Origin: Pseudorhodoferax aquiterrae
GTDB lineage: Bacteria; Pseudomonadota; Gammaproteobacteria; Burkholderiales; Burkholderiaceae_C
Reading direction: 5' to 3'
Assembly (NCBI RefSeq): GCF_014652235.1
Contig: NZ_BMYK01000021.1
Location: 1 to 64,000 of the forward strand
DNA length: 64,000 nucleotides
In this document: positions 1 to 64,000 of the stretch, piece by piece
How the letters are laid out: each line of letters begins with the position of its first letter
Numbering within the stretch: position 1 is the first letter of the stretch
Notes under the pieces: model-generated
Database searches by the model: none
Told to the model about the DNA's origin: nothing
What the model saw: the letters and a program-made list of their open reading frames with translations, nothing else
Program-made: the position numbers and the translations under genes

Positions 1-1
1 G

Positions 2-103
2 TGGGCATCGCCCGCGCCGCGCGGGCACCAGCGCCCCGCCGCGGACGGCCTGGCCGGCGCGCCCGCGCGCGGCCGGTACTTCGGCTTCGGCCCGGCACAC
101 TAG
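2..103 (+). CDS. C-terminal tail of an unidentified protein (5' end outside window)
   Basis: An open frame enters from the left edge and stops with TAG at 101-103. It ends in a basic, Gly/Ala/Pro-rich tail finishing RYFGFGPAH. Nearly every third codon position is G or C, as in the real genes of this window, and the frame ends 12 bases before the convergent kinase stop, so a real gene end is plausible. Only about 33 residues are visible, with no recognisable domain, so no function can be given. Confidence 0.4.
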   Translation, partial: WASPAPRGHQRPAADGLAGAPARGRYFGFGPAH

Positions 104-115
104 GAGCGCAGGCGG

Positions 116-1648
116 TTATTTCGACGCGAGCTTGGCGCGTGCGTCCGCGGGCAGCTCGAGTGCGAACACGGTGGCCTGCGCATCCGAGCGGACGAGCCGC
201 AGCGCGCCGCCATGCGCCAGCGCCACCGCATGCGCGAACGCCAGGCCGATGCCCCAGCCCTTGTGCGCCGTGCCCTGGCCGCGCGCGAAGGGACGGAAGA
301 TCGCCTCGCGGTCGGACGGGGCGATCGGCGTGCCGAGGTTCTCCACGGTCAGCACGGTGCTGCCGTCGGCAGTGGTGGCGAGGCGGCACCAGATCGGACT
401 GGCGGGCGCGCCGTACTTGACGGCATTGAGCAACAGGTTCTCGACGACGCGGAACAGCGCGTCGCGGTCCCACCAGCCGCTGGCCGAACCTTCCCAGGCC
501 ACGCGCGCACCCAGGGCGGCCTCGTTCTCGGTGACCACTTCGGCCAGCAGCGCCTGGCATTCCACGAAGCACGCCTGCAGCCGCAGCGGCCGCCCCGCGT
601 CGAGCGACAAGGTGTCCAACAAGGAGCGCAGCAGGCGGTCCAGTCTGCGGTTGCTGCGCTGCAAGCGCGCCAGCGCCGCCTCGGCCTGCGGCCCGGTCAC
701 GAGCCGCTGCAGCAGCGAGGCCGAGACCACCGCCGTCTGCAAGGGGCTGCGCAGGTCGTGCGTGACGGCGGCCGCCACGAGCTGGCGCATCTCGTCGCGT
801 TCGCGCTCCGCCTGCACGCGCGCCAGTTCGGCGCGCTGCACCGCCACCGCGAGGGCCCACAGCATGCCCCACAGCACCGCCACGGCACTCCAGGCGACCA
901 GCAGTACAGCGGTTTCCGCATCGAAGGCCGCGACGCGCCGGGCCACGATGACCAGGGCCGCCACCAACAGCACGCAAGCTGCGCCGGCGAGCAGCAGCAG
1001 CCTGCCGAAGCGCCCGACCGTGTTGCGCGACGTCAGCGCGCCGACGACCCCGCCGTGCGGGCGGGCCAGCAGCAGGCTGGCCGACAGGGCACCGAATGCC
1101 AGCACCGTCGGCAAGGCCACGCCGGTCCCCGGCATGAAGGCGTACAGATCGGCCCCGGGAAACGCATGGCCCAGGCCCACCAGCCCGGTGAACAGCAGCA
1201 CGGCGCAGGCCAGCATCTGACCGCAGGCCAGCCGCCCCAGGGCCAGCAACAGGCTCGCCAGGCCGGACAGCGCGAACAGCGCACCCGTCAGCGCCGAGGA
1301 CCACCACGGCAGCCGCAGGCCGCTCGTGAGCGGGATGTCGGCCAGGTGCGCCAGCACGATGCCTGCACCGCATGCCGCCTGCACGCCGGCCAGGGCGGCA
1401 GCGGCCGGCGGCCGTCGCCGCAGTGCGCAGGCCGCCGCGCAGGCCACCAGCATGAGCACGGCGGTCATGGGCGAGAGCGCCGGCCGGCCAGGCACCAGCG
1501 TGGTCAGGATCGGCCGGTCCAGCCACCAGCCCGCGAGCGAGCACGCGGCCAAGCCGGCCGCCAGCAGCGCCAGCGCCAGATGCGCCGCAGGCGTGCGCCA
1601 CAGGCCATCCCTTCCCGCCACTGTGCGTTGCCAACCCAGGTTTGCCAT
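116..1648 (-). CDS. membrane sensor histidine kinase
   Basis: Predicted two-component kinase of about 510 residues. The N-terminal half has about seven hydrophobic segments and forms the membrane sensor region. It is followed by a HisKA domain with the phospho-acceptor His at about residue 297 (THDLRSP), and an HATPase domain with an N box (ENLLLNAVKYG) and a Gly-rich G2 box (GWGIGLAFAHA). The start chosen is ATG at 1648, four bases after a GGAAG ribosome site; a GTG at 1684 in the same frame would add 12 residues. No response regulator is adjacent, so the partner is unknown, and the membrane region does not reveal the signal. Confidence 0.85.
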   Translation of the reverse strand: MANLGWQRTVAGRDGLWRTPAAHLALALLAAGLAACSLAGWWLDRPILTTLVPGRPALSPMTAVLMLVACAAACALRRRPPAAAALAGVQAACGAGIVLAHLADIPLTSGLRLPWWSSALTGALFALSGLASLLLALGRLACGQMLACAVLLFTGLVGLGHAFPGADLYAFMPGTGVALPTVLAFGALSASLLLARPHGGVVGALTSRNTVGRFGRLLLLAGAACVLLVAALVIVARRVAAFDAETAVLLVAWSAVAVLWGMLWALAVAVQRAELARVQAERERDEMRQLVAAAVTHDLRSPLQTAVVSASLLQRLVTGPQAEAALARLQRSNRRLDRLLRSLLDTLSLDAGRPLRLQACFVECQALLAEVVTENEAALGARVAWEGSASGWWDRDALFRVVENLLLNAVKYGAPASPIWCRLATTADGSTVLTVENLGTPIAPSDREAIFRPFARGQGTAHKGWGIGLAFAHAVALAHGGALRLVRSDAQATVFALELPADARAKLASK

Positions 1649-1859
1649 CACGCTTCCGTGCCCGCCATGTCCCCGCAGCGGCACGCTTGCCTCTGCCGGG
1701 GGTGTTGCAGCGTTGTGCGAGCCTAGCGCATCGGCAGCCGCGGCTGCGCCGGGACGCCGCCGCCGCCGACACGAGTTGCCACCACCAGCCTACACGGTGG
1801 CCCGCGCGGGACGGGCAGGCTTGCGGACCAACCACCCAAGACAGCGACGGGAGCACAAC

Positions 1860-1958
1860 ATGCGCAAGATGATCCTCATGGCCGTGGCCGGCTTCCTGTG
1901 GAAGCAGTTCAAGGCCAGGCAGAGCGCCAGGACGGCGGCAGCCGGCCCGCGCCGCTGA
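1860..1958 (+). CDS. small basic protein, 32 residues
   Basis: A 32-codon frame starting with ATG after a GGGAG ribosome site about seven bases upstream. The protein has a short hydrophobic N-terminal stretch (MILMAVAGFLW) followed by a basic, Ala/Arg-rich tail, so it could be membrane-associated. It lies in the gap between the divergent kinase and the ExoIII-LigD fusion gene, on the same strand as the latter and ending 38 bases before it, so it could be a leader gene of that transcript. No family is recognised. Short length limits certainty. Confidence 0.5.
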   Translation: MRKMILMAVAGFLWKQFKARQSARTAAAGPRR

Positions 1959-1996
1959 CGGCCGCAGGCCGCGCAAGCGCGCGCCCGCCTGCACGC

Positions 1997-4900
1997 ATGC
2001 GCGTCGCCAGCTGGAACATCAACAACGTCCGCAAGCGGCTGGAGCTGCTGCTGGACTGGCTCGCCCGTGCGCAGCCCGACGTGCTGGCCCTGCAGGAACT
2101 CAAGACGACGACCGCGGACTACCCGACCCAGGCCTTGACGGCCGCCGGCTACCACAGCCTGGTGGTCGGCCAGCGCAGCTGGAACGGGGTCGCGCTGCTG
2201 GCGCGCGGGGCCGAGCCGCTGCCGGTGCTGAACGCATTGCCGGGCGACCCGACGGACAAGGAGGCCCGCTATGTCGAAGCGGCCATCCACGGCGTGCTGT
2301 TCGCCTGCCTGTACCTGCCCAATGGCAACCCGCAGCCGGGGCCCAAGTTCGACCGCAAGCTGCGCTGGTTCGCGCGCCTGCAGGCGCGCACGCAAGCCCT
2401 GTGGGACTCGGGGCAGCCCGTGGTGCTGATGGGCGACTGGAACGTGGTGCCCACCGATGCCGACATCTACAAGCCCGACACCTGGCGCGACAACGCGCTG
2501 CTGCGGCCCGAGGCGCGCGAACGCTTTGCGGCCGTGCTGGCCCAGGGCTGGACCGACGCGGTGGACCGCATGCATCCGGGTGGCCGCCAGTTCACGTTCT
2601 GGGACTACCGCCGCAAGCGCTGGGAGCGCGATGCGGGGCTGCGCATCGACCACATCCTGGTGGGCGCGTCCCTGGTGCTGCGCGACGCCGGGGTGGACCG
2701 GGACGAGCGCGGCAGGGAGGGCGCCAGCGACCACGCCCCGGTCTGGGCGGAACTCGGTCTCGCCAAGGCCAAGCGGCCCGCACGCACCGCGGCCCGCCGC
2801 CAGAGCGCGCCGGAGCGCGCTGCCGATGCCGCTGCGCCGCTCGCCCGCTACCACGCCAAGCGCGACTTTTCGAGGACGGCCGAGCCCGCCGGCACGGTGC
2901 CCGGCCGCAGCGGCGCCGCGGGCGCAGCACTGGCCTTCGTGATCCAGAAACACTGGGCATCGCGCCTGCACTACGACCTGCGCCTGGAGCTCGATGGCGT
3001 CATGGTGTCCTGGGCCGTGCCCAAGGGACCGTCCTACGACCCGGCCGCCAAGCAGATGGCGATCCATGTCGAGGACCACCCCATCGCGTACAACCGTTTC
3101 GAAGGCAGCATCCCCAAAGGCGCGTACGGCGCCGGCAAGGTGATCGTCTGGGACCATGGCAGCTGGGAACCCGTCGGCGACGCCCGCGCGGGCCTGGCGC
3201 AGGGCAAGCTGGTCTTTCACCTGCATGGCCAGAAGCTGGCCGGCCTGTGGGAGCTGGTGCGCATCTCCAAGCCGGGCGCGCAGGCGCAGGACCAGTGGCT
3301 GTTCTTCAAGAAGCGCGGCGACGCCTGGGCCCGACCGGGCACGGAGTACGACGTCATCGCGGCGCTGCCGGACAGCGTGGTCGCGCAGCCGCTCGGCCTG
3401 GTCGAGGAGCGCGAGCCGCAGCGCGTGCGGCGGCCCGCGCCGCCGCCACCCGGCACGGTCGACCTGCGCGAGGCCCGCCGCGCGCCCCTGCCCGCCCGGC
3501 TGCAGCCGCAACTGGCCACGCTCGTGTCCTCGGTCCCCCCGGGCCACTGGATCGTCGAATCCAAGTTCGACGGCTACCGGCTGCTGGCGCGCGTCGCACC
3601 GGGCCAGGTGCGGCTGTTCACCCGCAACGGGCACGACTGGACCGACAGGCTCGCGCCGATCGCGCGCGCCGTCGCCGACCTCGGGCTCGGCAGCGCCTGG
3701 CTGGACGGCGAGATCGTGGTGTTGAACGATGCCGGGCTGCCGGACTTCAACCGCCTGCAGAACGCCATCGACAAGGCCAGCACCGGCGAGATCGTGCTGT
3801 TCGTCTTCGATCTGCCCTACCTCGACGGCCTGGACCTGCGCGAACTGCCGCTGTCCAGCCGGCGCGAGGTGCTGCGCCAGCGGTTCGCGGCACGCGGCGA
3901 CGGGGGCACCGTGCGCCTGAGCCAGTCCTTCGACGTGCAGCCCGGGCAGTTGCTGGAGGCCGCCTGCCGCATGGGCATGGAGGGCGTGATGGTCAAGCGC
4001 GCGGACGCCGCCTATACACCCGGCCGCGGCGAGAGCTGGCTCAAGCTCAAGTGCCAGCACCGGCAGGAGTTCGTGGTCGTGGGGTTCACCGAGCGCGCCG
4101 GCGCGCCCGGCGAGGTGGGCAGCCTGCTGCTGGGCTACCACGAAGGCACGGCGCTGCGCTTCGCGGGCTCGGTCGGGACGGGCTGGGGCGCGGAGACGGG
4201 GCGCGCGCTGCGCGCCAGGCTGGTCGGCCTGCGGACCGACCGGCCCGCGGTGGCCCCCGAGGACGCCCTGCCCGGCCGCTGGTCGCGCCGCGCGGCCGGC
4301 AGCGAGCGCTGGGTGCAGCCGCAGGTGGTGGTCGAGGTGGCGTTCTCCGAGTGGACGCCGGACGGCAAGGTGCGCCATGCGGTCTGGCGCGGGCTGCGCA
4401 CCGACAAGCCGGCAGCGCTGGTCGTGCGCGAGCGGCCGCGCCCGCTCGGTGCCGACCCGCCGCCCAGGACCGGCGCCGGCCGCGCCAAGCTCACCCACCC
4501 GGAGCGCGTGATCGACACGTCCAGCGGCCTGCGCAAGGTCGACCTGGTCCGCTACTACGAGAGCGTGGCCGAGTGGATCCTGCCCCACCTGAAGGGCCGG
4601 CCGGTATCGCTGGTGCGCGGGCCCACGGGCGTCGAGGGCGAGCTGTTCTTCCAGAAGCACGACGACAAGCTCGCGATCCCGCACGTGCGCAAGCTGACCG
4701 AGCGGCTGTGGCCGGGGCATGCGCCGCTGCTGGAAGTGTCCACGGCGCAGGCCCTGCTTGCCTGCGCGCAGATGAACGTGATCGAGTTCCACACCTGGAA
4801 CGCACGCGCGCGCACCATCGCCAGGCCCGACCGCATCGTGTTCGACCTGGACCCGGGCGAAGGCACGCCATGGCAGCAGGTGCAGGAGGCCGCCCTGCTC

Positions 4901-5365
4901 GTGCGGGCCCTGTTGCAGGAGCTCGGCCTGCAATGCTGGCTCAAGACCTCCGGCGGCAAGGGCCTGCACGTGGTGGTGCCGCTGGCGCCGCGGCTGGAGT
5001 ACGACGCAGTGAAGGACTTCTCGCAGGCCGTGGTGCGGCATCTGGCGCGGACGATTCCGGGACGCTTCGTTGCCAAGAGCGGGCCCAGCAACCGCGTGGG
5101 CAAGCTGTTCGTGGACTACCTGCGCAACGGCCACGGTGCCACCACCGCGGCCGCGTTCTCGGCGCGTGCGCGCCCCGGCCTGGGCGTGTCCATGCCGGTG
5201 GCCTGGGAGCAGCTGGCCGAGCTGCGCAACGGCGCGCAGTGGACCATCGCCACCGCGCGCGAGTACCTGAGCTTCCAGCAGCAGGATCCCTGGCACGACT
5301 ACTGGTCGACGCGCCAGGGCCTGGCCGCCGCACGCAGGACGCTGGACCGTGCCGCGGCGCGTTGA
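1997..5365 (+). CDS. ligD: exonuclease III-like / DNA ligase D fusion protein
   Basis: One uninterrupted 1122-residue frame joins two repair enzymes. Residues 1-255 are an exonuclease III/AP endonuclease (EEP) domain: SWNINNVRKR near the start, LQELK, GDWNVVP and the terminal SDHAP with D245/H246. After a roughly 40-residue Ala/Arg linker comes a complete LigD: a 3'-phosphoesterase domain (HYDLRLELDG near 325), an ATP-dependent ligase with nucleophile K523 in KFDG, and a primase-polymerase domain with D950/D952 (FDLDPG) and TSGGKGLH. LigD alone is usually about 840 residues, which fits the extra length. The linker has no in-frame ATG, GTG or TTG, so LigD cannot easily start separately. LigD acts in Ku-dependent end joining; no Ku gene is in the window. 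The ribosome site is weak. Confidence 0.92.
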   Translation: MRVASWNINNVRKRLELLLDWLARAQPDVLALQELKTTTADYPTQALTAAGYHSLVVGQRSWNGVALLARGAEPLPVLNALPGDPTDKEARYVEAAIHGVLFACLYLPNGNPQPGPKFDRKLRWFARLQARTQALWDSGQPVVLMGDWNVVPTDADIYKPDTWRDNALLRPEARERFAAVLAQGWTDAVDRMHPGGRQFTFWDYRRKRWERDAGLRIDHILVGASLVLRDAGVDRDERGREGASDHAPVWAELGLAKAKRPARTAARRQSAPERAADAAAPLARYHAKRDFSRTAEPAGTVPGRSGAAGAALAFVIQKHWASRLHYDLRLELDGVMVSWAVPKGPSYDPAAKQMAIHVEDHPIAYNRFEGSIPKGAYGAGKVIVWDHGSWEPVGDARAGLAQGKLVFHLHGQKLAGLWELVRISKPGAQAQDQWLFFKKRGDAWARPGTEYDVIAALPDSVVAQPLGLVEEREPQRVRRPAPPPPGTVDLREARRAPLPARLQPQLATLVSSVPPGHWIVESKFDGYRLLARVAPGQVRLFTRNGHDWTDRLAPIARAVADLGLGSAWLDGEIVVLNDAGLPDFNRLQNAIDKASTGEIVLFVFDLPYLDGLDLRELPLSSRREVLRQRFAARGDGGTVRLSQSFDVQPGQLLEAACRMGMEGVMVKRADAAYTPGRGESWLKLKCQHRQEFVVVGFTERAGAPGEVGSLLLGYHEGTALRFAGSVGTGWGAETGRALRARLVGLRTDRPAVAPEDALPGRWSRRAAGSERWVQPQVVVEVAFSEWTPDGKVRHAVWRGLRTDKPAALVVRERPRPLGADPPPRTGAGRAKLTHPERVIDTSSGLRKVDLVRYYESVAEWILPHLKGRPVSLVRGPTGVEGELFFQKHDDKLAIPHVRKLTERLWPGHAPLLEVSTAQALLACAQMNVIEFHTWNARARTIARPDRIVFDLDPGEGTPWQQVQEAALLVRALLQELGLQCWLKTSGGKGLHVVVPLAPRLEYDAVKDFSQAVVRHLARTIPGRFVAKSGPSNRVGKLFVDYLRNGHGATTAAAFSARARPGLGVSMPVAWEQLAELRNGAQWTIATAREYLSFQQQDPWHDYWSTRQGLAAARRTLDRAAAR

Positions 5366-5395
5366 GAGCATGGCCGGCAGCGTCTGTGCGACCGG

Positions 5396-6094
5396 ATGCC
5401 CCTGATGCGGTGGCCGCTCGCCTGCGTGCTGCTCGGCGCCGCGCTGGCCGCTGCGACCCATGGGCGCCTGTGGTCCCTGCCAGAGCGACACAATCCCTGG
5501 GCGCCGCTGCGCTACGCCGACGCGCCGAACTGGCTCACGCGCTACAAGCTGCAGCGCCTGTCCACCCAGCCACAAGCCTGCATGGCGCTGTTGGCACAGA
5601 CGCCATGGCGCTTCCATCCGGTGCCCGACCGCGACAACGCCGCGGGTTGCGGCCTGCGCGATGCCGTCCAGGTGCAGCGCACCGCGCTGGACATCGGCCG
5701 CCCCTTCACGCTGCGCTGCACAGCGGCGGCCGCCACCGCGCTCTGGGAACGCCACGTGGTCCAACCCGAAGCGCAACGGCATTTCGGCATGCCGGTGCGC
5801 CGGCTGGAGCACCTGGGCAGCTACGCCTGCCGCGACATCGCCGGCAGCGGCGCCGGGCGGCGCAGCGAGCACGCCACGGCCAATGCCCTGGATGTCGCGG
5901 CCTTCGTCCTCGAGGACGGGCGCCGGGTCCGCGTGGCGGGCGGCTGGGACGATGGCGGCAGCAGCGCCGCCTTCCTGCAAGCGGTCCACCGCGGAGCGTG
6001 CGGCTTGTTCAGCGGCGTGCTGGGGCCGGACTACAACCAGGCCCACCACGACCACTTCCACCTGGACCGGGGCCCGTTTCAGGTCTGCCGCTGA
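5396..6094 (+). CDS. extensin family protein (exported, M15-like fold)
   Basis: About 232 residues. An N-terminal hydrophobic segment (WPLACVLLGAALAAA) is a signal peptide or anchor, so the protein acts outside the cytoplasm. The C-terminal domain matches the bacterial extensin-like family, with the His/Asp pattern EHATANALDVAAF and a terminal HHDHFHLD resembling metal ligands of D-Ala-D-Ala peptidases; this suggests a peptidoglycan role, but that is family inference. It starts 30 bases after the ligD fusion stop on the same strand. A second ATG nine bases downstream (5405) is an equally possible start because neither has a strong ribosome site. Confidence 0.8.
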   Translation: MPLMRWPLACVLLGAALAAATHGRLWSLPERHNPWAPLRYADAPNWLTRYKLQRLSTQPQACMALLAQTPWRFHPVPDRDNAAGCGLRDAVQVQRTALDIGRPFTLRCTAAAATALWERHVVQPEAQRHFGMPVRRLEHLGSYACRDIAGSGAGRRSEHATANALDVAAFVLEDGRRVRVAGGWDDGGSSAAFLQAVHRGACGLFSGVLGPDYNQAHHDHFHLDRGPFQVCR

Positions 6095-6114
6095 GGGGCC
6101 CGGCCCGCGCGGGC

Positions 6115-9100
6115 TCAGGGTGCCGCGCGGTCGAACAGCGGCTGCAGGCCGGAAGGGGTGGCCGCGCTGCGCAGCGGCAAGGTGGTCTGCAGCAAGGCGC
6201 GCAGCCCCTCGTCGGGCATCGGCCTGGCGTACAGGTAGCCCTGCATCTCGTCGCAGCCGCAGTCCTTGAGGAAATTCGCCTGCTCTTCGGTTTCCACACC
6301 TTCGGCGACCACGCGCAGCCGCAGGGCCTTGGCCATGGAGACGACCGACTGCACGATGGCCTCGGCCTCCTGTCCCTTGGACGTTCCGATCGGCAGCACG
6401 AAGGAGCGGTCGATCTTGAGCTTGTCCAGCGCGAACCGCGTGAGGTAGCTCAGGCTGGAGTAGCCCGTGCCGAAGTCGTCCAGCGCGATGCGCACGCCCC
6501 TCGCCGACAGGCGCTGCATGGTGGTGATGGCGGCCTCGGAGCTCTCCATGATCAGGCTTTCCGTGAGCTCCAGCACGAGGCCGTGCGGTGCGACATCGAA
6601 GCGCGCCATCGTGCGCTCCACCTGCTCGACGAAGCCAGGGCGGCTGAACTGCAGGGCCGAGACGTTGACTGCGACCGCAGGCGGCAGCAGACCTGCGTCG
6701 CGCCATGCGGCCCAGGCCCGGCAGGCCTCTTCCAGGACCCACTGGCTCAGCTCGACGATGAGCCCCGAGGCTTCGGCGATGGGCACGAAGCGCGCGGGCG
6801 GCACCATGCCGCGCCGCGGATGCTTCCAGCGCAGCAGCGCCTCGACGCCGGTCAGGGACCAGTTCGCCAGGCGCGCCTGGGGTTGGTAGTGCAGTTCGAG
6901 CTGGCGGTGCTCGATGGCCGACTGCAGCTCCACCGCCAGCAGCATGTCGTCGTGCGCCGAGGCGTTCATCGCCGGTTCGTACAGCTGCCAGGTCTTGCCG
7001 CCCCGGGCCTTGGCCGTGGTCAGGGCCGCGCTGGCATTGCGCAGCAGCGATTCGGCGTCCTGCGACAGTTCGGGGTAGCTGGCCACGCCCACGCTGACCG
7101 ACGGCGTGATGGCATGGTGGCCCGCCGTGTGCTTGCCGCACGCCAGCTCCAGCATGCGGTTGATGGTCAGCGCGTGGCCGACCGGCGGCCCTTCGAGCAG
7201 TCCGACGAATTCGTCGGCGCCGAAGTGGTACAGCCTGCCCGGCGGCAACGAGGCCTGCAGCCGCCGCGCCAGCTCGATCAGCATCCTGTCGCCTTCGGAC
7301 AGTCCGAACGATTCGTTGATGGACTTGAAGCGGTCCAGGTTGAGCATGACCACGGTCAGGCTCCGGTCCCGCTCGGCCGCTTCGCGGACCAGGGCGGGCA
7401 GCGCGGCATCGAGACAGCGCCGGTTGGGCAGCTGCGTGAGCTGGTCGTGGTTGGCGTGGAACGCAGCCCGCGTCTGCGCTTCGCGCAGGGCCGTGAGGTC
7501 GGTGAACATGCCGACGTACTGGTAGACCTGCCCCGACGCGTCGCGGTGCGCGGCAGCCAGCATGTGGCGCGGATAGATCTGGCCGTTCTTGCGGCGGCCC
7601 ATCAGCTCGCCTTCCCAGAAGTCGTTCTGCAGCACTTGCGCGACCATCAAGGCGTTCTTCTCAGGGTAGGCGCCCGTGGCGAGCGCCTCGACCCGGACAC
7701 CGAGCACCTCTTCGGGCGCGTAGCCCGTGATGGCCGTGAACGCCGGGTTCACGGAAACCACCTGCAGCGCCTTGTTGCACACGACGATGGCCGCCGGCGC
7801 GAGTTCGAACACGCTGGCCGCCTGCTGCATGCGGGCCTGCAGCTCGCGCGCCTGCGTGACGTCCGTGGCCACGCTGTGGAAGTAGCGGCGGCCCTGGATC
7901 TCCAGCAGCCCCACGCGGCCTTCGACGAAGAAGGTGCTGCCGTCGGATCGGCGCCGCCGCCCCGTGAAGCGGCGCGAGTCACCGGGCTGCATCCCCTCGA
8001 CCATCTGCAGGACGGCCGCGCGCTCGCTGTCGGGCGCCAGCGCCATCACGTCGCTGCCGATCATCTGCTCGCGCGCCAGACGGAAGGCCGTCAACGCCGA
8101 GGCGCTCGCGTCGACGACCTTGCCACGCCAGTCGTTGAGCACGAACAAGGCGTCGCCGTGGCGCAGGATCTGGTCGTAGAAGGCGGCCATCTCGGCTTCC
8201 CGCCGGAAATGGTGGCGGCGTTCTGCACGCAGCCAGAACGCCAGGCCGGCCGCCCCCAGCAGCAACAGCACGCCATAGGCCAGCACGGCCAGCCGGGTCG
8301 GCTCGCGCAGGCCCGCCAGGATTTCCGTCTCGTCGAGCACGCCGACCAGGTACCAGCCCGGCAGCGACAACGCTTCGCGCACGGCCATCGCACGGTCGCC
8401 GCTGCGCATGGTCCCCTGCACCACGGACTGTGGTGCAGTGAGCAGGCGGTGTTCGATGCTGCCGGGAACCCCATCGTGCAAGACCGCCAGCGCCGGGCCG
8501 GCAGGGCCGTCGACGCTGGCGAAACGCACGGGCCGGCCGTCCTGCACGCGCATCAGGATGCCTTTGCCGTCGAACACCCGCGGGCCGGATTCGGCCAGCG
8601 CCCGCACGAGCTGCACGGGCTGCACCTCGAGGTAGAACACGAAGCGTGCGAGCGGGCCACCGTCGGCCATGCGGCGCACCACCGCGGCGCGGTAGGCGTG
8701 GCCGGAGACGGTCGGCGGCAAGTCGATCCAGCGTGCGCCATCGCCCACCAGCACGCCGGCGGCCAGCGCGATGTCCGCAGCGTCCGGCCGGGCGCCGGCG
8801 GCGTAGACGGCCAGCTTCTGCTCGGTGTCGACGATGCTGACCGAGGTGTAGCCGTAGCGCAGACGGATCGACTCGAGGGAATGGCGGATCTCTTCGTCCT
8901 CGTGCGTGCTGTCGCCGTCGCCGATCGCATGGCGCAGCACGTGCTGCATGCTGGCACTGCTGGAGAACACGTCGGCATCGGCAAAGCGTTCGGCCAGCCA
9001 TGCGTTCATGCTGCGGGCACCGAGCTGCACGGTGGCACGCAGCTTGTCCACCGCGGCTTGCTCGCTCCATCGTTCGGCCTGCCGATAGGCCAGGCTGCCG

Positions 9101-9234
9101 AGCACCAGGATCGCCGCGGCGAAGGCGACGAATCCGGCCGTGAGCCGCCATGGCAGCGAACGGCCACGCCATGCCCGCCGGATGCGGCTGGTGGGACGCG
9201 GGGCAGGCGCCGGTGCGGGGCCGCGACGCCTCAC
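6115..9234 (-). CDS. membrane PAS-GGDEF-EAL protein, probable c-di-GMP phosphodiesterase
   Basis: A 1039-residue signalling protein. A transmembrane helix near residues 30-55, a large extracytoplasmic sensor region and a second helix near 310-330 precede two PAS segments with PAC-like features, then GGDEF and EAL domains. The GGDEF signature is changed to GADEF (residues 672-676), so cyclase activity is doubtful. The EAL domain keeps E798-A-L, ELTES, DDFGTGYSS, KIDRSFV and AEGVET, as expected for an active phosphodiesterase. Start is GTG, sharing four bases (GTGA) with the stop of the small upstream gene, which indicates translational coupling. The sensed signal is unknown. Confidence 0.9.
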   Translation of the reverse strand: MRRRGPAPAPAPRPTSRIRRAWRGRSLPWRLTAGFVAFAAAILVLGSLAYRQAERWSEQAAVDKLRATVQLGARSMNAWLAERFADADVFSSSASMQHVLRHAIGDGDSTHEDEEIRHSLESIRLRYGYTSVSIVDTEQKLAVYAAGARPDAADIALAAGVLVGDGARWIDLPPTVSGHAYRAAVVRRMADGGPLARFVFYLEVQPVQLVRALAESGPRVFDGKGILMRVQDGRPVRFASVDGPAGPALAVLHDGVPGSIEHRLLTAPQSVVQGTMRSGDRAMAVREALSLPGWYLVGVLDETEILAGLREPTRLAVLAYGVLLLLGAAGLAFWLRAERRHHFRREAEMAAFYDQILRHGDALFVLNDWRGKVVDASASALTAFRLAREQMIGSDVMALAPDSERAAVLQMVEGMQPGDSRRFTGRRRRSDGSTFFVEGRVGLLEIQGRRYFHSVATDVTQARELQARMQQAASVFELAPAAIVVCNKALQVVSVNPAFTAITGYAPEEVLGVRVEALATGAYPEKNALMVAQVLQNDFWEGELMGRRKNGQIYPRHMLAAAHRDASGQVYQYVGMFTDLTALREAQTRAAFHANHDQLTQLPNRRCLDAALPALVREAAERDRSLTVVMLNLDRFKSINESFGLSEGDRMLIELARRLQASLPPGRLYHFGADEFVGLLEGPPVGHALTINRMLELACGKHTAGHHAITPSVSVGVASYPELSQDAESLLRNASAALTTAKARGGKTWQLYEPAMNASAHDDMLLAVELQSAIEHRQLELHYQPQARLANWSLTGVEALLRWKHPRRGMVPPARFVPIAEASGLIVELSQWVLEEACRAWAAWRDAGLLPPAVAVNVSALQFSRPGFVEQVERTMARFDVAPHGLVLELTESLIMESSEAAITTMQRLSARGVRIALDDFGTGYSSLSYLTRFALDKLKIDRSFVLPIGTSKGQEAEAIVQSVVSMAKALRLRVVAEGVETEEQANFLKDCGCDEMQGYLYARPMPDEGLRALLQTTLPLRSAATPSGLQPLFDRAAP

Positions 9235-9503
9235 GGTCCTGGCAGCAGACGGAAGTCTGCCGTGGCCAAGCCGCCGCAGGCCACCATCGCCGCGCGGCCC
9301 GCGATCTGCCAGGCGCGCGCCGCGCGCACCATGGCCGGGCTGGTGTCCGGGGCAGCCGTTTGCGTGGCCTGCACCAGCTGTTCATGGGCGCGGTAGGCCG
9401 CCTCCGGGCTCAGGCCCGCGCTGCGCAGCACGTGGGCGGCCGCCCTGGCGCCCATGGCCCTCTGCTCCGCCGACGCTCCGGTCGCGATCACTGACAAATT
9501 CAC
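9231..9503 (-). CDS. small conserved-type hypothetical protein, 90 residues
   Basis: GTG start at 9503 preceded by a strong ribosome site (GGGGAGG) with about seven bases spacing; a longer frame reaching 9596 lacks such a site. The protein is Ala-rich and helical with no signal peptide, membrane segment or recognised motif. Its stop overlaps the GTG of the GGDEF-EAL gene by four bases, so the two are probably co-translated and this protein could be an accessory to that sensor. That link is inferred from position only. Confidence 0.55.
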   Translation of the reverse strand: MNLSVIATGASAEQRAMGARAAAHVLRSAGLSPEAAYRAHEQLVQATQTAAPDTSPAMVRAARAWQIAGRAAMVACGGLATADFRLLPGP

Positions 9504-9620
9504 GCTGCCCTCCCCTTGCGAAACGGGCCGGCAGGACCCGCGTTGCGCCATTGTGGGGAGATCCCGCGAGCGAATGTGGCGGGACTGTGGCGGCATGCCG
9601 GCAGCGGGGATGGGGCGGTG

Positions 9621-11126
9621 CTACAGGAGCACGATGTCGTACTGCTCCGGCCCCATCGCGCTTTCGGCCTGCAGCGAGATCGGTTTGCCGATGAAGTCCG
9701 ACAGGCCCGCCAGGTGCTGGCTCTCCTCGTCCAGGAACAGCTCCACCACCTTGGGCGAGGCCACGACGCGGAACTCGCGTGGGTTGAACTGGCGTGCCTC
9801 GCGCAGGATCTCTCGCAGGATGTCGTAGGTCACGCTGCGCGCGGTCTTCACGGCACCGGTGCCGCGGCAGATCGCACAGGGCTCGCACAGCATGTGGGCC
9901 AGCGATTCGCGCGTGCGCTTGCGCGTCATCTCCACCAGGCCCAGTGGCGAGAAGCCGCTCGCGGTGGTCTTCACACGGTCGCGCCCGAGCTGCTTGCGCA
10001 GCTCGGCCAGCACGGCGCTGCGGTGCTCGTCGCGCACCATGTCGATGAAGTCCACGATGATGATGCCGCCCAGGTTGCGCAGCCGCAGCTGGCGCGCGAT
10101 GGCGCCGGCGGCCTCCAGGTTGGTCTTGAAGATGGTGTCGTCGAAGTTGCGCGCGCCCACGTAGCCGCCGGTGTTCACGTCCACCGTGGTCAGGGCCTCG
10201 GTCTGGTCGATGATCAGGTAACCGCCGGACTTGAGGTCCACGCGCCGGCCCAGGGCCTTGGCGACCTCGTCGTCGATCGAGAACAGGTCGAAGATCGGCC
10301 GCTCGCCCTTGTAGTGCTGCAGCTTCTGCGTGGCCGCCGGCATGAACTCGCGGCCGAAGGCCTGCAGCTTGTCGAACTGCTCGCGCGAGTCGAGCCGGAT
10401 GCTCTGCGTCTCCTCGGTCACGAGGTCGCGCAACACGCGCTGCAGCAGGTCCAGGTCCTGGTGCAGCAGCGAGGCCGGCGGCAGCTTCTGCGCGGCGGCC
10501 TTGGTGCGCGCCCACGCCTTGCGCAGGTAGGCGATGTCCTCGGCGAGCTCGGCATCGGTCGCGTCCTCGGCGTTGGTGCGCAGGATGAAGCCGCCACCGC
10601 CGCCGCTGGCGGCATCGCCCACCAGCGCCTGCAGCCGGCGCCGCAGGTCCTCGCGCTGGGCTGCGGGGATCTTCTGCGACACGCCCACATGCTCGTCCTG
10701 CGGCAGGAACACCAGCAGCCGGCCGGCGATGCTGATCTGCGTGGACAGCCGCGCGCCCTTGGTGCCGATCGGGTCCTTGATGACCTGCACCATGATCGCC
10801 TGGCCCTCGAAGACCTGGCGTTCGATCGGCACCTGGCCGTGGCCATGCGCGCCGGGCCGCGCCTGCGCCGGCTCGCCCTCGCCACGCACGCCGGCCGCGC
10901 TGGGCAGCAGGTCGGCCACGTGCAGGAAGGCGGCGCGCTCCAGGCCGATGTCGATGAAGGTGGACTGCATGCCGGGCAGCACGCGCACCACCTTGCCCAT
11001 GTAGACGTTGCCGACCAGGCCCCGCTCCAGCGTGCGTTCCAGGTGCAGCTCCTGCACCGCGCCGTGTTCGACGATGGCCACGCGCGTCTCCTGCGGCGAC
11101 CAGTTGATCAGGATGTCCTGCTGCAT
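9621..11126 (-). CDS. rng: ribonuclease G
   Basis: A 501-residue member of the RNase E/G family, the length expected for RNase G (E. coli 489), which matures the 5' end of 16S rRNA and turns over mRNA. It begins with an S1 domain (GNVYMGKVVRVLPGMQSTFIDIG). The catalytic region holds the magnesium-binding aspartates (TTVDVNTGG and IIIVDFIDM), and the zinc-link cysteines follow (CAICRGTG). There is no long RNase E-type C-terminal scaffold. The start is ATG with AAGGA upstream. It lies downstream of the nadD-rsfS-rlmH-maf block, a common betaproteobacterial neighbourhood, but is separated from maf here by three extra genes. Confidence 0.97.
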   Translation of the reverse strand: MQQDILINWSPQETRVAIVEHGAVQELHLERTLERGLVGNVYMGKVVRVLPGMQSTFIDIGLERAAFLHVADLLPSAAGVRGEGEPAQARPGAHGHGQVPIERQVFEGQAIMVQVIKDPIGTKGARLSTQISIAGRLLVFLPQDEHVGVSQKIPAAQREDLRRRLQALVGDAASGGGGGFILRTNAEDATDAELAEDIAYLRKAWARTKAAAQKLPPASLLHQDLDLLQRVLRDLVTEETQSIRLDSREQFDKLQAFGREFMPAATQKLQHYKGERPIFDLFSIDDEVAKALGRRVDLKSGGYLIIDQTEALTTVDVNTGGYVGARNFDDTIFKTNLEAAGAIARQLRLRNLGGIIIVDFIDMVRDEHRSAVLAELRKQLGRDRVKTTASGFSPLGLVEMTRKRTRESLAHMLCEPCAICRGTGAVKTARSVTYDILREILREARQFNPREFRVVASPKVVELFLDEESQHLAGLSDFIGKPISLQAESAMGPEQYDIVLL

Positions 11127-11227
11127 GCGTTCCTTGCTGTGGAGCGCGCGCGCGACCGCCGGATGCCGGCGGGGCTGCGCGCGGCCGCTCCTCGTTGTTC
11201 TGTTGTCCGGGTCTGGATCGTACGCGC

Positions 11228-12232
11228 TCAGCGCCGCGGCCAGGCCCGCGCCAGCGCATCCTGGTGGGCGGGTGCCAGCGCGGCCAGGCGCACATGGCCG
11301 GCCAGGCCGAAGGAAGCGCAGTCGCGCAACTGCACGCCAGCCGCGCGCAGCCGGGCCAGGTCCTCTGCCGGGCGCGCCGCGTCGGGCAGGCGGGCGCAGA
11401 AGAAGTTGGCATCGCTGTGCAGCACCTGCCAGCCCAGCTCGGCGCACAGCGCAGCCTGGCGTGTTTTCCAGGCGCGCAGCTGCGCCAGGCTGGCGGCCAG
11501 CCAGTCCTGCGCCGCGCGGCCGGTCCAGGCCTGCAGCATGGCCACGCCGTGCGCGCCCAGCGGCCAGGACGGCGCCAGCTCCGCGAGCCGCGCGAGCAAC
11601 GGCGCGTCGGCCCGCAGCGGCGCGATCGCGTAGGCCGCGCGCACGCCGGTCAGGCCCAGCGCCTTGTTGGGCGACCACAGCTGCCAGACCTGCTCACGCT
11701 GCGCGGCGTCCAGCGATGCCGCGCCGGCCAGGCGCAGCGGCGCGTAGGCGCAGTCCAGCACGAGCGGCACTTGCGGCGCCAGGGCCTGCAGCTGCGCTGC
11801 CAGGCCGGCATGGGCCTGGCCCAGCGGCGAGGAGGGCTCGCAGGCCCAGACCAGCTGCGCCGGCGCATCCGTGCTGTGCACGGCCATCCGCTGCGCGCGC
11901 GCGGCCCAGGCATAGTCGCCATAGGCATGGGCCGGCACCCGCACGGCGGCGCCCGGCCGGGCCACGGCCGCGCTGATGCGCATGATGAATTCGCTGGCAC
12001 TGGCCGCCACCAGCACGCGCGCCGGCGCCACGCCGTGGAAGGCGGCCAGCTGCTCGCGCAAGGCGCCGTAGCCGGGGTCGGGATAGCGCGTGGGATCGGC
12101 AGCCTGCAAGGCCGCGCGCGCTGCGGGGCATGGCCCGCAGGCGTTGGCATTGGTCGAGAAATCGTTCGCGGCCGGGCCGTCGGCGTCCGGCCCGCCGTGC
12201 ACGCGGGCCGCCACCGCGGTGTCAGCGTCCAT
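11228..12232 (-). CDS. PLP-dependent class I/II aminotransferase, CobC/HisC-like
   Basis: A 334-residue fold-type I PLP enzyme. The active-site lysine is K190 in SPNKALGLTGVR, the pattern of histidinol-phosphate aminotransferases and threonine-phosphate decarboxylases (CobC/CobD). The N terminus has the usual substrate motif (DFSTNANACGP) and a YPDPGYGALR segment. No cobalamin or histidine genes are nearby, so the substrate is open; CobC-like is the closest guess from the short length and motif spacing. It lies between the SRPBCC gene (18 bases upstream) and rng on the same strand. Confidence 0.8.
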   Translation of the reverse strand: MDADTAVAARVHGGPDADGPAANDFSTNANACGPCPAARAALQAADPTRYPDPGYGALREQLAAFHGVAPARVLVAASASEFIMRISAAVARPGAAVRVPAHAYGDYAWAARAQRMAVHSTDAPAQLVWACEPSSPLGQAHAGLAAQLQALAPQVPLVLDCAYAPLRLAGAASLDAAQREQVWQLWSPNKALGLTGVRAAYAIAPLRADAPLLARLAELAPSWPLGAHGVAMLQAWTGRAAQDWLAASLAQLRAWKTRQAALCAELGWQVLHSDANFFCARLPDAARPAEDLARLRAAGVQLRDCASFGLAGHVRLAALAPAHQDALARAWPRR

Positions 12233-12250
12233 GGCGCGGCCGGGTCGCCG

Positions 12251-12709
12251 TCATGCGCCGTCGGGAATCTCGGGTTCGACCAGCTGCGCCAGCAGCGTCA
12301 GCGACTCCTGCCAGCCCAGCATGCAGGCGGCCGCCGGAATCACGGCCGGAATGCCTTGCTGCTCGATGTGCATTTCGGTGCCCACCAGGGTCTTGGCCAG
12401 GCGCACCGTGACCTGCATCTCGCCCGGCAGGTTGGGATCGTCGAAGCGGTCGGTGTAGCGCAGCAGTTCGCCGGGCACCAGTTCCAGGTAGGTGCCGCCG
12501 AAGCTGTGGCTGCTGCCCGTCGTGAAGTTCGTGAACGACATGCGGTGGCTGCCCCCCACGCGCGCGTCCATGGCATGCACCTTGGCCGTGAAGCCGTGCG
12601 GCGGCAGCCACTTGACCATGGCCTCGGGTTCGATGAAGGCGCGGTAGACGCGCTCGGGCGGCGCGCGCAGCACACGGTGCAGACGGACGGTGTGGGTGGA
12701 AGCGGACAT
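12251..12709 (-). CDS. SRPBCC / AHSA1-type START-domain protein
   Basis: A 152-residue protein with the helix-grip fold of the SRPBCC superfamily, AHSA1 branch. Typical features are the N-terminal RVLRAPPERVYRAFIEPEAMVKWLPP pattern (given here only as its residues 9-34), a central GGSHRMSFTNF strand and a C-terminal helix ending GWQESLTLLAQLVE. These proteins bind hydrophobic ligands in a cavity; no specific ligand can be read. ATG start at 12709 with AGGAG six bases upstream. It may be co-transcribed with the aminotransferase gene that follows. Confidence 0.85.
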   Translation of the reverse strand: MSASTHTVRLHRVLRAPPERVYRAFIEPEAMVKWLPPHGFTAKVHAMDARVGGSHRMSFTNFTTGSSHSFGGTYLELVPGELLRYTDRFDDPNLPGEMQVTVRLAKTLVGTEMHIEQQGIPAVIPAAACMLGWQESLTLLAQLVEPEIPDGA

Positions 12710-12786
12710 GCGGTGCTCCTGAATCAAGCCGAGGACGACCCTCTGCCTCCACGACGCGTGGTGCGGGCCGAAATCGACAAGGCGTA

Positions 12787-13086
12787 TCAGGGCTTGCGCT
12801 TGGCCTGCTTGGCCACGTCCTCGGCCAGCAGACGGCGCACCTCCAGCGCGTCCAGCGCGTAGGGCAGCAGCGAGATCGCATGCTCGGGCCTGGCCTTCTC
12901 GCCGAACACGGCCTGGGTGGCGGACCACATGAATTCCAGCGTCTCGGTGACTTCGCCCAGCGCGTCGCGCGTCATGTTGGGCAACAGGGCTTCGGCCTGT
13001 GCGGGCTTGGCCGCTGCCTTGCGCGCGGGGGCGGCGGCTTTCGACTTGGCGGTGGCGGATGTGCGGGCAGGCTTGGCGGTGGTCAC
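12787..13086 (-). CDS. small basic-tailed protein of unknown function, 99 residues
   Basis: GTG start at 13086 behind an AAGGAG ribosome site. The first 30 residues are a Lys/Ala/Thr-rich low-complexity arm. The rest is an amphipathic helical segment (DALGEVTETLEFMWSATQ, then ISLLPYALDALEVRRLL) ending in KQAKRKP. The basic arm could bind nucleic acid or another anionic partner. No family is recognised. It follows maf on the same strand after a 227-base gap and precedes the SRPBCC gene. Confidence 0.6.
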   Translation of the reverse strand: MTTAKPARTSATAKSKAAAPARKAAAKPAQAEALLPNMTRDALGEVTETLEFMWSATQAVFGEKARPEHAISLLPYALDALEVRRLLAEDVAKQAKRKP

Positions 13087-13313
13087 GGCGGCTCCTTGTT
13101 CTGGGTCGGTCTGGTGTGGCGCGAGTGTAGTGTGCGAGCGGGTGCAGAGGGCACGCCGGGCGCTGCGGTGGCCGATCTTCCACAGCATGCCGGCTGCCCA
13201 AAAACCGGGCAATCCTGTGGCAGGCCGCATGGATGCTGGTGGTGCGCCAGCCCCTCCCAAGCCTGTCCCCAGCAATATCCACAGGCGGCCGGGACAAGTC
13301 CGGCGCCGGGGTT
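13087..13313. other. intergenic region between maf and the small basic protein gene
   Basis: 227 bases with no convincing gene. It holds short C- and G-rich runs, an isolated ATATCCACA resembling a DnaA box near 13276, and a tract of five A (13200-13205). No intrinsic terminator with a T tract and no clear promoter were found. The gap breaks the otherwise tight housekeeping cluster and marks where the accessory genes between maf and rng begin. Confidence 0.4.
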
Positions 13314-13916
13314 TCAGCAATCGACGCCCGCCTGGCGCAGCAGCTGCGCGGTCTCGAACAGGGGCAGGCCCATGATGCCCGTGTAGCTGCCGCGCAGGGT
13401 GCGGATGAAGGCCTGCGCCCTGCCCTGCACGGCATAGGCGCCGGCCTTGCCGAGCGGCTCGCCGCTGGCCACGTAGGCGGCGATCTGCGCGGGCGTGAGG
13501 CTGTCGAAACAGACCTCGGACACGCTCAGGGCCTGCAGCCTCTGGCCGCCGTGCTGCACGGCCACGGCCGTCAGCACGCGGTGGGCCTGGCCGGACAGCG
13601 CGGCCAGCATGCGGGCCGCATCGTCCGCATCCTCGGGCTTGCCGAGGATGGTGGAACCCAGCGCCACCGTGGTGTCGGCGCACAGCACGGGCGCCTCCGG
13701 CAGGCCGCGCGTGCGCAGGCGCGCCACGGCGGCATCGAGCTTCAGGGCCGTCACGCGCTGCACGTAGCGCGCCGGCGCCTCGCGGCCGCGCACGGCCTCG
13801 AGCGCCTCGGCATCCTCGCCGGGCGCGGCCAGCAGCAGTTCGTGGCGCACGCCGATCTGGTCGAGCAACTGGCGCCGGCGCGGGCTCTGCGAGGCGAGGT
13901 AGACGAAATCCGGCAT
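13314..13916 (-). CDS. maf: Maf-like nucleoside triphosphate pyrophosphatase
   Basis: A 200-residue house-cleaning NTP pyrophosphatase that removes dTTP/UTP or modified nucleotides from the pool. Signature residues are the N-terminal [14 protein letters not shown], the central catalytic ADTTVAL and the [10 protein letters not shown] segment, followed by SEVCFDSLT. These match the YhdE branch (dTTP/UTP) better than YceF. It starts 12 bases after the rlmH stop on the same strand, in the standard nadD-rsfS-rlmH-maf order. The length is normal for the family. Confidence 0.95.
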
Positions 13917-13928
13917 GGGGCAGCGCCC

Positions 13929-14408
13929 CTACTCGCGGTGGTAGGGGTGGTTGGCGTTGATGGACCAGGCGCGGTAGAGCTGCTCGATCAGCAGCACGCG
14001 CGCCATGGCGTGCGGCAAGGTCATGTCCGACAGGCGGATGCGCTCGTGCGCAGCCTGGCGGAAGGCCGGCTCCAGGCCGTCGGGCCCGCCGATCACGAGG
14101 GCGACGCCGTCGCCTTCGAGCTGCCAGGTCGACAGCCGCGTGGCCAGGGCCTGCGTGGTCAGCGCGGTGCCGCGCTCGTCGAGCGCGACCACGCGGGCAT
14201 TGCGGCCGACGGCCGAGGCGATGGCGGTTTCGATGCGCTCGCGCTCGGCGGCCTGCATCTGGGCCACGGTGCGCGAGCCGCGCGGCTCGGTCTTGACGGC
14301 GCGCAGTTCGACGCGCAGTTCGGCAGGGAAACGCTTGGCGTAGTCGTCGTAGGCCGTCTGCGCCCAGTCGGGCACGCGCAGGCCCACGGCCACGATGACG
14401 AGCTTCAC
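13929..14408 (-). CDS. rlmH: 23S rRNA pseudouridine-1915 N3-methyltransferase RlmH
   Basis: A 159-residue SPOUT methyltransferase that methylates pseudouridine 1915 in helix 69 of 23S rRNA. It shows the expected MKLVIVAVG start, the SAM-binding knot ([10 protein letters not shown] followed by [22 protein letters not shown]) and the C-terminal NANHPYHRE end, a diagnostic tail for this family. It lies between rsfS (18 bases upstream) and maf on the same strand. Confidence 0.97.
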
Positions 14409-14426
14409 GCGTAGATCAGCGGCGAA

Positions 14427-15131
14427 TCAAGTGCGACGTGCAGCGGCCTTCTTGGCCGGCGCCGCCTTCTTCGCCGCAGGCTTGCCCACGACCACGGTCT
14501 TCACGGCGGTCTTCGCCGGCGTCTTCTTGGCCACGGCCTTCTTGGCGGGAGCGGCGGCCTGGGCCGGCGCACCGGCCTTCTTCGCGGGCGCCTTCTTCCT
14601 GGCGGGCGCGGCGATCACCGGACGCTCGGGTGCGTATTCGGGTTCGGGCCTGGCCTTCTTCGCAGCTGTCTTGCCAGCCGCGGTCTTCTTGGCGGCGACC
14701 TTCTTGGCCGGCGCCTTGTCGGCCGCCTTCGCCGGTGCGGCGGGCTTGGGCGCACCCAGCTTCAGGCGCACCGGCTTGTCGCCCCACAGCTCTTCCAGGT
14801 GGTAGTACTGGCGGATGCTGGGCTGCATGATGTGGACCACGGCCGGGCCGCAGTCCACGATGATCCATTCACCGTTGTCCTCGCCTTCCACGCGCGGCTT
14901 GGCGAAGCCGGCCTCGCGCACCGCATCGCGCACGCTGGCGGCCAGCGCACGGGTCTGGCGGTTGGAAGTGCCCGAGGCGACGATCACGCGCTCGAACAGC
15001 GGGGACAGGTGCTCGGTGTTGAAGACCTGGATGTCCTGCGCCTTGACGTCTTCGAGGCCATCGATGATGGACCTCTGCAGCTTCTGGGTGTCTTTCTTGG
15101 CGGCGGATTCCGTGGTGGGGCCAGTGGTCAT
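14427..15131 (-). CDS. rsfS: ribosome silencing factor RsfS with long Lys/Ala-rich tail
   Basis: The first about 125 residues are a normal RsfS/Iojap domain, which binds ribosomal protein uL14 and blocks subunit joining in starvation: LEDVKAQDIQVFNT, the SRQTRALA-like helix and GEWIIVDCGPAVVHIM are visible. The family is usually 105-120 residues, but this protein continues to 234 with a repetitive AAKK/APAKK tail resembling histone H1-like proteins. The tail could strengthen binding to rRNA or DNA; this is inference. Its ATG shares four bases (ATGA) with the nadD stop. Confidence 0.95.
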   Translation of the reverse strand: MTTGPTTESAAKKDTQKLQRSIIDGLEDVKAQDIQVFNTEHLSPLFERVIVASGTSNRQTRALAASVRDAVREAGFAKPRVEGEDNGEWIIVDCGPAVVHIMQPSIRQYYHLEELWGDKPVRLKLGAPKPAAPAKAADKAPAKKVAAKKTAAGKTAAKKARPEPEYAPERPVIAAPARKKAPAKKAGAPAQAAAPAKKAVAKKTPAKTAVKTVVVGKPAAKKAAPAKKAAARRT

Positions 15132-15727
15132 CGAGCGGTACGGTAGAGGTGGTGTTGGTCAATATAGCCTGCAACGGCGGGCGGAACCAGATGGGCGATG
15201 CCCTGGCCCGCCGCGACGCGCTGGCGTATGTCGGTGGCGCTGGTCGCCACCGGATGGGTGTGGAGGAAGTCGATTGTCGCGCCCGGCAATGCCAGGTCGG
15301 GCACCTGGCCCTGCGGCGCGGCGTCGTCCACGCGGGCGGCGACGCACAGGGTTGCCAGCTTCACGATCTCCTGCCACTCGTGCCAACTGGTCAATGCACG
15401 CGCCTGGTCGGAACCGATCAGGAGGTGCAGCCGGGCGCGAGGATAGCCGATTTGCAGTTCCCGCAGGCTGTCCACGGTATAGCTGGGGCCGCTGCGCTCG
15501 GTCTCGCGCGCGTCCACGACCACGCCCGGGATGCCCTCGAACGCCAGTTCGGCCATGGCCAGACGGTGCACGGCAGCGGTCGGCTGCGTGGGACGGTGCC
15601 AGGGCTGGCCCGTGGGCAGCACGTGCATGCGGTCCAGCCGCCACTGGGACATGGCGGCGCGCACCAGGTCCACGTGGGTGTTGTGCGGCGGGTCGAAGGC
15701 ACCGCCATAGACGCCGACGCGCAGCAT
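15128..15727 (-). CDS. nadD: nicotinate-nucleotide adenylyltransferase
   Basis: A 199-residue enzyme that joins nicotinate mononucleotide and ATP to give deamido-NAD in NAD synthesis. Nucleotidyltransferase motifs are present: YGGAFDPPHNTH at the N terminus and SATDIRQR near the C terminus, with GSDQA in the middle. ATG at 15727. It begins 11 bases after the hemF stop and overlaps rsfS by four bases, so hemF, nadD and rsfS appear to share one transcript. Confidence 0.96.
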   Translation of the reverse strand: MLRVGVYGGAFDPPHNTHVDLVRAAMSQWRLDRMHVLPTGQPWHRPTQPTAAVHRLAMAELAFEGIPGVVVDARETERSGPSYTVDSLRELQIGYPRARLHLLIGSDQARALTSWHEWQEIVKLATLCVAARVDDAAPQGQVPDLALPGATIDFLHTHPVATSATDIRQRVAAGQGIAHLVPPAVAGYIDQHHLYRTAR

Positions 15728-15738
15728 GGTGGGAAGGC

Positions 15739-16656
15739 TCAGACCCAAGCGCGCGGCACCAGGAAGTGCTCGGTCAGTTGCGCCTCGGCCGAGCCGGGCG
15801 CGGGTGTGTGGCGGTAGGACCAGGCGGCCTGCGGCGGCATCGACAGCAAGATGGACTCGGTGCGCCCGCCGGACTGCAGGCCGAAGTGCGTGCCGCGGTC
15901 CCACACCAGGTTGAACTCCACGTAGCGGCCGCGGCGGTAGAGCTGGAAGGCGCGCTCGCGCTCGCCCCAGGCCATGTCCTTGCGGCGCGCGAGGATCGGC
16001 AGGTAGGCACCCAGGAAGGCCGCGCCCACGGCCCGGGTCATGGCCGCGCTGCGTTCCATGCCGAGTTCGGAGAAATCGTCGAAGAACACGCCGCCGATGC
16101 CGCGCGCCTCCTGCCGGTGCTTGAGGAAGAAGTACGCGTCGCACCACTGCTTGAAGCGCGGGTACTTGTCCTCGCCATAGGGCGCCAGCGCGTCGCGGCA
16201 GACCTGGTGGAAGTGGCGTGCGTCCTCCTCGAAGCCGTAGATGGGCGTGAGGTCCATGCCGCCGCCGAACCAGCACACGGGCGGCTCGCCCGGGTGGCCG
16301 GCCGAGATCATGCGCACGTTCATGTGCACGGTGGGCGCGTAGGGGTTGCGCGGGTGGAACACCAGCGAGACGCCCATGGCTTCGAACGGCGCACCCGCGA
16401 GTTGCGGCCGGTGTTGCGTGGCCGAGGGCGGCAGCTTCGGGCCGCGCACATGCGAGAAGCCGCAGCCGGCGCGCTCGAACACGGCGCCGTTCTCCAGGAT
16501 GCGCGTGACGCCCTCGCCCTGCAGCACCTCGTCGGCACCCTTGGTCCAGGGGTCGGTCACGAAGCGGCCGCCGTCCACCGCGGCGACGGCACTGCAGATT
16601 TCCTCCTGCAGGCCACGCAGCCAGGCTGCGAAATGCGCAGAGGCGCTGGTCGTCAT
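15739..16656 (-). CDS. hemF: oxygen-dependent coproporphyrinogen III oxidase
   Basis: A 305-residue aerobic haem-synthesis enzyme that decarboxylates coproporphyrinogen III to protoporphyrinogen IX. Family segments seen include the HMNVRMI and [10 protein letters not shown] core, the FFDDF motif and the C-terminal [13 protein letters not shown] stretch. The length matches the family (about 300). Its ATG overlaps the purD stop by four bases, giving a purD-hemF-nadD-rsfS translational chain. Having the oxygen-dependent form fits an aerobic organism. Confidence 0.97.
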
Positions 16657-17945
16657 CTCGCGGCGCGGTGGCCGATGTCGCGGCGGTACTGCATCCCGTC
16701 AAAGTTGATCGCCCGCACGACCTCGTAGGCGCGCTGCTGGGCCAGCTTGACCTTGTCGGCCAGCACGGTCACGCACAGCACGCGGCCGCCGCTCACGCGC
16801 ACGGTGCCGTCGGCGTCGCGCTGGGTGCCGGCGTGGAAGACCACGGCATCCGCCTCGGCGGCCGGCAGGCCGGTGATGGCATCGCCCTTGCGCGGCGTCA
16901 GCGGGTAGCCGTGCGCGGCCAGCACCACGCCCAGCGCGATGCGGCGGTCCCATTCCAGTTCGATCTGGTCGAGCTTGCCGTGCGGGCCGGGCTCGGTGGC
17001 GGCCCAGAACACCTCGAACAGGTCCGACTTCAGGCGCATCAGCAGCGGCTGGGTCTCGGGGTCGCCCAGGCGGCAGTTGAACTCCAGCGTCTTGGGCCGG
17101 CCCTGGGCGTCGATCATGAGCCCGGCGTACAGAAAGCCCGTGTAGGCGATGCCGTCCTTCTCCATGCCGCGGATGGTCGGCAGGATGATCTCGCGCATGG
17201 CGCGCGCGTGCACGTCGGCCGTGACCACGGGCGCGGGCGAATAGGCACCCATGCCGCCCGTGTTGGGGCCCTGGTCGCCGTCCTGCAGGCGCTTGTGGTC
17301 CTGGCTGGTGGCCATGGCTGTCACGTTCTTGCCGTCGCACAGCACGATGAAGCTGGCTTCCTCGCCCTGCAGGAACTCTTCGATCACCACGCGCGCGCCG
17401 CCTTCGTTGTGCGCCACGCCCAGGGGGTTGTCGACCAGCATGAAGTCGATGGCCTCGTGCGCCTCGGCCAGCGTGGTGGCCACGACCACGCCCTTGCCGG
17501 CCGCCAGGCCGTCGGCCTTGACCACGATGGGCGCGCCCTTGGCGTCCACGTAGGCATGGGCCTCCTTGGGATCGCTGAAGGTCTGGTACTCGGCCGTCGG
17601 AATGCCGTGGCGCTGCATGAAGGCCTTGGAGAAGGCCTTGGAGCTCTCCAGCTGCGCCGCGGCCTTGGTCGGGCCGAAGATGCGCAGGCCGTGGGCGCGG
17701 AATTCGTCCACCACACCGGCCGCCAGCGGGCCCTCGGGGCCGACCACGGACAGTGCGATGTGCTCCTTCTGCGCCCATTCGCGCAGCGCCACCACATCGG
17801 TGATGGGCACATTGACGAGCCGCTCGTCCAGCGCCGTGCCGCCGTTGCCGGGCGCCACGTACACGCGCGTGACGCGGGACGATTGCGCCAGCTTCCAGGC
17901 CAGCGCGTGCTCGCGGCCACCGCCGCCGATCACAAGAACTTTCAT
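16653..17945 (-). CDS. purD: phosphoribosylamine-glycine ligase
   Basis: A 430-residue ATP-grasp enzyme of purine synthesis that joins phosphoribosylamine and glycine. It starts [19 protein letters not shown], a diagnostic N terminus. The ATP-grasp core shows [18 protein letters not shown] and the [12 protein letters not shown] loop, followed by [13 protein letters not shown], the metal and ribose-phosphate region. Normal length. It is first in the purD-hemF-nadD-rsfS-rlmH-maf run, separated from yebC by 194 bases with two hairpins. Confidence 0.97.
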
Positions 17946-18139
17946 CTCAGTTTTCCACGGCGCTGGCGCGCCATCCGCAAGACACGAAACCGGCACGCAA
18001 GCCGCTGCTCGGAAGGCCGCGGAGCAGGCCATGCCAGCAGACGCGGCGCAACGGGCTCTGCCCGGGCGCTCGCGGCGCCCCCTGGAGGGGGGATGGGATT
18101 TCTACACGCAGTGAGAAATCCAAACGGGGGGGCTTCATT
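17946..18139. repeat. structured intergenic element with two inverted repeats
   Basis: The 194 bases between yebC and purD hold two hairpin-forming repeats: CCCCCT/AGGGGG with a two-base loop near 18079-18092, and GGATTTCT (18096-18103) paired perfectly with AGAAATCC (18114-18121) over a ten-base loop. Neither is followed by a T tract, so a classic terminator is unlikely. The G/C-rich body resembles the dispersed intergenic repeats common in Comamonadaceae, but copies elsewhere cannot be tested here. Confidence 0.5.
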
Positions 18140-18859
18140 TCACAGCGCCCCGTTGTGGTACACGTTTTGCACGTCGTCCAGGTCTTCCAGGACGTCCAGC
18201 AGTTTCTGCATGCGCTCGGCGTCATCGCCCGTGAGCTCGACCGTGTTCTCGGCGCGCATGGTCACTTCGGCCAGCTCGGGCGTGAAGCCGGCGGCTTCCA
18301 GCGCGTTCTTGACCGTCTCGAAGGCCGCCGGCGCCGTCAGCACCTCGATGGCGCCGTCCTCGTCGGTGACCACGTCGTCGGCACCGGCTTCCAGCGCGAC
18401 TTCCATGACCTTGTCCTCGTCGGCACCGGGCGCCAGCACGATCTGACCGCAATGCTTGAACTGGAAGGCCACCGAGCCTTCGGTGCCCATGTTGCCGCCG
18501 TACTTGCTGAAGGCGTGGCGCACCTCGGCCACCGTGCGCACGCGGTTGTCGGTCATGGTGTCGACGATGACGGCCGCGCCGCCGATGCCGTAGCCCTCGT
18601 AGCGGATCTCCTCGTAGCTCACGCCCTCGAGGTTGCCCGTGGCCTTGTCGATGTTGCGCTTGACGGTGTCGGCCGGCATGTTGGCGGCCTTGGCCTTGTC
18701 CACCGCCAGCCGCAGGCGCGGGTTGGCCGACAGGTCACCACCGCCCTGGCGCGCCGCCACCATGATTTCGCGGATGCAGCGCGTCCAGATCTTGCCCCGC
18801 TTCTCGTCCTGCCTGCCCTTGCGGTGCTGGATGTTCGCCCATTTGCTGTGTCCGGCCAC
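18140..18859 (-). CDS. yebC: YebC/PmpR family regulator or translation factor
   Basis: A 239-residue member of the TACO1/YebC family. Diagnostic segments are the N-terminal [18 protein letters not shown], the [15 protein letters not shown] region and [13 protein letters not shown]. Members act as DNA-binding regulators (PmpR) or help ribosomes through polyproline runs. Start is GTG at 18859 with AAGGA nine bases before it. It is divergent from the HerA-like ATPase gene across a 71-base AT-richer gap that must hold both promoters. Confidence 0.96.
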
Positions 18860-18930
18860 GAAGAATCCTTTGATCGGTCTGATTTAATCTCGGGCGCGGA
18901 TTTTACTTTTCGATTGAAGGACCCCCTGCC

Positions 18931-20454
18931 ATGGCCGAGCCGCTCGTGATCGCCAAGAACGCCACCACCGAATGCGCACTGCTCCCGGGACTGGCCAACC
19001 GGCACGGCCTGATCACCGGCGCCACGGGCACGGGCAAGACGGTGTCGCTGCAGACGCTGGCGGAGAGCTTCTCCAGGATTGGCGTGCCGGTGTTCATGGC
19101 CGACGTCAAGGGCGACCTCACGGGCATCAGCCAGGCCGGCACACCCAACGCCAAGATGGCCGCCATCCTGGCCGAGCGCGGCATCGCCCCGCCCACGCCG
19201 CTGGCCTGCCCCGTGCAGCTGTGGGACGTGTTCGGCGAACAGGGCCACCCGGTGCGCGCCACCATCTCGGACATGGGGCCGCTGCTGCTGGCCCGCATGC
19301 TCAACCTCAACGAAACCCAGGCCGGCGTGCTGAACCTGGTGTTCAAGATCGCCGACGACAGCGGCCTCTTGCTGCTGGACTTGAAGGACCTGCGCGCCAT
19401 GCTGCAGCACGTGGGCGACAACGCCAAGCAGTTCACCACCGAGTACGGCAACATCAGCGCGGCCAGCGTGGGCGCGATCCAGCGCGGCCTGCTGCAGATC
19501 GAGGGCCAGGGCGGCGACATGTTCTTTGGCGAGCCCATGCTGGACATCGCCGACTTCATGCAGACCGACGGCAACGGCCATGGCATGGTCAACGTGCTGG
19601 CGGCCGACAAGCTCATGCATTCACCGCGGCTGTACGCCACCTTCCTGCTGTGGCTGCTGTCCGAGCTGTTCGAGCAGCTGCCCGAGGTCGGCGACCCGGA
19701 ACAGCCCAAGCTGGTGTTCTTCTTCGACGAGGCCCACCTGCTGTTCAACGAGGCGCCCAAGGTGCTGGTCGAGCGCATCGAGCTCGTGGTGCGGCTGGTG
19801 CGCTCCAAGGGCGTGGGCGTGTACTTCGTGACGCAGAACCCGCTGGACATTCCGGACAGCGTGCTGGCCCAGCTCGGCAACCGCGTGCAGCATGCGCTGC
19901 GTGCGTTCACGCCGCGCGACCAGAAGGCCGTCAAGGCGACGGCCAGCACCATGCGGCCCAAGCCCGGCCTGGACATCGAGGCCGCGATCACCGAGCTGGC
20001 CGTGGGCGAGGCCCTGGTCAGCCTGCTCGACGCCAAGGGCCGGCCCGGCATCACCGAACGCGCCTACATGCTGCCGCCGGGCAGCCAGGTCGGCCCGATC
20101 ACGCCGCAGCAGCGCCAGGCGCTGATCGCCGGCTCGCTCGTGGCCGGCGTCTACGAAAAGGTGGTCGACCGCGAGTCGGCCTACGAGAAACTCAAGGGCC
20201 GCGCCGAGGAGGCAGCGGCCGGTGCCGCCGACGCCAGGGCGACGGCCGGTGCGCGCCAGGACAGCGGCGCGGGCAGCACCATGATGGACGGCTTGAACGA
20301 CCTGTTGTTCGGCTCCACGGGCCCGCGCGGCGGCAAGCGCGACGGGCTGGTGCAGACCATGGCCAAGTCCACCATGCGCACCATGGGCACCAAGATCGGC
20401 AACGAGATCCTGCGCGGCGTGCTGGGCGGCATCTTCGGCGGCCGCAAGCGCTGA
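18931..20454 (+). CDS. HerA-like helicase, DUF853 family
   Basis: A 507-residue ATPase of the FtsK/HerA group, YjgR-like. The Walker A motif is GATGTGKT at residues 30-37, and the Walker B motif lies in [14 protein letters not shown]. The [22 protein letters not shown] stretch is the sensor region (residues about 300-320). These proteins are predicted hexameric DNA translocases of unknown role. An Ala/Gly-rich linker precedes the basic C terminus. ATG start with GAAGGA upstream. Confidence 0.92.
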
Positions 20455-20562
20455 CGCCTTGGACGGCCTGGACGCCGGTGGCGCCCGCCACCCCGCCGCT
20501 CCGCGGAAGGCGCGCGGCACCGTCGCCTTGACACCCTACCCCTGAACTGACGGAAACACCCC

Positions 20563-20604
20563 ATGAACAGCCTGTCGAACACCCCCGAGGAGCCCCTGGC
20601 ATGA
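20563..20604 (+). CDS. possible 13-codon upstream frame coupled to the amidase gene
   Basis: ATG at 20563 opens a 13-codon frame (MNSLSNTPEEPLA) whose TGA overlaps the amidase ATG by four bases (ATGA, 20601-20604). The GAGGAG that serves the amidase start lies inside this frame, and only a weak GGAAA precedes the frame itself. It may be a coupling leader, a remnant of a longer N terminus, or chance. Confidence 0.3.
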   Translation: MNSLSNTPEEPLA

Positions 20605-22079
20605 CGCTCGCGATGTCCTGGGACGAATGGACCGCGCACGACGGCACGGCCCTGGCCGCGCGCGTGCGCGCCGGCGAACTGACACCCTCCGAACTCGCGG
20701 CCCAGGCCGCGGCCGGCATCGCGCTGACCAACGGCCCCACCAGCGCCGTGGTCGAGGTCTTCGACGACGTGGTCGCCGATCCGCTCAAGGACGGCATGCA
20801 CCCGGACGGCGTCTTCGCCGGCCTGCCCTACCTCATGAAGGACCTGGGGCCCACGCTCAAGGGCCGGCTGCAGGAGATGGGCTCGCAGCTCATGCAGGGC
20901 AACCGCGCCAGCGCCGACAGCTTCCTCACGGGCAAGCTGCGCCAGGCCGGGCTCAACATCATCGGCCGCACGACCACGCCCGAGTTCGGCGTCTGCAGCT
21001 CGGTCGAGAACGATCTCTTCGTCACGCGCAACCCCTGGAACCTCGACTACACGACCTGCGGCTCCTCGGCCGGCTCGGCCGCCATGGTGGCGGCCGGCGT
21101 GGTGCCGATCGCCCATGCGACCGATGGCGGCGGCTCCATCCGCATCCCGGCCGGTGTCAACGGCGCGATCGGCCTGAAGTGCTCGCGCGGCGTGTTCTCG
21201 ATCGCGCCGGGCCTGTCGGACCTGTCCGGCCTGGTCTCCACCCAGGGCGCGATCAGCCGCAGCGTGCGCGACATGGCCAGTTTCGTGGACCACTGCCGCG
21301 GCGGCGCGCCGGGCGAGTTCATGCCCTACTGGAGCGCGCCCGAACCCTATGCCGATCTGATCCAGCGCGACCCGGGCCGGCTGCGCATCGCGCTCGTCCA
21401 CCAGTGGGGCGACTTCGCGGCCACGCCGCACATCGCCGGCGAGCTCGAGCGCGTGGGTCGCTTCCTCCAAGGCCTGGGCCACGAGGTCGCATGGGCGCAA
21501 CCGGTCGTGGACATCCGCGCCGCCTTTGAGGCCCAGACCTTCTGTTACATCAGCAACTTCGCGCAGACGATCGAAAGCATGCTGCGCACGCTGGGCCTGG
21601 ACCGTCCACCGGCCGACAAGGTCGAGCCCATCAACATCAAGATCTGGGAAGCCGGCCGCGACGCGAGCTATGCCCAGCGCTTCGCGATGCAGGCCGCGTT
21701 CAACAGCACGGCGCGCGGCTTCGGCAGCTTCTTCGAGGACTGGGACATCCTGCTCTCGCCCGTGACCGCGCTGCCCACGCCGCGCGTGGGCACGACCGAG
21801 TACCTGACGACGAGCGACAACCCGTCGGTGCACGACTGGTTCGAGAACCTGTGGCGCAACTTCGCCTACACGCCGATCGCCAACCTGTGCGGCATTCCGG
21901 GGATCTCGTTGCCGCTGGCCTGGAACGAGCACGGCCTGCCGCTGGGCATGCACGCGCAGACGCGCCAGGCCGGCGACGGCCTGCTGCTGCAGCTGGCCGC
22001 GCAGATCGAGCGCGCCATCGGCGGGCGCTGGAACGACGGGCGCAGGCCCGGCGTGCACGTGACGGCCGGCCAGGGCTAG
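20601..22079 (+). CDS. amidase, amidase-signature family
   Basis: A 492-residue amidase-signature hydrolase. The Ser-cisSer-Lys triad is readable: K80 in LMKD, the cis-serine at S155/S156 in CGSSAGSAA, and nucleophile S179 in GGGSIRIPAG. These enzymes hydrolyse amide bonds to acid plus ammonia; the substrate cannot be read. It stands upstream of the uracil-breakdown genes on the same strand, so it could release nitrogen from a ring-opened pyrimidine product, a positional inference only. GAGGAG ribosome site eight bases before ATG. Confidence 0.9.
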   Translation: MTLAMSWDEWTAHDGTALAARVRAGELTPSELAAQAAAGIALTNGPTSAVVEVFDDVVADPLKDGMHPDGVFAGLPYLMKDLGPTLKGRLQEMGSQLMQGNRASADSFLTGKLRQAGLNIIGRTTTPEFGVCSSVENDLFVTRNPWNLDYTTCGSSAGSAAMVAAGVVPIAHATDGGGSIRIPAGVNGAIGLKCSRGVFSIAPGLSDLSGLVSTQGAISRSVRDMASFVDHCRGGAPGEFMPYWSAPEPYADLIQRDPGRLRIALVHQWGDFAATPHIAGELERVGRFLQGLGHEVAWAQPVVDIRAAFEAQTFCYISNFAQTIESMLRTLGLDRPPADKVEPINIKIWEAGRDASYAQRFAMQAAFNSTARGFGSFFEDWDILLSPVTALPTPRVGTTEYLTTSDNPSVHDWFENLWRNFAYTPIANLCGIPGISLPLAWNEHGLPLGMHAQTRQAGDGLLLQLAAQIERAIGGRWNDGRRPGVHVTAGQG

Positions 22080-22168
22080 CAGGTTTTCGGCGCCGGCTTT
22101 GTTGCATCTGTCATCTGGCGGCGCGCGCGCTGTCCCTGCGCCCGCGGCCAGCCGCGTTGTGGTTCCAA

Positions 22169-22186
22169 GCCGGGCACATGCCCGGC
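22169..22186. repeat. perfect 8-bp inverted repeat after the amidase gene
   Basis: GCCGGGCA and TGCCCGGC face each other with a two-base centre, about 90 bases downstream of the amidase stop. No T tract follows. It could be a weak hairpin that protects the mRNA end or an operator for the genes to the right. Confidence 0.4.
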
Positions 22187-22239
22187 CCACTCGACCGACT
22201 CGGAGTTGCCACGAGTCTTGCCCACCGAGGGACCACACC

Positions 22240-22470
22240 ATGACCCGCACCCAGACCCTGATCGCCGCCGCCGCACTGGCCCTGGCCGCTTCGGCCAGCT
22301 TCGCCCAGGCCCCGGCAGCCGCCCCTGCCGCTCCGGCCGCAGCCACCGCCCCCGCCGATGCGGCCCCCGCCGCCACCAAGACCACGCCGGCCAAGAAGAC
22401 CGTGGCCAAGAAGAAGAGCCACAAGACCAGCCACGCCGGAAAGAAGACCGCCGCCGCGCACAAGGCCTGA
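22240..22470 (+). CDS. small exported Ala/Lys-rich protein
   Basis: A 76-residue protein with a clear Sec signal peptide (hydrophobic core IAAAALALAASA, probable cleavage after SFA at about residue 22). The mature part is an Ala/Pro region followed by a Lys/Ala/His-rich tail (KKTVAKKKSHKT...). The composition resembles acid-shock or periplasmic histone-like proteins, but no motif fixes a role. GAGGGA lies before the ATG. It sits between the amidase and URC1 genes and could be independent of both. Confidence 0.65.
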   Translation: MTRTQTLIAAAALALAASASFAQAPAAAPAAPAAATAPADAAPAATKTTPAKKTVAKKKSHKTSHAGKKTAAAHKA

Positions 22471-22622
22471 TGGCGGCCCGCTGTGGCGCGGATGCACACC
22501 GCGCCGCAGCATCACATGCATCAACGTCCGGCGAGTCGCTATGCTTGGCAGACACCACCATCCGGTGGGCCAGCAGGCCGGCTGCGCGTTTCTGCGCAGC
22601 CGGTCCCTTTCGAGGAACGACC

Positions 22623-23918
<1,296 letters not shown>

Positions 23919-23921
23919 GCG

Positions 23922-23990
23922 CCGCGCCGGGCCGCCCCAAGCAAGCTCGCTCCCCCTCAGGGGGACAGGCCACAGGCCGAAGGGGGTACC
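23922..23990. repeat. Comamonadaceae-type intergenic repeat between URC1 and URC4 genes
   Basis: This 69-base gap contains GGGCCGCCCCAAGCAAGCTC and then two C-run/G-run hairpin arms (CCCCCT...AGGGGG near 23952-23963, and the GGGGG at 23982-23986). It looks like the short dispersed element often found behind genes in Comamonadaceae genomes; that match is from memory. Its last bases (GAAGGGGG) may double as the ribosome site of the next gene. Confidence 0.55.
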
Positions 23991-23991
23991 A

Positions 23992-25269
23992 ATGACGTTC
24001 GACGGCACCTCCCTGGAACTGGACACCGGACACCCCGAAGGCGCGGCCACGGCGCTGCGCACCACGCTCGCGGTGCGCACCCGCGCGCGCCAGCTGCTCG
24101 AGCGCGCGCGCGTCGGCGCCTCGCGCTGGTTCCTCGTGCACGACGACGCGCTGCAGACAGCGGCGGCCGACGTGGCCGCGCTCACGCGCCAGCGCTACCC
24201 CGACCTCAAGATCCCGTTCCACAGCCGCTGGCGCCATTTCGAGGCGGGCGGCGTGGACCGCAAGGCCGAACTGGACGCGCGGCTCGCGCCGCTGGATCCG
24301 CCCGCGCGGGCCCGCGCCATGATCGATCTGGCCCTGGTCAGTGTGCTGCTGGACGCTGGCGCCGGCCCGGACTGGAGCTACCTCGAAGCCGCCAGCGGCC
24401 AGCGTTTCGCGCGCTCCGAAGGCCTGGGCGTGGCCAGCTGGCATGCCTTCCTGGGCGGGCTGTTTTCCAGCGACCCGGCCCACCCGCTGCAAGTCGATGC
24501 GGCCGGGCTGCGCGGCCTGGTGCCGGACCGGCTGGCGCAGGCCTTCCAGGTCGGCACCTCCAATCCGCTGGTCGGGCTGGAGGGCCGCGTGCTGCTGCTG
24601 CGCAAGCTCGGCGAGGCGCTCGCGGCCCAGCCCGAGGTGTTCGGCCCGCAGGGCCGGCCCGGCGGGCTGTTCGACATGCTGATCGCGCCGCTGGGGCCGA
24701 CCGGCATCGCGCCCACGGCCACCGTGGCGGCGCACGACATCCTCTCGCAGCTGCTGATGTCGCTGTCGGGCATCTGGCCCGCGCAGAACAGCATCGGCAC
24801 CCAGCCGCTGGGCGACTGCTGGCGCCACGAGGCCGTGTCCGGTCCCGGCCTCACCGCCGGCTGGATGCCGTTCCACAAGCTCTCGCAGTGGCTGACCTAC
24901 TCGCTGCTCGAGCCCTTCCAGTGGGCCGGCGTGCACGTGGACGGCATCGATGCGCTGACCGGCCTGCCCGAGTACCGCAACGGCGGCCTGCTGCTCGATG
25001 CCGGCGTGCTGGCGCTGCGCGACCCTGCGCTGGCCCAGCGCAGCTGGCAGCCCGGCGACGAACCCGTGGTGGAATGGCGGGCCCTGACCGTCGCGCTGCT
25101 CGACGAGCTGGCGCCCATCGTGCGCGCCCGGCTCGGCGTGCCCGCAGCGCAGCTGCCGCTGGCCTGCGTGCTCGAAGGCGGCACCTGGGCCATGGGGCGC
25201 GTGCTGGCCCAGCGCTTGCGTGGGGGCCTGCCGCCGCTGCAGATCGCCAGCGATGGCACCGTTTTCTAG
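23992..25269 (+). CDS. URC4/Urg3 (DUF1688) uracil-catabolism protein
   Basis: A 425-residue DUF1688 protein. Recognisable family features are the N-terminal [12 protein letters not shown] and HFEAGGVDR segments, the [11 protein letters not shown] region, GGLFDMLI and the C-terminal [14 protein letters not shown]. In the yeast URC pathway URC4 is essential for uracil breakdown, though its exact reaction is not settled. It lies between the URC1 homologue and upp on the same strand, giving the URC1-URC4-URC6 order. The start follows GAAGGGGG inside the intergenic repeat. Confidence 0.9.
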
Positions 25270-25298
25270 TTTCACCTCAAACCAATAAAGAAGCCGCC

Positions 25299-25928
25299 AT
25301 GTCCAATGTCCACCTGATCGACCACCCCCTGGTGCAGCACAAGCTGACGCTGATGCGACGCAAGGACGCCAGCACCAACACCTTCCGCCGGCTGCTCAAC
25401 GAGCTGTCCAGCCTGATGGCCTACGAGGTCACGCGCGACATGGCCATGCAGGAGATCGAGATCGAGACGCCGCTGGAGACCATGCGCTCCAACGTGATCG
25501 ACGGCAAGAAGCTGGTGTTCGTCTCCATCCTGCGCGCGGGCAACGGCATCCTGGAGGGCATGCTCAACATCGTGCCGGGCGCGCGCGTGGGCCACGTGGG
25601 CCTGTACCGCGACCCCAAGACCCTGGTGGCCGTGGAGTACTACTTCAAGATGCCGCAGGACATGCACGAGCGCGACATCATCGTCGTCGACCCCATGCTG
25701 GCGACCGGCAATTCCGCCAGCGCCGCGGTCGAGCGGCTCAAGGAGCTCAACCCCAAGTCGATCAAGTTCGTCTGCCTGCTGACCTGCCCCGAAGGCATCG
25801 CCACCATGCAGAAGGAGCACCCCGACGTGCCGATCTACACGGCCGCGATCGACCGCCAGCTCAACGAGCACGGCTACATCCTGCCCGGCCTGGGCGATGC
25901 GGGCGACCGCATCTTCGGCACCAAGTAG
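25299..25928 (+). CDS. upp: uracil phosphoribosyltransferase
   Basis: A 209-residue enzyme that makes UMP from uracil and PRPP. The PRPP loop [16 protein letters not shown] and the C-terminal uracil-binding [14 protein letters not shown] are intact, and the length is standard. In salvage it recycles uracil; next to URC1 and URC4 it is more likely the URC6-type entry step that commits uracil to breakdown. It begins 29 bases after URC4. Confidence 0.97.
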
Positions 25929-25943
25929 CCGGCGCCGCCCCCC

Positions 25944-26777
25944 ATGCGCGCCGCCTGCCTGCCCCTCGCCGCCGCGCTGGCCCTGCTGCAGGGCTGCGCC
26001 ACGCCCCCGGCCCCCATGGCGTGCACCAGCGTGGCGCCCAACGCGAGCTACACCGGCCCCTACAAGGGCGAGGAGAACCGGCTCACGGCGGCCGACATGG
26101 CGCGCGACCTGCACTGCGCCGAGGCCTTCAAGGCTGCCAAGTACCCGCGCGGCTTCGTCGTGGTCTACGGCAGTTCGCGCCTGGGCGAGGACAAGGCCGG
26201 CGCGCCACCGACCGACAGCGGCCGGCTCTACCAGGCCGTGCGCCGTTTCGCCGCCGACTGGACGCGCGCGCACGGCACCCGCTTGCCGATCCTGACCGGC
26301 GCCGGGCCCGGCATGATGGAGGCCGCCGCGCGTGGCGCCACCGAGGCCGGCGGCCCCAGCATCGGCTACACCACCTACTACGGCCCGGCGCGTGAGAAGG
26401 CCGATGCGCGGATCGCCTTCCAGACCTGGCAGGGCCAGCCCATCGTCAGCGATGGCCTGGTGTTCACGAGCGTGGCCATGCGCGAATCCATGATGGTGCT
26501 GCACGCCGCGGCCGTGGTCGTCACGCCCGGCGGCACCGGCACCGAGTGGGAGATCTACCAGACCGTGGAGTCGATCAAGAGCCGCCAGCTCGACCCGGTG
26601 CCGATCTACCTGGTCGGGCCGCGCGCGGTCTACTGGAAGGGCTTCGAGCAGCGCGTGCAGGAGATGGCGCGCTTGGGCACCATCCGCGCCAACGAGGTCA
26701 CCGACCTGGTGCGCTTCGTCGAGGATCCGCAGACCCTGACCGAAGCGCTCGCGCGCGACATGCGGCTGGCGCGCTGA
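25944..26777 (+). CDS. LOG-family Rossmann nucleotide-binding protein with lipoprotein signal
   Basis: A 277-residue protein. The C-terminal 220 residues are a LOG/lysine-decarboxylase-like domain with GAGPGMMEAA (119-128) and PGGTGTEWE (195-203), the nucleotide phosphoribohydrolase signatures. LOG enzymes release a base from nucleoside monophosphates. Unusually, the N terminus is a lipoprotein signal peptide (hydrophobic core then LLQGC, C18), implying a periplasmic, membrane-anchored enzyme instead of a cytosolic one. It starts 15 bases after upp, so it is likely in the same operon. Q at the lipobox -2 position is uncommon but allowed. Confidence 0.85.
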   Translation: MRAACLPLAAALALLQGCATPPAPMACTSVAPNASYTGPYKGEENRLTAADMARDLHCAEAFKAAKYPRGFVVVYGSSRLGEDKAGAPPTDSGRLYQAVRRFAADWTRAHGTRLPILTGAGPGMMEAAARGATEAGGPSIGYTTYYGPAREKADARIAFQTWQGQPIVSDGLVFTSVAMRESMMVLHAAAVVVTPGGTGTEWEIYQTVESIKSRQLDPVPIYLVGPRAVYWKGFEQRVQEMARLGTIRANEVTDLVRFVEDPQTLTEALARDMRLAR

Positions 26778-27776
<999 letters not shown>

Positions 27777-27813
27777 CGGTGCGGTGAAAGGGCCGGAGCC
27801 TCGTACCCGTTGT

Positions 27814-28425
27814 TCAAATGCGCGCCAGGAACCTGTCGACGGCGGCGATGAGCTCGTGGAACGAGGCCGAACTCAGCAGAAACACGAGCGCGCCGTGCGT
27901 CTCGCGCTTCTCGATGGTGAGGTCGATGTGCAGCACCAGCACCACGGGCTGTTGCATGTCCGAGGTCAGCTCGTGCAGCACCGTCTCGGTGCGGTTCACG
28001 AGGTACTGCGGCAGCGTGCTGGTCATCTCCACGCCCAGCATTTCCGAGATCGAGGCCATGCAGGCGTTCAGGATGATGTTGCCCAGCTCGCACATCGCTT
28101 CCTGCTCGAACTCGGGCAGGTCGTCCACGCTGACCTGCGAGCCCAGCATCTCGCGCACGATCTCCAGCGCCTTGTCCTCGGTGAACAACAAGGAGGCGGC
28201 GACCGAGAAGGCACCGCTGAAGTCCTGCCGCACCGCGCCCAGCCGCTCGCTGCGCAGCAAGGCCAGGCTGGTGCCGAGTTCCTCGCGGCGGCAGAACGCG
28301 ATGCGCGGGATCGACAGCAGCACCTCGTCGCCGACGATCTCCGACAGGCTGGCAGCCGCATGCCCTGCGCCGACATTGAACATCTCGGCCAGCGCGTCGG
28401 TCTGCAGTTCGGTCAGCGTGATCAC
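27814..28425 (-). CDS. CheC-like chemotaxis phosphatase
   Basis: A 203-residue protein of the CheC/CheX/FliY family, which removes phosphate from CheY-P. Both catalytic helices are present: AEMFNVGAGHAAASLSE in the N half and CELGNIILNACMASISE in the C half, with the E-x2-N pairs. GTG start at 28425 overlaps the stop of the CheY-like gene by four bases (GTGA), so the phosphatase and its likely substrate are co-translated. Confidence 0.9.
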   Translation of the reverse strand: MITLTELQTDALAEMFNVGAGHAAASLSEIVGDEVLLSIPRIAFCRREELGTSLALLRSERLGAVRQDFSGAFSVAASLLFTEDKALEIVREMLGSQVSVDDLPEFEQEAMCELGNIILNACMASISEMLGVEMTSTLPQYLVNRTETVLHELTSDMQQPVVLVLHIDLTIEKRETHGALVFLLSSASFHELIAAVDRFLARI

Positions 28426-28802
28426 GCGGCCCCGTCGAAGAAGTTGAGGGCCAGCTGCACGCTGCGATCGCTGACCGGCTTGGGCACGAAGCAGGCGCCC
28501 ATGGCGGCCGCCCTGGCCTGGTGCGCGGCCTGCACGTTGGCGGAGAACACGACCATGCGCACCTGCGGATAGGCCTGCAGGATGCGCTCGGCCACGTCCG
28601 TCCCGATGGTGCCCGGCATGTTGATGTCCATGCTCACGTAATCCGGCACGCCTTGCGCCAGCCGGGCCAGCGCCTCGTCGCCGGTTTCGCATTCCTGCAG
28701 CGTCCAGTGGGGTTTGCGGGCCGCCACCAGGGTGCGGATCATCATGCGCGACACGCGGCTGTCGTCGACGATCAAAAGGGTCTTGGGAGGCGCGCTGGAC
28801 AT
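28422..28802 (-). CDS. CheY-like single-domain response regulator
   Basis: A 126-residue receiver domain with no output domain. The acidic pair DD is in LIVDDSR, the phospho-accepting Asp in YVSMDINMPG, the switch Ser in VVFSAN and the invariant Lys in FVPKP. It is followed by the overlapping CheC-like gene, so its phosphorylated state is probably reset by that protein. The kinase that feeds it is not in this trio. Confidence 0.93.
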   Translation of the reverse strand: MSSAPPKTLLIVDDSRVSRMMIRTLVAARKPHWTLQECETGDEALARLAQGVPDYVSMDINMPGTIGTDVAERILQAYPQVRMVVFSANVQAAHQARAAAMGACFVPKPVSDRSVQLALNFFDGAA

Positions 28803-28848
28803 GGGGCCGATGGTGCGTGGGCGGTCGGAGCCACACAATAGTCGAATA

Positions 28849-28872
28849 CGAGGGACAAATTCTAGGCCCTCG
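28849..28872. promoter_or_regulatory. inverted repeat in the CheY-like / codA divergent region
   Basis: CGAGGG (28849-28854) and CCCTCG (28867-28872) flank a 12-base AT-richer spacer, in the 195-base gap between the divergent CheY-like gene and codA. It is placed where an operator for either gene could be. No strong -35/-10 pair was found for codA. Confidence 0.35.
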
Positions 28873-28997
28873 CATTGCACAATCCGGCGCCTGCCACCGT
28901 CGGCGCGGCCGGCCCCGCCAGCGCCTGGCACGGAAGCTGCGCCGCCCTCCCTCCCACTGCACTTGCCCGCCGCGCCACGCGGTACCGCCTCAACCCC

Positions 28998-30290
28998 ATG
29001 CTCGATCTGCTCGTCACCCACGCCACGCTGCCCGACGGCGCGTCCGACATGTCCATCGCCGTGCAGGACGGCCGCATCGTGGAGGTCACGCCCGGCCTGC
29101 AGGCGCCCGCACACAAGACACTGGACGCGGCCGGCCTGCTGGTCAGTCCGCCTTTCGTCGATCCGCATTTCCACCTGGACGCCACGCTGAGCCGCGGCCT
29201 GCCGCGCATCAACCAGAGCGGCACGCTGCTCGAGGGCATCGCGCTGTGGGGCGAGCTCAAGCCGCTGCTGACCGCCGAGGCGCTGATCGAACGCGCCGTC
29301 GCCTATTGCGACTGGGCCGTGGCGCGCGGCCTGCTGGCCATCCGCAGCCATGTGGACACCAGCGATGCCAGCCTGTTGCCGGTCGAGGCCATGCTGGAGG
29401 TACGCCGGCGCGTGGCGCCGTACCTGGACCTGCAGCTCGTCGCCTTCCCGCAGGACGGCGTGCTGCGCAGCCCGGGTGGCCTGGACAACCTGCGGCGCGC
29501 GCTGGACCTGGGCGTGGACGTGGTCGGCGGCATCCCGCACTTCGAGCGCACCATGTCCGAGGGCGCGGCCAGCGTGCAGCTGCTCTGCGAACTGGCGGCC
29601 GAGCGCGGCCTGCCCGTGGACATGCATTGCGACGAATCGGACGACCCGCTGTCGCGCCACATCGAGACACTGGCCTTCCAGACGCAGCGCCTGGGCCTGG
29701 CCGGGCGCGTGAACGGCTCGCATTGCACTTCCATGCACAGCATGGACAACTACTACGTGAGCAAGCTGCTGCCGCTGATCGCCGAGAGTGGCGTCAGCGT
29801 GGTGGCCAACCCGCTCATCAACATCACGCTGCAGGGCCGGCACGACAGCTACCCCAAGCGCCGCGGGATGACGCGCGTGCCCGAGCTGCTGGCGGCCGGC
29901 GTCACCGTGGCCTTCGGCCACGACTGCGTGATGGACCCCTGGTACGGCATGGGCTCGGGCGACATGCTGGAGGTGGCGCACATGGGGCTGCACGTGGCGC
30001 AGATGACCGGCGAGGCCGGCATGACCCAGTGCTTCGAGGCCGTGACCAGCCAGGCCGCACGCGTGATGGGCCTGTCCGGCTACGGGCTGGCGCCGGGCTG
30101 CGACGCGAGCTTCGTGCTGCTGCAGGCGCGCGACCCGGTCGAGGCGATCCGCCTGCGCGCCACGCGGCTGCAGGTCGTGCGCAAGGGCCAGGTGCTGGCA
30201 CGGAGCCCGGCCGCCACGGCGACGCTGCACCTGCCTGGCCGGCCGGGGACGACGGCCTTCATGCCGGCACGCGCCGCATCCGTAACGTAA
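28998..30290 (+). CDS. codA: cytosine deaminase
   Basis: A 430-residue amidohydrolase close in length to E. coli CodA (427). The metal-binding PHFHLDATLS, the substrate/metal segment DMHCDESDDPLSRHIETL and GHDCVMDPWYGMGSGDML are CodA hallmarks. It converts cytosine to uracil and ammonia and would feed Upp and the URC genes 3 kb upstream. An earlier in-frame ATG at 28875 would add a low-complexity extension with no family match, so 28998 is preferred. Confidence 0.93.
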   Translation: MLDLLVTHATLPDGASDMSIAVQDGRIVEVTPGLQAPAHKTLDAAGLLVSPPFVDPHFHLDATLSRGLPRINQSGTLLEGIALWGELKPLLTAEALIERAVAYCDWAVARGLLAIRSHVDTSDASLLPVEAMLEVRRRVAPYLDLQLVAFPQDGVLRSPGGLDNLRRALDLGVDVVGGIPHFERTMSEGAASVQLLCELAAERGLPVDMHCDESDDPLSRHIETLAFQTQRLGLAGRVNGSHCTSMHSMDNYYVSKLLPLIAESGVSVVANPLINITLQGRHDSYPKRRGMTRVPELLAAGVTVAFGHDCVMDPWYGMGSGDMLEVAHMGLHVAQMTGEAGMTQCFEAVTSQAARVMGLSGYGLAPGCDASFVLLQARDPVEAIRLRATRLQVVRKGQVLARSPAATATLHLPGRPGTTAFMPARAASVT

Positions 30291-30376
30291 CGAAATAATT
30301 CGCAGCGCACGTTTCGGGCGCGGCCCCGCTAGCCTCGTCTCGGCACAACAGCCGACAGGCGCGGCGGGAGGCTGGC

Positions 30377-33300
30377 GTGGACAACGAATTGCGCAAGCAG
30401 GTGCAGGCACGCCGGCAGGCCTGGGCGCGGGCCGGCACCGACGAGGAGCTGGGCAAGCCGCTCGAGGAAGCCGGCTTGTGGGGCCTGGCGCTGTCCGGCG
30501 GTGGCATCCGCAGCGCGACCTTCTGCTTCGGCCTGCTGCGCGCGCTGGCGCGCGAGGGGCTGCTGCTGCGCTTCGACCTGCTCTCCACGGTGTCCGGTGG
30601 CGGCCACATCGGCGGCCTGCTGGGCCGCCTGTTCTCGCGCGCCAGCTCGCCGCAGGAGGCGGCCCGGGTGCAGCAGGCCCTGGGCGCGGCGCGCACCAAC
30701 TGGTTCGTCTGGTGGCTGCGCGCGAACGGCCGCTACCTCATTCCGCGCGGCGCGCGCGACGCGACCTTCGTCGCCGCGCTGTACCTGCGCAACCTGGTCG
30801 CCATCCATTTCGAGCTGGGCATGCTGGCGCTGCTGCTCGGTGTGCTGCTCACGGCGGTCAACCTGGCGGGCTGGCAGCTCATGCACCACCTGGGCTTCAC
30901 GCACGCCACGCCCGTGTTCGCCATGCTGCGCAACCTGCCGGACTGGGTGCCGCTGTGGCTGCCCATGGCCTGGCTGCTGCTGCCCGGCGTGGTGCTGGTG
31001 GGTGCCACGCGGGCCATGGCCTACTGGATCGTGCCCTGGCTCACGCTCGCGCGGCGCTGGGCCCTGGCTGGCTGGCTCGCCGTGGCGGTGGCCACGGCCT
31101 GGCTGGTGTCGTGGTACTGGCGTTTGGTCGCGGCCAGCATCAGCCCGGTCGGCGAAGTCATGCGCACCACCTTGTGGGCGGTCACGGCGGCCCTGCTGCT
31201 GCTGTGGCTGCTGGCCGTGCCCGTGGGCGCCTTGGCGCTGCGCCGCGCCCGGCTGCGCTGCGCCGGGCCGGCGGCCGAGGCCGCGCGCAGCGATCTCACG
31301 GCCCGGCTGGCCAATGCCTTCCGCTGGTTCAGCGCGGTGGCGCTGGCCGGCCTGATCGACCGCGCCGCCTGGTTCCTCGCCTTCGAACTGGAACCGCTGA
31401 CCGAGGCCGGCCAGGGCGCCGCGGCGTTGTGGCTGGCCGTATGGGCCGCCGCCATCCGCACCGTGCTGCCGCTGGCCTCGCAGCTGCTGCCCGGTCGCGT
31501 GCTCACGCGCGCGCTGCTGGTGGTCGGCCGCGTGCTGGGCTACGGCCTGTCGTTCGCGCTGTGCGTGTGGTGGGTCTCGCTCGTGCAGAAGGCGGTCATG
31601 GGTGCGGTGTTCAGCTACAACGGCGCGCAGTTCGCGCAGGGCTGGCAGATGTGGCTGCTGTTCCTGCTGCCGCTGGCGGCCTTCTTCCTGGCCACGGCGC
31701 GCAACGTGGAGTTCCTGAACCTGTCCTCGCTGCACGCCTTCTACCAGGCGCGCATCGTGCGCAGCTACCTGGGCGCGGCCAACGGCGCGCGCCTGGGCGC
31801 CGGGCCGGGTGCGCTGTCGGCGCTCGGCGAGGTGCCGCCGGTGCTGCCCGTGCGGCGCCGCCACATCCCGGTGGACGACCTCAATGCCGACGACGACATC
31901 GCGCTGGAGCGCTACCGGCCACAGGACTGCGGCGGCCCCGTGCACCTGCTGAACTGCTGCATCAACCAGACGCGCGACCCGCGTGGCGGCCTGTTCAACC
32001 AGGACCGCCGCGGCCTGCCACTGTCGGTGGCCTCCGGCGGGCTGATCAAGGTCTCGCAGGAGGACTGGGAACGCCCGCTCGCCCAGGGCCTGCCCAGCCT
32101 GGGCGGCTGGATGGCGATCTCGGGCGCGGCCATCGCGCCGGGCCTCGGCAACCTCACGCGCGGCGGCATCTCGGCGCTGGCCACCTTCGCGGGCATCCGG
32201 CTGGGCTACTGGTGGAACGTGTCGGCGCGCACCGGCGCCGAGCGCCGCTGGCCGCGCTTGTTCGTCAAGTCCTGCGGCGTGCTCAGCGAAACCTTCGGCA
32301 GCTTCCTGGGCGGGCGCGGCGACAACTGGTTCCTGACCGATGGCGGCCACTTCGAGAACACCGGCGCCTACGCGCTGCTGGCCGAACGCTGCCAGGTCAT
32401 CGTGCTGGCCGACTGCGGCGCCGACCCGCGCTATGGCTTCGACAACCTGGAGGACCTGGTGCGCAAGGCCCGCATCGACCTGCAGGCCGACATCCTGTTC
32501 CAGCGCCCGCGCCGCGTCGCAGCGGCCGTGGGGCCCACGCCGGCGGGCCTGTCGCGCTTCGGTTCGCTGAACGATCTGGCCTCGCCCGAGAGCACGGCCT
32601 GCCTGGCGCTGGCCAAGGTGCTGTACGGCGGCGCGCGGCCCAGCACCGGCATCCTGCTCGTCATCAAGCCCAACCTGTGCGACGGGCTGCCCGTGGACCT
32701 GGTCAACTTCAAGCGCCAGAACCCGGACTTTCCGCAGGAGACCACGGCCGACCAGTTCTTCTCGGAAGCCCAGTGGGAGAGCTACTTCCACCTGGGCACC
32801 TTCCTGGGCCAGAACCTCAGCCGCGCCTGGATCGCCGAGCTGCTGCGCGACCCCGGCGCCTGGTTCGAGGACGACGACTGCTCGCCCTTCGCCGCCGCGC
32901 AGGCCGGCCGCGCGGCCCAGGAGCAGGAGGGCGCGCGCGTCGCCGCCGGCGGCCGGCTGCCGGCGCGCATCAGCGGCACGGCCACGGCCGTGGGCGCCAC
33001 GCTGAGCCTGGGCGCCGCCGCCACGCTGGGCGTCACGGTGTGGCAGGCGATCGAAACGGCGCGCAGCGTGTACGCCAAGCAGACGCAGGACGAACGCGGC
33101 GCGCTCAAGGAATTGGCCGAGCTCTGGGCCAAGGCCACGCCCGACGGCCAGGCCCGGCCCGACCCGGCGACCGCCGGCAACCTGGCGGCCGCCCTGCTGC
33201 GCACGGCCGACACACTGTGCCCGACCGACGAGGCGCGCTGGTTCACGCGCTCGGACCTCGCGCGGCGCATCCACCAGTCCGCCATGCAGCAGTGCGCGGC

Positions 33301-34084
33301 GCTGACCGAGGCCCTGCCGGCCGCCTGCGCTGCCTTGCTGGCCACCGGCGAGCGCCATGCCGATACGCGCGCCAACGGCAGCTGCCTGGTGCCTGCGCCC
33401 GAGATCCTGGCCGTGGCGCCGCCGCCGCGCTACTGGGTCTACGACTACACGGGCAAGGGTGCGGCTTCCAGTTCCCACCCCTGCGATCCCGTCGTCGCCG
33501 AGCGGCTGTACCTGCAGCAGGCCGCCACCGGCGCGCCGCGCGACGGGCCGCCGGCCAGCTGCCACTACACGGGCCGCTTCGCCGAGGGGGCGTTCGCGCG
33601 CCATCCCACCGCGGCCGGTGCCCCCACCGCAGCGCCTTCACCGGGCGCAGCGCTGCCGCCGCTGCCCCCGCCTGTGCCCAGCCACGAATGCGCCGGCATC
33701 ACGGTCTTCATGCAGATCTACGGCCCGAGCCAGCGCCGCGCCGTGTGGCCGCTGCGCCGCACCTGGCGCGCCATGGGCGCCGAGGTGCCGCCGCTGGAGG
33801 ACGTGGTGGAAACCGCCAACGCACGCGGCTACGCGAGTCCGGTACCGGTGGACAAGACCACGGTGCGCTTCCACGACCCTGCGGCGCTGGCCTGTGCGCG
33901 CGCGCTCGGTCCCAAGGCCGGCTTCAACGACTGGATCGTCGAGCCGCTGTCCGCGCGCTACCGGCCGCGGCCCAACACCGTGGAAGTCTGGGTGGCCCCG
34001 GCCGACACCACGCTGCAGGACCATCCGCTGCCACCGGTCGAGAGCCGGCCACCGCCCGTGCCGAAGTCGCGCGCAACCCCCTGA
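30377..34084 (+). CDS. very large membrane patatin-like phospholipase
   Basis: A 1235-residue protein. The patatin oxyanion loop GGGIRS is near residue 40 and the nucleophile S73 sits in TVSGGGHIGG, but the catalytic Asp in DGG is D655. Between them residues about 145-445 carry around eight transmembrane helices, followed by the LSSLHAFYQARIVRSYLG segment seen in related membrane patatins. After the catalytic region, one more hydrophobic helix (about 870-890) leads to a C-terminal domain near 1100-1200 resembling LytR_C/SPOR-type extracytoplasmic folds. Predicted lipid acyl hydrolase at the membrane. GTG start with GGGAGG nearby. Confidence 0.85.
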   Translation: MDNELRKQVQARRQAWARAGTDEELGKPLEEAGLWGLALSGGGIRSATFCFGLLRALAREGLLLRFDLLSTVSGGGHIGGLLGRLFSRASSPQEAARVQQALGAARTNWFVWWLRANGRYLIPRGARDATFVAALYLRNLVAIHFELGMLALLLGVLLTAVNLAGWQLMHHLGFTHATPVFAMLRNLPDWVPLWLPMAWLLLPGVVLVGATRAMAYWIVPWLTLARRWALAGWLAVAVATAWLVSWYWRLVAASISPVGEVMRTTLWAVTAALLLLWLLAVPVGALALRRARLRCAGPAAEAARSDLTARLANAFRWFSAVALAGLIDRAAWFLAFELEPLTEAGQGAAALWLAVWAAAIRTVLPLASQLLPGRVLTRALLVVGRVLGYGLSFALCVWWVSLVQKAVMGAVFSYNGAQFAQGWQMWLLFLLPLAAFFLATARNVEFLNLSSLHAFYQARIVRSYLGAANGARLGAGPGALSALGEVPPVLPVRRRHIPVDDLNADDDIALERYRPQDCGGPVHLLNCCINQTRDPRGGLFNQDRRGLPLSVASGGLIKVSQEDWERPLAQGLPSLGGWMAISGAAIAPGLGNLTRGGISALATFAGIRLGYWWNVSARTGAERRWPRLFVKSCGVLSETFGSFLGGRGDNWFLTDGGHFENTGAYALLAERCQVIVLADCGADPRYGFDNLEDLVRKARIDLQADILFQRPRRVAAAVGPTPAGLSRFGSLNDLASPESTACLALAKVLYGGARPSTGILLVIKPNLCDGLPVDLVNFKRQNPDFPQETTADQFFSEAQWESYFHLGTFLGQNLSRAWIAELLRDPGAWFEDDDCSPFAAAQAGRAAQEQEGARVAAGGRLPARISGTATAVGATLSLGAAATLGVTVWQAIETARSVYAKQTQDERGALKELAELWAKATPDGQARPDPATAGNLAAALLRTADTLCPTDEARWFTRSDLARRIHQSAMQQCAALTEALPAACAALLATGERHADTRANGSCLVPAPEILAVAPPPRYWVYDYTGKGAASSSHPCDPVVAERLYLQQAATGAPRDGPPASCHYTGRFAEGAFARHPTAAGAPTAAPSPGAALPPLPPPVPSHECAGITVFMQIYGPSQRRAVWPLRRTWRAMGAEVPPLEDVVETANARGYASPVPVDKTTVRFHDPAALACARALGPKAGFNDWIVEPLSARYRPRPNTVEVWVAPADTTLQDHPLPPVESRPPPVPKSRATP

Positions 34085-34165
34085 GTCGCAAGACCCTGGC
34101 CACGCAGGGCCGGCCGCGGCCGCCTATGCTGCGCACCTCCAACATTTCCAAGGCTCCCAAGCACC

Positions 34166-34870
34166 ATGCCCGACCTGTCCGCCTTCGCCATCACCAAGAA
34201 GTGGCCCGCGCGCCATCCCGAGCGTCTGCAGTTGTATTCCCTGCCCACGCCCAATGGCGTGAAGGTTTCCATCGCGCTGGAAGAGACCGGCCTGCCCTAC
34301 GAGGTGCACCGCGTCGCGTTCGACACCAACGACCAGCTGTCGCCCGAGTTCCTATCGCTGAACCCGAACAACAAGATCCCGGCCATCCTGGATCCGAACG
34401 GGCCGAAAGGCCGGCCGCTGGCGCTGTTCGAGTCCGGCGCCATCCTGGTCTACCTGGCGGCCAAGACCGGCCAGCTCATGCCCACGGACGAGGCCGCGCG
34501 CTATGAGACGCTGCAGTGGCTGATGTTCCAGATGGGCGGCATCGGGCCCATGTTCGGCCAGCTCGGCTTCTTCCACAAATTCGCCGGCAAGGACTACGAG
34601 GACAAGCGCCCGCGCGACCGCTACGTGGCCGAGTCGCGCCGGCTGCTCAAGGTGCTCGATGGCCGGCTGGCCGGGCGCCAGTGGATCATGGGAGACGACT
34701 ACGGCATCGCCGACATCGCCGTGTTTCCCTGGGTGCGCAACCTCGCGGGCTTCTATGGCGCGGGCGAGATCGTGGGCTTCGACGACTTCCGCGAAGTGCG
34801 GCGCGTGCTCGATGCCTTCGTGGCACGGCCGGCCGTGCAACGCGGGCTGGCGATCCCGCCAGCCCCCTGA
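34166..34870 (+). CDS. glutathione S-transferase, YghU/YfcG-like
   Basis: A 234-residue GST. The N-terminal thioredoxin-like domain has LYSLPTPNGVKVSIALEE and NPNNKIPAI, with ESGAILVYLA as the glutathione gamma-glutamyl site. The all-helical C-terminal domain follows, with DYGIADIAVFPW as the family N-capping motif. The extended N terminus and motif set fit the nu-class disulfide-bond reductase group. It starts 81 bases after the patatin gene on the same strand, possibly with its own promoter. Confidence 0.92.
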   Translation: MPDLSAFAITKKWPARHPERLQLYSLPTPNGVKVSIALEETGLPYEVHRVAFDTNDQLSPEFLSLNPNNKIPAILDPNGPKGRPLALFESGAILVYLAAKTGQLMPTDEAARYETLQWLMFQMGGIGPMFGQLGFFHKFAGKDYEDKRPRDRYVAESRRLLKVLDGRLAGRQWIMGDDYGIADIAVFPWVRNLAGFYGAGEIVGFDDFREVRRVLDAFVARPAVQRGLAIPPAP

Positions 34871-34877
34871 GCCCGGC

Positions 34878-35297
34878 TCACTGCGACAGCAGCACCTGGG
34901 CGATGATGCCGGTCGCGATGGCGATCAGCACGTATTCGGCGCCCACCTGCACCCAGTGGTAGCCGCGCGGCGGCCGCTGCAGGCGGTGGCCACGCCAGTC
35001 GTCGACCACGTAGTAGCGGGTGCGGTAGGCGGGCGGCAGGCGGTCGCCCTTCTTCCAGTGGCCCGGAGGGCCGCCGTAGGCATGGCCGGGCGGGCCGCCG
35101 TGCGGATGGCGCGAAGGCTTGCCATGGTGGCGGTCGTCATGGCGGCCGGGGCCCCGCCGGTCGTCGCGGTCGCCGCGGCGCCCCCTGTCGTCCCGGTCAC
35201 CGTCGCGGTCGCGGTCGCGCGGCTGGGCGAGCGCACCGACGGACGGCACACCCAGGGCCATGGCCAGCAGGGCTGTGGTGAAGGTCGAGCGTTTCAT
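34878..35297 (-). CDS. RcnB family periplasmic protein
   Basis: A 139-residue exported protein. A signal peptide (TALLAMALGVPSVGALA) is followed by a highly charged Arg/Asp/Gly/His-rich central region and the RcnB domain (LPPAYRTRYYVVDDWRGHRLQRPP, then GYHWVQVGAEYVLI). RcnB in E. coli helps nickel/cobalt homeostasis with the RcnA efflux pump; no efflux gene is nearby. ATG with AAAGGA upstream. Confidence 0.85.
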   Translation of the reverse strand: MKRSTFTTALLAMALGVPSVGALAQPRDRDRDGDRDDRGRRGDRDDRRGPGRHDDRHHGKPSRHPHGGPPGHAYGGPPGHWKKGDRLPPAYRTRYYVVDDWRGHRLQRPPRGYHWVQVGAEYVLIAIATGIIAQVLLSQ

Positions 35298-35403
35298 CTG
35301 GAGTCCTTTCGAGACCCGGTCTGTCGTGCCGGGCTGGGAACGAGCTTAGGCTGGAAATGTAAAGCTGCGGTGGCGCAATGCAGGGCTTGTGCAAAGCCGC
35401 GTG

Positions 35404-36216
35404 TCAGCTCGGCAATGCCGCCAGCGCGGGTCCAATGGGCAATTCGACCTTGAGCGCCAGCAGCGCGTCGGCGCGCGTGCGGCCCAGGTTCAGTGCCGCG
35501 ATGGGTTTGTGCTGTTCGGCCGCGGCCAGCGCGAAGCGGTAGCCCGAAAACACCATCAGCGAGGAGCCGACCACCAGCAATGCGTCGGCACGTTGCAGCG
35601 CGGCCATGGCCTGCGCGACGCGTTCGCGCGGCACGGACTCGCCGAAGAACACCACGTCGGGCTTGAGCATGCCGCCGCAGCGGCTGCAGGGCGGCACCTG
35701 GAAGCGCGAGAAATCCGCGTGCTCCAGGTCGGCATCGCCATCCGGCGCGGCACCGGCCGACAGGCCGGCGAAGGCTGGATTGCGCGCCACCAGTTCCTGC
35801 TGCAGCAACGCACGCGGCGAGCGCGTGCCGCAGGCCAGGCAGACCACTGTGTCGATGCGCCCGTGCAGGTCGACCACGTGCCGGCTGCCGGCCGCCTCGT
35901 GCAGGCCGTCCACGTTCTGCGTGAGCAGCAGCTCCACCCGTCCCGCGGCCTCCAGCCGTGCCAGCGCGACGTGCGCGGCACCGGGTCGCGCATGGGCCAT
36001 GGTGCGCCAGCCGAGCAGGCTGCGCGCCCAGTAGCGTCGGCGCGTGGTCTCGTCGCCTGTGAAGGCCTGGTAGGTCACGGGCTGCGGCCTTTTCCAGTCG
36101 CCGTTGGCGTCGCGGTAGTCCGGAATGCCGGACTCCGTGCTGACGCCGGCGCCCGTCAGCACCATGAGCCGCGGGTGGCGGCGCACGAAGTCGGCCAAGG
36201 CCGTCTGCGGGTCCAT
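35404..36216 (-). CDS. SIR2 family NAD-dependent protein deacylase
   Basis: A 270-residue sirtuin. NAD-binding motifs GAGVSTESGIPDYR and TQNVDGLHEAAG are intact, the catalytic His lies in DLHGRID, and zinc cysteines are CLAC and CSRC. The C-terminal FGESVP and VVGSSLMVFSG segments complete the Rossmann fold. It removes acyl groups from lysines using NAD. Its ATG follows the sbcB TGA by one base (TGAGATG), so translation is coupled to the DNA-repair genes upstream. Confidence 0.94.
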   Translation of the reverse strand: MDPQTALADFVRRHPRLMVLTGAGVSTESGIPDYRDANGDWKRPQPVTYQAFTGDETTRRRYWARSLLGWRTMAHARPGAAHVALARLEAAGRVELLLTQNVDGLHEAAGSRHVVDLHGRIDTVVCLACGTRSPRALLQQELVARNPAFAGLSAGAAPDGDADLEHADFSRFQVPPCSRCGGMLKPDVVFFGESVPRERVAQAMAALQRADALLVVGSSLMVFSGYRFALAAAEQHKPIAALNLGRTRADALLALKVELPIGPALAALPS

Positions 36217-36217
36217 C

Positions 36218-37732
36218 TCAGGAGAGGTCTGCGGTGATGTCCTCGACATAGGCGTGCAAGGCTTCGAGGATCTCGATGGCGCGTTCGTCGGCGTCCTGGC
36301 CATGCCGGTCCAACTCCTCCAGCAACTGGTCCACATTGCGCACGCCGCCCTCGCCTTCGATCAGGCGCGCGGCGCGGTGCTGCAGCCAGCGCTCCTGCTC
36401 GTCCTCGGACAGCGTGTCGGGGAAGTTGCGTGCGCGGTAGCGGAACAGCAGCTCCTCCAACCGGCCGTCGTCGAAGCTGTTGCGGGCCGTGGCCAGCTGC
36501 TGGGGCGACTGCTGGCGCAGCTGGTTCAGGCGGCGCCGGTCGGCCGGGCCGATGAAGCCGCCGTACAGGTCTTCGTCCACGTCGGGCGTGGCCTGCGGTT
36601 CGCGGCGCAGCAGGCCGTCCCACAGCGCCGACAGATCGGGCAGCGCAGCGGCATGGGCAGCGTTCTGCAGCTGGGCCGTGAGGTCCAGGCCCCAGCGTGC
36701 GGCCATGGCCGGCGCCAGTGTCTTGAGGTTGCCGACCACCATGGGCGACTTGTTCAGGTGCACGCTCTTGAGCGGCAGGCGCGTCACGTCGGGCGGCAGC
36801 TCGGCCGCCCGCGTGTACAGGCGCAGGCGGGCATCCTCCACCGTGAGGCCGTCGAGCTGGCGCGGGTCGTGCGCGAGGTCCCAGGCCAGCAGCTCGTTCT
36901 TGTTGGTGGGATGCATGGCCAGCGGCCACATCAGCGCGAGGCAGCCGCGCTCGGTGCCGAACATGCCCGAGACATGCAGGAAGGGCCGGGCCGTCTGCGG
37001 CGAGGTCGGCAGGCCCAGCTCGCTGGCCACGCGGTCCTTCTTGTGCAGGGCCAGCGCGAACTCGAACAGCTTGGGCTGGGCCTGGCGGATCAGCCGCGCC
37101 AGCGCGATGGTGGCGCGCACGTCGGACAGCGCATCGTGCGCGGCCTCGTGCGCGAGGCCGTTGGCCGCGCTCAGGTGCTCGAGCTTGAAGCTGGGGCCGC
37201 CGCCCTCCTCGGCGCTGCGCTGCGGCCACTGGATGCCGTCCGGCCGCAGCGCGTGCGTGAGCCGCACCACGTCCAGCAGGTCCCAGCGGCCGCAGCCGTT
37301 CTGCCACTCGCGCGCATAGGGGTCGATCAGGTTGCGCCAGAACAAAAAGCGCGTGACCTCGTCGTCGAAGCGGATGGTGTTGTAGCCCACGCCGATGGTG
37401 CCGGGCTGGCTGAAGGCGGCCTCGATGCGCGCGGCGAACTCTGCCTCCGGCAGGCCGCGCTCCAGGCACAGCTGCGGCGTGATGCCGGTGATGAGGCAGG
37501 ACGCCGGGTCGGGCAGGTAGTCCGGCGCCGGCTGGCAGTACAGCATGATGGGCTCGCCGATCTCGTTGAGCTCGGCATCGGTGCGGATCGCGGCGAACTG
37601 TGCCGGGCGGTCGCGCCGCGGCACCACGCCGAAGGTCTCGTAGTCGTGCCACAAAAAGGTACGGGGCACTTTGGAACCTTCGTCCTGTCGGGCGGCGGTG
37701 CGAGCGCCTTCGGGCGGCCGGGCGGCGCTCAT
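36218..37732 (-). CDS. sbcB: exodeoxyribonuclease I
   Basis: A 504-residue 3'-5' single-strand DNA exonuclease of the DEDD family. The exonuclease core shows HDYETFGV with the first acidic pair, [11 protein letters not shown] and [10 protein letters not shown]. The SH3-like and C-terminal helical regions of ExoI follow ([10 protein letters not shown]). It acts in recombination and mismatch repair. ATG shares four bases with the rnhA stop (ATGA). A basic 20-residue N-terminal extension precedes the core compared with E. coli. Confidence 0.95.
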
Positions 37733-38178
37733 AGCCGCCCCAGGGCCTTGTCCACGCCCTTGTTGGCCAGCGCGTCGGCGCGCTCGTTGCCGGGGTTGCC
37801 GGCATGGCCGCGCACCCAGCGCCAGTCGATCTTGTGGCCGCCGTTGGTCACCAGCGCGTCCAGCTTCTGCCAGAGTTCCACGTTCTTGACGGGCTGCTTG
37901 GTCGAGGTGATCCAGCCGCGCGCCTTCCACCCCTTCATCCATTCGGTGATGCCCTTGCGCACGTACTCGCTGTCCAGGTAGAGCGTGACCTCACAGGGCT
38001 TCTTCAAGGCCGCCAGCGCCTCGATCACGGCGGTCATTTCCATGCGGTTGTTGGTGGTGGCCAGCTCGCCACCGAACAACTCTTTCTCGAGCGTGCCCGA
38101 CTTCAGCACCACCCCCCAGCCGCCCGGGCCGGGGTTGCCCTTGCAGGCGCCATCGGTGTAGATCTCGACGTGGTTCAA
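37729..38178 (-). CDS. rnhA: ribonuclease HI
   Basis: A 149-residue enzyme that removes RNA from RNA-DNA hybrids. All four catalytic acids are visible in [27 protein letters not shown] and ERADALAN, and the basic helix (GWKARGW) is present. The start is TTG at 38178: it is preceded by AAGGA and shares TTGA with the stop of the methyltransferase, and no ATG or GTG gives a better fit. Confidence 0.95.
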
Positions 38179-39005
38179 CGCAATCCTTTTTCTCTCTGGG
38201 AAACGGAAGGGGCCGGCGCTGCGTGCGCCGGCTCGTGGACGGGGCGCCGCGGGCGCCGGTTGGCCAGCGGCACGGGCGCGGTGCTGAGCTTGCGCGCGGC
38301 CTTCCAGTTGGCCTCGAGCAGACGCATGCCGCGCACGCGCTTGACGGCCGTGACGAAGTAGACCGCGCCCAGGATGGGCCAGCAGCGCTCGCCGAGCGCC
38401 TCCATCCAGCCGAAACGGCCCAGCGTGGCCTCGCTGTTCACGGCCGGCCGGTAGCAGCCGAAGCGGCTGGACTCGACCTCGAAGGACAGCAGGCGCAGCC
38501 AGTCGCGCAGCCGCAGGTAGCCGATGAAGTCGCCGTCGGCCGGCAGGTACAGCTGGCCCAGACCCAGCTTGCGGTACAGCCGCGCGCGGCGCTGGCGCAA
38601 GCCCCACAGGCTGGCGCTGTTGAAGCCGCAGACGATGGCCTGGCCCTCGGGCACGAGCACGCGCTCGACCTCGCGCAGCGTGGCGTGCGGGTCGGGGCTC
38701 AGCTCCAGCGCATGCGGCAGCAGCACCAGGTCCAGGCTGTTGGATTCGAACGGCAGGGCAGAGAAGTCGCACGCCAGCGCGGCGCTTCCCGGCGCGCCGG
38801 GAAGCGGTGGCTCGGCGGCAGCGAGCCAGCGGTTCTGGATGCGGCAGGTGCGCAGGCCATCGATTTCGCCGGCGCCCAATTGCAACGCGTGGTAACCGAA
38901 GACGTCGGTCACCACCCGGTCGAAGGCGGCCTGCTCCCAGGCCAGCAGATAGCGGCCGGGCGGGGTCTGGAACCAATCGTGCAAACCTATAATTTGACCG
39001 CTCAT
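38175..39005 (-). CDS. class I SAM-dependent methyltransferase
   Basis: A 276-residue type 11 methyltransferase-like protein, with a SAM-binding region around [23 protein letters not shown] (residues about 85-107) and the post-core [17 protein letters not shown] strand. The glycine-rich motif I is weak ([10 protein letters not shown]). The start at 39005 uses an ATG that overlaps the gloB ATG head to head (shared CATG). It is the first gene of a leftward overlapping chain with rnhA, sbcB and sirtuin. Substrate unknown; the gene pairing with rnhA/gloB is common in betaproteobacteria. Confidence 0.85.
38988..38993 (+). promoter_or_regulatory. TATAAT -10 box of gloB, possible leaderless start
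   Basis: A perfect TATAAT lies ten bases before the gloB ATG, in otherwise very GC-rich sequence. A start site six to eight bases downstream would fall within a few bases of the ATG, and no ribosome site precedes the ATG, so a leaderless mRNA is likely. The -35 region is weak. Confidence 0.55.
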
Positions 39006-39795
39006 GGAACTCATTGCGCTGCCCGCTTTCGCCGACAACTACGTGTGGATGCTGCACGACGGACAGGCGGCGCTGGTGGTCGATCCGGGCGATGCCGCGC
39101 CGGTCTTCGAGGCCCTGCAGCGCCACGGTTTGCAACTGCGCTCGATTCTAGTCACGCACCACCATGCCGATCATGTCGGCGGCGCGGCCGCGCTGCGCGA
39201 GGCCACCGGTGCCCGGGTCTTCGGTCCGTCGCGCGAGCGCATCCCCGAACCGCTCACGCGCCTGGCCGGCGGCGACCGCCTGCCGGTGGACGCCAGCACG
39301 CTGGGCCTGGCCTTCGAGGTCATCGACGTGCCCGGCCACACGGCCGGCCACATCGCCTACTGGTGCCCGGCCATCGACGACGCCGATGGCAGCCCCGTGC
39401 TGTTCTGCGGCGACACGCTGTTCTCGGGCGGCTGCGGGCGCCTGTTCGAAGGCACGCCCGCGCAGATGCTCGACTCGCTCGACCGGCTGGCCGCCCTGCC
39501 CGGCAACACGCGCGTGTGCTGCGCCCACGAGTACACGCTGTCCAACCTGAAATTCGCGCGCGCCGTGGAACCTGGCAGCGCCGATCTGCTCCACTACAGC
39601 GCGCAGTGCGAACAACAACGCGCGCTGAACCAGCCGACGCTGCCTTCGCGCATCGCGCTGGAGCGGCGCATCAATCCCTTCCTGCGCGTACGCGAACCCC
39701 TGGTGGCCCAAGCCGCCCGCGGCTTCGACGCCGGTGCGCAGGATGCGGTCGGCGTGCTGGCCGCGCTGCGGCAGTGGAAAAACGAATTCAAATGA
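39004..39795 (+). CDS. gloB: hydroxyacylglutathione hydrolase (glyoxalase II)
   Basis: A 263-residue metallo-beta-lactamase fold enzyme that hydrolyses S-lactoylglutathione to lactate and glutathione. The metal motif [10 protein letters not shown] starts at T51. The [11 protein letters not shown] and [12 protein letters not shown] segments and the C-terminal NPFLRV glutathione-site sequence are all present. The N terminus [15 protein letters not shown] is canonical, so the start is firm even though no ribosome site precedes it. The mltD ATG overlaps its stop by four bases. Confidence 0.96.
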
Positions 39796-41324
39796 ATGTT
39801 CTGATGAAGTATCTCGGCGTGGCGGTGCTGCTCTGGCTGACCGGCTGCGCCAGCATCGACCAGCCCAACTCTCCGATCTCCGCCAATGCGCCGCAGCCCC
39901 CCGCCACCGTGCAGGTGGACGGCGCTGCGATTGCCGCGGGCCCTGGCCAGGCCATCATCCCCACGGGCCCGCTGAGTCCGATCGCTGCCTCCGAACTGCG
40001 CTCGGGCACCGTCACGCTGCAGCTGCCGCCGGCCGACCTGTGGGAGCGCATCCGCCGCGGCTTCGCTATGCCCGACCTGGACAGCGACCTCGTGCGCGAC
40101 CGCGAGCAGTGGTACGCCACGCGGCCGGACTACATGCAGCGCATGACCGAGCGGTCGTCCAAGTACCTGTTCCACATCGTCGAGGAACTCGAGGTGCGCG
40201 GCATGCCGACGGAGCTCGCGCTGCTGCCCTATATCGAGAGCGCCTTCAACCCGCAGGCCGTGTCGGTGGCCAAGGCCGCCGGCATGTGGCAGTTCATGCC
40301 GGCCACCGGCACCTACTTCGAGCTCAAGCAGAACATCTTCCGCGACGACCGGCGCGACGTGCTGGCCTCCACGCGCGCGGCGCTGGACTACCTGCAAAAG
40401 CTCTACGGCATGTTCGGCGACTGGCACCTGGCCCTGGCCGCCTACAACTGGGGCGAAGGCAGCGTGAGCCGCGCGATCCAGCGCAACCAGCGCGCCGGCC
40501 TGCCGACGGGCTACATGGACCTGTCCATGCCCAACGAGACGCGCTACTACGTGCCCAAGCTGCAGGCCGTCAAGAACATCGTGGCCCGGCCCGAGCGCTT
40601 CAGCACCGAGCTGCCCTTGATCGAGAACCACCCCTACTTCCAGATGGTGGACCTGGCGCACGACATCGACGTGGCGCTGGCCGCGCAACTGGCCGACGTC
40701 TCGCCCGAGGACTTCCGCGCGCTGAACCCGGCCATGAACAAGCAGGTGATCCTGGCCGCGGCCACGCCGCAGATCCTGCTGCCTTGGGACAACGCGCTGG
40801 TCTTCAAGCGCAACCTCGACGCGCGCGGCAAGGGCCAGCACGCCAGCTGGGGCGCCTGGGCCGTGCCCAGCACCATGACGGTGGCCGCCGCCGCCGAGCG
40901 CGTGGGCATGAGCGAGGCCGAGCTGCGCAGCGTGAACAACATCCCGCCGCGCATGCTGATCAAGGCCGGCTCGGTGCTGGTGGTGCCGCGCTCGGGCAAG
41001 ATGGGCGACGTGGCCAGCCACCTGGCCGACAACGCATCGCTGCAGCTTGCGCCCGAGATCATGACGCGCAGGACCGTGGTCAAGGCCGCGCGCAAGGACA
41101 CCGTCGCCAACCTCGCGCGGCGCTACCACGTCACCGCGGCGCAGGTCGCCGACTGGAACGACATCTCCGCGACGGCCGCGCTGCGCGCCGGCCAGGCCGT
41201 CACGCTGTTCCTGCCGGTGCGCGCCAGCGTGGCGCGCAAGTCCGTCGTGGCGAAGCGGCCCGCCACACGGCAGGTGGCGCCATCGGCCAGGCAGCCGGTG
41301 GCCAAGAAGCGCGCCGCGCGCTGA
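39792..41324 (+). CDS. mltD: membrane-bound lytic transglycosylase with LysM domains
   Basis: A 510-residue lipoprotein (lipobox LTGC at about residue 19) acting on peptidoglycan. The SLT domain has catalytic E149 in YIESAFNPQ and the AGMWQFMPATG and LAAYNWGEGSV motifs. At least two LysM-like repeats follow (around 355-400 and 430-475), then a basic Lys/Arg/Ala tail. Start ATG overlaps gloB stop (ATGA); a second ATG twelve bases on would give MKYLGVAV. Matches MltD of E. coli in architecture and size. Confidence 0.94.
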   Translation: MNVLMKYLGVAVLLWLTGCASIDQPNSPISANAPQPPATVQVDGAAIAAGPGQAIIPTGPLSPIAASELRSGTVTLQLPPADLWERIRRGFAMPDLDSDLVRDREQWYATRPDYMQRMTERSSKYLFHIVEELEVRGMPTELALLPYIESAFNPQAVSVAKAAGMWQFMPATGTYFELKQNIFRDDRRDVLASTRAALDYLQKLYGMFGDWHLALAAYNWGEGSVSRAIQRNQRAGLPTGYMDLSMPNETRYYVPKLQAVKNIVARPERFSTELPLIENHPYFQMVDLAHDIDVALAAQLADVSPEDFRALNPAMNKQVILAAATPQILLPWDNALVFKRNLDARGKGQHASWGAWAVPSTMTVAAAAERVGMSEAELRSVNNIPPRMLIKAGSVLVVPRSGKMGDVASHLADNASLQLAPEIMTRRTVVKAARKDTVANLARRYHVTAAQVADWNDISATAALRAGQAVTLFLPVRASVARKSVVAKRPATRQVAPSARQPVAKKRAAR

Positions 41325-41332
41325 GAACGTGA

Positions 41333-42961
41333 TCAGGCGGTTTCCTCGGCCAGCTCCAGCCGGGCGGCACGCCGCAGCGACACTGCGTCGACCTCGGCCA
41401 GCGACTGCTCGCCGCGCACCAGCCGGAACAAGCGCATCGAGTCGCTGACGCCCTGCGCACGGCCCTGCAGCGACTGCGCCGCGGCCGCGAGCTGCTCGAC
41501 CAGGGCCGCGTTCTGCTGCGTGATGCCGTCGATCTGGTTCACGCCCTCGTTGATCTGCGCGATGCCCTGCTGCTGCTCGCGTGCGGCGGTGCTGATCTCG
41601 TCCAGCGTCGTGCGCACCTTGGCCACCGAATCCAGGGCCTGCTGCATGCGCTCGCGCGCTTCGGCCGTGCGGCTCGCGCCCTGCTCCACGCGTGCAGCCG
41701 ATTCGACGATGAGCTCGCGGATCTCGCGCGCCGCACCCGAACTGCGCTGCGCCAGCGCACGCACCTCGGACGCCACCACCGCGAAACCGCGCCCGCTCTC
41801 GCCGGCGCGGGCCGCCTCCACCGCGGCGTTCAGCGCCAGGATGTTGGTCTGGAAGGCCACGCCCTCGATCAGTTGCACGATCTCGCCGATCTGCTTGGAC
41901 GACTGGGTGATGCGCTCCATGGTGTCGGCCGCGGCCAGCACCGCGGCATTGCTGCGCTCGGTGACCTCCGAGGTGGCGTGGGCAAGCTCGGCGCCGCGCG
42001 CGGCCGAGCTCGCGCTCTGCTGCACGGTGCCGTTGATCTCGTCCATCGAGGCCGCCGTCTGCTGCAGGCTGCTGGCCTGCGATTCGGTGCGGGCCGACAG
42101 GTCGTGGTTGCCGGCGGCGATCTCGCCCACTGCGTCGCCGAGCTGTCGCACCTCCGCGCGCACGTCGGACACCACCGTGCGCAGGTTGACCGACATCTGC
42201 ATCAAGGCGCGCTGCAGGCGGCCGACGGCGCCCGTGGCATCCGTCGCCACGCGATGCGACAGATCGCCCGAGGCCAGCCGGTTGGCATCCACCACCAGGC
42301 CCTTGAGCGGGGCCAGCATGAGCTGGCGCACGCCCCAGACCGCGGCGGCCGTGGTCACGGCGGCCACGGCCAGCACCGCGGCATCCGGCAGTCCGGCCCA
42401 GCTGGCCAGCACGATGGCGGCCGACGCCGTCAGCTGCAGCGCCAGCAGCTTGCCGTTGGCTTGCGGCGTGAGGCCTTGCACGAGCCGGCCCCAGAGATCG
42501 CGGCGCCGCAGCTCCCCGCGCTGCAGCACATGGCGCAGCCGGCCGCTGGCGGCTTCCTCGCGCATGCTGGCGTACAGGCGCTCGGCTGCCTGCACATCCT
42601 CGCGCGCCGGATGGGTGCGCACCGACAGGAAGCCAGTGATGCGTTCGCCGTCCATCATGGGCGTGGCATTGGCCCGCACCCAGTAGTGGTCGCCGTTCTT
42701 GCGCCGGTTCTTGACCAGGGCGCTCCAGGGTTCGCCGGCCTGGATCGTGGCCCACATGTCGCGGAAGGCCTCGGCTGGCATGTCCGGATGCCGCACCAGG
42801 TTGTGCGGCTGGCCCAGCAATTCCTCGCGCGAAAACCCGCTGACCTCGATGAAGGCCGGGTTGCAGTAGGTGATGCGGCCCTTCAGGTCCGTGACCGAGA
42901 CGAGCGTCTGGTCAGCGGGAAATTGGTATTCGTGCCCGCTGACAGGCTGGTTATTGCGCAT
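41333..42961 (-). CDS. aer: Aer-like PAS chemoreceptor
   Basis: A 542-residue methyl-accepting chemotaxis protein. The N-terminal PAS domain (1-110) has the Aer FAD-binding pattern, including [14 protein letters not shown], so it probably senses redox or oxygen. Two hydrophobic helices (about 170-215) anchor it, followed by HAMP-like and long coiled-coil regions with the conserved hairpin tip (residues about 355-400, [20 protein letters not shown] at its start). No C-terminal NWETF-type CheR tether is present. It lies downstream of the carboxylate operon but has its own upstream region with a palindrome. Confidence 0.93.
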
Positions 42962-43016
42962 ACGGCCCCTACACGTTGGTCGGTGCGCACAGTCTAGTCA
43001 CATAAACACACAAATA

Positions 43017-43033
43017 GAACGGAAATTTCGTTC
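43017..43033. promoter_or_regulatory. 17-bp near-palindrome upstream of the aer-like gene
   Basis: GAACGGAAATTTCGTTC is a near-perfect palindrome in a 96-base AT-richer gap between the lldD-like stop and the chemoreceptor start. The only irregularity is one extra G in the left arm. The location suits an operator controlling the chemoreceptor; no gene for its binder is evident. Confidence 0.5.
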
Positions 43034-43057
43034 GGCACGCGTGCGAATTGACGCAGG

Positions 43058-44230
43058 TCAATCTTCCGCAACATTTGTGCCGCACAGAAGTCCGGCACGC
43101 CCGGCGTCGGCCAGCGCGGCGACCCCGGCCAGCTGCATGGCCAGCCGCAGCTCGCCCAGCAGGATGGCGATGGCGCGGTGGGCGCCGGCCTCGCCACCGG
43201 CACAGGCGCCGAAGAGCGCGGCCCGGCCGACCGCCACGGCCTGGGCGCCCAGCAGGCGGGCCTTGAGCGCGTCCACACCGCGGCGCACGCCGGAATCGAC
43301 GAGCAGCGGCACGCGCCCACCCAGCCGGCGCGCGATCGCCGCCAATGCGTCGGCCGAGGCCTGGGCGCCATCGAGCTGGCGGCCGCCGTGGTTGGAAACC
43401 CAGATGCCGTCCACCCCCAGCGCCGCGAGCCGCTCGGCATCGTCGGCATGCTCCACGCCCTTGACCAGCAGCCGGCCCGGCCAGCGGTCGCGCAAGGCGG
43501 CCAGGTCGTCCCAACCGTAGGAGGCGTCCAGGTTCTGGCCGACCTTGGCCGCGATCGTGAGGCCGGCGCTGTGGTCGCCCAGCAGGCCGCGCACGTTCTC
43601 GAACTCGGGCCGGCCGGCCCGCGCCATGCGCCAGGCCCAGCCCGGATGCGTAAGGCCTTCCCACAGGTGGCGCGGCGTCATGCGCAGCGGGATGGAGACG
43701 CCGTTGCGCAGGTCGCGCTCGCGCTTGCCGCCGGCCGGCAGGTCCACCGTGACGACCAGCGTGCCATAGCCCGCGGCCCAGGCGCGCTGCACCAGCGTGG
43801 CGTTGAAGGCGCGGTCACGCAGCACGTAGAGCTGGAACCACAGCCGGCCCTGCACCTCGGCGGCTATGCGCTCCAAGGCGGTGGTCGACATGGTCGACAG
43901 CGTGTAGGGGATGCCGTGGGCCGCAGCGGCCCTGGCGATGGCGATGTCGGCTCCGGGCCAGCCCAGCGCGCACGAGCCCATGGGCGCGACGACGAAGGGC
44001 GCGGCGGCCGGCGTGCCGACGATGTCGGTAGAAAGGTCGGGCGCCGAGACATCGACGAGCACGCGCGGCACGATGCGCACGCGCTCGAAGGCGGCGCGGT
44101 TGTCGGCCAGCGTGAGCTCGTCCTCGGCGCCGCCGTCGATGAACTCGAACACCGAGCGCGGCAGCTTGCGCTGCGCGATGGCGCGCAGGTCGGCGATGGA
44201 CAGCGCGCGCTCCAGCGCGGCGGCCCTCAC
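43058..44230 (-). CDS. FMN-dependent alpha-hydroxy-acid oxidase/dehydrogenase (LldD-like)
   Basis: A 390-residue FMN enzyme of the L-lactate/mandelate dehydrogenase family. The catalytic base H281 is in SNHGGRQLDG; other motifs are the FEFIDGGAEDE N-terminal region, APMGSCALGWPGAD, VTVDLPAGGKRERD and LLVDSGVRRGVDALKA. It would oxidise L-lactate, mandelate or a similar 2-hydroxy acid to the 2-oxo acid. GTG start overlaps the TRAP-binding-protein stop by four bases (GTGA), so uptake and oxidation are co-translated. Confidence 0.92.
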   Translation of the reverse strand: MRAAALERALSIADLRAIAQRKLPRSVFEFIDGGAEDELTLADNRAAFERVRIVPRVLVDVSAPDLSTDIVGTPAAAPFVVAPMGSCALGWPGADIAIARAAAAHGIPYTLSTMSTTALERIAAEVQGRLWFQLYVLRDRAFNATLVQRAWAAGYGTLVVTVDLPAGGKRERDLRNGVSIPLRMTPRHLWEGLTHPGWAWRMARAGRPEFENVRGLLGDHSAGLTIAAKVGQNLDASYGWDDLAALRDRWPGRLLVKGVEHADDAERLAALGVDGIWVSNHGGRQLDGAQASADALAAIARRLGGRVPLLVDSGVRRGVDALKARLLGAQAVAVGRAALFGACAGGEAGAHRAIAILLGELRLAMQLAGVAALADAGRAGLLCGTNVAED

Positions 44231-45321
44231 TTGCGACGCGAGGCCGCGGCCATGTAGTTGTCGAACGGGCCTTCGCAGAACTGCTGCCAGAGCACCTGCT
44301 CGTTGCGGAACTTGACCCAGTGCTCGAAGATTTTCTTGAACGCGGGGCTTTTGTCGGACAGCTCGGCGTACAAGGCCTCGGCCGCCTTGTAGCTCGCATC
44401 GAGCACCGGCCGCGGGAATGCGCGCAGCACCGCGCCGCCGGCCACCAGGCGCCCCATCGCGCGCGGGTTCTCCACGTCGTACTTGGCGGTGCACCACTGG
44501 TTGGCCTCGGCCGCCGCCGTGCGCAGCGCCGCCTGGTAGTGGGCCGGCAGCGCCGCCCAGGCCTTGGGGTTGATGAACAGGCCCAGCGTGGCCGATCCTT
44601 CCCACCAGCCCGGGTAGTAGTAGTACTTGGCCACCTTGTGCAGGCCCAGCTTCTCGTCGTCGTAGGGACCGACGAATTCCGCCGCATCCAGCGTGCCCTT
44701 CTCCAGCGCCACGTACAGGTCGCCCGCCGCCAGCTGCTGGGCGACGACGCCGAGCTTGGCCAGCACCATGCCGGCCAGGCCGCCGACGCGGAACTTCAGG
44801 CCCTTGAGGTCCTCGACGGTCTTGATCTCCTTGCGGTACCAGCCGGCCATCTGCGCGCCGGTGTTGCCGATCGGCATGGCCAGCACGCCCTGGCTGGCAT
44901 AGAACTCGTCGAGCAGCGCCTGGCCCCCGCCTTCGTAGAGCCAGGCGTTCTGGCCGCGGGCGTTGAGGCCGAAGGGCAGCGCCGTGCCGAAGCCGTAGGC
45001 CGGGTCCTTGCCGATGTAGAAGTAGCTGGCCGAGTGACCGGCTTCGACCGAGCCGGACTGGGTCGCGTCCAGCACCTGCAGGGCCGGCACCAGCTCGCCG
45101 GCCGGGTGCAGCGAGATGTTGAAGCGCCCCTCGGTCAGCTCGCCGACGCGCTTGACGGCCATGTCCATGGCGCCGTAGATCGTGCCCAGCGAGCGTGGGT
45201 AGCTGGACGCCAGGCGCCAGCGCACCTGCGGGTTGCTGCCCTGGGCCAGCGCGGGCGCGGCCAGGCCGGCCGCGAGCGTGCCGGCGGCGGTGCCGCGGGC
45301 CAGGAATTTCCGGCGTTCCAT
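44227..45321 (-). CDS. TRAP transporter substrate-binding protein, TakP/DctP-like, Tat-exported
   Basis: A 364-residue periplasmic binding protein of the DctP family, closest in layout to 2-oxo-acid/lactate binders (TakP-like), with residues around GGLAGMVLAKLGVVAQQLAAGD and the AAEFVGPYDDEKLG segment (about 165-220). The signal peptide starts MERRKFLARG, a twin-arginine pattern, so it is exported folded. No DctQ or DctM membrane subunit lies nearby, so it must use a transporter encoded elsewhere. It follows the aldehyde dehydrogenase gene by 28 bases. Confidence 0.92.
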   Translation of the reverse strand: MERRKFLARGTAAGTLAAGLAAPALAQGSNPQVRWRLASSYPRSLGTIYGAMDMAVKRVGELTEGRFNISLHPAGELVPALQVLDATQSGSVEAGHSASYFYIGKDPAYGFGTALPFGLNARGQNAWLYEGGGQALLDEFYASQGVLAMPIGNTGAQMAGWYRKEIKTVEDLKGLKFRVGGLAGMVLAKLGVVAQQLAAGDLYVALEKGTLDAAEFVGPYDDEKLGLHKVAKYYYYPGWWEGSATLGLFINPKAWAALPAHYQAALRTAAAEANQWCTAKYDVENPRAMGRLVAGGAVLRAFPRPVLDASYKAAEALYAELSDKSPAFKKIFEHWVKFRNEQVLWQQFCEGPFDNYMAAASRRK

Positions 45322-45349
45322 CGTTCTTGTCTCCCTTGCGTTGGTCTGG

Positions 45350-46783
45350 TCAGTCGTGGCGGATGGCGACGGTCTTGAGCACCGTGAACGCGTACAGCGC
45401 CTCGAAGCCCTTCTCGCGCCCGTGGCCGCTGGCCTTGACGCCGCCGAACGGCAGCTCGATGCCGCCGCCCGCGCCGTAGTTGTTGATGAAGACCTGGCCC
45501 GCGCGCAGCTTGCGCGCCAGCCGCAGCTGGCGCCCGCCGTCGCGGCTCCAGACGCTGGCCACGAGGCCGTAGTCGGTGGCGTTGGCGATGCGCACGGCGT
45601 CGGCCTCGTCGTCGAAGGGCATGGCGGCCAGCACCGGGCCGAACACCTCCTCCTGCGCGAGCCGGTGCGTCACGGGCACGTCGCGCACCAGCGTGGGCGG
45701 CTGGTAGAAGCCGTCCCGCGGCGCGGTCGGGTCCACGCTGCCCTGCGCCACGATGGCCAGGCCATCGCGCCGCACCTCGTCCAGGAAGCCGGCCACGCGC
45801 TGCTGCTGGGTCTTGCGGATCAGCGGGCCGCAGTCCAGGTCCTGCTGCGCCGAGCCCACGCGCAGCGCCGCGAACATGGGCTGAAGGCGCGCCAGCACGG
45901 CCTCGTAGGCGCTGCGCTCGATCAGCAGCCGGCTGCCCGCGGAGCAGGTCTGGCCGGCGTTCTGCACGATGGCATTGACGATGACGGGCAGCGCGGCATC
46001 GAGGTCGGCATCGGCGAAGACGATCTGCGGGCTCTTGCCGCCCAGCTCCAGCGTGACCGGTGTGTGGTTCTCGCAGGCCGCACGCGTGACCACCTTGCCG
46101 ATGTTGGGCGAGCCCGTGAACGAAACATGGTCGATGCCCGGATGCTTGACCAGCGCGTCGCCGGCCTCGTGGCCATAGCCCGTCACGATGTTGATGGCGC
46201 CGGGCGGGAAGCCCACCTCGGCCGCGAGCTCGGCCACGCGCAGCAGCGACAGGCAGGCGTCCTCGGCCGGCTTGACCACGCACGCGTTGCCGGCGGCCAG
46301 CGCGCCGCCCACGCTGCGGCCGAAGATCTGCAGCGGGTAGTTCCAGGGCACGATGTGGCCGGTCACGCCATGCGGCTCGCGCCAGGTCAGCACCGTGTAG
46401 CCGTTCTGGTAGGGAATGGTCTCGCCGTGCAGCTTGTCGCAGGCGCCGGCGTAGAACTCGAAGTAGCGCACGATGGCCAGCGCATCGGCGCGGGCCTGCT
46501 TCATGGGCTTGCCGGCATCGCGCGCCTCGGTCTGCGCCAGCTCATCGGTGTGCTGGGCCAGGTGCAGTGCGAGCTTGTGCATGAGGCGGCCGCGCTCGGC
46601 GGCTGTGAGACGACCCCAGTCACCTTCGTAGGCGGCGCGGGCGGCGGCCACGGCCATGTCGACATCGGCTGCGTTGCCGCGCGCGATCTCGTCGAAGACC
46701 TGGCCATCGGAGGGATCGACGACGGGAATGCTTTCGCCCGACGCGGGCGCGACACGGCGGTTGCCGATGAAATGCTGCTGCAT
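45350..46783 (-). CDS. NAD(P)-dependent aldehyde dehydrogenase
   Basis: A 477-residue enzyme oxidising an aldehyde to a carboxylate. The catalytic C280 is in AGQTCSAGSRLL, the general-base Glu in LELGGKSPQ, and the NAD motif FTGSPNIGK and PWNYPLQIF are normal. It is the first gene of a leftward operon with the TRAP binding protein and hydroxy-acid oxidase, behind a TTGACA-N18-TAACAT promoter and AGGAG site. The physiological substrate is not evident from sequence. Confidence 0.93.
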   Translation of the reverse strand: MQQHFIGNRRVAPASGESIPVVDPSDGQVFDEIARGNAADVDMAVAAARAAYEGDWGRLTAAERGRLMHKLALHLAQHTDELAQTEARDAGKPMKQARADALAIVRYFEFYAGACDKLHGETIPYQNGYTVLTWREPHGVTGHIVPWNYPLQIFGRSVGGALAAGNACVVKPAEDACLSLLRVAELAAEVGFPPGAINIVTGYGHEAGDALVKHPGIDHVSFTGSPNIGKVVTRAACENHTPVTLELGGKSPQIVFADADLDAALPVIVNAIVQNAGQTCSAGSRLLIERSAYEAVLARLQPMFAALRVGSAQQDLDCGPLIRKTQQQRVAGFLDEVRRDGLAIVAQGSVDPTAPRDGFYQPPTLVRDVPVTHRLAQEEVFGPVLAAMPFDDEADAVRIANATDYGLVASVWSRDGGRQLRLARKLRAGQVFINNYGAGGGIELPFGGVKASGHGREKGFEALYAFTVLKTVAIRHD

Positions 46784-46814
46784 GCTTGTCTCCTGGCCAA
46801 TGGCGGCGGCGCGG

Positions 46815-46844
46815 ATGTTAGGCGCGCGCCGGACGAGTTGTCAA
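46815..46844 (-). promoter_or_regulatory. promoter of the aldehyde dehydrogenase operon
   Basis: Reading leftward, TTGACA (46844-46839) is a perfect -35 box and TAACAT (46820-46815) a 4/6 -10 box, with an 18-base spacer. The predicted start site is near 46808, leaving a short leader with AGGAG before the ATG at 46783. Confidence 0.65.
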
Positions 46845-46863
46845 AGCGTTTTACTACTTTGAC
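46838..46863. promoter_or_regulatory. inverted-repeat operator over the operon -35 box
   Basis: GTCAAAG (46840-46846) and CTTTGAC (46857-46863) are perfect 7-bp arms around a ten-base centre. The left arm overlaps the -35 box of the leftward operon, so a bound protein would block it. The adjacent GntR/FCD protein is the natural candidate, by position. Confidence 0.6.
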
Positions 46864-46924
46864 CCGAACCTCCGTACTATCCCGGTTTCGTCCAAGCGTC
46901 GATCGGCCATACAAGTAAACCAGG

Positions 46925-47674
46925 ATGACAAATTCACCGGAACAGCATGCCGACCTGCCGCTCGGCCTGGAACCCGTGCGGCACGAGCGCTTTGCCGAGC
47001 GCGTCTACGACAGCCTGTTCCATGCCGTCATGACCGGCCGCCTGGCGCCGGGCGCGCGGCTGCCCTCCGAGGTGGAACTGGCGGCGCGCTTCCAGGTGTC
47101 GCGGCCCGTCGTGCGGCAGGCGCTGGACCGCCTGCGCAGCGACCGGCTGGTGGAGTCCATCCGCGGCTCGGGCACCTACGTGCGCACCCAACCCGCCACC
47201 ATGCCCGTGGTGCCGCTGGCACGCAGCACGGCCGACCTGAGCCACATCGCCCACGGCCTCGAACTGCGCCTGGTGCTGGAGCCCGAATGCGCCTTCTTCG
47301 CCGCCATGCGCCGCAAGCCGCGCGACCTGGCCCGCATGGAGGAGATGCTGGAAGGTTTCGAGAATGCGAACCGGCGTGGCGACGTGGCCCACCACTTCGA
47401 CTATGGCTTTCATGAAGCCATCGCCCAGGCCAGCGCCAACCCAAGGCTGGCCCAGGTGCTCAAGTCGCTCGAGTACGACGTGAGCCATGCCGTCAACCTG
47501 TGGCGGCACCTGGCGCGCATGCAGCCCTGGCGCCGCACGCAGGATGCGCTGGACGAGCACCGCCACATCTTCGCGCTGATCCGCGCGCAGGACGCCGAGG
47601 GCGCGCGCCGCGCGATGCGCGCGCATGTGGAGAACGCGCGCGTGCGCATGCTCGAGATCGAGCCCGGCACCTGA
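46925..47674 (+). CDS. FadR-subfamily GntR regulator (FCD domain)
   Basis: A 249-residue repressor-type regulator. Residues about 15-85 form the GntR winged helix (RVYDSLFHAVMTGRL then LPSEVELAARFQVSRPVVRQAL), and the C-terminal FCD domain carries ligand/metal histidines (HFDYGFHEAI and HRHIFALI). It is divergent from the aldehyde dehydrogenase-TRAP-hydroxy-acid oxidase operon, the typical position of a pathway regulator, and the ligand is probably a carboxylate of that pathway. TACTAT at 46875-46880 is a possible -10. The ribosome site is weak. Confidence 0.92.
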   Translation: MTNSPEQHADLPLGLEPVRHERFAERVYDSLFHAVMTGRLAPGARLPSEVELAARFQVSRPVVRQALDRLRSDRLVESIRGSGTYVRTQPATMPVVPLARSTADLSHIAHGLELRLVLEPECAFFAAMRRKPRDLARMEEMLEGFENANRRGDVAHHFDYGFHEAIAQASANPRLAQVLKSLEYDVSHAVNLWRHLARMQPWRRTQDALDEHRHIFALIRAQDAEGARRAMRAHVENARVRMLEIEPGT

Positions 47675-47897
47675 GAACGTGTGAACGAACCGCTCACACC
47701 CACGCGAGGCCCCGATGAGCAGCCGTTTCCATCATGTTCGTTGCGCTCGGGGCCTCGCCCTTCGGGCCGGGGCACGCCAGGCCGCATGCGGGCGTTGCGG
47801 TCCTTGCCCGCGCACGAGCCCGGGCTGCGGCCCGCGCCTACGCCTGCGGCCCGCCGAGCCCCGTCGTGGGCGCGATCGGTTCATTCACACGTTCTGA
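47672..47897. repeat. intergenic element bounded by 21-bp inverted repeats
   Basis: The 21 bases from 47672 and the reverse complement of 47877-47897 match at 19 positions (core AGAACGTGTGAA/GAACCG). They bound about 226 bases that fill the gap between the convergent GntR and ABC-binding-protein genes; the left end includes the GntR stop codon. Inside, GCGAGGCCCCGA (47704-47715) pairs perfectly with TCGGGGCCTCGC (47747-47758). No protein-coding content is convincing. It could be a nonautonomous mobile repeat or a bidirectional terminator-like structure. Confidence 0.6.
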
Positions 47898-47901
47898 GCG
47901 A

Positions 47902-48948
47902 TCAAAGCTTGAAGCGCTCCTTGGCCTTGCGCGCGAACACGTTGGTGGACAGCTTGGCCGGATCGATGCGCGCGCCGTCGATGTCGGGGTCGAAGCTGGC
48001 CAGCGTGCGCAGCGCCGTGACACCGCCGTCGTCCGGCACCAGGCCATCAGGGGAGATCGTCTCGCGCACTTTCTGGAACGAGGCCAGGTACAGCGCGCGG
48101 TCGCCGAGAAGGTAGTTCTCGGGCACGGTGCGCACGATGTCGCCCGGGCCCGCGGTCTGCAGCCACTTGAGCGCATGCACGATGGCATGGGCCAGCGCCT
48201 GGCAGGTGCGCGGGTGGCTCGCGATGAACGCGGTGGACGCGTACAGGCAGGCCGCCGGCATGTTGCCGCCGAACAGCGCCTGCGAGCCCTTGAGCGTGCG
48301 CGTGTCGGCGACGATGCGCACATCGCCGTGCTGCTCCAGCATGGTCATCACGGGTTCGGTGTTGCACATGGCGTCGAGTTCGCCGGCGCGCAGCGTGGCC
48401 AGCGCTTCGGCGCCCGTGCCCACGCCGACGAAGCGCGCATCCTGCGGCCTGAGCCCGGCCCGTGCGAGCAGCAATTGCGCCACCATCTGGGCCGAGGTTC
48501 CCGATGCGGGCACGCCGATGCTGCGACCGCGCAGGTTGGCCAGCCCCTGGTACTGCGCCAGCGTGCGCGTGGAAACGCCCATGGCGATCTGCGGCGCGCG
48601 CCCCTGCAGCACGAAGGCCTGGTAGGACTGGTTGCGGTTGCGCAACACGACCATGGCCTCGAACGGTGCGGCACCGATGTCGGCCGCGCCGCCGAGCACG
48701 GCCTGCATGGCATGCGCGCCGGCAGCGTGGTCCTCGACGACCACGTCCAGGCCTTCGGCCTTGAAGTAGCCGAGCTGCTCGGCGATCGTCAGGGGCAGGT
48801 AGTAGAAGGTGGCCTTGCCACCCACGGCCAGGGTCAGCCGGGGCTTTTCCAGCTTGTCCTGCGCGCGCAGTGAGGGCGCTGCCCACCACGCCGCGCCGGC
48901 GAGGCCGGCGGCCACGATGCCGCGTCGGCTGAGGGCAGGCGTCTGCAT
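47902..48948 (-). CDS. ABC transporter substrate-binding protein, NitT/TauT (SsuA/NMT1)-like
   Basis: A 348-residue periplasmic binding protein. The N terminus has SRRGIVAAGLAG, a twin-arginine-type signal, followed by the ligand-binding bilobed domain with LPLTIAEQLGYFKAEGLDV, AGAHAMQAVLGGAADIGAAP and VPASGTSAQMVAQ (residues about 50-160). The family binds sulfonates, nitrate or pyrimidine precursors; the substrate is unknown. No permease or ATPase lies adjacent. A GTG eighteen bases upstream (48966) is an alternative start; neither has a good ribosome site. Confidence 0.88.
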   Translation of the reverse strand: MQTPALSRRGIVAAGLAGAAWWAAPSLRAQDKLEKPRLTLAVGGKATFYYLPLTIAEQLGYFKAEGLDVVVEDHAAGAHAMQAVLGGAADIGAAPFEAMVVLRNRNQSYQAFVLQGRAPQIAMGVSTRTLAQYQGLANLRGRSIGVPASGTSAQMVAQLLLARAGLRPQDARFVGVGTGAEALATLRAGELDAMCNTEPVMTMLEQHGDVRIVADTRTLKGSQALFGGNMPAACLYASTAFIASHPRTCQALAHAIVHALKWLQTAGPGDIVRTVPENYLLGDRALYLASFQKVRETISPDGLVPDDGGVTALRTLASFDPDIDGARIDPAKLSTNVFARKAKERFKL

Positions 48949-49071
48949 GGTTCTGGTTCTGGACACAAGGCCGGCCCAGCATAGTCAGGCGCTGCCGCGT
49001 GCGTCATCCGGAACATCCCCTTTGGGGAAAGCACGTAAGCGGTGCTGCGGAGAGCCCGCGTGCCAGCATCG

Positions 49072-49662
49072 TCAACGCCGGTCCACCAAGGCGTGCGCAA
49101 TGGTCGAGAGGTCGACGTATTCGAGCTCGCTGCCCGCAGGCACGCCGCGCGCGAGCCGCGTGACGGCCAGGCCGCGCGCCTTGAGCGAGGCGGCGATGGC
49201 ATGCGCGGTGGCCTCGCCCTCGGCCGTGAAGTTGGTGGCCAGGATCACCTCCTGCACCACGCCGTCGCAGGCACGCTCGATGAGCTCGTGCATGCCGATC
49301 TCCTTGGGGCCGATGCCGTCCAGGGGGCTGAGCCGCCCCATCAGCACGAAGTAGCGGCCCTTGAAGGCGGCCGTGCGCTCCACGGCCGACTGGTCGGCCG
49401 GCGTCTCCACCACGCAGAGCTTGCTCGCATCGCGGCGCGGATCGGCGCAGGTGCTGCAGATCTCGTCCTCGGTGAAGGTGTGGCACAGCGCGCAGTGGCG
49501 CACGTGGTCCACGGCCTGCGTCAACGCGCGCGCCAGCGCCTGGGCGCCGGCACGGTCGTGCTGCAGCAGGTGAAAGGCCATGCGCGAGGCCGACTTGGCA
49601 CCCACGCCGGGCAGGCGGCGCAGTCCTTCGACGAGCGCCTGCAATGAGCCGGAATCGGCCAC
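49072..49662 (-). CDS. recR: recombination protein RecR
   Basis: A 196-residue RecFOR-pathway protein that forms a DNA clamp ring and helps load RecA. The helix-hairpin-helix [17 protein letters not shown], the zinc cysteines (CALCHTF and CSTCADP), and the Toprim region [10 protein letters not shown] and [16 protein letters not shown] are complete. GTG start at 49662. It is the last gene of dnaX-ybaB-recR, a conserved order. Confidence 0.97.
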
Positions 49663-49684
49663 CGTGTTCTGGCGGGTGCCTGCC

Positions 49685-50017
49685 TCAGAAAGGGAACTTC
49701 ATGCCGCCCGGCAGGCCGGGCATGCCGGCCGTGAGCTTGCCCATCTTCTCCTGGCTGGTCTCTTCGGCCTTGCGCACGGCGGCGTTGAAGGCGGCGGCGA
49801 CCAGGTCTTCCAGCATGTCCTTGTCGTCGGCCAGCAGGCTGGGGTCGATGGTGATGCGCTTGACGTCGTGCTTGCAGGTCATGACGACCTTGACCAGGCC
49901 GGCACCGGACTCGCCCTCGACCTCGATGAAGGCCAGTTCGTCCTGCGCCTTCTTGAGGTTGTCCTGCATGGCCTGGGCCTGCTTCATGAGGCCGGCCAGT
50001 TGTCCCTTGTTAAACAT
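49685..50017 (-). CDS. ybaB: YbaB/EbfC nucleoid-associated protein
   Basis: A 110-residue DNA-binding protein. It begins with the family helix [20 protein letters not shown], continues with [14 protein letters not shown] and [10 protein letters not shown], and ends in the Gly/Pro-rich [12 protein letters not shown] tail. YbaB dimers bind DNA and influence nucleoid organisation. TAGGAG precedes the ATG. It stands 25 bases after dnaX. Confidence 0.97.
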
Positions 50018-50042
50018 GCGAATACTCCTAAAGGTGTTTGGA

Positions 50043-51833
50043 TCAGAGAGGCTTGATGCCGCTGGCGACGATTTTCGCGCCAAAGTCACGCACCAGGCTT
50101 TGCACATAGGCGTCGTTGCGCACGGTCTCTTCGGCGACGCGCTGTTTCTCGGCAGCGAACGCCGCATTGCGGCGTGCCGGGCTGTCGCTCACCGTGCCCA
50201 CCTCCACGCTGAGCCGGGTGCCCAGGCCGGCCTGCTCCAGCGCGGCGCGCAGGCGCTCGCGGCTGCCGGGCTGGTTCAGCGACTCGCGCTCCACGCGCAG
50301 CATCCAGTGCTCGCCGTCGCGCGCAATCAGCTGGGCCTGCAGCGCCAGCTCGCGCGCCAGCGCGGTGATGGCTTCGGCGGCGACGAGCTGCTGCACGGTC
50401 TGGTGCCACAGGTCGCCCTCCTCGTTCGGCACCAGGCGCGAAGGTCCGGTGGCCGACTGGGGCTGTTCACGCGGGCCGGGCTCGGGTTGCTCGCGCACCG
50501 CGATGGCCACCACGTCCTGCTGCGGCACATGCGGGGGGGCCGCGGGCGCAGGGGCCTGCACTTCCACGGGCGGCATCTCGACCACACGCAGGCGCTCGCC
50601 CCCGGGTCGGGGCGACGCCGCGGCCGGCGGCGGCGCTGCCGCGGGCCGCGGTGCAGGGGCTGGGGCGGGGGGCGGTGCGGCGCGGTTCAGGCCGGCGCCG
50701 GCGTCATGCGGAGTTTTTTTTTCCGCGGTGGCGCTGGCCGGCTTGAAGGCCAACAGCCGCAGCAGCACCATCGTGAGGCCGGCGTACTCGTCCGGCGCCA
50801 GGCCCAGCTCGGTGCGGCCGTGCAGGCAGATGGAATAGAGCAGCTGCGTCTCGTCGGCCGGCATCGCGGCCGCCAGGCGTGCCGCGTCGGCCAGTTCGGC
50901 ATCGTCGCCGTGGGCACCGTCCGGAACGGCCTGCAGCACCGCCATGCGCTGCAGCATGGCGGCCATGTCCTCCAGCGTGGCGGCGGCCGACAGGCCTTGC
51001 AGGCGCAGCTCTTCGCAGGTGTCGACGACCGTGCGCCCGTCACCTTCGGCCAGCGCCTGCAGCAGGCGCAGCACATGGCTGCGGTCGGCGCTGCCCAGCA
51101 TCTGGCGCACGTTGTCTTCCTGCAGCTGGCCGGCGCCGAAGGCGATGGCCTGGTCCGTCAGCGACAGCGCATCGCGCATGGAGCCGCGCGCGGCCCGCGC
51201 GAGCAGGCGCAGCGCGCCCTCGTCGGCCGGCACGCTTTCGGTCTGCAGCACGCGGCCCAGGTGCTCGCGCACGGTCTCCGGCGCCATCGGGCGCAGGTTG
51301 AACTGCAGGCAGCGCGACAGCACGGTGACGGGCACCTTCTGCGGGTCGGTGGTGGCCAGCACGAACTTGAGGTACTCGGGCGGCTCCTCCAGCGTCTTGA
51401 GCATGGCGTTGAACGCCGTGTTCGTGAGCATGTGCACTTCGTCGATCATGAAGACCTTGAAGCGGCCCTGCACCGGCTTGTAGACGGCCTGCTCGAGCAG
51501 GCCCTGCACCTCGTCCACGCCGCGGTTGGAGGCGGCGTCCAGCTCGGTGTAGTCGATGAAGCGGCCGGCGTCGATCTCGGTGCAGGCCTGGCAGACGCCG
51601 CACGGCTGGGCCGTCACGCCGCCCTGCCCGTCCGGCCCCTGGCAATTCAGCGACTTGGCCAGGATGCGCGACACCGTGGTCTTGCCGACGCCGCGCGTGC
51701 CCGTGAACAGATAGGCGTGGTGCAAGCGCTGGCTGGTCAGCGCGTTCTCGAGCGCCCGGACCACATGTTCCTGCCCCACCATCTCTCCAAACGTCTTGGG
51801 TCGGAATTTGCGCGCGAGAACCAGATAGGACAT
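50043..51833 (-). CDS. dnaX: DNA polymerase III subunits tau and gamma
   Basis: A 596-residue clamp loader subunit (tau). The Walker A is in [12 protein letters not shown], zinc cysteines follow in [13 protein letters not shown], and the DEVHM Walker B and sensor [10 protein letters not shown] are normal. A Pro/Ala-rich linker (about 375-460) separates the ATPase from the C-terminal DnaB/alpha-binding domain. The codons for E371-K372-K373-T374 contain nine consecutive A. A -1 slip there stops at 376 residues and a +1 slip at 381, so a gamma-length protein could be made as in E. coli or Thermus. ATG start at 51833. Confidence 0.97.
50714..50722 (-). promoter_or_regulatory. A9 slippery run in dnaX (putative gamma-producing site)
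   Basis: Nine consecutive A on the coding strand, in frame GAA-AAA-AAA-ACT. In the -1 frame a TGA follows after AAC-TCC-GCA, and in the +1 frame a TGA follows after eight codons. Such runs cause transcriptional slippage in Thermus dnaX and ribosomal frameshifting in E. coli dnaX. Confidence 0.7.
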
Positions 51834-51877
51834 CCGCGCATTCTACGAACCGGTCCGGAGGGGAATTCGGCCACGGC

Positions 51878-51883
51878 TACAAT
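51878..51883 (+). promoter_or_regulatory. -10 box of the SRP RNA gene
   Basis: TACAAT lies seven bases before the RNA start at 51891, correct spacing for sigma-70. The -35 region shows no strong match. Confidence 0.6.
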
Positions 51884-51890
51884 GCGCCCC

Positions 51891-51984
51891 GACGGGCCTT
51901 CCCGCATGGTGAAGCGGCCAACCGGGTCAGGTGGGGAACCAAGCAGCCCTAACTGTGGAGCCAGTGCCGGGGTCAAGGCTCGTC
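51891..51984 (+). ncRNA. ffs: signal recognition particle 4.5S RNA
   Basis: About 94 bases with the universal SRP core GGTCAGG, GGAA and AGCAGCC in the right order (51928-51955), which forms the asymmetric and symmetric loops bound by Ffh. The ends GACGGGCCTT and AAGGCTCGTC pair to close the long hairpin, allowing G-U pairs. A C/T-rich tail ending in TTTT follows. It is divergent from dnaX, a common proteobacterial arrangement. Confidence 0.92.
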
Positions 51985-52293
51985 ACCTTTCCTTCTCCCT
52001 CTTTTCGCATGGACGCCGCGCCAGCGGTGCTGCGAGCGTGCCCGGGCCCATGGGCCCGCCCTGCAGCAGTCCAGCCAACGCCCACCGTCCTCGCAGCCGC
52101 TCAGCGGTTTGCGGCGTCCCACAAGCCGCATCGGCGCAGCACAGATCCCTTTCGTCCAGCCGCGTGGCGCTGCCCGCGCGATGCTGCATGGCTACCGCCC
52201 GCGCATTCCATGCTTGTGCTGCGGTTTCCCGCCTGTCGGCACGCAGTAATATGATCTAAAACTGATCAATTAAAGCGACCAAAACGCACAAAA
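51985..52293. other. 309-base region between ffs and the hybrid kinase gene
   Basis: No convincing gene. The first part is GC-rich and includes GGGCCCATGGGCCC, a perfect palindrome near 52040-52053. The last 50 bases before the kinase ATG are strongly AT-rich, as expected for a promoter, and contain TAATAT and the inverted repeat TGATC (7 bases) GATCA near 52253-52269, a possible operator. Confidence 0.5.
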
Positions 52294-55200
52294 ATGGGTG
52301 CTAATAACGCTCGTGGGACCTTATCGTCTGTCTTACTGCGCGAATGGCTGCTCTGGGCTGGTGTACTTGCTGTTCTTGCCGGCCTGATGGTGTACGCACT
52401 GGTGCGGGAGCACCGGCGCGTCGAAGTTTCGGAAAGCATCCGCCTGCAGACACAGGCCCAGGTCGTGGAGCACCATGTCCGCCGCCAATTGGAGAGCGTC
52501 GACCAGGCATTGCGCACCACCTTGCAGGCCGCCGCCCACGGGCCCGTGGCGACGGGCGGCGTCGGCGGGACGACCCTGCATGCGCTGGCCGACGTGATGC
52601 CGGGCGTGCGTACGCTGATGGTGCTGGACGCCAGAGGCACCGTGCTGACGGCGAACCGGCCCGAACTGCTGGGACGCAACTACGGCGAACGCGACTTCTT
52701 CCGGGCGGCCGTGGCCGCCCCGCAAGCCGGCATGCTGGCGCTCTCGGCACCGTTCCGCTCCTACCTGGGCAGCGTGGCGCTGAACGCCGCGCGCGCCGGC
52801 CTGGCATCCGATGGCCGCGTGCAGCATGTGGTCAGCGCGACGCTGGACCCGGAGTACTTCGGCGGCGTACTCGGTTCGGTCACTTACGCCCCCGACATGT
52901 GGGCCGCGGTGGTGCACGGCGCAGGCCGGCCGTTCCAGGTCGCCCCCTTGACGGCCGGCGACATGCTGGAGGACCTGCAGGAGGACGGCTCGTTCTGGCA
53001 GCAGCACGCCACGGCGGGCACGCCGCACAGCCTGGTACGCGACCATGGCACCGGCCTGGACAGGCTGGTGGCGGTGCGCACCGTGCTGTCGCCGCAGGTG
53101 CGGATCGACCACCCCCTGGTGGTGGCCGTTGGCCGCTCCGAAGCCGCCATGTACGCCCCCATCTGGCAGCAGGCGCAGACCTACGGCCTGCTGTTCGCCG
53201 CCGCGGCCCTGGCCAGCGGCGTGGGGCTGGGCCTGCTGCAGCGGCGCCGCCTGCAGGTCGCGGCGTTGCAGGAGGCCGGCCGCGCGGCGCGGCAGGACAG
53301 CGAGGAACGCGTGGCACTGGCCCTGCGCGGTGCCGATCTGGGCCTGTGGGAATGGAACCTGGACAGCGGCCGCATGGTGCTCGATGCGCGCGGCTGCAGC
53401 ATGCTGGGTTTGACGCCGGCGCAGCTGCAGCTGGAGCACAGGCCCTGGGCCGAGCGGCTGCACCCCGACGACGCGGCCGCCGTGCTGGCCCATGCCACGG
53501 ACCACGCGCAGGGCCGCGCCCTGCGCTTCGAGGCCGAATTCCGCGTGCGCCATGCCGACGGCCACTGGGTCTGGATCCTGTCGCGCGGCAACCGCGTCGA
53601 CGGCCTGCCGGTGCGCCTCGCCGGCACCCACATGGATGTGACGGCGCGCCAGCAGGCGGCCCAGGCCCTGGCCGCGCGCGAGGCCGAACTGCGCGACTTC
53701 AAGAGCATGCTGGACGAGACGCTGGACTGCGTGTTCATCCTGGACGCCCAGACCTTGCAGTTCCTCTACGTCAACGAGGGCGCGATCCGCATGAGCGGCT
53801 ACGGCGAGGCGGAACTGCTCACGATGAAGCCGACCGACCTGCTGTGGGACACCACGCCCGCGCAGTACCTCGAACGCACACGGCCGCTGGTGGAAGGGCG
53901 CGAGCCGGCGCAGCTCGTGGAGGTCGTGCACCGGCACCGTGACGGGCACCCGATCCCGGCCGAGGTGTTCCTGCAATACCTGCCGGCCACCGCGGAGCGC
54001 CGCCCGCGCTTCCTGGCCGTGGTGCGCGACATCACGGCGCGGCGCGCCCAGACCGCGCTGGAGCTGTCCGAGGCACGCTTTCGCATGCTCATCGAAGGCG
54101 CGCCGGCGGCCATCGCCATCCTGCGCGGCGAGCGCTTCGAGTACACCAACCGGCGCTTCCTCGCCATGCACGGCTACGACAGCGGCGACGACCTGGCCGG
54201 CAGCCCCTGGCGCGCGGCGTTCGCGGTCGATGCGCACGCCATCCTGGCTGCGCCCCGGGCCACGCCGGCCAGCGCGGGGAAGGCGCACAGCACCCGCAAG
54301 AACGGCGAGCTGCTGCCGGTGCTCGTGGCCTGCACCGCGGTGGAGCTGTCCGACGGTCCGGCCACGGTGGTGTTCCTGCAGGACATCTCGGACCTGGAAC
54401 GCGCCGAGGCCGAACTGGTGCAGGCGCGCGACGCGGCCGAGCAGGCCAGCCGCGCCAAGGCCGCCTTCGTCGCCAACATGAGCCACGAGGTCCGCACCCC
54501 GCTCAACGCCATCCTGGGCCTGGCCTACCTGCTCGAACACGGATCGCTGCAGGGCGAGCCGCTGGACCTGGTGCGCAAGATCCACGCGGCCGGGCGCACG
54601 CTGCTGGGCACCATCAACCACGTGCTGGACATCTCCAAGATCGAGGCCGGCCGCCTGGAGATCGAGCGCGCGCCGTTCCGGCTCGACGAGGTCATCGACA
54701 ACGTGGCCACCATCATGGGGGCCAACGTCGGCGACAAGCCGCTGGAGCTCGTGATCTCGCCGCCGCCGCTGGGCGCAGGCCAGCTGATGGGCGACGCGTT
54801 GCGGCTGCAGCAGGTGCTCGTGAACCTCACCGCCAACGCCATCAAGTTCACCGAACGCGGCCAGATCACCCTGCACACGGAGCTCGAGCACCGCGACCGC
54901 CGCCAGGTGCGGCTGCGCTTCTCGGTGGCCGATTCGGGCATCGGCATCCCGGCCGACAAGGTGGGCGAGATCTTCGCCCCGTTCGCACAGGCCGACACCT
55001 CGACCACGCGGCGCTTCGGCGGCACGGGCCTGGGCCTGGCGATCTGCCGGCAGCTGGTGGAACTCATGGGCGGGCAGATCGGCGTGCACAGCACGCCCGG
55101 CAAAGGCAGCACCTTCTGGTTCTCGCTGCCGTTCGAGCCGGCGCCGGCCACGCACTTCTCCTCGCCCGCCATGCTGCAGGTGCAGGCGCTGGTGGCAGAC

Positions 55201-56628
55201 GACAACCCGCTCGTGTGCGAAGCCGCCGTCGCCACGGCGCGCGGGCTGGGCTGGCAGATGGATGCCGTGGCCTCGGGCAGCGACGCGCTGGCCTTCATCG
55301 AGCGGCGCCTGACGACGCAGGCCCTGCCCGACGTGGTGCTGCTGGACTGGCGCATGCCCGGCATGGACGGGCTGGCCGCCGCGCGGGCCATCCGTGCCAC
55401 GGTGCCGCCCCACGCCTGCCCCATCGTCATCATGGTGACGGCCCATGCGCGCGGCGCGCTGCTGGCCGAGGCCGGCCCCGACCTCGTGGACGCCGTGCTG
55501 GACAAGCCGCTCACCGGCTCCAAGCTCTACGACGCGGTGGTGCAGGCGCAGCGCCGCCGCAGTGCCACGCCCGAGGCCCCGGTGGCCGGGCAGGCGGCGC
55601 AGGAGCAGCCGCTGGCCGGCTTGTCCATCCTGGTGGTGGACGACAGCGAGATCAACCGCGAGGTGGCGCAGCGCATCCTGCAGCGTGCCGGCGCTTGCGT
55701 GGTGCTGGCCAGCGATGGCCAACAGGCGCTGGACCGGTTGGACGACAGCACGGCCCCGGCCGTGGACATCGTGCTGATGGATGTGCAGATGCCCGTCATG
55801 GACGGCATCGAGGCCACCCGCCGGCTGCGGCGCGCCTCACGGATGGCGCACCTGCCCGTGGTCGCCCTGACCGCCGGCGCCTTCAAGAGCCAGCAGGACG
55901 CGGCCTGGGCCGCGGGCATGAACGGCTTCATCGGCAAGCCCTTCGACGTGGCCGAGGCCATCGCGCTGATCCGGCGCCTGACGGGGCGCGACGGCACGCC
56001 CGCGGCCGTGGCCGCGCCGGCAGCGCGGCGCGCGGCGCTGGCGCGGCCCGAACTGCCGGGCATCGACATGGCGCAGGGCCTGCAGATCTGGGCGGACGAG
56101 CGCGCCTACCGGCGCTTCCTCGCGCGCTTCCTCGACGAGCATGGCGCCAACGCCCAGGAGATCCGCAGCCTGCTGGCAGCCGGCGATGCCGAGCGGGCCG
56201 CTGCGCTGGCGCACCGTCTGCGCGGCGGCGCTGCCCACCTGGCCCTGCCGCAGACCACCGAGGCCGCGGCCGAGGTCGAGCTGGCGCTGCAACGCGGCCA
56301 GGATCCGACCGCGGCCCTGCAGCGGCTGGAGCAGGCACTGGCCACGGCCAGTGCCTCGGCGCGGCAGTTGCAAGCCACCGAGCCGGTCTCCGCACCGGCG
56401 GCACCGGCCGCAGCCGCCGCGCCGGCCACCGCGGCCAAACGGCAGCAGCTGCTGCAGGCCCTGCTGCGGGCGCTCGACGCCGACGACCCCGGCCCCGCCG
56501 AGGCCTTGCTGACCGCGCTGGGCCCGCAGCTTTCGCCCGCCGACCGGCAGGTCCTGCAGGACCTGCTGGACAGCTACGACTTCCGCGGCGGCGAGCGCTA
56601 TGTGCGCCGCCTGCTCGACAACCCATGA
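52294..56628 (+). CDS. hybrid sensor histidine kinase with two receivers and an HPt domain
   Basis: A 1444-residue BarA/ArcB-type phosphorelay protein. TM1 near 12-35 and TM2 near 290-312 flank a dCache-like extracytoplasmic sensor. Then come three PAS segments, HisKA with H731 (MSHEVRTPLN), HATPase with G boxes (GTGLGLAICRQL), receiver 1 with D1018 (LLDWRMPG), receiver 2 with D1163 (VLMDVQMP) and HPt with H1307 (AHRLRGGAAH). A phosphate can thus move H731 to D to H1307 and onward. The HD-GYP regulator gene overlaps or abuts it and is the likely final receiver. Confidence 0.95.
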   Translation: MGANNARGTLSSVLLREWLLWAGVLAVLAGLMVYALVREHRRVEVSESIRLQTQAQVVEHHVRRQLESVDQALRTTLQAAAHGPVATGGVGGTTLHALADVMPGVRTLMVLDARGTVLTANRPELLGRNYGERDFFRAAVAAPQAGMLALSAPFRSYLGSVALNAARAGLASDGRVQHVVSATLDPEYFGGVLGSVTYAPDMWAAVVHGAGRPFQVAPLTAGDMLEDLQEDGSFWQQHATAGTPHSLVRDHGTGLDRLVAVRTVLSPQVRIDHPLVVAVGRSEAAMYAPIWQQAQTYGLLFAAAALASGVGLGLLQRRRLQVAALQEAGRAARQDSEERVALALRGADLGLWEWNLDSGRMVLDARGCSMLGLTPAQLQLEHRPWAERLHPDDAAAVLAHATDHAQGRALRFEAEFRVRHADGHWVWILSRGNRVDGLPVRLAGTHMDVTARQQAAQALAAREAELRDFKSMLDETLDCVFILDAQTLQFLYVNEGAIRMSGYGEAELLTMKPTDLLWDTTPAQYLERTRPLVEGREPAQLVEVVHRHRDGHPIPAEVFLQYLPATAERRPRFLAVVRDITARRAQTALELSEARFRMLIEGAPAAIAILRGERFEYTNRRFLAMHGYDSGDDLAGSPWRAAFAVDAHAILAAPRATPASAGKAHSTRKNGELLPVLVACTAVELSDGPATVVFLQDISDLERAEAELVQARDAAEQASRAKAAFVANMSHEVRTPLNAILGLAYLLEHGSLQGEPLDLVRKIHAAGRTLLGTINHVLDISKIEAGRLEIERAPFRLDEVIDNVATIMGANVGDKPLELVISPPPLGAGQLMGDALRLQQVLVNLTANAIKFTERGQITLHTELEHRDRRQVRLRFSVADSGIGIPADKVGEIFAPFAQADTSTTRRFGGTGLGLAICRQLVELMGGQIGVHSTPGKGSTFWFSLPFEPAPATHFSSPAMLQVQALVADDNPLVCEAAVATARGLGWQMDAVASGSDALAFIERRLTTQALPDVVLLDWRMPGMDGLAAARAIRATVPPHACPIVIMVTAHARGALLAEAGPDLVDAVLDKPLTGSKLYDAVVQAQRRRSATPEAPVAGQAAQEQPLAGLSILVVDDSEINREVAQRILQRAGACVVLASDGQQALDRLDDSTAPAVDIVLMDVQMPVMDGIEATRRLRRASRMAHLPVVALTAGAFKSQQDAAWAAGMNGFIGKPFDVAEAIALIRRLTGRDGTPAAVAAPAARRAALARPELPGIDMAQGLQIWADERAYRRFLARFLDEHGANAQEIRSLLAAGDAERAAALAHRLRGGAAHLALPQTTEAAAEVELALQRGQDPTAALQRLEQALATASASARQLQATEPVSAPAAPAAAAAPATAAKRQQLLQALLRALDADDPGPAEALLTALGPQLSPADRQVLQDLLDSYDFRGGERYVRRLLDNP

Positions 56629-56648
56629 CCGCGCCCCAAGGAGCCCCC

Positions 56649-57680
56649 ATGCAGCGCCGCCGGCCCATCCTGATCGTCGATGACGAACCGGCCAATCTCG
56701 CCACCCTGCGCCAGATCCTGGCCGACGAGCACCCGCTCGTGTTCGCCCGCGACGGCGCCGAGGCCCTGGCCGCCGCGCACAAGCACCAGCCGGCCTTGGT
56801 GCTGTTGGACATCCGCATGCCCGACATGGACGGCTATGCGCTGTGCCGCCGCCTGAAGGCCGAGCCGGCCACGCGCGACACGCCGGTGATCTTCGTGACC
56901 GCGCTGTCCGATGTCGGCGACGAGGCCGCGGGCTTTGCCGCCGGGGGCGTGGACTACATCGTCAAGCCGGTGTCTGCGCCCATCGTGCGCGCCCGGGTGC
57001 GCACCCATTTGTCCCTGGTGCGCGCGACGGCGCTGGAGGCCAGCTACCGCACCGCCATCTTCATGCTGGGCGAGGCCGGCCACTACAACGACAACGACAC
57101 CGGCGTGCACATCTGGCGCATGGCGGCCTACGCCCGGCTGCTGGCCCAAGCCTGGGGCTGGGACCCGGAACAGGCGGCCATGCTGGAGCTGGCCGCCCCC
57201 ATGCACGACACCGGCAAGATCGGCATTCCCCACACCATCCTGTGCAAGCCCGGCAAGCTCGACGAGGCCGAATGGGAAATCATGCGCACGCACCCGCGCA
57301 TCGGCCACGACATCCTGGTCAAGAGCCGCGCGCCGGTGTTCCAGCTCGCGGCCGAGGTGGCGCTGGCCCACCACGAGCGCTGGGACGGCACGGGCTATCC
57401 GCAGGGGCTGGCCGGCAAGGACATCCCGGAATCGGCGCGCATCGTCGCCATCGCCGACGTGTTCGACGCACTCAGCATGCGCCGGCCCTACAAGGAGCCC
57501 TGGCCGCTGGACCGCATCATGCAGGCGCTGCACGACGGCACCGGATCGCATTTCGATCCGGAGATGGCGCCCGTGTTCGCATCCATCCTGCCGCAGGTGC
57601 TGCAGGTCAAGCAGCGCTGGGACCAGCGCGAGGCCGACGAGGGCGAGCCCTTCAGTGCCTCGGCGCTGCTGCCACCCTAG
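56649..57680 (+). CDS. HD-GYP response regulator (c-di-GMP phosphodiesterase)
   Basis: A 343-residue response regulator: receiver domain with phospho-Asp D54 (LLDIRMPDMDG), then an HD-GYP domain with H186-D187 (HDTGKIG) and G249-Y250-P251 (HHERWDGTGYP), the full catalytic signature. It would cut c-di-GMP when phosphorylated by the hybrid kinase. ATG at 56649 has AAGGAG before it; an ATG at 56625 overlaps the kinase stop (ATGA) and would add eight residues. Its TAG stop shares CTAG with the stop of the convergent flavoprotein gene. Confidence 0.95.
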   Translation: MQRRRPILIVDDEPANLATLRQILADEHPLVFARDGAEALAAAHKHQPALVLLDIRMPDMDGYALCRRLKAEPATRDTPVIFVTALSDVGDEAAGFAAGGVDYIVKPVSAPIVRARVRTHLSLVRATALEASYRTAIFMLGEAGHYNDNDTGVHIWRMAAYARLLAQAWGWDPEQAAMLELAAPMHDTGKIGIPHTILCKPGKLDEAEWEIMRTHPRIGHDILVKSRAPVFQLAAEVALAHHERWDGTGYPQGLAGKDIPESARIVAIADVFDALSMRRPYKEPWPLDRIMQALHDGTGSHFDPEMAPVFASILPQVLQVKQRWDQREADEGEPFSASALLPP

Positions 57681-59008
57681 GCGTCCCCAGGGTCAGCGCT
57701 CCGCATCGGCGCCCCGGCCGGCTCGCGCTGCGCCTCGCGCAGGTGGGCCAGCACGCCCTCGGCCGCCACCACCCCGCTGGCCAGGCAGGCCGTCAGCAGG
57801 TAGCCGCCCGTCGGAGCTTCCCAGTCCAGCATCTCGCCGGCGCAGAACACGCCGGGCAAGGCCTTGAGCATCAGGCCGGCGTCCAGCGCCTGCAGGGCCA
57901 CGCCGCCTGCGGTGCTGATGGCCTCGGCCACCGGCCGCGGCGCAGCGAGTTGCAGCGGCACGGCCTTGATCGCCTGGGCCAGTGCAGCCGGGTCATGCAG
58001 GGTCTCGGGGGGCAGCACCTCGTGCAGCAGCGCCAGCTTGATGCCCTCCAGACCGAGCCGGCTTTTCAGATGGCTGGACAGCGAACGCGCGCCGCGTGGG
58101 TGGCGGCAGGCGGCCAGCACCTGCTCTGGCGTGCGGTCGGGCAGCAGGTCCAGCCACAGCCGGGCCTGGCCGGTGCGCGCGATCTCCTCGCGCAGCAGGC
58201 GCGATGCGGCATAGACCAGGCTGCCCTCGATGCCCGTGGCCGTGGCGACGAACTCGCCCTTGCGCGCGAACCAGCCGCCCTGGCCATCGGCGCAGCGCAG
58301 CGCGACCGACTTGAAGGGCTGGCCCGCAAAACGCTCGGCGAAATGCGCGCTCCAGGCCCCGCCGGCCGCAGCGCGCGGCGTGGGCCGCAGGTCGAAGCCG
58401 CAGTTGGCCGGGGCCAGCGGCGCGATCGCCACCTGGCGCGCGGCCAGCAGCGGCAGCCAGGCCGCATCCGAGCCCAGGCGTGGCCAGCTGGCGCCGCCCA
58501 GGGCCAGCACCGTGGCGGCCGGGTGCGTCTGCACGGCGCCGGCGGGTGTCTCGAACTGCAGGTCGCCGTCCGCGGTCCAGCCGGTCCAGCGGTGGCGCAT
58601 GTGCAGGCGCACGCCGGCCGCGCGCAACCGGTGCAGCCAGGCGCGCAGCAGCGGCGCAGCCTTCATGTCGGTGGGGAACACGCGGCCCGAGGTGCCGACG
58701 AAGGTCGCCACGCCCAAGCCGGCAGCCCAGGCGCGCACGCCCTGCGCGTCGAGCCGCGCAAGCCAGCCGGCCACTGCGCCCTGCTGCGCGGCGTAGCGCG
58801 CGACGAAGCGCGCCGCGTCCTCGGAATGCGTGAGATTGAGGCCGCCCTTGCCGGCCAGCAGGAACTTGCGGCCGACCGAGGGCATGGCGTCGTAAAGGTC
58901 TACCGACAGGCCGGCGCCGGCCAGCCGCTCGGCCGCCATGAGCCCGGCCGGACCGCCGCCGACGACGGCGATGTGCGGGGTCTGCCTCATGTTCTGCGCG
59001 CCCTGCAT
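57677..59008 (-). CDS. BaiN/HI0933-type flavoprotein (NAD(P)/FAD oxidoreductase)
   Basis: A 443-residue two-dinucleotide-binding flavoprotein. The FAD Rossmann motif VVGGGPAGLMAAERLAGAG starts near residue 14, followed by GRKFLLAGKGGLNLTHSED, typical of this family, and the C-terminal FAD segment FCAGEMLDWEAPTGGYLLT. The substrate is not known. ATG at 59008; an ATG at 58990 (MRQTPHIAVV) is a good alternative. Convergent with the HD-GYP gene, sharing CTAG. Confidence 0.88.
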   Translation of the reverse strand: MQGAQNMRQTPHIAVVGGGPAGLMAAERLAGAGLSVDLYDAMPSVGRKFLLAGKGGLNLTHSEDAARFVARYAAQQGAVAGWLARLDAQGVRAWAAGLGVATFVGTSGRVFPTDMKAAPLLRAWLHRLRAAGVRLHMRHRWTGWTADGDLQFETPAGAVQTHPAATVLALGGASWPRLGSDAAWLPLLAARQVAIAPLAPANCGFDLRPTPRAAAGGAWSAHFAERFAGQPFKSVALRCADGQGGWFARKGEFVATATGIEGSLVYAASRLLREEIARTGQARLWLDLLPDRTPEQVLAACRHPRGARSLSSHLKSRLGLEGIKLALLHEVLPPETLHDPAALAQAIKAVPLQLAAPRPVAEAISTAGGVALQALDAGLMLKALPGVFCAGEMLDWEAPTGGYLLTACLASGVVAAEGVLAHLREAQREPAGAPMRSADPGDA

Positions 59009-59020
59009 GGCGCCTGTTCA

Positions 59021-59050
59021 ATAGCCGTTTTGGCTATGGCGGCTATAGCC
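59021..59050. repeat. repeated GGCTAT inverted-repeat cluster upstream of trxA
   Basis: ATAGCC (59021-59026) pairs with GGCTAT (59032-59037) over a five-base loop, and GGCTATAGCC (59041-59050) is a further perfect palindrome. It lies in the 124-base gap between the divergent flavoprotein gene and trxA. It resembles the short AGCTAT-type dispersed repeats of Comamonadaceae, or may be an operator. Confidence 0.4.
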
Positions 59051-59132
59051 TTGGAGGCCCCGCCCGGGTACTTGGTTTCTGTCACAATGCCGCGACTTTA
59101 GCCGTACCGTATCACCATAAAGGAAGCGACCA

Positions 59133-59465
59133 ATGGCCAACGAATTGATCAAGCATGTGTCCGACGCGAGCTTTGAAGCCGATGTGCTGAAGTCGGCCAC
59201 GCCCGTGTTGGTGGACTACTGGGCCGAGTGGTGCGGTCCCTGCAAGATGATCGCCCCGATCCTGGACGACGTCGCCACCGGCTATGCCGGCAAGCTGCAG
59301 ATCGCCAAGATGAACGTGGACGAGAACCGCGACATCCCCGCCAAGTTCGGCATCCGCGGCATCCCCACGCTGATGCTGTTCAAGGGCGGCGAGCTGTCTG
59401 CCACCAAGGTCGGCGCCATGAGCAAGGCCCAGCTGACCGCCTTCATCGACCAGCAGCTCGCCTGA
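59133..59465 (+). CDS. trxA: thioredoxin 1
   Basis: A 110-residue cytoplasmic disulfide reductase. The active site WCGPC has C34 and C37; the buried Asp in VDYWAEW and the cis-Pro in GIPTLMLFK are present. Ribosome site AAAGGAAG before ATG. The trxA-rho order is conserved in betaproteobacteria. Confidence 0.98.
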
Positions 59466-59534
59466 GCACGCTCCCCTCGCCTGCCCGACCCGGTCTTCCA
59501 CGCACCGGCACCTCGGACAGGCGATCTTTCCTGT

Positions 59535-59540
59535 CATAAT
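59535..59540 (+). promoter_or_regulatory. candidate -10 box upstream of rho
   Basis: CATAAT is the best -10 match in the 199-base trxA-rho gap, about 125 bases before the rho ATG, which would leave a long leader. No good -35 box precedes it. Rho leaders are often used for autoregulation, but no specific structure is evident. Confidence 0.3.
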
Positions 59541-59664
59541 CCCCCGCAGTTCGCCGCACCCCCACCAGGGGCCAGCGGTTCGATTCCGGTGCAAGGCGCA
59601 CGCCGCCTCCTCCGCACCACCTCCCCCGCGTAAGCCACCACGAACTCCCCGACGGAGTCATTCC

Positions 59665-60927
59665 ATGCACTTAAACGAACTCAAGGCTCTGCACGTGTCC
59701 GAAGTCCTGCGGCAGGCCGAGGAACTGGAGATCGAGAACACGGGCCGCATGCGCAAGCAGGAGCTGATGTTCGCGATCATCAAGAAGCGCGCGCGTGCCG
59801 GCGAGCAGGTGTTCGCCGACGGCGTGCTGGAGATCCTGCCCGACGGCTTCGGCTTCCTGCGCAGCCCGGACACGAGCTACACCGCCAGCACCGACGACAT
59901 CTACATCAGCCCGAGCCAGGTGCGGCGCTTCAACCTGCACACCGGCGACATGATCGAGGGCGAGGTGCGCACGCCCAAGGACGGCGAGCGCTACTTCGCG
60001 CTGAACAAGCTGGACAAGGTCAACGGCGGCGGCCCCGAAGAGAACAAGCACAAGGTCATGTTCGAGAACCTGACCCCGCTGTTCCCCAAGGAGCAGATGA
60101 AGCTCGAGCGCGACATGAAGGGCGAGGAGAACATCACCGGCCGCATCATCGACATCGTCGCACCCATCGGCAAGGGCCAGCGCGCGCTGCTGGTGGCCCC
60201 GCCCAAGAGCGGCAAGACGGTCATGATGCAGCACATCGCGCACGCGATCTCGGCCAACTACCCGAACAGCCACATGATGGTGCTGCTGGTCGACGAGCGG
60301 CCGGAAGAAGTGACCGAGATGCAGCGCTCGGTCAAGGGCGAGGTGATCGCCTCCACCTTCGACGAGCCCGCCGCGCGCCACGTGCACGTGGCCGAGATGG
60401 TGATCGAGCGCGCCAAGCGCCTGGTCGAGCTCAAGAAGGACGTGGTGATCCTGCTGGACTCCATCACCCGCCTGGCGCGCGCCTACAACAACGTCGTGCC
60501 CTCCTCGGGCAAGGTGCTGACCGGCGGTGTGGACTCCAACGCGCTGCAGCGTCCCAAGCGCTTCCTGGGCGCGGCCCGCAACGTGGAAGAAGGCGGCTCG
60601 CTGACCATCATCGGCACGGCGCTCGTGGACACCGGCAGCCGCATGGACGAGGTGATCTTCGAAGAGTTCAAGGGCACGGGCAACTGCGAGATCCACCTGG
60701 ACCGCCGTTTGTACGAGAAGCGCGTGTTCCCCTCGATCCAGCTCAACCGCAGCGGCACGCGGCGCGAGGAACTGCTGCTGGCCCCCGAGATCCTGCAAAA
60801 GAGCCGCATCCTGCGCCAGTTCATGTACAACATGGACGAGATCGAATCGATGGAGCTCATGCTCAAGAACATGCGCGCGACGAAGACCAACACCGAGTTC
60901 TTCGACATGATGCGCAGAGGCGGCTGA
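59665..60927 (+). CDS. rho: transcription termination factor Rho
   Basis: A 420-residue hexameric RNA helicase that ends transcription. The N-terminal RNA-binding region holds [16 protein letters not shown]-type residues ([16 protein letters not shown] here) and the ATPase has the Walker A PPKSGKT and Walker [17 protein letters not shown]. The C-terminal [16 protein letters not shown] and [11 protein letters not shown] are canonical. GGAG precedes the ATG. An intrinsic terminator follows directly. Confidence 0.98.
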
Positions 60928-60936
60928 CAGCCCCCG

Positions 60937-60966
60937 CCCGCGGATATGTGATAATCGCGGGCTTTT
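60937..60966 (+). terminator. intrinsic terminator after rho, overlapping an rpmE2 promoter
   Basis: CCCGCG (60937-60942) pairs with CGCGGG (60956-60961) and is followed by CTTTT. The 13-base loop contains TGTGATAAT, an extended -10 box for rightward transcription, so one element may end rho mRNA and start rpmE2 mRNA. Confidence 0.65.
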
Positions 60967-61052
60967 CGCGGCAAGTATCTTGGCTTTGGATTGCATGAGA
61001 GGTTCATGCAAGGCACGGGACGGCTGCCGCAACTGAAACACAAGGAATTCCC

Positions 61053-61310
61053 ATGAAAGAAGGCATCCATCCGAACTACCGCGAAGTGGTGTTCCAGGAC
61101 ATGTCCAACAACTTCCAGTTCGTCACGCGTTCGTGCGTGAACACCAAGGAAACCATCAAGCTGGACGACGGCCGCGAACTGCCGCTGTTCAAGCTGGACA
61201 CCTCGAGCGAATCGCACCCCTTCTACACCGGCACGCAGAAGTCGGTGGACAACATGGGTGGCCGCGTCGAGCGCTTCCGCAACCGCTTCGGCAAGACCGC
61301 TGCCAAGTAA
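61053..61310 (+). CDS. rpmE2: ribosomal protein bL31, type B (zinc-independent)
   Basis: An 85-residue large-subunit protein. It starts [16 protein letters not shown], and the single Cys without a CxxC pair shows the type B (zinc-free) paralogue used alongside or instead of type A. It ends [21 protein letters not shown] precedes the ATG. Transcription likely starts within the rho terminator, and a strong terminator follows. Confidence 0.96.
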
Positions 61311-61336
61311 GCAGCTGTTCGCACGGCACGCAGCCC

Positions 61337-61370
61337 AAGGGCAGCCCGGTTCGACCGCGCTGCCCTTTTT
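61337..61370 (+). terminator. intrinsic terminator after rpmE2
   Basis: AAGGGCAGC (61337-61345) and GCTGCCCTT (61359-61367) form a perfect 9-bp stem with a 13-base loop, and the run continues as five T ending at 61370. It lies 26 bases after the rpmE2 stop. Confidence 0.9.
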
Positions 61371-61397
61371 GCTGCCCTCCTCCATCTTTCCCGACCA

Positions 61398-63089
61398 GTG
61401 AACCAACCCAGCCCAGCCATCGTCGCCCAGAGTTCGGTCCGCCGCCTGCCGCGCTGGCCGCTGCTGCTGCTCTGTGCGGCCTATGTGCTGGCCGGGTTCG
61501 TCGGGCGCGACCCGCTCAAGAACACCGACGTCGCCACCTTCGGCACCATGCTCGAGCTGGTGGCCGGCACCACCTCGTGGTGGGACCCCACGCTGATGGG
61601 CCAGCCCGAACCCGGCGTGCTGCTGCCGTTCTGGCTGGGTGCCGGCGCGCTGGCGCTGGCGCCGTCCTGGGTCGATCCGGCTTTCGCGGCGCGCATCCCC
61701 TTCATGCTGCTGCTGGCCGCGGCCCTGGCCTGCACCTGGTACGGCGTGTACTACCTGGCCCGCGCACCGCGGGCCCAGCCCGTGGCCTTCGCCTTCGGCG
61801 GCGAGGCCCGGCCGGCCGACTACGCGCGCGCGCTGGCCGATGGTGGTCTGCTGGCCTTGCTGGCCTGCCTGGGCCTGGCCCAGCTCTCGCATGAAACCTC
61901 GCCGGCGCTGGTGCAGCTCAGCGGCGCGGCGCTGGTCTTCTTCGGCCTGGCGGCCCTGCCCTACCGCCGAGCCCAGGCGCTGGCCGCATTGGCCGCTGGC
62001 CTGTTCGGGCTGGCGCTGTCCGGCGCACCCACGGTCGCGGCGCTGCTGGGCCTGGGCGGCGCTGCCACCAGCCTGATCGAGCGCGGGGAAGACGATCGCC
62101 CGGCCGAGCGGCGCCATGCTGCACTCTGGGTGCTGGGGCTGACGCTGGCCGCCGCCGGTCTGGCCGTCGCGCTCGGCCTGTGGCAATGGCGCATTGCCTT
62201 GCCGGCGGCGCAGTGGAGCACATGGCGCAGCCTGGGCCGCCTGCTGCTGTGGTTCACCTGGCCGGTCTGGCCGCTGGCGCTGTGGACGCTGTGGCGCTGG
62301 CGCGGCCAACTGCTGGGCGGCCGGCCCGAGCGGCATTTCGCCATCCCGCTGTGGTTCCTGCTCGTGCTGCTGGGCGGCACGCTGGTGGCCCCGCCTTCCG
62401 ACCGGGCGCTGCTGCTGGGCCTGCCGGCCATGGCGGCGCTGGCCGCCTTCGCGCTGCCGACCTTCGGCCGCAGCATGGGCGCGCTGATCGACTGGTTCAC
62501 GCTGCTGTTCTTCTCCAGCTGCGCGATCACGATCTGGGTCATCTGGATCTCGCTGCAGACCGGCGTGCCGGCCAAGCCGGCCGCCAACGTCTTCAAGCTG
62601 GCGCCGGGCTTCGAACCCGTGTTCTCGCCGCTCGCCTTCGTGCTGGCCCTGCTGGCCACGGGGGTCTGGATCTGGCTGGTGCGCTGGCGCGTGGGCCGCC
62701 ACCCGGCCGCGATCTGGAAGAGCCTGGTGCTGCCGGCCGGCGGCACGGCGCTGTGCTGGTTCCTGCTCATGACGCTGGGCCTGCCCACGCTGAACTACGC
62801 GCGCAGCTACGCGCCGCTGGTGCGCCTGGTGCAGGCCAGGATGCAGGGCCCGCAGGGCTGTGTGGAGATCCACGGCTTCACGCGCGCGCAGGTCGCGGCC
62901 TTCCGCTTCCATGGCGGCATGGACCTGCGGCCGGCCACGGACCAGCCTTCGGCCTGCCCCTGGCTGCTGGTGCACTCGGACGCCATCTCCACGCTGCGCG
63001 CCACGATCGGCGCCCAGCCCTGGACGCTGGTCGGCTCGGTGCGCCGCCCGGCCGACAAGGACGAGGACATGCTGCTGTTCCGGCGCTGA
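61398..63089 (+). CDS. multi-pass membrane protein, ArnT/PMT-like glycosyltransferase
   Basis: A 563-residue protein with about twelve hydrophobic segments. The N-terminal loop after the first helix (FVGRDPLKNTDVATFGTMLEL, residues 31-51) has an acidic pattern like the catalytic loop of lipid-linked sugar transferases of the GT39/ArnT clan, and a soluble C-terminal domain (about 475-563) follows the helices. It could modify cell-envelope lipids or proteins; the donor and acceptor are unknown. GTG start at 61398. The MATE gene ATG overlaps its stop by one base. Confidence 0.75.
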   Translation: MNQPSPAIVAQSSVRRLPRWPLLLLCAAYVLAGFVGRDPLKNTDVATFGTMLELVAGTTSWWDPTLMGQPEPGVLLPFWLGAGALALAPSWVDPAFAARIPFMLLLAAALACTWYGVYYLARAPRAQPVAFAFGGEARPADYARALADGGLLALLACLGLAQLSHETSPALVQLSGAALVFFGLAALPYRRAQALAALAAGLFGLALSGAPTVAALLGLGGAATSLIERGEDDRPAERRHAALWVLGLTLAAAGLAVALGLWQWRIALPAAQWSTWRSLGRLLLWFTWPVWPLALWTLWRWRGQLLGGRPERHFAIPLWFLLVLLGGTLVAPPSDRALLLGLPAMAALAAFALPTFGRSMGALIDWFTLLFFSSCAITIWVIWISLQTGVPAKPAANVFKLAPGFEPVFSPLAFVLALLATGVWIWLVRWRVGRHPAAIWKSLVLPAGGTALCWFLLMTLGLPTLNYARSYAPLVRLVQARMQGPQGCVEIHGFTRAQVAAFRFHGGMDLRPATDQPSACPWLLVHSDAISTLRATIGAQPWTLVGSVRRPADKDEDMLLFRR

Positions 63090-64000
63090 TGGCGTCGGAG
63101 TTCTCGCGCATCGCGCGGCACGCCGGCACCATCCTGGTCGGCCAGTTGGCCGTGATGGCCTTCGGCGTGACCGACACGCTGGTGGCCGGCCGGCATTCGG
63201 ATGCAGCGCTGGCGGCGCTGTCGGTCGGCTCGGCCCTGTACGTCAGCGTCTATGTGGGCCTGATGGGCGTGCTGCAGGCGCTGCTGCCGGTCTGGGCCGA
63301 ACTGCGCGGCGGCGGCCGCGGCCACGAGATCGGCCGCTCGGTGCGCCAGTCGCTCTACCTCGCCGCCGCCTGCGCCGTCTTGGGCTGCAGTGCGCTGCTG
63401 GCGCCGGCGCCGCTGCTGCGCTGGGCCGACGTGCCGCCGGCCATGCGCGCCGAGGTGCAGGACTACCTGGCCGTGCTGGCCATGGCCTTGCCGCCGGCCC
63501 TGTTGTTCCGGCTCTACAGCACGCTGAACCAGGCCCTGGCCCGGCCCCTGTTCGTGACCTGGCTGCAGGTCGTCGGCCTCGCGCTCAAGGTGCCGCTGTC
63601 GGTCTGGTTCACCTTCGGCGGCGCGGGACTGCCGGCAGGCGGGGCGGTGGGCTGCGCCTGGGCCACGCTGGTCGTCAACTACGCCATGCTGGCCGTGGCC
63701 TGGTGGATGCTGCGCACGCAGCCGCTGTACGCCGAGCTGGCCATCCGCGCGCGCATCGAGGCGCCCCACTGGGGCCGCCTGGCCGAGTTCCTGCGTCTGG
63801 GCGTGCCGGCCGGTCTGGCGGTGCTGGTCGAGGTGACCTCGTTCACGTTGATGGCGCTCATGATCGCGCGCCTGGGCACGGTGGCCTCGGCCGGCCACCA
63901 GATCGCTGCCAGCATGACGGCCGTGCTCTACATGGTGCCGCTCTCGCTGGGCCTGGCAACCAGCGCCCGAGTGAGCTGGTGGCGCGGCCAGGACGACGCG
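63089..64000 (+). CDS. MATE family efflux transporter (3' end outside window)
   Basis: The first 304 residues of a multidrug/toxin exporter of the NorM/MdtK type. The N-terminal helix has ILVGQLAVMAFGVTDTLVAGRHS, the standard MATE start, and about eight membrane helices are visible, with the N-half to C-half junction near residue 230 (LRLGVPAGLAVLVEV). It runs off the right edge in frame. ATG shares one base with the upstream stop (TGATG), so it is coupled to the glycosyltransferase-like gene. Confidence 0.93.
   Translation, partial: MASEFSRIARHAGTILVGQLAVMAFGVTDTLVAGRHSDAALAALSVGSALYVSVYVGLMGVLQALLPVWAELRGGGRGHEIGRSVRQSLYLAAACAVLGCSALLAPAPLLRWADVPPAMRAEVQDYLAVLAMALPPALLFRLYSTLNQALARPLFVTWLQVVGLALKVPLSVWFTFGGAGLPAGGAVGCAWATLVVNYAMLAVAWWMLRTQPLYAELAIRARIEAPHWGRLAEFLRLGVPAGLAVLVEVTSFTLMALMIARLGTVASAGHQIAASMTAVLYMVPLSLGLATSARVSWWRGQDDA

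Follow-up and report, generated by a model that had tools for sequence, protein, structure and literature searches.

Bacterial end joining (NHEJ) is usually described as the work of two proteins, Ku and LigD, the latter with a phosphoesterase that trims ribonucleotides. One survey, which took in 5,973 genomes of bacteria, refers to phosphoesterase (PE), ligase (LIG) and polymerase (POL) domains, with the Ku-LigD contact mediated by POL (PMC7719229). Other repair ligases have been described together with nucleases. The RMMBL nuclease-LigB fusions of Opitutus terrae and Antarctic Dry Valley metagenomes carry an N-terminal nuclease on an ATP-dependent repair ligase (PMC10140301), as the gene presented here does, although the nuclease there has another fold and the ligase is of another type (LigB, not LigD). 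In the mycobacterial LigC/Prim-PolC complex of base-excision repair (BER), too, an ATP ligase and a Prim-Pol act with ExoIII, XthA and EndoIV, which LigC binds and works with in vitro (PMC5663958); however, these are separate proteins joined by interactions, and the ligase is LigC rather than LigD. Closer in kind are the adjacent xth and ligD genes of sphingomonad plasmids, Mycetohabitans and a Dyadobacter plasmid, which encode the same ExoIII type as our gene (leucine at its position 168) but as two proteins, with xth upstream in Mycetohabitans and downstream in the others.

The gene considered here lies in a 64,000-nucleotide stretch (the window) of the genome of Pseudorhodoferax aquiterrae, a soil bacterium. 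Its product keeps the domain order of three-domain LigD (PE-LIG-POL; PRK05972/NF004628, TIGR02776), as found in the plain LigD of the same genome, and adds an N-terminal ExoIII domain of 253 residues. No description of an ExoIII-LigD fusion was found in the literature searched, and it is a new form of LigD.

Anatomy of the exoIII-ligD gene

The fusion gene occupies positions 1997..5365 of the + strand, as do all features given below, and encodes 1122 amino acids, with a stop codon and no internal stop. The original prediction of one 1122-codon frame holding an EEP nuclease, a phosphoesterase, a ligase and a polymerase is borne out by translation, Pfam and NCBIfam. The ExoIII/Xth (EEP) domain spans residues 1-253 (1997..2755; TIGR00633, xth, 1-253, 214 bits; PF03372, Exo_endo_phos, 4-246), and the LigD 3'-phosphoesterase domain residues 282-440 (2840..3316; TIGR02777 and PF13298; LigD_PE_dom 282-440, LigD_N 317-422). 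The ATP-dependent ligase core, nucleotidyltransferase plus OB, follows at residues 496-812 (3482..4432; PF01068, PF04679 and TIGR02779; DNA_ligase_A_M 505-685, DNA_ligase_A_C 705-804, NHEJ_ligase_lig 504-809), and the Prim-Pol (AEP polymerase) domain at residues 831-1105 (4487..5311; PF21686 and TIGR02778; LigD_Prim-Pol 847-1099, ligD_pol 831-1074), the bounds of both being those of phmmer segments. All four NCBIfam matches lie above cut-off, and residues 279-1118 score 1105 bits against the three-domain LigD model NF004628 (cut-off 895). LigD is recognised by ligase and Prim-Pol domains in one chain, in many cases with PE as well, and by the catalytic lysine and the Prim-Pol aspartates; all of these are present here. 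Lys523 of the KFDG motif (3563..3565), which we take to be the expected AMP-accepting lysine, and Asp950 and Asp952 of Asp950-Leu-Asp952 (4844..4852), presumably the metal motif of the Prim-Pol domain, had all been predicted and are invariant in 20/20 aligned fusions. The chain carries four nucleic-acid-processing domains, as proposed.

The linker, residues 254-281 (2756..2839), is rich in Ala, Arg, Lys and Pro. From the end of the ExoIII match at 253 to the start of the PE match at 282 it measures 28 residues rather than the roughly 40 first estimated, and is longer if measured to the shorter Pfam LigD_N match; across relatives it ranges from 17 to 44. The expectation that LigD has no start of its own holds for the window gene, where no in-frame ATG, GTG or TTG occurs across residues 234 to 300 and the next in-frame starts are GTG 301 and GTG 315, both within the TIGR02777 match, and then ATG 336. 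It fails as a general rule, several relatives having start codons in the linker (e.g., ATG in L044; GTG and ATG in L045).

Spread and ancestry of the fusion

A frame of this kind might be suspected of being a sequencing or assembly artefact, such as a frameshift joining two genes. We found nothing in its favour and discarded this explanation, whose probability is negligible, since the source genome alone holds three exoIII-ligD fusions on three contigs (the window's and those on C26 and C44) beside one plain LigD, and further fusions occur in other species. All six genomes analysed from the genus, the source genome included, carry a full-length fusion without a stop, at one to three per genome, and three of the six carry more than one. 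The analysis covered 24 distinct fusions. The alignment took 20 full-length ones, of which the 19 others are 63-95% identical and each matches all domain families; it omitted L051, whose opening codons are out of frame, L053, which lies at the end of a contig, L090, with a frame of only 760 aa, and G061, with a frame broken within the ligase domain. The dN/dS of the ExoIII part against three relatives is 0.17, 0.27 and 0.19, with similar values for the LigD part. The fusion is genuine and conserved in related bacteria, and its ExoIII domains are under purifying selection. The list of relatives comprised the best 80 of 559, and no fusion outside Burkholderiales appeared among the matches listed for samples of 143 class and 200 phylum genomes, so that more distant ones may exist. 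A phage origin was discarded: the viral-contig scan confirmed no relative, and none of 21 phage-record matches covers 80% of the query, the 10 listed rows being ligase-domain matches. There was no PADLOC match, and identity as a defence system was likewise set aside.

In the ExoIII tree the fused domains form one clade (100/100) of 24 fused sequences and one stand-alone sequence. The enclosing clade (99/98) includes all 13 rows neighbouring ligD, while NExo-like housekeeping sequences fall outside it, as does E. coli XthA. This tree omitted seven of 71 rows (three cut duplicates, a fragment from the end of a contig, an interrupted gene in two pieces and one partial row), and matches below 60 bits, the source genome's NApe-like Xth among them, never entered it. 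The LigD parts of the fused genes, a group defined after the first tree had been seen, do not form a single clade by the AU test (p 2.6e-9) in a tree that includes the source genome's two paralogues. Losses or several fusions must therefore be assumed. The ExoIII type exists with LigD as an unlinked, a neighbouring or an abutting gene, and would have become one gene with it in Burkholderiales; the simplest course would be later losses of the ExoIII part after this joining.

It is also conceivable that neighbouring repair genes merely came into one frame, the domains staying independent and the tether bringing no gain. The Mycetohabitans plasmids of B12 and HKI 454, in which frames have merged with loss of the ExoIII C-terminus, indicate how easily this happens, and some relatives lack the ExoIII half, including L054, which falls within a fused group of the LigD tree. 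We nevertheless regard this as very unlikely, given the purifying selection on the fusion in many species and its multiplication within half of the genus genomes. The Mycetohabitans joined frame was itself considered as a second true fusion and discarded: in B12 and HKI 454 it loses the ExoIII match past residue 227 and with it the SDH histidine. Two further catalytic positions are also changed in the B12 row. Strains B49 and B5 have separate full-length frames, with Glu at the Asp218 position in B49.

The ExoIII domain and its probable substrates

The ExoIII domain passes two general xth models, TIGR00633 (214.4, cut-off 99.05) and TIGR00195 (212.4, cut-off 182.55), and falls short of two narrower ones, PRK11756 (151.1, cut-off 280) and PRK13911 (73.5, cut-off 503). 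That it would possess the EEP motifs was correctly foreseen, as the catalytic residues (Asn7, Glu34, Tyr, Asp, Asn, Asp, His) are present in all 24 distinct fused domains, Asn7 in 23 with one gap. The gap belongs to L051, whose first residues are missing. Glu34 (2096..2098), presumably a metal-site residue, and His246 of the SDH motif (2732..2734), equivalent to His247 of NExo, are each kept in 24/24. So is Asp147 (2435..2437), the equivalent of the catalytic Asp146 of NExo (PMC6294502).

Among solved structures the best match is NExo (PDB 2jc4, 6fk4), which acts as the 3'-phosphatase within the ExoIII family, at 180 bits, as against 85 for NApe. The fused domain has the NExo catalytic residues and, as N109 in 24/24, the equivalent of Asn108, the 3'-phosphatase determinant of NExo (PMC6294502). 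It differs from NExo in being joined to LigD and in having leucine, Leu168 (2498..2500), at the abasic-site gate. In NExo this position is His167, which blocks abasic sites, whereas a small residue, Gly or Ser, is found there in AP endonucleases (PMC6294502); the fused domains, with Leu in 24/24, lack this small residue. Leucine is likewise found in 13/13 rows neighbouring ligD, in 3/3 other clade members and in the joined Mycetohabitans row. Elsewhere the position is His in 21/21 NExo-like housekeeping rows, Gly in two rows labelled NApe-like and Ser in E. coli XthA. The source genome also encodes a separate NApe-like Xth and a separate NExo-like Xth (L016, 240 bits to NExo), the latter a closer NExo relative. 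Because of the leucine we do not class the fused domain as NExo, although it probably works like the NExo 3'-phosphatase. Our searches found no Leu-type ExoIII enzyme with known activity, and E. coli ExoIII has broad specificity, with 3'-5' exonuclease among its activities (PMC6294502); for these reasons AP cleavage by the fused domain may occur.

These residues bear on two other roles. The chain might be a single-chain BER enzyme, in which the ExoIII domain cuts abasic sites, after which LigD takes off the 5'-dRP, adds one nucleotide and ligates. B. subtilis LigD has a 5'-dRP lyase and supports reconstituted BER, the lyase also being present in P. aeruginosa LigD (PMC4770248); LigC cooperates with BER enzymes (PMC5663958); and two Xth models recognise the ExoIII domain. 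Against this stand the leucine gate, the greater nearness to NExo than to NApe, the NApe-like Xth that the genome already has, and ku in the flanks of 9/18 fused loci. We consider this role unlikely, and the predicted cutting of abasic sites is weakened with it. Alternatively, the domain could resect ends as a 3'-5' exonuclease, exposing microhomology before fill-in and ligation, with more mutagenic joining as a result. The exonuclease of E. coli ExoIII and the end-joining context of the fusion would suit such a role, but the asparagine equivalent to Asn108 is kept throughout, and its change to Ser is described as better suited to exonuclease activity (PMC6294502), leaving resection less probable still.

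A candidate 3'-end cleaner in end joining

The same ExoIII type is tied to LigD beyond the fusions. In the family sample LigD occurs in 14/14 genomes with this ExoIII type, against 33/120 overall (p 1.2e-9), and in 10/10 when the four fusion genomes are removed (p 2.5e-7); the outcome is identical at E <= 1e-80 and 1e-60, the weakest best match being 2.6e-87. In the phylum sample it occurs in 21/22 genomes with close relatives (E <= 1e-80, a cut-off chosen after the match list was seen) and, at the looser 1e-60, in 27/43 against 35/200 overall, with a p of 1.5e-15 that ignores relatedness and genome size. The phylum-wide link thus holds for close relatives and less for distant ones. At unfused LigD loci an ExoIII gene lies in the fetched flanks of 5/62, where 0.3-0.4 would be expected at 2-3 xth genes per 5 Mb genome. 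Separate genes of the same type adjoin ligD or ku in rhizobia, sphingomonads, Mycetohabitans, Variovorax and one Bacteroidota plasmid. Whether close relatives keep the two as separate adjacent genes had been proposed as a check on the fusion, which is intact in all six genus genomes analysed. Loci L138-L142 and those on plasmids were chosen for having matches to both genes and thus serve as examples rather than a sample; nine of the 13 neighbouring rows come from them. Eight ExoIII regions were selected to be diverse out of 60 spread rows (276 records), and in five of them ligD, ku or a different ATP ligase gene lies within 7 kb. Relatives of the nuclease are often beside, or co-occur with, break-repair genes in other bacteria. 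Leu168 is not confined to end-joining contexts: no ligD or ku was found within 7 kb of the copies that carry it in Paracoccus (beside dnaA/recF), Phenylobacterium and Cupriavidus.

The reading we favour, with modest confidence and from sequence evidence, is that the product is an end-joining enzyme of four domains with a built-in 3'-end cleaner, leaving a ligatable 3'-OH before fill-in and sealing. We infer the following course, including its substrate preference, Ku dependence and order of steps. Ku from the same genome, where three nearly complete matches and one partial match lie above cut-off, would hold the broken ends and recruit the chain via the Prim-Pol domain. The N-terminal ExoIII-family nuclease, tethered to the complete LigD by the basic low-complexity linker, would then clear blocked 3' ends to 3'-OH, its targets being 3'-phosphate, the 3'-unsaturated aldehyde that AP lyases (Ku among them) leave behind, and other oxidised 3' remnants. 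Fill-in by the Prim-Pol domain would follow, the phosphoesterase would trim ribonucleotides, and the ligase domain would seal last. The original proposal coupled end cleaning or base-excision cuts to gap filling and ligation; the coupling of end cleaning finds support in the catalytic residues of the 24 domains and in the genomic and phyletic linkage of the ExoIII type to LigD, and base-excision cuts are less well supported. The favoured reading also draws on the Leu168/Asn109 pattern, on the NExo-like and NApe-like Xth that the genome has besides, on ku in the flanks of 9/18 fused loci, on the Ku-LigD contact through POL (PMC7719229) and on the cooperation of LigC with ExoIII-type enzymes (PMC5663958). 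Several points speak against it: LigD already has a 3'-phosphoesterase; in the LigC system EndoIV outperformed ExoIII-type enzymes, which is ascribed to its lack of strong 3'-5' exonuclease activity (PMC5663958); Leu168 also occurs outside end-joining contexts; the LigD parts of the fusions are not one clade; and no ku was seen flanking the remaining nine fused loci.

More tentatively, and with somewhat less than even odds in our judgement, the Leu168-type ExoIII may be a third player in bacterial end joining that has been overlooked. Dedicated to cleaning 3' ends, it would go along with LigD and Ku across Pseudomonadota, and on at least one plasmid of Bacteroidota, as an unlinked, neighbour or abutting gene; in Burkholderiales it would have been built into LigD as a single-chain clean-fill-seal machine, with as many as three paralogues in one genome. 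We hold this less firmly because of the 27/43 at the looser cut-off. If true, the ExoIII-bearing LigD and the wide ExoIII-LigD linkage would name a missing factor for blocked 3' ends, including those made by Ku's own AP lyase. The fusion also offers a single protein whose cleaning, fill-in and sealing steps can each be measured and, by point mutations, separated from one another.

Anatomy and conservation of the fusion gene

The window carries a single open frame at 1997-5365 (+) encoding 1122 aa, in which four domains each score over their curated cut-off: a full-length Xth domain (residues 1-253), the LigD phosphoesterase (282-440), the ligase (504-809) and Prim-Pol (831-1074). The original prediction, an ExoIII domain and a complete LigD in one 1122-codon frame, is borne out. 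A stop at 1724 bounds the frame upstream, from where it is open, and we place the start at ATG 1997 because Met occupies this position in 20/20 aligned fusions. The linker, in which Ala, Lys, Arg and Pro are abundant, spans 28 residues (17-44 in relatives) and not the roughly 40 first proposed; its lack of in-frame ATG, GTG or TTG codons holds for the window, but the linkers of several relatives do contain in-frame starts.

The alternative that the fusion is a sequencing artefact is dispelled by three copies in this genome (7.1 Mb, 94 contigs), on the window contig (C21), C26 and C44, and by full-length fusions in 6/6 genus genomes (3, 2, 2, 1, 1 and 1 copies). The C26 and C44 proteins share 72 and 73% identity with the window protein, and the plain LigD encoded on C19 (863 aa) shares 55% over its length. 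The ExoIII catalytic positions are kept across 24 distinct fused domains, one of these rows being without its first residues. In comparisons with three relatives, the ExoIII part gives dN/dS values of 0.17, 0.27 and 0.19, the LigD domains 0.07-0.34 and the linker 0.33-0.79. The fusion is real and conserved, is probably functional, and the ExoIII-bearing LigD is a new variant of LigD. Among open-access full texts we found no title or abstract start describing such a fusion; listings of the architecture may well exist in subscription papers or domain databases. The closest published architecture found was RMMBL-LigB (PMC10140301).

With the best 80 of 559 relatives taken as loci in a scan of named genomes, 18 were fused, some of them incomplete, in Variovorax, Pseudorhodoferax, Acidovorax, Aquincola, Pelomonas and Ottowia, as well as a Candidatus Aquabacterium and a Burkholderiaceae MAG. 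A family sample of 120 genomes, about one per genus, gave a LigD match (E <= 1e-150) in 33 and the fusion in four, in one of which a frame break interrupts the ligase part. Beyond this genome, the listed matches from 143 class and 200 phylum genomes included no fusion, so it looks like a local innovation. Damaged-looking fusions (L143, L090, L051) comprise one in genome G061 with a break within the ligase domain, an Ottowia copy with a frame of 760 aa and a Pelomonas copy with its first codons out of frame.

Several observations concern the surroundings. A 32-aa small ORF (MRKMILMAVAGFLWKQFKARQ...) at 1860-1958 lies directly upstream of the fusion, with a like ORF at relatives' loci L039, L040 and L052 and at the paralogue L008 (5/20 loci examined, window included). 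In L039 and L052 the fusion has a divergent ku upstream, at a distance of about 0.7-1.6 kb; in L040 the distance is greater. Window similarity to L039 begins at 1754; a ku matching that of L039 (98% identity) sits at the end of contig C28 in this genome (L197), where similarity to L039 ends about 155 bases ahead of the point matching window 1754. An insertion carrying the sensor kinase gene at 116-1684 may lie between the ends of C28 and of the window contig. Five ATP-dependent ligases of this genome pass the cut-off, namely the three fused LigD, the plain LigD and one of 583 aa, and a 294-aa ligase-like protein falls below it; the loci beyond the window (L007-L011) lie on C26, C44, C19, C7 and C22. 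The genome's Ku matches are three nearly complete and one partial.

Origin and likely activity of the nuclease half

In an ExoIII tree of 64 rows the Burkholderiales fused domains group in a single clade (100/100) that also takes in one stand-alone row. It is nested in a larger clade (99/98) holding all 13 rows of separate genes near ligD, while E. coli XthA and the 21 NExo-like housekeeping rows fall outside. Since this genome also keeps two further Xth genes, one nearest NExo (240 bits) and one nearest NApe (316 bits), the fused domains represent a third, additional type. NApe here denotes structure 2jc5, called so via the nearly equal match 4B5H, which PMC6294502 names NApe. The LigD halves are not a single clade and an unfused Acidovorax copy (L054) is nested in a fused group, for which one early fusion with losses afterwards would be the simplest reading. 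Genome G082 carries a fused copy on C41 alongside an unfused pair on C4, in which the ExoIII stop falls a few bases ahead of a ligD start codon, a layout that could plausibly be ancestral. Stand-alone ExoIII genes related to the fused domain also occur in same-genus genomes (L036 in G005, L037 in G004), L036 lying inside the fused clade as a possible split product. On Mycetohabitans megaplasmids (L131-L134) some strains keep xth and ligD as two frames and others have them joined; joined frames have lost the ExoIII C-terminus, and in HKI 454 Prim-Pol is interrupted as well. One joined frame is annotated "DNA ligase D" only, an example of how a nuclease part can go unseen in automatic annotation.

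Against solved structures the fused ExoIII domain matches NExo best (180 bits), then 2voa from Archaeoglobus (136), E. coli ExoIII (1ako, 116) and NApe (85). The aligned column of NExo His167 is Leu in 24/24 fused, 13/13 neighbouring and 3/3 other clade members, and in 31 of 32 further rows (some repeats or fused copies; the other is Val). It is His in 21/21 NExo-like rows, Ser in E. coli XthA, Cys in 2voa, and Gly in two rows labelled NApe-like, this genome's and L172, the latter so labelled from its sequence letters only. The whole ExoIII clade has Asn at the Asn108 column. PMC6294502 describes NExo as a 3'-phosphatase that lacks AP endonuclease activity, with His167 as a steric obstacle to the abasic residue; H167G or H167S confers the activity, H167G remaining nearly three-thousandfold slower than NApe, which points to further determinants, while position 108 bears on 3'-phosphatase versus exonuclease behaviour. 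As Leu is bulky, native abasic sites are probably disfavoured by the fused domain. A single-chain BER enzyme is the less likely reading. The tethered domain is more probably a 3' cleaner acting ahead of Prim-Pol and ligase, a model that fits three published points: AP lyases, Ku included, produce 3'-PUA ends needing cleaning (PMC4245934), LigD has a 5'-dRP lyase (PMC4770248), and mycobacterial LigC binds ExoIII-type enzymes and cooperates with them in vitro, EndoIV being best there (PMC5663958).

Linkage of this ExoIII type to end joining

Separate, adjacent ExoIII and ligD genes were found in relatives and beyond, as in the G082 pair and on sphingomonad and Dyadobacter plasmids. On two sphingomonad conjugative plasmids (L135, L136) ligD, xth, cupin (named in L135) and topoisomerase I genes are consecutive, with 4-base overlaps among ligD, xth and the next gene, in what looks like a mobile DNA-repair operon. 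Other examples are Agrobacterium (ligD, a second ligase, two ku and xth), S. meliloti pSymB (ligD, ku, xth), a Dyadobacter plasmid with 24 bases between ligD and xth, and a Sphingobium plasmid where xth overlaps a LigC-type ligase gene. Among the best 80 of 559 relatives, 5/62 unfused LigD loci, one cut by a contig end, have an ExoIII gene in their flanks, where 0.3-0.4 would be expected at 2-3 xth genes per 5 Mb genome.

Co-occurrence points the same way, with all counts uncorrected for relatedness or genome size. Of the 120 family genomes, 14 carry this ExoIII type (E <= 1e-60) and each of them is LigD-positive (p 1.2e-9); removing the four fusion genomes leaves 10/10 (p 2.5e-7). Across 200 phylum genomes at E <= 1e-80, LigD is found in 21/22 with this ExoIII type versus 35/200 overall, G384 being the sole exception without a LigD match; by coordinates, 7 of the 21 other genomes at this cut-off have the ExoIII gene no more than about 6 kb from LigD, all seven of one family (f173). 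Relaxing to E <= 1e-60, which admits ExoIII copies of 42-48% identity, gives 27/43 (p 1.5e-15) and thus 16 genomes with an ExoIII copy and no LigD match. For Phenylobacterium, Paracoccus and Cupriavidus copies no ligD or ku was found within 7 kb, which counts against exclusivity of the link. The broader proposal, which makes this ExoIII type a standing partner of NHEJ, can be tested directly and is the more interesting part.
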